A DNA stretch of 21,768 nucleotides from a virus, in IMG/VR virus record IMGVR_UViG_3300034110_000528, positions 1 to 21,768 of that record; one strand, written 5' to 3'. The position numbers and the translations under genes were made by a program. Below are positions 1 through 21,768 of the stretch, piece by piece. Numbering within the stretch: position 1 is the first letter of the stretch; every line of letters starts with the position of its first letter. A model generated the notes under the pieces. It was not told where the DNA came from. It was given only the letters and a program-made list of their open reading frames with translations, and did not search any database.

Positions 1-1096
1 AGACACCGAGAATCTTTTCCTCAGTGACTGCATCAGCTGTCTTGCTGTTGGCCATTTTGGCTTTTTGCTGATTGACGCGCTTTTCCATGTCGGCAGTAGA
101 TAAACGGCCAAATGACTGGAAGTTTGTAGACTGTGATTTATAGAAATTGTACTCAGCCTCGTATTCGGTACCTTGAACCGCTGCCCCCATGGTCTGCAGG
201 TAGTCATCATCCAAAGCACGGCCAGTCATCACCTGAGATTTAAACTCAGTCAATGCCTTTCCGGCCAATTGCAGGCGCTTGTTTTCTTCTACTTCGACCT
301 GTTTATTCAGTGCATCGATCCGGCTGAGTACCTGCGCTTTTTTCTGTTGCAGTGTCGGGCCGTCTGTATAACCAAAACCACCGTTATCCATTTCAGTGAC
401 AAGCTGCTGCAGGCTGGCCGTGTCCTTATTTTCAATGGCACTGGTGATACGTCCGTCAATATCTTGCAGATCACGTGTGCCTTGGTATTTATAAATCAGT
501 GCCTGTTTTTGTGCTTCCGGTATGTTCAAGCTTTGAATATTGGATTTGACGTATTCAGCACCGGCTTCACGATCCATACGTGTGCCGATCTCAAGATAAC
601 GATCAGCCAGCACTTCACCTTTTTTGTTGTCAGCACTCAACTGCAATGGCAGAAATGAAGTGGCATTCTTCGCTACATTTTGGGACCAGTAGTTTTGCAG
701 ATCCAGACGCGCGTGCATCGGCAGATCATTTTCAAGACCTTTGAATCGTTCCTGTGACCAGGTCTGTAGATTCTTGTTGGCCACATCTGCGGTCATTGCT
801 CCGTTGGCCACATCGTTTTTTAACAGGGTGATTTGTTCTGACAGTTCAGTGGTCAAAACATCATCCAGTTTGACCTTGCCTTCTTTCTCGGCCATCTGGT
901 TGTTATAGAGTTCCGCATTTTTGGCAGATACATCGGCTGCATCTTCTTTCTGTCTGCGGTCTATTGCTTTGTTTTGAAATACTTGCCCTAAGTTACCTAC
1001 AGCCTGAGCCAATTGGCCTGTGTTGCGCTGTGGCATCTGGGTACGTACTACCTCAGGCATTGCATTGCCAAAGTTACCCATTGGAATTTTAGCCAT
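1..1096 (-). CDS. Internal virion / DNA ejection protein, 5' part, runs off the window
   Basis: The reading frame is open from ATG at 1096 to the left edge, about 365 residues, and its stop lies outside the window. It begins MAKIPMGNFGNAMPEVVR. The rest is rich in Gln, Ala, Lys, Glu and Asn with long predicted helices and no membrane segment, as in internal core or ejection proteins of T7-like podoviruses. Its start shares one base with the stop of the preceding gene (TAATG), so translation is probably coupled. T7-like order, after the adaptor, the nozzle and a small lumen protein, supports a role in the DNA-ejection machinery. A C-terminal lytic transglycosylase domain is possible in such proteins but cannot be seen here. 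The assignment rests on position and composition, not on a diagnostic motif. Confidence 0.65.
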   Translation of the reverse strand, partial: MAKIPMGNFGNAMPEVVRTQMPQRNTGQLAQAVGNLGQVFQNKAIDRRQKEDAADVSAKNAELYNNQMAEKEGKVKLDDVLTTELSEQITLLKNDVANGAMTADVANKNLQTWSQERFKGLENDLPMHARLDLQNYWSQNVAKNATSFLPLQLSADNKKGEVLADRYLEIGTRMDREAGAEYVKSNIQSLNIPEAQKQALIYKYQGTRDLQDIDGRITSAIENKDTASLQQLVTEMDNGGFGYTDGPTLQQKKAQVLSRIDALNKQVEVEENKRLQLAGKALTEFKSQVMTGRALDDDYLQTMGAAVQGTEYEAEYNFYKSQSTNFQSFGRLSTADMEKRVNQQKAKMANSKTADAVTEEKILGV

Positions 1097-1521
1097 TATT
1101 TCCACCCTTTCGATGCATTCACACCACCACTGACTGTATTTAAAGCACCGGAAACAATCGCTGTATTGGCATTATTGCGATGCACACTTGCTTCAGCTTT
1201 CAGGCGTTGTGAGCTGTTATAACCCGTAATCTCGGCCATATTGGCATCATAGTTACCATCAAGTTCAATCTGATCATTGATTACAACGGCTGTACCTTCG
1301 TGCACATCCAGACCGTTTCCTGCAGCCGCTGCACGTGCACGTGACTGTGCCTTATCTTTTTCCTTACGGATTCGTTCGGCTTCAAGGCGACCACGTGCAA
1401 GCTGTGCTTCAGCATCTGCTTCAGCCTGCTTTGCCATGTGTTTATTACCTTGATAACTGGTGTATCCAGCATATGCTGTAGATGCCACCGTTGTTGCTAC
1501 TGCTACCGCTACCCATGACAT
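1096..1521 (-). CDS. Small internal virion protein (T7 gp14-like by position)
   Basis: This 141-residue protein has a hydrophobic, Ala/Val-rich N-terminus (residues 1-20), then a charged Ala/Glu/Arg helix (about 28-67), then a Gly/Asn/Ala-rich tail. Many podoviruses have a short protein of this design between the nozzle and the large ejection proteins. They form the inner core or channel and are ejected with the DNA. The start at 1521 has a strong Shine-Dalgarno sequence (AAAGGAGA, 7 bases upstream) and overlaps the cupin stop by one base. The downstream ejection protein overlaps its stop in the same way. Function is inferred from order and composition. Confidence 0.6.
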   Translation of the reverse strand: MSWVAVAVATTVASTAYAGYTSYQGNKHMAKQAEADAEAQLARGRLEAERIRKEKDKAQSRARAAAAGNGLDVHEGTAVVINDQIELDGNYDANMAEITGYNSSQRLKAEASVHRNNANTAIVSGALNTVSGGVNASKGWK

Positions 1522-2003
1522 TATTCAATCTCCTTTAATCGATTTGGAAGTGACGCAAGAAATTGATCAATCTCATCGTCAGGCACAATCACCTGCTGTT
1601 CGATCTTCTCAAGGTCGGTATCGGATGTTGGGTGTATCGTGATCCAGCTGCTGTCCTCATGAAAGTAACCAATGCGTTTGGTGCCCGGCATAGATTTCAG
1701 TACACACGGTGCAGTCATCAATTGAATGCCGTCCTCGGTGGCTACTGTCAGCGAACCTTTCAGCAAAATATTCATATGCTCAGTCCGATGCATCTTGCTG
1801 ACGACCAGTGTTCCAGCGGCTGCATCCATCTGCCGCATATACACACCTGGTGCAAAATGATGTTGAACAGGCACATCGATCTGATCCGGACTTTCTGACA
1901 GTTGCTGCTGCACATCACGTACCGTGTCGATATAAGCACGCTGCTGGATATCCCCCAGAATATGGGCCAATAGTTCAGTATTATCGGCTGCAATAATTTC
2001 CAT
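1521..2003 (-). CDS. Phage cupin-like protein
   Basis: This 160-residue protein has the core of a family common in phage structural operons. The sequence HHFAPGVYMRQM (48-59) is followed by a cupin-type cluster H72-x2-E75-H76 with G83 in the next strand, then PGTKR (106-110) and a second histidine cluster around H115-E116 and H124. These fit a single-domain beta-barrel with a metal site, but no substrate can be named. The start has GGAG 8 bases upstream. It lies directly after the GNAT gene and overlaps the internal virion gene by one base, so it is co-transcribed with tail and ejection genes. It could be a virion accessory protein or modify a virion component. The family call is good; the role is unknown. 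Confidence 0.75.
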   Translation of the reverse strand: MEIIAADNTELLAHILGDIQQRAYIDTVRDVQQQLSESPDQIDVPVQHHFAPGVYMRQMDAAAGTLVVSKMHRTEHMNILLKGSLTVATEDGIQLMTAPCVLKSMPGTKRIGYFHEDSSWITIHPTSDTDLEKIEQQVIVPDDEIDQFLASLPNRLKEIE

Positions 2004-2005
2004 GT

Positions 2006-2455
2006 TTAAAGCTCCAGATCCAAAAGAATGCCGTATTCGTCAAAGCCGAAATGCTTGTATAAGCGCACGCAGCTTTCTGTGTTAATTCCGGTTGTGGTAC
2101 CGCATTGCACACGATCTGCACCCATCTGGCGTGACCAGTTCAGGAATACATCAATAAGTAGCAATGCCGCACGTGTGCCGCGATATTCAGGTTTGACATA
2201 AAAGACCTGTTCAAAGGCAATGACCTGATTGTTAAACCAGTCCTTAGTTGTCAGGCAAACGATACCGCCTGCAATTTCATGATCCTGAACAGCCACAAAA
2301 ACTGCACCCATACCATCAATAACGGCGCTCAGGTTGTCTTTCAGTGCCTGCTCATCCAGTTCGCGGCTGGCATAGTTCGGTGCTTCCTGAATGAATTTCC
2401 GGGCTATTTCAATCAGTGCCGGCAGGTCATCCAGTGTGGCTGATCGGACTATCAT
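2006..2455 (-). CDS. GNAT-family N-acetyltransferase
   Basis: This 149-residue protein has the whole GNAT fold in order: N-terminal strand and helix (IVRSATLDDLPALIEIARKF), central strands, and motif A at about 84-100 (VFYVKPEYRGTRAALLL). There the R-G-T-R-A turn stands for the acetyl-CoA pyrophosphate-binding Q/R-x-x-G-x-G/A loop. The C-terminal part has N125, Y133 and GF (137-138), typical of motif B. The acceptor substrate cannot be predicted. One base separates its ATG from the nozzle stop, and the cupin gene starts 2 bases after its stop, so it belongs to the late operon. GNAT genes beside the nozzle gene recur in podophages and may act on virion or host proteins. Confidence 0.85.
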   Translation of the reverse strand: MIVRSATLDDLPALIEIARKFIQEAPNYASRELDEQALKDNLSAVIDGMGAVFVAVQDHEIAGGIVCLTTKDWFNNQVIAFEQVFYVKPEYRGTRAALLLIDVFLNWSRQMGADRVQCGTTTGINTESCVRLYKHFGFDEYGILLDLEL

Positions 2456-2456
2456 G

Positions 2457-4538
2457 TTATTTCTCGTTAATTGATAACTGCATGGTGATAGCTTGCAGGT
2501 GAAAAGGTAGCGGTTTGTTGTGTGAGATAACTAAAGGCACTTTGTGCAGATCCTCCCATGTGCCGCCTTCTTCCAGGTGATATCCGGTATATGGTTTACG
2601 TGGTCCCATCAGGTTGTCATCAAAGGTGAATGTTTCGACCAGCTGGCCGTTCAACTGCACACCTAAAGTTTTATTAAAGAAGAATGCCGTCCGATCCACC
2701 TTAGCCTTATGCATCATGCTCGACATTGGACTTTGACTGAGTTCAGGCGGGAATAGTTCCGCTACGCATTCAAACAGCTCTCCAAAGTACAGCGTTTCAT
2801 TGATCAGGCTTGAGTCATCAATCACCAGGTTGTCACCCTCAATCCGGTATTCGATTTCGGTCACTGTGTCATTTTTAACCCAATACGCAGCAATATTTTT
2901 CAGGTGATCGAAGCGTGACTTAACAAGAATGCCGGTATTCAGTTTTATACTGGTCTGAGAATCCACCAAAGCATCAAAAGAGATCTGCTCAAGATAAACA
3001 TTGCCTTTGCGCTCAATCAGCATGTACGCATCATCAGAACCCAACTGAGTGGGCATAGAACAGATACTTTTCACCGATCCACCGAAATCATGCTGCGCCC
3101 ATGCCATAACTTCTTGATCACGGTTAAAGGTAATTGATGCCACCTTGCCATCACCCAGCACTAACCAAACAATTGATTCAGGCTCTTGCTGGTATGAAAT
3201 TTCATTCACGCCCTGGTGCAGCTCACCGATATGTGAAGACAATGCACTGATCTCTGGTGAAACAAGGCCATCCACCTCATAGCGATAGGTCAATGCCCGG
3301 ACACGTTCACCACCACGCTGCACGAATAACAGCTCATTCCCGACCCGCTCAGGACGTGTTACGGAATATGCGCCGTATGCGCTGTGCTCTACAATGTTTA
3401 CTGTGGTCGGTGTCAATCCCCCATCTGAGTCCACCATGAATTCACCACCAGAAGTCAGGCAGATCACCCCGCGCTGTGCTTCTAAAAACAGGATACTGTT
3501 AGACAGACCAGATGCTGAAACAATACTGAATGCATCCGCATCCTCTGTGGTTTCCAGAAAGTTCCCGTTATCCCCTACGGCGCTAAACCAGATTTTGTTC
3601 GGTGCTTTTTTTGTATTGGCAAATACCAGTCGCTGCTTGAAGTAAGTGCAGCAACGCGGATAGCCATCAGACTCATTGAAAGCATGCGGCTGAATGACCC
3701 ATGAGCGTTCAATTGCCTTAATGTCAGCATCCAGTTTTTTGACCACTTCACCACTGACGCTATCACTGTTGTTGAATTTCGTGATCTTGATTAGACCACC
3801 ATTGACCTCTAGATAACGACCAATATCAGCGGCAGAAAACCCCGCGCCACTTGCATTTGGTACCGACACCCAATCACTGACTGATGTAGAAGGCTGTTTG
3901 TTTGTATTTTCTGATGCAGCCTGATAGTACAGCCCTAGATAGGTCACCACATCGCCAGTTAAATAGGTTTGCGTTTCATCCCAGGCAGATACGACATCAA
4001 GGGTGAAATTGACAAATGCACCTAGATCCTTTCCTGAAGGCTTACCCTTACGGAATGGATAACGCGCATTCTCTGAATCAATCGGTGGATGGGTAAACAC
4101 AAAGGCCGAAAGATTCCAGTTATTAAACGTGTCATCACAACGCAATCGCTGTACCGGCACACCATTATGCGTAAGGAACATTTCAAAGCGATACTGCACA
4201 TATTGAATGTCACGGATCTGCGCCGTTGTATAGGGTGAAACAAGCGTGGTAATGACTGTTCTGTTACGTGGGTCGTAGACCGTAATGCTTTGATGGTTGA
4301 AAATCAGTAGATAAACATTGGCCGAGTTCACAATGAATGGAATCAGGCGAATCGATCCACCTTCCATTAGTCCACGATTGAATGTTCCGGGACGCTTGCG
4401 CACACCACCTTCCACCAGTGGGAATAAGTTTTTAATACGCTTTGCGCCGTTGGAATACTGCTGAATATCTGTCCGGGTGTATAACGCTGGTGCCAGCTCC
4501 CCGGCACTAAAGTTATTTTTCATGACAACGGTTTTCAT
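2457..4538 (-). CDS. Tail nozzle protein (tail tubular protein B-like)
   Basis: This 693-residue protein starts MKTVVMKNNFSAGELAPALY. The pattern F-S-A-G-E-L-x-P followed by R-T-D, YxNGxKRIKNL and GGVRKRPGT is the hallmark N-terminus of the podovirus nozzle family. The protein closes the short tail and contacts the fibres. The frame is open upstream to 4652, but the start is placed at 4538 because that ATG shares a base with the adaptor stop (TAATG), has GGAG upstream, and directly precedes the conserved N-terminus. An alternative ATG five codons later lacks a ribosome site. It is followed after one base by the GNAT gene. No defect was seen. Confidence 0.88.
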   Translation of the reverse strand: MKTVVMKNNFSAGELAPALYTRTDIQQYSNGAKRIKNLFPLVEGGVRKRPGTFNRGLMEGGSIRLIPFIVNSANVYLLIFNHQSITVYDPRNRTVITTLVSPYTTAQIRDIQYVQYRFEMFLTHNGVPVQRLRCDDTFNNWNLSAFVFTHPPIDSENARYPFRKGKPSGKDLGAFVNFTLDVVSAWDETQTYLTGDVVTYLGLYYQAASENTNKQPSTSVSDWVSVPNASGAGFSAADIGRYLEVNGGLIKITKFNNSDSVSGEVVKKLDADIKAIERSWVIQPHAFNESDGYPRCCTYFKQRLVFANTKKAPNKIWFSAVGDNGNFLETTEDADAFSIVSASGLSNSILFLEAQRGVICLTSGGEFMVDSDGGLTPTTVNIVEHSAYGAYSVTRPERVGNELLFVQRGGERVRALTYRYEVDGLVSPEISALSSHIGELHQGVNEISYQQEPESIVWLVLGDGKVASITFNRDQEVMAWAQHDFGGSVKSICSMPTQLGSDDAYMLIERKGNVYLEQISFDALVDSQTSIKLNTGILVKSRFDHLKNIAAYWVKNDTVTEIEYRIEGDNLVIDDSSLINETLYFGELFECVAELFPPELSQSPMSSMMHKAKVDRTAFFFNKTLGVQLNGQLVETFTFDDNLMGPRKPYTGYHLEEGGTWEDLHKVPLVISHNKPLPFHLQAITMQLSINEK

Positions 4539-5101
4539 TAGTAGCGCACTCCAATCAGTGAAGATTGATAATCTGCTGCAAAGTCTTGCGCTGGTCGCTC
4601 CTGCCCATTGATTGCACGTGCCTGTTTCAGCATGTTTTGTAGCTTCTGCCATGCGCTATCAGATTCAGACTGACTGCCTGTAATCGGCTTGGCCAGCTTA
4701 TTGATCAGGTACAGCACCATGCACTCACAAAACAATGAATCCCAAATTTCCTCATTATCTTCATCCGCAATGTACTGCAGGTTGATCAGATTGGTATTGG
4801 CGAGAATGTGGCGTGCTTCGACTTCATATTCCTCCACACCAGCACTGATCACACGTAAGAAATCACGTGGCAACGGGAAAGAGTTTTCATAACCAAATGT
4901 CGGATGTGTGGTCACTGGTGCAAGCTGCACTCGTTTTTTCGCAAAGGACCATGGATGCATGCGCAGTAATGCCTTACGTGTGCTGGCATAGATCGAAGCG
5001 CAACGGCGTGCATTCTCTGTATTTTCATCAAATGAAATAATGGATTTAGCGCCGATCTGGCTCAGTGCTTCATTGCAGATAGATACTTCTGTAGTAGACA
5101 T
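4538..5101 (-). CDS. Head-tail adaptor (tail tubular protein A / gp11-like)
   Basis: This 187-residue protein has the family's N-terminal signature: ICNEALSQIGAKSI, then ENTENARRCASIYASTRKALLRMHPWSFAKKR. The segment ALLR-x-H-P-W-x-F-A is the most recognisable part. These adaptors form the ring between the portal and the nozzle. The gene order agrees, with the nozzle gene overlapping its stop by one base. Its start at 5101 is unusual: the ATG follows the T-tract of a minus-strand terminator directly, and its Shine-Dalgarno GAGGG is the 3' arm of that hairpin (see 5102-5136). Translation should therefore depend on readthrough transcripts and on melting of the hairpin. Confidence 0.85.
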   Translation of the reverse strand: MSTTEVSICNEALSQIGAKSIISFDENTENARRCASIYASTRKALLRMHPWSFAKKRVQLAPVTTHPTFGYENSFPLPRDFLRVISAGVEEYEVEARHILANTNLINLQYIADEDNEEIWDSLFCECMVLYLINKLAKPITGSQSESDSAWQKLQNMLKQARAINGQERPAQDFAADYQSSLIGVRY

Positions 5102-5136
5102 AAAAAAGCCCTCAAGTTTTAATGATCTTGAAGGCT
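5102..5136 (-). terminator. Rho-independent terminator overlapping the adaptor RBS
   Basis: Read on the minus strand, AGCCTTCAAG pairs with CTTGAGGGCT (one mismatch) around a 10-base loop, then six T and at once the ATG at 5101. It ends the 144-residue gene unit, and its 3' arm holds the GAGGG ribosome site of the adaptor gene. Confidence 0.8.
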
Positions 5137-5146
5137 TCTTTGGTTA

Positions 5147-5161
5147 GGTTTGTTGGGTGTT
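5147..5161 (-). repeat. 15-base C/A-rich direct repeat, copy 1
   Basis: On the minus strand this reads AACACCCAACAAACC and begins inside the stop codon of the 144-residue gene, just before a terminator. The identical 15 bases recur at 10056-10070 in the same context (stop codon, element, terminator, start codon). It has no G on the transcript strand. Function is unknown. Confidence 0.75.
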
Positions 5162-5594
5162 AGAATAATGCGATGCGTTTCACTAACACATCATGGTATG
5201 CATCCATGTGTTTTTGCTGTTCTTGCAATAAATCCCATTGCTCATCATTAATGAAACTTGGCTGACCTTTATCTAAGAAATTTTCCAGTGCATCGAGCTT
5301 TGTGTACAGTTCGCGCTGTTCAAGTCGAACGCGATCTTGTGGTGTTTGAGATTGATGGTATGACTTTTCAAATACATCACGCGGCGACCAAGATATATAA
5401 CCAACATGACGCTCATCATTTGGTTTGCCACCATCTACGTATTCAACCAGATAACCCTGTTCGCTTGGGTCTTCATTTTCAGGAATCTGACAGCCGCGAT
5501 ATTCATTGTATTCGCCACGTGTCATGGTTGTAGCCAATACAGATTTAGTGCCAATGTATGCGCATAATGCATGTGCTAATAATTTTTTACTCAT
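5160..5594 (-). CDS. Phage protein with crAss001_48-like C-terminal domain
   Basis: This 144-residue protein has two recognisable parts. Residues about 24-75 (TRGEYNEYRGCQIPENE ... EGYLVEYVDGG-type text ... GYISWSPRDVFEKSY) match a short domain widespread in tailed phages, with the sense 'accept this request and use this value' unknown biologically. Residues about 87-143 (RVRLEQRELYTKLDALENFL, then DEQWDLLQEQQKHM and VLVKRI) match the helical crAss001_48-related family. The combination is common in prophages but has no assigned role. The N-terminal 20 residues are mildly hydrophobic, without a clear signal cleavage site. It follows a 33-residue gene by 4 bases, and both lie between two terminators. 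The first-domain match is from recognition of the sequence pattern only. Confidence 0.7.
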   Translation of the reverse strand: MSKKLLAHALCAYIGTKSVLATTMTRGEYNEYRGCQIPENEDPSEQGYLVEYVDGGKPNDERHVGYISWSPRDVFEKSYHQSQTPQDRVRLEQRELYTKLDALENFLDKGQPSFINDEQWDLLQEQQKHMDAYHDVLVKRIALF

Positions 5595-5598
5595 ATTC

Positions 5599-5700
5599 TT
5601 ATTCCACTTCTTTCAAACAATTGCGGCACTCTGGCTTGGTATCAGTTCCAATCTCAGTCGCACCATGAAAACCAAAAAGACACATCAGAAGTTGAATCAT
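5599..5700 (-). CDS. 33-residue microprotein with Cys/His pairs
   Basis: A short frame starts MIQLLMCLFGFHGATEIGTD and ends CRNCLKEVE. Support comes from an excellent ribosome site, AAGGAG 8 bases before the ATG at 5700, just after a terminator, and from its position 4 bases ahead of the 144-residue gene. C7, H12, C25 and C28 could form a small zinc site, and the hydrophobic first 11 residues could instead embed in the membrane. No family is recognised. It looks like the first gene of a two-gene unit. Confidence 0.6.
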   Translation of the reverse strand: MIQLLMCLFGFHGATEIGTDTKPECRNCLKEVE

Positions 5701-5716
5701 TTTGGCTGCTCCTTAT

Positions 5717-5754
5717 AAAAAAGACCCGACACCCCATGCCCAAGATGCCGAGCC
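5717..5754 (-). terminator. Terminator after the major capsid gene
   Basis: On the minus strand GGCTCGGCATC pairs with GGTGTCGGGTC (11 pairs, four of them G-U) around a 10-base loop, followed by TTTTTT. It lies 14 bases past the capsid stop. The place corresponds to the T-phi terminator that follows gene 10 in T7. Confidence 0.82.
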
Positions 5755-5768
5755 AAAACCCCTACCAG

Positions 5769-6671
5769 TTAGACAACGAAGTCAATCGCAACGACTTTCT
5801 TCTCGTTTGCACGACCTGCGGCAAGAGAATGCACACCACCAACCTGTTTGATGTTTTTCTTGTCTGCACGTGTGGTGATATCGAAGCCAGTGATATCCGC
5901 TTCACCAAAGTGAATTGCAGATCCACAGTAAGCAACGGTACGAAGTTCACCCACCGCAGCACCCTGGCTTAATTTTTCGTATGGAATCCAGTTGAAGCCC
6001 ATCCATTTACCGCCAACACCACCTTCCTGAATCATCTTACCGGCCATGAAGTCAGCAGATGTCAGTGTGGTATCGCCTAAGATTTTCTCCATCATTGCAG
6101 ACGTATACAGGATGTATAACTGTTCGCCGTTGTGCTCATCACACTCGTTGGCACGGAAGATGGATTTTGCCTTGATGATCTTGCTTTTCAGGCTACCACT
6201 GCCAAAACCTGAAAGGATCAACTGACCCGCTGGCAATGCGGTTGGTGTGGTTGTTGCTGTGCCGTTATCCGCAACACTTTTACGGCTGATAGTACCGATT
6301 GCAGCCTGGTAAATGATGTCATCGATTTTGCGGTTTTTCGCGTTATACAGCACCTTGATATATTTATCGTTTGGATGCGCTTTCAGCTTTGGAATGTCGC
6401 GTGATTCGATTGGAATGAACAGGTCAAAGTCATTCATCAAGACGCTACGTGTACCAGCATCAGGAATCGTCCAGGTAGTATCACCGAAACGCGCACCAGA
6501 AGCCGCCATTTCAACCTGTCCCATATCGTTAATGGTGAATGATTCACCCACGATTTTGCCGCGATTCACTACGGTTTTTAATAGACGGCTTTCGTTCTGT
6601 TGTGATGCCAACTCATAGTTGTCATGGAACTGCTGAACAAATGCCGCCGTGATTTTATTTTCGTTAGCCAT
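5769..6671 (-). CDS. Major capsid protein
   Basis: This 300-residue protein begins MANENKITAAFVQQFHDNYE and has the features of the podovirus 'phage capsid protein' family with an HK97-type fold. There is an N-terminal helix (ITAAFVQQFHDNYELASQQ), then a strand stretch with GESFTINDMG, then a helix-rich middle with DIIYQAAIG, and a C-terminal AxxHFGEADITGFDI stretch followed by GVHSLAAGRANEKKVVAIDF. It follows the scaffold gene by 13 bases and a strong terminator follows it, as for T7 gene 10. No protease gene lies nearby, so the protein probably assembles on the scaffold without prohead protease cleavage. No defect was seen. Confidence 0.88.
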   Translation of the reverse strand: MANENKITAAFVQQFHDNYELASQQNESRLLKTVVNRGKIVGESFTINDMGQVEMAASGARFGDTTWTIPDAGTRSVLMNDFDLFIPIESRDIPKLKAHPNDKYIKVLYNAKNRKIDDIIYQAAIGTISRKSVADNGTATTTPTALPAGQLILSGFGSGSLKSKIIKAKSIFRANECDEHNGEQLYILYTSAMMEKILGDTTLTSADFMAGKMIQEGGVGGKWMGFNWIPYEKLSQGAAVGELRTVAYCGSAIHFGEADITGFDITTRADKKNIKQVGGVHSLAAGRANEKKVVAIDFVV

Positions 6672-6684
6672 AAGCTAAGACCCC

Positions 6685-7350
6685 TTATTTGTATTGCTTC
6701 TGATAGAAGTTCTGGACTTGAGCAAAGACACGCTTATGATCAGGGTGGCTTTCGTTCAAATACGCTTCCGACTGCATTAATGATTCAACATCTACGCCGC
6801 CAGTTTGTTGTGTGTTAGATGGGGGTGTATCTTCATTGAGCTGCTGGCCAAAGTATGCCGCCATCTTCAACACCAGTGGATTGTTACCAAATGACGGATC
6901 GTTCACCTCCTCCGCAGTCAGTACGCCGTTTGCAATCAGATTGCCTGCCACTGCTTGGGCATAACCGAAGTTCTGCTCTGCTTCAGCTCCCCATGCTTCA
7001 GTCATGGTTTTGACCGTGGTTTCATTGTCCAGTACGGCGTTATTTTCCATGAGTGCCGGAATCAGCTCGTTATATTCCTTCAGCAAGAAATTCAGGCTGC
7101 CGTTGTCCAGTCCGGCTTCACGCGCACGTTCCAAGAACTCCTGATTTTCAGGGATGGCCTTGAACTCATCAAAATTGAAGTTTTCCACTTCGACCTGATA
7201 ACCATCGATTGATTCAGGTGCACCAGTCGCTGCAGGTGGGTCTACTGGATCAGTTGGTGCAGGATCTACCGGATCGGTTACCGGTGGGGTCATCACGCTA
7301 GGTGCAGGATTGTTTTCTGGCTCTACTGGGTTATTCACTGGATCAGTCAT
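6685..7350 (-). CDS. Capsid assembly scaffold protein
   Basis: This acidic 221-residue protein lies directly before the capsid gene. Residues 1-45 are a disordered Pro/Asp/Val-rich tract with repeated DPVDP units. The middle (about 55-100) is helical, with FDEFKAIPENQEFLERAREAGL. The C-terminus (about 195-221) is a short basic helix, SHPDHKRVFAQVQNFYQKQY, as expected for the capsid-binding end of T7 gp9-type scaffolds. The start at 7350 overlaps the preceding gene by 8 bases. Scaffolds are poorly conserved, so position, acidity and architecture carry the call. Confidence 0.83.
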   Translation of the reverse strand: MTDPVNNPVEPENNPAPSVMTPPVTDPVDPAPTDPVDPPAATGAPESIDGYQVEVENFNFDEFKAIPENQEFLERAREAGLDNGSLNFLLKEYNELIPALMENNAVLDNETTVKTMTEAWGAEAEQNFGYAQAVAGNLIANGVLTAEEVNDPSFGNNPLVLKMAAYFGQQLNEDTPPSNTQQTGGVDVESLMQSEAYLNESHPDHKRVFAQVQNFYQKQYK

Positions 7351-7777
7351 TTACTTGTTCCTCTTTATAGTCTGGATCGTTTGCACGGTTAATTTGTTTG
7401 TAGATAAAGCCAAGCACATCCGCCTGACCTGCACGGAAACAGGACTCGCGTTCTGCATCATGGCCACCGCGCACATAGCTTGATTTGTTGGCATACATGA
7501 ATGTGAGGTGAGCAAGTACCCGCTGGCCGTTGTAATCCAGATCAAAGACATTGCGGTAGGTTTCAGGCGTAGCTGTACGCGCTGTTTGAACCTTTACAAA
7601 TGCGCCACGCTCACCCTCTTGGCTTTCTTCCTTTGCCTTGGGTAATGAGCGTTCAGCAAGTTCAGCCTGGTAACTTTTAATCTGGCTTTTTAGCTCTCGG
7701 TTTTTGCTGACTTCATTCCACCAGCCAACGGCTAGGATCAGACCAGCAATAAGCATCAAAGCTACGGAAATAATCAC
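7343..7777 (-). CDS. Membrane-anchored Bbp19-like phage protein
   Basis: This 144-residue protein starts with GTG at 7777 (AGGAG 8 bases upstream; the portal stop overlaps it as GTGA). Residues 2-20 are a hydrophobic segment (IISVALMLIAGLILAVGWW), followed by a charged helix (about 22-58). The C-terminal part (about 74-130) has the spacing YRNVF...G-x-RVLAHL...YV-x-GG-x-D...CFRAGQ-x-x-V-x-x-x-I, which resembles Bbp19-type proteins found next to portal genes in BPP-1-like podophages. Those are usually short and soluble, so the membrane anchor is odd. It could be an inner-membrane accessory of assembly or ejection, or an unrelated membrane protein (the N-terminus resembles Rz-type proteins). 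The homology is from pattern memory and is moderate. Confidence 0.55.
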   Translation of the reverse strand: MIISVALMLIAGLILAVGWWNEVSKNRELKSQIKSYQAELAERSLPKAKEESQEGERGAFVKVQTARTATPETYRNVFDLDYNGQRVLAHLTFMYANKSSYVRGGHDAERESCFRAGQADVLGFIYKQINRANDPDYKEEQVND

Positions 7778-9417
7778 TGCATTACTCCTGTTGCGGGTTC
7801 AGCACCGATCTGTTTCTCAATGCCTTTGACCACTGCACCGCCGGCCATTTCCATCATGGCTTGCTGTTGCTGTTGCTGGGCCTGTTCTTCCTGTGCCTTT
7901 TGACGTGCCGCACGCAACTCTTGAACCTCATCTGCTGTACGCATGATCGATTGAGGAACGCCACGGCCTGTTCCTGTAATCGTTGCTACTGCATCAAAAT
8001 CGATATTGTCCAGAATGGTTGGCTCTACAGCTGCTGCATTCCCCATGCTGGCGATGTACTGCTCAGTGGCATACACTTCTTCCATACGCTGAGAACGTGC
8101 CAGTGGTGACACAAACTTGAATGAAAGATTGCGACCCCATAATTCTTCTGGTGGCTGTCCTAAAACACCAGAACGCAATGCCAGACCAAAACAGCGATCA
8201 AGGATAGATTTCAGGTATTCAGTTTGCAGACGGCCATACATAGGACCGAGCAGCTGCCGGATCAACTCAACACGTGTATTGATTTCTGTTGCTGTCATGG
8301 TGCTAGTCCCAATTGGTGGCAACTGATCAGCCATGAGCTTGCGACGAATGCCGCCTTGTAACTGGTTTAAGAGATATTCGGAGATCTGGAAGTTCACGCC
8401 GTCATCCAGGCGTTTCATTGAATCTACTGAATTGGCAATAATCACTTTACGTGGACCAATACGCACGGTATGCGGATTTAAAACGCCGTCATCCTCAGCA
8501 ATCCACATACCACCAATTTGAAGATCAGCAGAACGTACAGTGTTCTTCATCAGGTCATTGGCTGTCTTGGCATCCGGCAAAGCCAAAGTCATCTGACCAT
8601 TGCCATATACCGAGTTTGGCAACTTGCGCAGACGTGGTACCGAGCAAGGAAATTCGTGATAGCCAGATTCCTTCAGCATGTGCTGATTGCTCTGGTCAAT
8701 ATGAAAGGATGCAAACGGCATAGCCTTGTTGATCTGGCCAGCACCCACCTGTTTACGCGGCTGAATCACATGCAGCAATTTTAGTTTGGTATCTGGTGAT
8801 TTCTTGGCTGTATCAACAACCGTGTAATGGCAGTTCTTTTCACCATAGGTATTAATCATGGCTTCGGCTGTCATTTCATGTTCACGGTAAATCGTATCAA
8901 TCAGGCCGTCAGCACGTGATGATCCGATAAAACAGCTACCCGTTGGCCATGACTCGAACACATAGCCACCACCTGCTTCACGATCAATATCGACATACAT
9001 CACGCCCCAACCAGCGGTGACAACGTCCGTGATCGTGTCGAAGTTCTCACTGTCAAAGTTTGCGCCGTGGATATTGCGCCACATGAACTGACACACATCC
9101 TCAAGCCAGCGTTCACCCTCGGTGACTTCTGATAGGTCATCGATACCGTCCGGCTGTGCCTTAAACCAGATTGCATTCGCAGGTGTAACGCCGTTCATGA
9201 TCATGGATACCAGCACCTGGACAGAATCGGCAGCGGTTGAGTCGTACAGATCTGCACGCTCAGTCTCACGCTGATTCTTTACATCACTTCCAGCAAAGGA
9301 CTGCTGACGCTCAGGCGCACCAAACCGATAGCATTCAGCCCAATGCGACTCATACTGTGCACGCGCAGCTTTGAGTTGTCCCAAACGGGTACAGTATTTA
9401 CGAGCGTCGTTTTGCAT
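7774..9417 (-). CDS. Portal (head-to-tail connecting) protein
   Basis: This 547-residue protein fits the T7 gp8-type portal family. The N-terminus has RLGQLKAARAQYESHWAECYRF, then RETERADLYDSTAADSVQVL and SMIMNGVTPANAIWF, which are characteristic of podovirus connectors. The middle has GWGVMYVDID and the stem and wing region. The C-terminus ends in a Gln-rich tract (about 511-527). It forms the 12-mer at the capsid vertex through which DNA is packaged and ejected. Its start overlaps the 78-residue gene by one base (TAATG) and its stop overlaps the next gene by 4 bases. No terminase lies in front of it, unlike in lambda-type or P22-type gene order. Confidence 0.9.
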   Translation of the reverse strand: MQNDARKYCTRLGQLKAARAQYESHWAECYRFGAPERQQSFAGSDVKNQRETERADLYDSTAADSVQVLVSMIMNGVTPANAIWFKAQPDGIDDLSEVTEGERWLEDVCQFMWRNIHGANFDSENFDTITDVVTAGWGVMYVDIDREAGGGYVFESWPTGSCFIGSSRADGLIDTIYREHEMTAEAMINTYGEKNCHYTVVDTAKKSPDTKLKLLHVIQPRKQVGAGQINKAMPFASFHIDQSNQHMLKESGYHEFPCSVPRLRKLPNSVYGNGQMTLALPDAKTANDLMKNTVRSADLQIGGMWIAEDDGVLNPHTVRIGPRKVIIANSVDSMKRLDDGVNFQISEYLLNQLQGGIRRKLMADQLPPIGTSTMTATEINTRVELIRQLLGPMYGRLQTEYLKSILDRCFGLALRSGVLGQPPEELWGRNLSFKFVSPLARSQRMEEVYATEQYIASMGNAAAVEPTILDNIDFDAVATITGTGRGVPQSIMRTADEVQELRAARQKAQEEQAQQQQQQAMMEMAGGAVVKGIEKQIGAEPATGVMQ

Positions 9418-9653
9418 TATTCACCACCACCTAGTTTTGATTTGTTTCCAAAAAGTGGCCCACGCATAGAGTTCACCGCCGCTCTAAAGCGATCACCATC
9501 CTCTCCGCCACCCAATACGCTCATTGAACTACCCATAGAGCTACCAGTACGGCGCATTGCTTTTTTGGCATTGGATTCTGCTGTAGCCTTTTCGGCTGCC
9601 CGGCGTGCATCACCTTCCGGATCTTGCTGCACCACCTTAGGTTTAGATCCCAT
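9417..9653 (-). CDS. Small virion-associated protein (T7 gp7.3-like by position)
   Basis: This 78-residue protein is basic, low-complexity and Gly/Ser/Met-rich (MGSKPKVVQQDPEGDARRAA..., later SSMGSSMSVLGGGEDGDRF, ending KSKLGGGE). It has no fold that I recognise. The ribosome site GGAGG is strong, and the portal gene overlaps its stop by one base. Many T7-like podophages have a short Gly-rich protein directly before the portal gene (gp6.7/gp7.3) that joins the virion or is ejected, and this gene holds that place. The role is inferred only from place and composition. Confidence 0.55.
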   Translation of the reverse strand: MGSKPKVVQQDPEGDARRAAEKATAESNAKKAMRRTGSSMGSSMSVLGGGEDGDRFRAAVNSMRGPLFGNKSKLGGGE

Positions 9654-9655
9654 GG

Positions 9656-10003
9656 TTATTCCTCCACTGAATCCCAGCCGCGATCAGTCAACACGTTTTG
9701 GACACGTTTAACTTCGGCAGTTTGTGATTTAAGTTGCTGTACTGGTGCTGCGGTTTTGCTTTGTGCTTTTGATTGAGCTTCCAGCGCTTTGATCTTTTCT
9801 TCTGCTTCAGCGAGCTTTTGCGCCACGGCATCGAACTGCTCAGCCGGCACAAGTGCATCAGTAGACTGGTCTTGTGATTCATCTTGACCAGTAATGTGCT
9901 CTACCGCTGCATCGGCCTGTTCTGCTGTAGTTGGTTGCGCCGTAGTTTCGACTGCTGGTTCCGGTGTCTTTGCACCTGGTGTACTTACTTTGCGAGCTGC
10001 CAT
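9656..10003 (-). CDS. Hypothetical protein, first gene of the late cassette
   Basis: This 115-residue protein has three parts. Residues 1-50 are disordered and rich in Ala, Thr, Pro, Glu and Gln. Residues about 55-85 form a likely coiled coil (AEQFDAVAQKLAEAEEKIKAL). The short conserved-looking end is QNVLTDRGWDSVEE. No family is recognised. The ATG at 10003 directly follows the seven-T tract of a terminator, and the only ribosome site, AGGG, is part of the hairpin. It is the first gene after that terminator and leads into the gp7.3-like and portal genes. It may be a head-completion or structural accessory protein, but this is a guess. Confidence 0.6.
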   Translation of the reverse strand: MAARKVSTPGAKTPEPAVETTAQPTTAEQADAAVEHITGQDESQDQSTDALVPAEQFDAVAQKLAEAEEKIKALEAQSKAQSKTAAPVQQLKSQTAEVKRVQNVLTDRGWDSVEE

Positions 10004-10033
10004 AAAAAAACCCTATCGTTGGTTGATAGGGTT
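10004..10033 (-). terminator. Terminator between early and late genes, overlapping the RBS
   Basis: On the minus strand AACCCTATC pairs perfectly with GATAGGGTT (9 pairs) around a 7-base loop. A seven-T tract begins within the end of the stem and runs straight into the ATG at 10003. It ends the early operon after the 119-residue gene and hides the AGGG ribosome site of the first late gene. Confidence 0.87.
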
Positions 10034-10055
10034 ACTGTGGGGGTATGGGTGTTCG

Positions 10056-10070
10056 GGTTTGTTGGGTGTT
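10056..10070 (-). repeat. 15-base C/A-rich direct repeat, copy 2
   Basis: This is identical on the minus strand (AACACCCAACAAACC) to 5147-5161 and again begins in the stop codon of the upstream gene. The following stretch to 10034 stays C-rich and repeats the octamer AACACCCA. The element sits 23 bases before the terminator at 10004-10033. Confidence 0.75.
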
Positions 10071-10429
10071 TAATCCAATGATCTTGGGTTTATGTTTACT
10101 TGATTGTCATATTCGTGAAATCCCTCTATAGCAAACCCAAAATATACAGCCCAAACATGATGGTCTATAAGCACCCTACCAAAGCCAAAAACCTCCTTTT
10201 TATGCCAATCAATATTTTTTCTCGACGGCGTTTCAAATGTTGGTAGGTATCTTATTGGAGATTTTTTGCAATGAGCTAAATACTGAAACAGTCGCATCAT
10301 TTCACGACATGAGTTTTCAGAATGACAAATTACCATCACTTTCTCGCTTGCTGACAATTCAAGCGCCTCTTCCAATAACCTTGTGCTACGACCTGAACCA
10401 CGTGCATGCATTTCAATATAATTTTTCAT
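10070..10429 (-). CDS. Small P-loop-like protein of unknown function
   Basis: This 119-residue protein is markedly more AT-rich than its neighbours. Residues 9-16 read ARGSGRST, close to a Walker A loop (GxGKS/T) but with Arg for Lys, and a helix (RLLEEALELS) and a strand (KVMVICHSE) follow, as in P-loop NTPases. Near residue 85 the sequence RVLIDHHVW could serve as a Walker B strand ending in Asp. The protein is too short for a helicase or a terminase. Small phage proteins of this RGSG-[KR]-[ST]-T type are known but have no assigned role. It is the last gene before the early/late terminator. The different base composition suggests separate acquisition. Confidence 0.55.
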   Translation of the reverse strand: MKNYIEMHARGSGRSTRLLEEALELSASEKVMVICHSENSCREMMRLFQYLAHCKKSPIRYLPTFETPSRKNIDWHKKEVFGFGRVLIDHHVWAVYFGFAIEGFHEYDNQVNINPRSLD

Positions 10430-10436
10430 TAACTAT

Positions 10437-10580
10437 CTACCTAAACTTATTAAAAAAACTCTGATTTTTCATGCCGACGTACTGACACCAGCCCCACAAT
10501 TCACGCCAGTAAAACCACTCGCCGTTGACCTCCTTCCACGGCGTGCCATCATTCTCGATGTGGGTGTAGTCAGGTGGCAT
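10437..10580 (-). CDS. 47-residue aromatic-rich small protein
   Basis: The frame starts MPPDYTHIENDGTPWKEVNG and ends NQSFFNKFR. The ribosome site GAGGGG lies 6 bases before the ATG at 10580, and the start overlaps the stop of the preceding small gene by 11 bases. It is rich in Trp and Tyr (four Trp in the stretch EWFYWRELWGWCQY), a style seen in many tiny phage early proteins. No family or function is recognised. The last codons become AT-rich and merge into the AT-rich gene that follows. Confidence 0.6.
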   Translation of the reverse strand: MPPDYTHIENDGTPWKEVNGEWFYWRELWGWCQYVGMKNQSFFNKFR

Positions 10581-10749
10581 GAAATACCCCCTCTACAGCA
10601 GTGAACTCCTTTCCGCTTTCATCCGTCGCAGTAATAATTTTTAATCCACTACGACGGCCAATATCTACTTTTACAATGGTTAGCTTGCCTTGTGGTTTCC
10701 AGCATGGACTGTCGTGCGTTACTGTTTGGCCAACCTTAAAATCTCTCAC
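10570..10749 (-). CDS. 59-residue small protein with a GTG start
   Basis: The start is GTG at 10749, which overlaps the TGA of the preceding helix-turn-helix gene (GTGA), so translation is probably coupled. The sequence begins RDFKVGQTVTHDSPCWKPQ after the initiator and continues with alternating strands (LTIVKVDI, LKIITATDESGKEF), suggesting a small beta-barrel of SH3 or KOW type. No family is certain. An SH3-like fold would fit nucleic-acid or protein binding, but nothing shows this directly. Confidence 0.6.
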   Translation of the reverse strand: MRDFKVGQTVTHDSPCWKPQGKLTIVKVDIGRRSGLKIITATDESGKEFTAVEGVFHAT

Positions 10750-11198
10750 AACCCTAACTCCCGATCCAACTCATCAATGACCTGATCACACAGGCCGCCG
10801 TCTTCAAAAATATCCATCTGGCCAATCTTGTACTTGTATGTGGCCCACTCGCCTTCCAGTGGGTAGCGCACAATGCCCGTCTCTGTTTGCCAGAGCATGA
10901 TGAAGGCGTGGCCGTTGTCATAGTTCGGTACACCACCACGCGCCCATTCTGAAACTGTAGAAGCACCGGACACCGGCAGAACGTCTGCAATCTTTTCGTG
11001 TGTCCAGCCGCATTTGCCTAAGTCCAGAATCATTCGATTGAAGTCCGGACGTTTGTAATTTCGAAGTTTTAACTTGAACTCTTTGACCTTCTTTTTGGTA
11101 TGCAGATTGATAAAACGCGCGCGCGCGCGAGGGTCGTTCGTATAAACCCCCTCTCCACACTCACCACCGACCAGTTGCAGCCCCATAGAACTTCCCAT
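10746..11198 (-). CDS. Helix-turn-helix protein in the late-regulator position
   Basis: I place the start at ATG 11198 (AGGGG 5 bases upstream), giving 150 residues; a GTG at 11216 in the same frame would add six. Residues about 56-90 hold a helix-turn-helix: NRMILDLGKCGWTHEKIADV followed by SGASTVSEWARGGVPN, where the second helix fits a recognition helix. The C-terminal half (GHAFIMLWQTETG...) is not diagnostic. Lambdoid phages often place an antiterminator or late activator after rusA, and a terminator stands between this gene and the late cassette, so a role in late gene control is a reasonable inference. It has no zinc finger typical of Q proteins. A (CG)7 run lies inside the gene. Confidence 0.6.
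   Translation of the reverse strand: MGSSMGLQLVGGECGEGVYTNDPRARARFINLHTKKKVKEFKLKLRNYKRPDFNRMILDLGKCGWTHEKIADVLPVSGASTVSEWARGGVPNYDNGHAFIMLWQTETGIVRYPLEGEWATYKYKIGQMDIFEDGGLCDQVIDELDRELGL
11116..11129. repeat. (CG)7 dinucleotide run
   Basis: Seven uninterrupted CG units lie in the coding region of the helix-turn-helix gene and encode an Arg-Ala-Arg-Ala stretch. Slippage by one unit would shift the frame early in the protein. Confidence 0.9.
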
Positions 11199-11217
11199 AG
11201 CAACCCCTATATTCACT

Positions 11218-11733
11218 TTAAATTTCCATCACTTTTATTTTGAGTAATCCGCCTTTAACCACATTGCCCCGGCGTACTATCAGCTCATCAAACTGTTCGT
11301 CATCTACGCAAAATTCACACTTCACCAGGCTATCAATTGTTGCTTTCAAGTAATTATCGATATCCCGTCTTAATCGATTCGGAAAATGAAACGTCACCTC
11401 CAGTTTTAACCGTGCTGTTGTATTGATCCGTGGTACCAACATGCTGACCAGATCATGAAAATCTCTTGCCTCATCACTCAACTTGAAACCGCGTCCAGAT
11501 TTCTTCCAGTAGTGGTTCACGCTTGGAGGAATAGCCGGCAAATTAAAATCTAAAATAACTTTTTCACCCCCTACGCTATTTCGCTCTAGTTTCGCGTCTA
11601 CGGCGTTTTGTTCTGCTTCATGTGTCTTTGCTTCAATTTTGTTTTTAAATTGCACTGACGCGCATTCCTTGCGCAAATTATGCTTATTCAAATGAACTTC
11701 TAACTGTTTTTCGCTCCAACGGGTTCCAGTCAT
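11218..11733 (-). CDS. rusA: RusA-type Holliday junction resolvase
   Basis: The RusA domain spans about residues 58-171: LPAIPPSVNHYWKKSGRGF, then RRDIDNYLKATIDSL with acidic residues D124 and D126 and K130, D134, and a second acidic pair in VDDEQFDEL (D144, D145). These match the metal-binding active site of RusA nucleases, which cut four-way junctions during recombination and replication. The family is usually about 120 residues. Here 55 extra N-terminal residues (TRWSEKQLEVHLNK..., basic and helical) precede the domain. The start is secure, with GAGG 7 bases upstream of an ATG that overlaps the previous stop (ATGA). It belongs to the early replication operon. Confidence 0.88.
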   Translation of the reverse strand: MTGTRWSEKQLEVHLNKHNLRKECASVQFKNKIEAKTHEAEQNAVDAKLERNSVGGEKVILDFNLPAIPPSVNHYWKKSGRGFKLSDEARDFHDLVSMLVPRINTTARLKLEVTFHFPNRLRRDIDNYLKATIDSLVKCEFCVDDEQFDELIVRRGNVVKGGLLKIKVMEI

Positions 11734-11981
11734 GTACCAGCCTCAAATAATTGTTTAGCTTTTTCGGTTGGCAGGAATCCTTGTGGGTATTTTTTATCGC
11801 CTGTGATGTATCCAAGCTTCTCAAGTGATGCCAGATACTTCTGCACAGTTCTTTTGCTTACGTCTGAAACCACATCATCCAGAACATCCTGCACATAGGT
11901 TTTCTTTCTCCGGAACGTGATGAACAAAACGATTTCAATCGTGAGTTCAAACATGTGGCCGTGTGATTGACTGATACTCAT
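11730..11981 (-). CDS. Small winged-helix DNA-binding protein
   Basis: In this 83-residue protein, about residues 27-75 have the winged-helix pattern: a helix (KTYVQDVLDDVV), a turn, a recognition helix (SKRTVQKYLASLEKLGYI) and a wing (TGDKKYPQGFLPTEKAKQLF). The N-terminal 25 residues are more hydrophobic. It is coupled by ATGA overlaps to the helicase loader before it and rusA after it. It may help replication initiation or regulate the operon. The fold is likely; the role is open. Confidence 0.65.
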   Translation of the reverse strand: MSISQSHGHMFELTIEIVLFITFRRKKTYVQDVLDDVVSDVSKRTVQKYLASLEKLGYITGDKKYPQGFLPTEKAKQLFEAGT

Positions 11982-12721
11982 GCTGCACCCCCTGTACGTT
12001 GATCATTCCAATTGCATTCGACTACGCTTAAACCACCTTGCTGGAAACGTGACCAAAGACGATCACCCAAGTCTTTTTGCAGTTCTTCCAGGGTTAAATT
12101 TGAAATCAGCATGGTCGGCTTCATGCGGTCATAGCGTGCATATAAAACCTTGTGTACCAGCTCGCGGCGCTTATCACGATCATGTAATCCGTATTCATCC
12201 AGAATTAATAAATCGTATTGAGTGAAATCATGGATTACAGATTTCTCTGTAGCGTCCGGTGCATCCCATGCGTGCATGATTTTTTGTGCCAGATCCTCAC
12301 TGGTGATGTAGCGTGCATGCTTGCCCTTGTTGAGTAGTGTTCTGGCCGTTGCACAGCTCAAATGGGTTTTCCCTGTACCTGTAGGCCCCACCATCACAAA
12401 GTTATTCTTGTCGCCGTTGATCATATTCTTGGCAAAAGAAACAACCTGATTCAGTGCATTCTGGTGTCCTGCATGTTTCACCAGGTAATTCTTAAAACCT
12501 GAATGAGCATGACGTTCTGGAAGTTGAGCACCTGCAAAATGCTTTTCACGTACCTGACGATCCACTTCGGCCTGTGCTTGTGCAAGTTGTGCTTCATGGA
12601 ACTCTACGGCGCATTTAGGGCACTTGTGATATGGGCCTGCTTGAACCATAGCGACCTGATGCTTGTTGCAGATCTCTTGAACTTTTTTCAGTCCAAACGA
12701 AAACGATGACATTGCGTTCAT
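11978..12721 (-). CDS. dnaC: DnaC-like replicative helicase loader ATPase
   Basis: This 247-residue AAA+ ATPase of the DnaC/IstB group loads the host DnaB helicase at the phage origin. It has Walker A GPTGTGKT (112-119), Walker B LLILDE (171-176), a sensor-1-like SNLT (207-210) and an arginine in GDRLWSRF (219-226) that fits the sensor-2/arginine-finger region. The N-terminal part has C18, H21, C34 and C37, a probable zinc knuckle, followed by a charged helix. The gene overlaps the replication protein stop by 4 bases and the next gene by 4 bases. It is more likely a phage loader than an IstB transposase helper because no transposase is present. Confidence 0.88.
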   Translation of the reverse strand: MNAMSSFSFGLKKVQEICNKHQVAMVQAGPYHKCPKCAVEFHEAQLAQAQAEVDRQVREKHFAGAQLPERHAHSGFKNYLVKHAGHQNALNQVVSFAKNMINGDKNNFVMVGPTGTGKTHLSCATARTLLNKGKHARYITSEDLAQKIMHAWDAPDATEKSVIHDFTQYDLLILDEYGLHDRDKRRELVHKVLYARYDRMKPTMLISNLTLEELQKDLGDRLWSRFQQGGLSVVECNWNDQRTGGAA

Positions 12722-13662
12722 ACGAAGTCCTCCGGGATATCCACTTGGAAGTTTTCAACAGGTGCGTGATAAGTTGCCTGATCTTTCCATGCATCATTCA
12801 CGTTCAGATTTGCGTTAGATTTCTTGGCTGCTTTTGGTTTTTCGGTCTTCGGTTTTGCAGGTTGGTAATTGCGTAACCAGTTCAACCAGGTGGTCATCCA
12901 CTTTTGAGAAATACGTTCAGGTTGACCAACTGACCATTGCGCCAGCTCTTTGAGTTGTTCAAGTACGATGTCTTGTGACAGCTTTGGAAAACTCACAGCT
13001 GCTTGAGCCATGAAATCCTGTTTGATTGGGTAGGTCCCAGATAGATCTTTCAGCGTGTACAGCTTTGGATCGTCAGAGTGGTAATCAATAAAATTCAAAG
13101 CACCACGATCCTGAGGAACAAATTCAGCCGGCGCTTTATTCTTATTATCTTCTAAAGGATCTATAGGAATATCTATTGTGTGTCCTGTTACAGGACTGGT
13201 TGGCAGTTCACTAGTAGGACTATTCTGGTCTTGTGGTGGGACTGGTACAGTTACGGGACTAGTCTTGTTGGTGAACCGATCTTTGATAGAAATCTCATTT
13301 AATCGATAAGATTTCATGCCTTGCTTTCCATTAGCTACAACACTGATCACACCTAATTTAATAAGCTCTTGAAGTGCATTTGAGACGGTCGTCCGGCCAA
13401 GTTTGCGAGATCCAGGAAGATCCCCGCCTTGCAACTGTGAATAGCTGACAAAATCAGACTCTTTGTTATGTCCGTTAATGCGGTTTTCCAGCTCCGCATA
13501 GACGTTACGTGCAGCATCGCTAATGAATGGCCACACTTCTTTTCGATACAAGCGACTAGACATAACATAGCCCTGATCGAACTTATCGCTATACATGCTT
13601 TTTCCAGCCCCTTGTGCTGGTTGTGAAGGCTTCTTAAACGGAATTACTTGTGCAGTATTCAT
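12718..13662 (-). CDS. Phage replication initiation protein with winged helix
   Basis: The start is set at ATG 13662 (314 residues) because GGGGAGG lies 10 bases upstream; an in-frame ATG at 13716 overlapping the previous stop has only a weak site. Residues about 20-125 form an O-protein-like winged-helix domain: YVMSSRLYRKEVWPFISDAA, then ELENRINGHNKESDFVSYSQ, and the recognition helix LGRTTVSNALQELIKLGVIS. A Pro/Thr-rich linker follows. The C-terminal part (about 200-280) with AQAAVSFP and QKWMTTWLNWLRNY resembles DnaT-like primosome domains. Paired with the DnaC-like loader, it should recognise the phage origin and recruit the loader-helicase complex. The origin was not identified; in lambda it lies within the O gene. 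Confidence 0.78.
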   Translation of the reverse strand: MNTAQVIPFKKPSQPAQGAGKSMYSDKFDQGYVMSSRLYRKEVWPFISDAARNVYAELENRINGHNKESDFVSYSQLQGGDLPGSRKLGRTTVSNALQELIKLGVISVVANGKQGMKSYRLNEISIKDRFTNKTSPVTVPVPPQDQNSPTSELPTSPVTGHTIDIPIDPLEDNKNKAPAEFVPQDRGALNFIDYHSDDPKLYTLKDLSGTYPIKQDFMAQAAVSFPKLSQDIVLEQLKELAQWSVGQPERISQKWMTTWLNWLRNYQPAKPKTEKPKAAKKSNANLNVNDAWKDQATYHAPVENFQVDIPEDFV

Positions 13663-13712
13663 AGCTTCACAACCTCCCCGATACGTGTTAAATTCAACAT
13701 TCGTTACATGCC

Positions 13713-14021
13713 TCATTTACTTTCTGAGTGAATGGCAAAGAAGCTCATCTGGTCGCACAGATGGGCTTTTTTTGTGCCGGTAGGTTTCATCAATGGTTCA
13801 GGTGTTAATTCAAAAATAGGCGTGTCTACGGTATCTGTGGTCAGACGCATAAGAGATGCGAGATTATTTAAACGTTCCCGAATTTCAGAAATATTTGATA
13901 TGCCCAAACTTCTAATGTGTTCAGACAAAGTTTTGTTTTCAGACTTCGCAATAGCTTCTAAATCACGTTTTTCTTCATACGTGCATTTGAACGTGATGCT
14001 TTCAGTTAATTTTTCTGACAT
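13713..14021 (-). CDS. Ribbon-helix-helix-like DNA-binding protein
   Basis: In this 102-residue protein, residues 8-40 (SITFKCTYEEKRDLEAIAKS, then ENKTLSEHIRSL) match the strand-helix-helix of Arc/MobC-type ribbon-helix-helix proteins. The remainder is a helix (EIRERLNNLASLMRL) and a loose tail. The last 20 or so residues are encoded by a strong hairpin that acts as a terminator on the opposite strand, so the tail may be non-conserved. Its start shares one base with the Cro-like stop (TAATG). The position after cro is that of a cII or other early regulator. Confidence 0.65.
   Translation of the reverse strand: MSEKLTESITFKCTYEEKRDLEAIAKSENKTLSEHIRSLGISNISEIRERLNNLASLMRLTTDTVDTPIFELTPEPLMKPTGTKKAHLCDQMSFFAIHSESK
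13742..13773 (+). terminator. Plus-strand terminator inside the 3' end of an early gene
   Basis: AGCTCATCTG pairs with CAGATGGGCT (10 pairs, one G-T) around a 6-base loop, followed by seven T on the plus strand. No plus-strand gene ends here; the minus strand encodes the end of the ribbon-helix-helix protein. It would stop transcription entering the immunity region from the left. The minus-strand U-tract is poor. Confidence 0.75.
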
Positions 14022-14236
14022 TAAGCAACCCCTTCGTTTTCTGGGTTTACTTTCTCTTTGTGTAGTCTCTTTAAACCGTCAGCGATTTCATAAGAAAGCC
14101 TTTTACCTTTCTTTCCAGCCTTTAGATCGCTTATGTAGTTTTGTGAGCAAGGAACACTCTCTGCAATTTGTTGCTGAGTCATATTCCCCTTCTCTTTGTC
14201 CTGAAGGTCTTTAATTAACTGACTCCAATTAGTCAT
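14021..14236 (-). CDS. Cro-like helix-turn-helix repressor
   Basis: This 71-residue protein has a single HTH of the XRE/Cro type: MTQQQIAESVPCSQNYISDL (19-38) with the recognition helix at CSQNYISDLKAG, followed by a basic stretch (KKGKRLSYEIADGLKRLHKE). It is transcribed divergently from ci and is the first gene of the early minus-strand operon, the place of cro. It should compete with the repressor for the operators between the two genes. The ribosome site is weak (GGGAA). Confidence 0.8.
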   Translation of the reverse strand: MTNWSQLIKDLQDKEKGNMTQQQIAESVPCSQNYISDLKAGKKGKRLSYEIADGLKRLHKEKVNPENEGVA

Positions 14237-14250
14237 TTCATCATTCCCGT

Positions 14251-14334
14251 AATAGCTATTGGGATAATTTATCTTGATTGCGATATTTAAGCAACCGCCA
14301 TAGCGATATAAATTTGCATCACAATAGCGATATC
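14251..14334. promoter_or_regulatory. Operator cluster between cro and ci
   Basis: Four copies of a related motif lie here: the palindrome AATAGCTATT at 14251-14260, TTGCGATAT at 14278-14286, TAGCGATAT at 14301-14309 and TAGCGATAT at 14325-14333 (full site CAATAGCGATATC). Similar motifs recur only near 15.65 kb on the other side of ci. They overlap the predicted early promoter. Binding by the CI-like and Cro-like proteins is inferred. Confidence 0.72.
14266..14294 (-). promoter_or_regulatory. PR-like early promoter
   Basis: On the minus strand TTGCTT (14294-14289) and TAAATT (14271-14266) are 17 bases apart, 30 bases before the cro-like start. One operator-like copy (14278-14286) lies in the spacer. 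No equally good promoter is seen for ci on the other strand, where TATAAA at 14307-14312 lacks a -35, as for an activated PRM. Confidence 0.55.
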
Positions 14335-14352
14335 AACTTTGGAGTAATAATC

Positions 14353-15078
14353 ATGAGTGTAGGAAATCGAATTAGAACACTAAGAAGATCTCTAAGCATG
14401 TCTCAGCCTGAACTAGCTAAAAAAGCAAAAGTTGGCCAATCAACTATTTCCGATTTAGAGAATGATAAAAAAAGTACATCAGCTATAAATATGGAAGCTA
14501 TTGCTCAGGCACTAGGTACCTCAAGTAGTTATTTATTGACAGGTAAACAGGAATCTGTAAATAACAAAGAGCATACCAACGGCACAATTGATCAAATAAT
14601 TGAACATGTTAGCAATACAGATGAAATTGCTTATCAGCTAAATAATCTAGTGAAAATTAGATACTATCCAAATCTTTCCATTTCCTGTGGATCTGGGTCA
14701 TTTGGTGAGGTTCTTGAACAAGAGCATGAGGAAATCACTATAAATAGTAAATCTTTAAACGATAGACACATTCATCAAGCAAACTGTGTGGCATTCCCTG
14801 CGAGCGGCGATTCAATGCTGCCAACTATCAAAGACAAGGATACGGTTTACGTTGATTTAGAGCGTACAACTATAAAAGATGGCAAGGTGTTTGCTATTTG
14901 CCATGGTGGGCTTTTTAAATTTAAGCGACTTTACAACCTTCCTCTCGGTGGTGTGCGAATTGTTTCCGATAATACTGTGGAGTTTCCAGAAGAAAGGCTG
15001 ACAGCTCAGGAGATAATTGATCAACAATTTCAAATTATCGGCTGGGCTTGGTCTTGGCAATCTATGGAGAACTGGTAA
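14353..15078 (+). CDS. CI/LexA-type prophage repressor with S24 autoprotease
   Basis: The start is ATG 14353 (GGAG 8 bases upstream), giving 241 residues; the longer open frame upstream covers operators and is not coding. Residues 5-62 are an XRE HTH (MSQPELAKKAKVGQSTISDL at 16-35). The C-terminal S24 domain has the nucleophile S154 in ASGDSMLPTI and the base K191 in FKRL, 37 residues apart as in LexA. The likely self-cleavage site is C112-G113 in LSISCGSGSF, a Cys-Gly pair as in UmuD rather than Ala-Gly. It should hold the lysogenic state and be inactivated with RecA during the SOS response. It is followed after 2 bases by a membrane protein gene. Confidence 0.9.
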   Translation: MSVGNRIRTLRRSLSMSQPELAKKAKVGQSTISDLENDKKSTSAINMEAIAQALGTSSSYLLTGKQESVNNKEHTNGTIDQIIEHVSNTDEIAYQLNNLVKIRYYPNLSISCGSGSFGEVLEQEHEEITINSKSLNDRHIHQANCVAFPASGDSMLPTIKDKDTVYVDLERTTIKDGKVFAICHGGLFKFKRLYNLPLGGVRIVSDNTVEFPEERLTAQEIIDQQFQIIGWAWSWQSMENW

Positions 15079-15080
15079 CT

Positions 15081-15563
15081 GTGAAGATTATCGTTGGGTT
15101 GCTTGCTCTGATTGGCCTGGCTGTTGTGATTTGTATTTGCTGGGTACTTTTTAAGAGTCACAGAAAAATTAAGCTCTACGAAAAACCTCGAGTATTTGAT
15201 GACGCTCTTGAATTGGTAGAATTTATAAGAACGGTCTATGAGTGTAAATTAGAAAATAAAGTAATTCTTTACGGCTTTGTAGACACAGTATTTCAAGATG
15301 ATACGTTATATAAGAGTGGTTTAGCAGAAAAGCAGCACCTAGATGTAGATGTGTTTATAATTACCAATGGCGAAAAACTAGAGGTAAGTGCTATATGCAA
15401 CAATCTCAATGCAAACTTAAACAAGGGTGATTTCGTTGGTGTTCTCCCTCTATATAACCAGCGGCATAACTTATGGACTTATATTCTAGTTGCCAAACTA
15501 GATCCGGTTTACTTAGGTAAAAATAGAGGCTTTAAGGTTGGGGAAAATTACATAGAAAACTAA
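15081..15563 (+). CDS. Single-TM protein co-transcribed with the repressor
   Basis: The start is GTG 15081 (GGAG 11 bases upstream), two bases after the ci stop, giving 160 residues; a longer frame with TTG at 15048 is less likely. Residues 2-23 form one membrane segment (IIVGLLALIGLAVVICICWV), followed by a basic stretch, so the bulk probably faces the cytoplasm. The soluble part (about 45-150) has alternating strands (VILYGFVDTVF, VFIITNGEKLEVSAICNNL, GDFVGVLPLY, YILVAKLDPVYLG) suggesting a beta-barrel of OB type. No family is recognised. Its place between ci and a terminator means expression in the lysogen. Superinfection exclusion or lysogenic conversion is possible, without direct proof. 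Confidence 0.65.
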   Translation: MKIIVGLLALIGLAVVICICWVLFKSHRKIKLYEKPRVFDDALELVEFIRTVYECKLENKVILYGFVDTVFQDDTLYKSGLAEKQHLDVDVFIITNGEKLEVSAICNNLNANLNKGDFVGVLPLYNQRHNLWTYILVAKLDPVYLGKNRGFKVGENYIEN

Positions 15564-15579
15564 GCTTATAAATTATTCA

Positions 15580-15604
15580 AGCCCATCTTCATGATGGGTT
15601 TTTT
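15580..15604 (+). terminator. Terminator of the lysogenic (ci) unit
   Basis: CCCATC pairs with GATGGG around a 5-base loop (TTCAT), extended by an A-T and a G-T pair, then six T. It lies 18 bases after the stop of the membrane protein gene and isolates the ci unit from the plus-strand operon beyond. Confidence 0.85.
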
Positions 15605-15630
15605 ATTGCCATAAAAATAATTAGATCTTT

Positions 15631-15684
15631 TTAGCGATAAAATATCGCAATAGCTATTGACTATATTTATCGTTAATGCGATAT
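15631..15684. promoter_or_regulatory. Second operator cluster (OL-like)
   Basis: Motifs like those at 14251-14334 occur here: TTAGCGATAA (15631-15640), ATATCGCAA (15642-15650), the perfect 12-base palindrome CAATAGCTATTG (15648-15659), TTATCGTTAA (15667-15676) and TGCGATAT (15677-15684). They overlap both elements of the promoter below, so the repressor should silence the recombination operon in the lysogen. Confidence 0.75.
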
Positions 15685-15685
15685 T
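15657..15685 (+). promoter_or_regulatory. PL-like promoter of the recombination operon
   Basis: TTGACT (15657-15662) and GATATT (15680-15685) are 17 bases apart, with TGC before the -10 (extended -10). The -35 overlaps the palindromic operator and the -10 overlaps another copy. The first gene starts 31 bases downstream. Confidence 0.72.
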
Positions 15686-15715
15686 TATCTTGTACCCAAT
15701 AAACCGAGAACACCC

Positions 15716-15832
15716 ATGAATCAATTTAAAACCTTAGCAACTAGCACCAATCACACAAGCCTAATTGTGTGTGATGGCGAAATTAAAGTTGTTCATTGTG
15801 GCGAAGTTATTGCGGTTATCACCAACTGGTAA
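15716..15832 (+). CDS. 38-residue protein, first gene of the PL-like operon
   Basis: The frame starts MNQFKTLATSTNHTSLIVCD and ends CGEVIAVITNW. The ribosome site is weak (GAGA), so the call rests on the position directly after the promoter and on a compact strand-rich sequence with two Cys. No family is recognised. A hairpin that terminates the opposite strand follows its stop. Short first genes of lambdoid PL operons can be host-takeover proteins, but nothing shows that here. Confidence 0.5.
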   Translation: MNQFKTLATSTNHTSLIVCDGEIKVVHCGEVIAVITNW

Positions 15833-15836
15833 AAAC

Positions 15837-15872
15837 AAAAAAGCCCGCAGGGACTGGAAATCTAGCGGGCTT
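15837..15872 (-). terminator. Minus-strand terminator facing the immunity region
   Basis: On the minus strand AAGCCCGC pairs with GCGGGCTT (8 perfect pairs) around a 16-base loop, and the run of T begins at the stem end (six T). No minus-strand gene ends here. On the plus strand the hairpin is followed by GCAATAAA, so it should not stop the PL-like transcript. Confidence 0.75.
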
Positions 15873-15891
15873 GCAATAAAGCGAGATAAGT

Positions 15892-16134
15892 ATGAAACAA
15901 AATCCTATTCAAAGCAACCTGCCAGAGTTCGGCCAATCAAGCCAAACATCTGAGCGTTTGTACCAGCACCCAGAACCGAAATCTGTAGCGAAAGAAGTTG
16001 CGTCAAATTTGGCGGCTTGGATGCTTCTTTTCTCAATCTTCTTTGGTCTGTCAGTCATGATTCTGCATGCAGCGGAAAAGCAGTCTGCGTATCAGGCGGA
16101 AGCCATTGCGAATGCTGTTGGGGGTGCGAAGTGA
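15892..16134 (+). CDS. Small single-TM protein, unknown function
   Basis: In this 80-residue protein, residues 1-35 are polar and Pro/Gln/Ser-rich, about 40-60 are hydrophobic (LAAWMLLFSIFFGLSVMILH) and the last 20 residues form an Ala-rich helix. It has no signal-peptide cleavage site. Its stop overlaps the GTG start of the next gene (GTGA). It is in the early recombination operon. No family is recognised. Confidence 0.6.
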   Translation: MKQNPIQSNLPEFGQSSQTSERLYQHPEPKSVAKEVASNLAAWMLLFSIFFGLSVMILHAAEKQSAYQAEAIANAVGGAK

Positions 16135-16409
16135 GACTTAAACCTGATTTCTTCGCCTATAAAGGCGACAAGGAAAAGCTTAAAAAGTTCCTCGAATCTC
16201 AGCGCTTTAACACACACTCACAGTTTGGTGTAGACAAAAATGATAACCGTCTAATCAAGCTTTATTGGGACTCAAAACCTAATAGCGATTGGGGAAAGCT
16301 GGAACTTAGAGCAATCATCTGCATGGTTGGCACTGGGACGATGGAAGGTGAAGCAATTGCCCAAATCGCAACTGAAATTGAAGATGTGATCAATGAGGTG
16401 GAATCATGA
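16131..16409 (+). CDS. Hypothetical protein, 92 residues, GTG start
   Basis: The GTG start at 16131 overlaps the previous stop, with GGGGG about 6 bases upstream. The open frame before this point is a shadow of the previous gene. The protein begins RLKPDFFAYKGDKEKLKKFL after the initiator. It mixes strands and helices and ends in an acidic helix (EIEDVINEVES). Its stop overlaps the exonuclease start (ATGA), so it is made together with the recombination pair. No family is recognised. Confidence 0.6.
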   Translation: MRLKPDFFAYKGDKEKLKKFLESQRFNTHSQFGVDKNDNRLIKLYWDSKPNSDWGKLELRAIICMVGTGTMEGEAIAQIATEIEDVINEVES

Positions 16410-17329
16410 ATGCCTTTATCGAACTACCTACGGCGCAGCTGATTGAAGGTTTGAGCAACGATGAATATCACGCACGCCCTGAATTCAGCTCAAGCCAGTT
16501 AAAAGACATGCTGCGTTCTGGTGCTCACTTTTATTCAAAAAATATCATCAAGGAAGTTGAGCGCGAAACTAAGAAGCACTTAGATTTTGGAACCTTGGCT
16601 CATACATTATTTCTTGAGCCTGAGCAGTTTCATAATGAGTTTGCTGTTATCCCTGCGGATGCACCGAAGCCACCAACGGACGTAATGCGTAATGCAAAGA
16701 ATCCATCTGAGGATTCAATGAAGCGTGTGCAGTGGTGGGATAAATTTGCGGCTGAACATGGCACAAAGACAACTATCACAGAAGATCTTCTCGAAGGTGC
16801 TCATCGCATAGCGAATAACTTGCGTTCATTGAGCTCATACAAAGACATGCAAAATAATTATGGCATGGCCGAAGTAAGCATTTTCTTTACAGATCCAACC
16901 TACGGTTTAAAGCTTCGAGTCCGCCCTGACTACCACATTGCGCCTTGTTCAGCCTTTCCGAATGGCTGGATCTTTGACGTAAAAACAGCAAATGACGCAC
17001 GTCCTTTTAAGTTTTCCAGATCTTGTGCTGATTTTTTCTATGACTTGTCAGCGTCAATGTACAGAGAAGGATTCCAACAGTTTTATCAGACTGAAGATAA
17101 GCCCGGATTCACCTTTCTAGTTGCGGAAAGCTCTATTCCATTTCCATGCAAGCAGTACAAGGCATCTGATCTGTTTTTAGCAGTTGGTGATAAACGCTAT
17201 AACCAGGCGAAAGAACAGTTGGCTGAATCCCTGCTGATCAATGAATGGGATGGCTACAGCACAGACCTGGAAGAAATTTATTTACCGTCTTATATGACCA
17301 AACAAGCTTTAGAAAACGATTTTAACTAA
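16406..17329 (+). CDS. RecE-like PD-(D/E)XK exonuclease
   Basis: This 307-residue protein matches the PDDEXK-like exodeoxyribonuclease 8 family. SNDEYHARPEFSSSQLKDML near the N-terminus is typical. H66 in FGTLAHTLFLEP, E156 in MAEVSIF, D175 in RVRPDYH, and D191 and K193 in FDVKTA form the nuclease core, and the helix with Y219 (SASMYREGFQQFY) follows in place. Such enzymes degrade the 5' strand of double-stranded ends to give 3' tails for a RecT-type partner, which is encoded 23 bases downstream. Its length is that of the free nuclease domain, not of full-length RecE. No key residue is missing. Confidence 0.87.
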   Translation: MNAFIELPTAQLIEGLSNDEYHARPEFSSSQLKDMLRSGAHFYSKNIIKEVERETKKHLDFGTLAHTLFLEPEQFHNEFAVIPADAPKPPTDVMRNAKNPSEDSMKRVQWWDKFAAEHGTKTTITEDLLEGAHRIANNLRSLSSYKDMQNNYGMAEVSIFFTDPTYGLKLRVRPDYHIAPCSAFPNGWIFDVKTANDARPFKFSRSCADFFYDLSASMYREGFQQFYQTEDKPGFTFLVAESSIPFPCKQYKASDLFLAVGDKRYNQAKEQLAESLLINEWDGYSTDLEEIYLPSYMTKQALENDFN

Positions 17330-17352
17330 TTTAATTTATAGGAATTTTTATC

Positions 17353-19125
17353 ATGAACGCTCAACTACAAAACAACCGCCCTGCTAACCCTGTTGCTTCA
17401 TTCAATGCTTTCATGCAGAAGCATAAAAGCCAGTTAGAACTTGCCCTACCTAAGCATTTAAATGCGGATCGTATGGTACGTCTTTCTCTGACTGCATTCA
17501 GTCAAAACCCAGCTTTGCAGAGATGCGATCCTAAGACTATTTTTGGCAGCATCATTGTAGCTTCACAGCTTGGCCTTGAAATTGGTGTGAATGGCCAAGG
17601 CTACCTTGTTCCATACAAAGACAAATGTACTTTTGTTCCTGGCTGGAAGGGTCTCGTAGATCTGGCCAACCGCGGCGGTCGTTGCACAGTCTGGACTGGT
17701 GCCGTTTATGAAGGTGATGAGTTTGATTACATGCTTGGTGATTCACCTTACTGTAAGCACAAACCTTGTGGTGAGTTTGAAGAATCAAAATTAACTCACG
17801 TCTATGCAATTGGCCGTGTAAAAGACTCGGAAATGCCTGTAATTGAAGTTTGGCCAATCAAGAAAGTGCATGCTCATTTCAAGAAAACTGTTGTACCGGC
17901 ACTACAGTCAAACCATTACAGCAAAAAACATCTTGAAGCGTATGCCAAGAAAGTAGCCCTACTCCAAGTTTTAAAATACATGCCGCAGTCAATTGAAATG
18001 TCGAATGCTGTAGATGTTTCTTATGCAGCTGAGCAAGGTAAAGGAATTACGATTGATGGTGATTTTGTGTCTGTAGATAACAGCCCTCAAGATCTACAAC
18101 AAGAGCAAGATGTCCAAAACTCAACACAAAATGAGGTGAATCATTACCAGGAACAAACTAGCCAAGAAGTTCAAACATTTGATCAGGAAGAAGTCGTATA
18201 TGCGCCAAGCTTTGAACAAATCAAGAAAGGTATTTTGACCGCCAAATCAGTGGTTCACCTTGAAGTAATTGAAGAACAGGCACTGGATCATGCAGATAGC
18301 GCTGAACGCAAGCACCTAATGACACTGATCAAAGCTCAATACCAGAAATTTCAAGCTGCGGAGGTAACTGCTGCAAAAAAGTCTGAGCCTGAACAGGCAG
18401 CAGAACCACCAGTAGAAAAGCCAAAAAAGAAAACTAATGTAGTTGAAGATGCCGTAAATAAAAGTCAAAGCCTGATTAACCTTTGGCAGACTCGCTCTAA
18501 AGATGAACCTACTCAAGGGAATCTGGCTAGCCTAGAAGCAAGCATTAACCATAATTTTGACAAGCTAACAGGTCAACATAAGGAACTTGCAGAAAAGATT
18601 TTAGAAAGCTTCCGTAAACGTGTTGAACCAGTTAAGGAAGTAGAACCAGCTACAGATAACGGCATAAGCGTTGATGAATTGAAGCGCCTGCAACAAGAAG
18701 CTGAAGCACTGGTACAGCAAAAGAAACAGCTGGCACCTGCTGAATTACGCAGAGCTTACGCCAAAGCACTAAACCAAGCCAAGTCGCTAGCTGATGTACT
18801 GGATATCGAAGAACAGATCGAAAATGACAGTGCTTTAAATCAGGGTGATGCAAAGTATCTAGCAGACAACATTGAGCAAGTACGCGGCAAGTTTGAGGCA
18901 TCACAAGCGCCAGCTGTAGATCCTCTCAAAAGTGGGTCAGTTAAAAGCGGTCTTATCCTACTGATCTCTGATGCCAAGAACGGTGAAGATCTTCGACAAG
19001 TCGCCCAGCAAATGAATGCAGCGAAGCCGAACTTGACCAGTGAGCATCAACAGGAATTACTGCAAGCCTACCAGCAAAAAAAGAAATTGATCGAAGATCA
19101 GATGGATATGTTCCCAAATAAATAA
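17353..19125 (+). CDS. recT: RecT-like single-strand annealing protein with long C-terminal repeat region
   Basis: This 590-residue protein is about twice the usual RecT length. Residues about 15-225 are the RecT core: LTAFSQNPALQRCDPKTIFG, GLEIGVNGQGYLVPYKDKCT, VPGWKGLVDLANRGGRCTVW and the conserved C-terminal helix AYAKKVALLQVLKYMPQS. It anneals the 3' tails made by the RecE-like nuclease. Residues 240-285 are an acidic Gln-rich linker. From about 286 on I see four helical modules of similar pattern (286-335, 366-424, 440-516, 527-583), joined by Pro/Lys/Glu-rich linkers. The end QMDMF (583-587) resembles a sliding-clamp-binding pentapeptide. The ribosome site is AGGA 10 bases upstream. The frame is intact throughout, so the length is not a fusion artefact. 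Confidence 0.87.
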   Translation: MNAQLQNNRPANPVASFNAFMQKHKSQLELALPKHLNADRMVRLSLTAFSQNPALQRCDPKTIFGSIIVASQLGLEIGVNGQGYLVPYKDKCTFVPGWKGLVDLANRGGRCTVWTGAVYEGDEFDYMLGDSPYCKHKPCGEFEESKLTHVYAIGRVKDSEMPVIEVWPIKKVHAHFKKTVVPALQSNHYSKKHLEAYAKKVALLQVLKYMPQSIEMSNAVDVSYAAEQGKGITIDGDFVSVDNSPQDLQQEQDVQNSTQNEVNHYQEQTSQEVQTFDQEEVVYAPSFEQIKKGILTAKSVVHLEVIEEQALDHADSAERKHLMTLIKAQYQKFQAAEVTAAKKSEPEQAAEPPVEKPKKKTNVVEDAVNKSQSLINLWQTRSKDEPTQGNLASLEASINHNFDKLTGQHKELAEKILESFRKRVEPVKEVEPATDNGISVDELKRLQQEAEALVQQKKQLAPAELRRAYAKALNQAKSLADVLDIEEQIENDSALNQGDAKYLADNIEQVRGKFEASQAPAVDPLKSGSVKSGLILLISDAKNGEDLRQVAQQMNAAKPNLTSEHQQELLQAYQQKKKLIEDQMDMFPNK

Positions 19126-19134
19126 TACGGATCT

Positions 19135-19156
19135 GGCCACACCTTCGGGTGTGGTC
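19135..19156 (+). promoter_or_regulatory. UUCG-capped hairpin between recT and the next gene
   Basis: GGCCACACC pairs with GGTGTGGTC around a TTCG tetraloop (9 pairs, one G-T). No T-run follows, so it is not a standard terminator; the AGGA ribosome site of the next gene begins 3 bases later. It may protect the recET mRNA 3' end or reduce downstream translation. Confidence 0.6.
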
Positions 19157-19170
19157 TACAGGAATAAATT

Positions 19171-19395
19171 ATGAAAGTTATCCCATTAAATTTATTGATT
19201 CCGTTTAGAAACTGGCTGGTTAAAAACGGATACCGTGGCGTGAATCGTGGCGACCACATGACAGCCTGGAAGCCGAAGCACAAACAGATTGAGATCATCG
19301 GACTGCAAATGAATAAACCTTGTCAGCCGGTATTTAAAATGTTCTTAGGCCAGTACCTGGAACACGGAAAAGAATTTTTAGAGGAATTGGCGTGA
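19171..19395 (+). CDS. Hypothetical protein, 74 residues
   Basis: The start has AGGA 8 bases upstream. The protein is basic (NWLVKNGYRGVNRGDHMTAW, KPKHKQIEIIG) with an amphipathic C-terminal helix (FLGQYLEHGKEFLEEL). No family is recognised. Its stop shares a base with the next ATG (TGATG). It belongs to the recombination operon. Confidence 0.65.
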   Translation: MKVIPLNLLIPFRNWLVKNGYRGVNRGDHMTAWKPKHKQIEIIGLQMNKPCQPVFKMFLGQYLEHGKEFLEELA

Positions 19396-19664
19396 TGGAT
19401 ATTAAAGAAGTTGTAAAAACGGCAATTTTGCGTAACTCCCATGAATGGGGTGATGAGCAAGCAGAAGCTGTGATTGATGCGATTAAGCAGGAAGGGTTTG
19501 TGATTGTTAGTCAGAAAGACCTACTTGAATTAACCATTGCCATAAATGCAGTTGACTTAGCAACACATACTGAAAGCAAGACAAATGAAGTGCGTGAAAT
19601 GTGGCAGCAGGTTGCACTCAAGTTAATGGCGCTAGGCATATCACAGGAGTCCGCCAATGACTGA
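19395..19664 (+). CDS. Hypothetical protein, 89 residues
   Basis: The ATG at 19395 is chosen over the GTG one codon earlier; it overlaps the previous stop and has GAGGA upstream. The protein is helical and acidic (KEVVKTAILRNSHEWGDEQA, AEAVIDAIKQEGFVIVSQKD). No family is recognised. The next gene starts 8 bases before its end. Confidence 0.65.
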   Translation: MDIKEVVKTAILRNSHEWGDEQAEAVIDAIKQEGFVIVSQKDLLELTIAINAVDLATHTESKTNEVREMWQQVALKLMALGISQESAND

Positions 19665-19989
19665 AATTCAATTAACCAATGTGCAGGTGGCGAACTACAT
19701 CATTGACGAGCTGCACAAGGATAAGCCTTTCTGGTTGGAGTTGGATTCAGGTCAGACTGGTTCTTTATTTAACATTGCCAAAGAATCAAGCCATCTTGAA
19801 TTTGATGTGGTTGAGTGGACGAAATCAATCACAGAGGGTCGAGTTAAAGCAGGAACTGGAATTTTAATTAGAATAGAAGAAGTTTTTGCAGATCGTTTTT
19901 ACCACATGCTTTCCAGTTACATCGACAATAACTGGCATAAACAAAACTTACCTGAATCGGTGGTGCAGAGCTTAAAGGAGGTGTCATGA
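19657..19989 (+). CDS. Hypothetical protein, 110 residues
   Basis: The start has AGGAG upstream, inside the end of the previous gene. It mixes helices and strands (NVQVANYIIDELHKDKPFWL, SSHLEFDVVEWTKSITEGRV, a C-terminal helix NLPESVVQSLKEV). No family is recognised. Its 3' end carries the AAGGAGG ribosome site of the AlpA-like gene, whose ATG overlaps its stop (ATGA). Confidence 0.65.
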   Translation: MTEIQLTNVQVANYIIDELHKDKPFWLELDSGQTGSLFNIAKESSHLEFDVVEWTKSITEGRVKAGTGILIRIEEVFADRFYHMLSSYIDNNWHKQNLPESVVQSLKEVS

Positions 19990-20198
19990 CCAAAGATGTT
20001 TTACACGGTGAAGAAGACCGACTATTAAAGACAAGTGAAGTCACCAAAATGGTCGGTATGACACGTGCATCAATTATTAAAATGGTTGAAACCCGTCAGT
20101 TTCCGGAGCCGGATTGGGTAAGCGACAGCGGATACAAACACTGGTGGAAGTCGACTATTTATGCTCACTTCAATAAAAAACAAGCCCTCGCATCATGA
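19986..20198 (+). CDS. AlpA-like excisionase / transcription regulator
   Basis: In this 70-residue protein, RLLKTSEVTKMVGMTRASII (12-31) is the MerR-type HTH of the AlpA group, and the wing follows with VETRQFPEPDW and HWWKSTIYAHF. Such small proteins act as recombination directionality factors or activate the integrase gene. The integrase lies convergently, with the two 3' ends overlapping by 6 bases, so the pair forms a compact excision module. The ribosome site AAGGAGG is near perfect. It is the last gene of the PL-like operon, so it should be made only after induction, as expected of an excisionase. Confidence 0.83.
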   Translation: MTKDVLHGEEDRLLKTSEVTKMVGMTRASIIKMVETRQFPEPDWVSDSGYKHWWKSTIYAHFNKKQALAS

Positions 20199-20209
20199 GG
20201 GCTTTTTTT
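20176..20209. terminator. Bidirectional terminator between alpA-like gene and integrase
   Basis: AAGCCCTC pairs with GAGGGCTT (8 pairs) around a 7-base loop. Seven T follow on the plus strand, and T-rich sequence follows on the minus strand. The hairpin covers both 3' ends and serves both convergent genes. Confidence 0.88.
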
Positions 20210-21473
20210 CTTCAAAGTTAATATTCTTGGATGCGGCAAATTGGGCCTTGAGCTCGTCGCAATAATCCGACCATCTTTGCATCATCTTGCGTCTTTTATC
20301 TAAATGTTTTGTACGGTTATATGCCCTGCCGTGCATGTCACGCACCTGGTGCGCAAGTTGCTGTTCAATAATATCCAGTGGAAATTCCAGAACTTCATCC
20401 AATAAGGTACGTGCAATTGCTCTGAATCCGTGACCGGTCATATCTTCTTTGCCATATCCCATACGGCGCAAGGCCATATTAATAGACATATCAGAAATCG
20501 GACGGTGCTTGTCTGAACGTGATGGAAAAACAAATTCTGAGTTATTCGTAAAATTATAAGCTTCTTTTAGAATCGAAATGGCCTGAGTGGATAAAGGCAC
20601 AATATGATCAAGGCCAGTTTTGGCAGAAGTTTTCGACGGCGTATAAGACCATGTGGCATTATCAAAATCAATATCAGCCCATTTTGCTGCACGCAGTTCA
20701 CCGATCCGGACAAATACCAGCGGTGCCAGCTGCAGTGCAAACTTCACATGAACCAGTTGGGATTCATAATTATCAATATCAAAAAGCAGTCGGGCAAAAT
20801 CAAACGGATCTGTCAGTGCAGAATAGTGCTGTTTTTCTCTCTGGGTAATTGTGCCGGCCAGATCCTGCGCAATATCTCTTTCACATAATCCCATCTTTAC
20901 GGCAAATCGGAATACCTGTGATGCTTTTGACCTGATCCGCATGGCCGATTCGATATAGCCCTTGTTTTCATCCTTCTCAATTACTTTGGCCAGATCACGC
21001 GGAGTAATTTCAGAAATTGGCATATTGCCAATATCTCGATAAAGTTTTTCAAAAATACGTTCATTACGGGTAACGGTAGCTTCAGCCAGACGCTGTTTAC
21101 TTTTATAGAGCTCAGATACTGATTTAAAAGTAGCCTGTTGTTTCAGTCGCTCTTTTTCTTCCACACCCTGTTTTTCTGCCTGTGGATCTTTTCCGGCAGC
21201 AATCAATGCCCGGAACTGGTCGCGATATTCCCGCGCTTTGGCCAAAGACATAGCTGGATAAGTCCCGACCGTCATCGTATTTCTTTTTTTTGCAATCGGA
21301 CGTGTGTAGTCAAAACGCCACATTACAGTACCGTTTTTACGAATTAGAAGATTCAGACCAGCACCATCACTGAGACGAATATCCTTCTCTAAGCCGTTGG
21401 GATTGCTATTTTTTACGTCTCGAAGGAATGCTTTGATTTTGCTGTCTGTAAGCGAAATTACTTGCTTTGGCAT
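20193..21473 (-). CDS. int: P4-type tyrosine integrase
   Basis: This 426-residue protein has the three usual parts. Residues 5-95 are the arm-binding domain (LSDGAGLNLLIRKNGTVMWR, then MTVGTYPAMSLAKAREY). About 115-205 are the SAM-like core-binding domain. The catalytic domain is 215-400, with R256 in VRIGELRAAKW, H348 and R351 in HGFRAI, H375 in QQLAHQ and Y385 in GRAYNR. It integrates and, with an excisionase, excises the prophage. The neighbouring tRNA-Arg fits the target choice of this family. The ATG at 21473 has only a distant AGGTG upstream. Inverted repeats 6 to 69 bases before the start may bind integrase or a regulator. Confidence 0.93.
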   Translation of the reverse strand: MPKQVISLTDSKIKAFLRDVKNSNPNGLEKDIRLSDGAGLNLLIRKNGTVMWRFDYTRPIAKKRNTMTVGTYPAMSLAKAREYRDQFRALIAAGKDPQAEKQGVEEKERLKQQATFKSVSELYKSKQRLAEATVTRNERIFEKLYRDIGNMPISEITPRDLAKVIEKDENKGYIESAMRIRSKASQVFRFAVKMGLCERDIAQDLAGTITQREKQHYSALTDPFDFARLLFDIDNYESQLVHVKFALQLAPLVFVRIGELRAAKWADIDFDNATWSYTPSKTSAKTGLDHIVPLSTQAISILKEAYNFTNNSEFVFPSRSDKHRPISDMSINMALRRMGYGKEDMTGHGFRAIARTLLDEVLEFPLDIIEQQLAHQVRDMHGRAYNRTKHLDKRRKMMQRWSDYCDELKAQFAASKNINFEEKKPS

Positions 21474-21478
21474 GTTTT

Positions 21479-21542
21479 TGCGTTACACCTGTGAGTACAA
21501 AACTGGTTTGTAACGCAACCTGTAATGCTTCATTGCGTTACA
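21479..21542. repeat. Inverted and direct 9-base repeats before int
   Basis: TGCGTTACA occurs at 21479-21487 and 21534-21542, and its exact reverse complement TGTAACGCA at 21509-21517. They lie between the int start and the tRNA and could be arm-type sites or an operator of the int promoter. Confidence 0.7.
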
Positions 21543-21551
21543 ACTTTAAAA

Positions 21552-21620
21552 AGGTTTATACAACTTTATACAGGTTTATGCGGGGAAGTCTATTATTTAC
21601 AGCAGGTTTATACGACTTTT
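21552..21620. repeat. Direct repeats, candidate integrase arm sites
   Basis: AGGTTTATACAACTTT (21552-21567) recurs as AGGTTTATACGACTTT (21604-21619), with one change, and a partial copy CAGGTTTATG lies at 21571-21580. Their place between int and the tRNA 3' end fits arm-type integrase or excisionase sites. Confidence 0.6.
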
Positions 21621-21641
21621 GACAAGTTTGAATATAGAATT

Positions 21642-21670
21642 TGGTGCGCTCAGCGGGACTCGAACCCACG
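21642..21670 (-). other. Candidate attachment site core in the tRNA 3' end
   Basis: The T-arm, acceptor end and CCA of tRNA-Arg face the integrase gene. P4-type integrases commonly recombine within such a tRNA 3' segment, which the prophage end then restores. The second copy, expected at the other end of the prophage, is outside the window, so the limits of the core cannot be set. Confidence 0.5.
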
Positions 21671-21717
21671 CCACAGGCTTCGGAGACCTGTACTCTATCC
21701 AGTTGAGCTATGAGCGC
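21642..21717 (-). tRNA. tRNA-Arg (anticodon CCG)
   Basis: On the minus strand GCGCTCA and TGAGCGC form a perfect 7-pair acceptor stem, followed by discriminator A and an encoded CCA. The D-arm is TAGCTCAACTGGATAGAG, the anticodon loop is CTCCGAA (anticodon CCG, U33 present) and the T-arm contains GGTTCGAGTCCC. It is intact at 76 bases. Its 3' end points at the integrase, so it is probably the integration target. Confidence 0.95.
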
Positions 21718-21737
21718 ATCTTTTTTGGATCGCGCAC

Positions 21738-21765
21738 ATCATAACAAAAAAAAGCATAAGGTAAA
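21738..21765 (-). promoter_or_regulatory. Promoter of the tRNA-Arg gene
   Basis: On the minus strand TTTACC (21765-21760) and TATGAT (21743-21738) are 16 bases apart, followed by a GC-rich discriminator (GTGCGCG), typical of stable-RNA promoters. It is host sequence outside the prophage. Confidence 0.7.
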
Positions 21766-21768
21766 GCA

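Follow-up and report, generated by a model that had tools for sequence, protein, structure and literature searches.

A short G-free element accompanies predicted intrinsic terminators ahead of late genes in Acinetobacter podovirus-like phages

Among described regulatory systems, N/nut, Q/qut, put, RfaH/ops and the RNA polymerase-binding aptamers (RAPs) are nearest in logic to the element characterized here, and none of them sets one constant, unpaired 13-mer next to every late terminator. In the lambda-type Q/N systems (nut, qut, tR′), as in the phages considered here, a temperate phage keeps its late genes behind a terminator that must be read through, and a small regulatory gene lies just before the late region. 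The known antiterminators N and Q are processive and need no site at each terminator; lambda has one loading site near the promoter, whereas here a site is present at each terminator. Unlike lambda nut, the Acinetobacter element (hereafter the tag) is unpaired, has no boxB hairpin and is not boxA-like in sequence, and the candidate regulator that accompanies it, a protein of family phrog_17493, matches no named antiterminator family. The put element of phage HK022 is likewise a cis-acting element of nascent phage RNA; however, put is structured, acts on polymerase alone and serves early operons (PMC9378689), whereas the tag is a short stretch without pairing that recurs at late terminators. 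The inhibitory RAPs of E. coli are also short nascent RNAs acting in cis on elongation, in their case by promoting Rho-dependent termination (PMC5865726), but RAPs are scattered, while the tag is one fixed sequence placed by intrinsic terminators in one phage group. RfaH/ops is similar in having a short repeat through which an elongation factor could be recruited; ops, however, is recognized as DNA, within the leaders of operons, and no NusG-like protein was identified with the tag. We found no description of the tag in Rfam or in the open-access full-text literature searched, outside which most subscription papers lie, so novelty is not proven; a text search of the same literature with a 12-mer returned unrelated papers only.

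The window analyzed here is a 21.8-kb IMG/VR phage record whose relatives are temperate Acinetobacter phages and prophages. Its minus strand, which carries all of the genes, tags and terminators located below, contains the 15-mer AACACCCAACAAACC (core YACCCAACAAACC) exactly twice, at 10070-10056 (site 1) and 5161-5147 (site 2). These coordinates and the two-site layout had been reported correctly in the initial annotation, and the anatomy it described is borne out at both sites: each copy begins in a stop codon, each precedes a predicted terminator whose U-tract runs straight into an ATG (at 10003 and 5101) with the ribosome site in the hairpin 3′ arm, and the two hairpins are unlike in sequence. 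At site 1, the first base of the tag copy is the last base of the TAA ending a variable accessory ORF (10070-10429; 119 aa, no family match), and the predicted intrinsic terminator hairpin with its U-tract (10004-10033; fold -12.1 kcal/mol, z -5.0) leads into the first late gene (9656-10003; 115 aa, phrog_11993), with portal/connector genes next. At site 2, the first base is the second base of the TAA of an accessory gene (5160-5594) whose product has a C-terminal crAss001_48 domain (PF21825), and the predicted intrinsic terminator (5102-5141; fold -18.0 kcal/mol, z -6.2) leads into a tail adaptor, or tail tubular A-type, gene (4538-5101; phrog_394, E 4e-59). Both structures have the architecture of an intrinsic terminator, a G+C-rich hairpin followed directly by a U-tract; the sequences GAGGG and TAGGG sit in their 3′ arms, about 8 nt ahead of the ATG, and the 15-mer is unpaired in RNA folding of both sites. 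A homolog of the accessory ORF at 5160-5594 in Acinetobacter phage 4316 is annotated DUF2829 and there adjoins the same tail module without the tag.

Inexact matches to the 15-mer occur at two more places in the window, with 2-3 mismatches and both within genes, where chance alone would give about 0.8 places at ≤3 mismatches. Copies with 1-3 mismatches inside scaffold and tail genes were rejected as probable codon coincidences: their synonymous positions vary and they have no terminator. With Rfam models at gathering score, the sole match in the window was a tRNA at 21645-21717, and the tag matched none.

Beyond the window, the core YACCCAACAAACC lies 5-22 nt upstream of a predicted intrinsic terminator hairpin in Acinetobacter podovirus-like phages and prophages, carried by IMG/VR contigs, bacterial genomes and the independently deposited phages TPWB-05, Piluca and MD-2021a, which have it with variants. 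Complete relatives hold up to five tag-terminator units per genome on the late strand, ahead of the first late gene, the tail adaptor, the pilot protein, the terminase small subunit and the holin; only the first two units fall in the window because the late region is cut off by the end of the contig. In most related phages the tag is kept at the adaptor leader, and the element sits at the same place in the relatives searched as it does here, an arrangement whose absence the initial annotation had named as a refutation. A plain 15-mer scan of genome contigs gave mostly chance matches, and among the matches listed in the IMG/VR scan, chance hits accompanied a clear group with the 15-mer, a short spacer, a terminator and a start codon. 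The composite pattern ACCCAACAAACC-N28-58-TTTTTATG retrieved 106 stretches; the contexts read among them were nearly all late-gene leaders of the Acinetobacter phage group, with a few likely chance occurrences.

The tag is tightly coupled to terminators. Across 20 genomes, every exact core (50/50) had a terminator within 33 nt downstream, against a mean of 0.4 such cases for permuted cores, one permutation of which reached 16. Tagged terminators (core with ≤2 mismatches) lay on the late strand in 68 of 69 cases from 17 genomes. We also extracted leaders upstream of homologous genes, calling terminators by threshold and allowing the core ≤2 mismatches. The five genes listed above yielded 145 unique leaders, 123 with a terminator and 107 with a core upstream of that terminator, counts that are not fully independent given that the genomes are related. 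By gene, the tag was present in 18 of the 20 terminator-containing leaders of the first late gene, 31 of 38 for the adaptor, 17 of 22 for the terminase small subunit and 13 of 14 for the holin. The pilot gene provides a natural experiment, with the tag in 28 of 29 leaders that have a terminator and in 0 of 16 that lack one (P ~3e-11). In contrast, the leaders of eight other late genes (portal, scaffold, capsid, tail B, terminase large, gp15-like, gp16-like and lysozyme) had a terminator or core in 0 of 269 unique sequences. Independence of the evidence comes from the five unrelated gene boundaries and from leaders with distinct flanks (58 non-redundant). On the terminator coupling in 20 genomes and the leader counts, a chance origin of the tag was rejected.

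Within the 58 flank-distinct sites, information is confined to a Y plus 12 positions, Y-ACCCAACAAACC, and the flanks are near background; as these sites were selected at ≤3 mismatches, core conservation is partly by construction, whereas this selection does not account for the sharp edges or the preceding Y. The spacer between tag and hairpin is nearly fixed in length at each site (22, 5-10, 11-13, 6-11 and 5-6 nt) and contains 5% G and 32% C, compared with 20% G and 15% C upstream. What the sites have in common is the tag and this G-poor, C/A-rich spacer; the hairpins differ, changing in sequence while keeping their pairing, as at site 2 across lineages. Hairpin diversity is greatest at the adaptor, where the tag is kept. 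Two divergent prophages, G091 and G114, have their own variant, ACCCAACC(A/G)AA, common to their sites. One sequence per phage lineage across unrelated boundaries is as predicted by a shared reader; repeated recombination between sites could also give this pattern.

These comparisons refine the module first described in the window. The element is indeed repeated and G-free, but the conserved unit is shorter than the 15-mer, since the two bases before the Y vary and are mostly A/T. Overlap with a stop codon, real at both window sites, is incidental to the module, as in TPWB-05 and L319 what precedes the tag is another terminator and not a gene. Four of the five boundaries share the run of the U-tract into the ATG; at the holin, 19-29 nt separate hairpin and start codon. 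The proposal of a phage-specific module tied to late-gene terminators, on the other hand, is supported by both the relatives and a comparison with host genomes. Among 149 Acinetobacter genomes, the exact 15-mer is found in 8, with 11 copies in all, 10 of them ahead of phage-type terminator leaders. Where core matches in hosts were viewed in context, no terminator followed, and none of 95 host terminators in 320 kb of host chromosome had a core (≤2 mismatches). An origin as a host element was rejected because the 15-mer is rare in hosts, its copies are mostly in phage-type leaders and core and terminator are not paired there. Pairing of the whole core with rRNA, tRNA or antisense RNA was also rejected, as both-strand searches of hosts and phages gave no consistent complement. 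Given that the element exists, is conserved, goes with terminators, is specific to phages and, as described below, stands where readthrough is needed, the tag is very probably a real, terminator-linked control element.

Start codons lie ≤12 nt from the hairpin at four of the five boundaries. With the U-tract leading straight into the ATG there, a promoter would have no room behind the terminator, and RNA polymerase must therefore pass the hairpins for the virion to be made. A scan for promoter-like consensus sites on the late strand found none in the window between ~9,900 and 14,450, a scan that misses other promoter types and leaves intragenic promoters possible. The initial annotation had proposed that the element may be a loading site for an antitermination or Rho-type factor and that the late genes are expressed only on readthrough transcripts; the anatomy of four boundaries implies the readthrough, whereas loading of such a factor, or dependence of readthrough on the element, would go beyond what that anatomy says. 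One predicted strong terminator of the same operon, behind the capsid gene (5754-5723), is tag-free and conserved in relatives, and this internal contrast counts against an antiterminating role for the tag. The post-capsid terminator may limit transcription past the capsid gene.

We find it plausible, if a little short of probable, that the tag is a cis-acting element of nascent RNA through which a trans factor lets polymerase pass the terminators in the lytic phase. Each tag YACCCAACAAACC would form one unit with the adjacent downstream terminator, with up to five such units, one per late-module boundary. As polymerase reached the terminator, the unpaired tag and G-poor spacer would be in the newly made RNA just 5′ of the hairpin, close to the polymerase's RNA exit channel, where a trans-acting factor made in lytic growth would most likely read the tag so that polymerase passes. 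Late genes would then be silent or weakly expressed early and in the lysogen, with expression released during lytic growth. The phrog_17493 protein might be this factor, perhaps aided by a host protein such as NusA. We infer here that the tag is recognized as RNA, in which direction it acts and what reads it. More doubtful is that a phage-encoded HTH protein reads the tag locally, terminator by terminator, in place of a one-time modification of polymerase as at nut/qut; HTH proteins usually bind DNA, which counts against an RNA-reading member of this class, and the processive action of N and Q likewise speaks against an antiterminator with a site at every terminator. If antitermination through the tag is true, it would make a late-gene regulatory code readable from sequence in a large Acinetobacter prophage group, with five tagged stops in one operon, and would explain how essential virion genes can stand behind seemingly strong terminators. 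A tag that controls readthrough would also be a compact, portable terminator switch and allow a direct test of local versus processive antitermination.

The same features could serve the opposite outcome. C/A-rich, G-poor RNA beside a hairpin may help Rho, NusA or polymerase itself to stop, so that the tag would strengthen termination, insulate prophage late genes and grade expression along the operon, comparable to inhibitory RNA polymerase-binding aptamers. Tag and spacer are G-poor, C-rich and unpaired and lie in untranslated RNA just past stop codons, and the inhibitory RAPs of E. coli provide a precedent for action in cis via Rho (PMC5865726). Rut sites are C-rich, G-poor, unstructured RNAs that span tens of nucleotides and have a loose sequence; tag plus spacer is C-rich and G-poor, measures ~17-35 nt and includes the nearly invariant 13-mer. 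The specificity of that 13-mer exceeds what Rho is known to prefer. The tag is not used by terminators of the host or by other phage terminators, and essential late genes must still be expressed beyond these stops. We consider a role in promoting termination unlikely.

For antitermination, the candidate reader in the window is a 156-aa basic HTH protein of family phrog_17493 (10746-11216), encoded late in the early operon and put forward on co-occurrence. Proteins of this family have 135-160 aa, a basic N-terminal half and an HTH core, and are encoded late in the early region; the gene lies just upstream of the late operon, the location expected of a Q-type late antiterminator. It is the sole non-structural gene present in 19 of the 19 tag-bearing podovirus genomes compared, the partly covered G010 being set aside, and it is found in 11 of 11 Acinetobacter genomes with the tag-terminator-ATG unit, compared with 26 of 149 overall. 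Such co-occurrence is weak evidence, since tag and phrog_17493 gene sit together in the same prophages and are thereby linked. Among 369 gammaproteobacterial genomes, phrog_17493 was found in one, the Acinetobacter genome used as the center. The protein gave no hit in a Pfam scan and no PDB sequence match. Its predicted fold (pLDDT 60) has Cro/CI-type HTH domains as the best rows of the Foldseek list, with Z <6; a Q-type antiterminator is absent from that list, which for a low-confidence model excludes nothing.

Other Acinetobacter phages, of 36-48 kb and without phrog_17493, have the tag at one terminator among 17-30, nearly always within a cassette, holin or other, that these phages share along with its hairpin. 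These phrog_17493-free carriers include G571, G565, G562, G010 and G182, with exact copies in G571, G010 and G182, and because of them such tag copies are either hitchhikers or read by a host factor. A drift test was not significant (P 0.07). In G155 C13, G160 C25, G062 C1 and similar Acinetobacter genomes, two phrog_17493 family genes lie ~4-13 kb apart, often one of them with an internal stop; no tagged terminator was found near such paired genes in the two regions scanned (G155, G160).

A short, distant homolog of phrog_17493 also lies just before the late genes of Yersinia phages YeP4-6. YeP5 (L436), the phage of this set that was examined, carries a repeat of its own, CGGGAAACCGAACGC, at 17986, 21380, 21492 and 33053, with one copy upstream of the first late gene, two upstream of the capsid gene and one upstream of a terminase-small-like gene. 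Of these late-strand copies, two are exact, one has 1 mismatch and one has 3; both strands together give 6 matches against 1.3 expected, and one copy is followed by a terminator and ATG. As a single case, YeP5 hints that repeat and homolog may be a matched protein-element pair. That its copies of CGGGAAACCGAACGC are not always with a terminator, together with the YeP4-6 homolog and the HTH core in the phrog_17493 model, would also suit a tag that is a double-stranded DNA operator, bound by this protein as a late activator or at-a-distance antiterminator. We think this improbable: the tag is non-palindromic, always in sense orientation and always beside a terminator, the tag-hairpin distances of 5-22 nt do not fit one helical face, and the window late strand has no promoter-like site between 9,900 and 14,450.

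Slightly less probable again is a role in translation, with the tag as an unstructured ribosome standby site or S1-binding enhancer for starts whose Shine-Dalgarno sequence is held in a hairpin. The window sites invite such a reading, with the Shine-Dalgarno sequence in the 3′ arm, the ATG after the U-tract and a C/A-rich, unpaired stretch adjoining the hairpin. However, the tag is equally kept at the holin, where Shine-Dalgarno sequence and ATG lie 19-29 nt beyond the hairpin; the U-tract, unneeded for standby, is kept everywhere; and standby asks for an absence of structure, not for an exact sequence. Least probable, by a small margin, is a module seam without regulatory role, a short homology for exchange of accessory genes between late modules: variable accessory genes do end at the tag, which abuts the preceding terminator's T-tract in L319 and TPWB-05, and tag and terminator appear to have been transferred together into cassettes, lysis and others, of other phages, but a seam does not require the terminator pairing seen in 50 of 50 cases, and in G012 the tag persists between the pilot and terminase genes without an accessory gene.

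Several arrangements of the unit in individual phages are of separate interest. In L319, L348, L349, L360 and TPWB-05 (L291, ~20800-20900), the tag comes directly after the T-tract of the preceding terminator, as if the accessory genes present in other phages were precisely absent. L504 has a holin-type terminator leader twice, at 35-64 and 490-519, ~455 nt apart, with one exact core and one decayed. In other Acinetobacter phages (L501, L503, L509, L514 and L517), the same holin-type terminator with tag variant CACACAACAAAGC stands before a different gene, as if tag and terminator had moved as one piece. Finally, Alcaligenes phage Piluca (L290) has Alcaligenes faecalis as its recorded host, a host label that may be unusual, and shares an identical first-late-gene leader with Acinetobacter phage MD-2021a.
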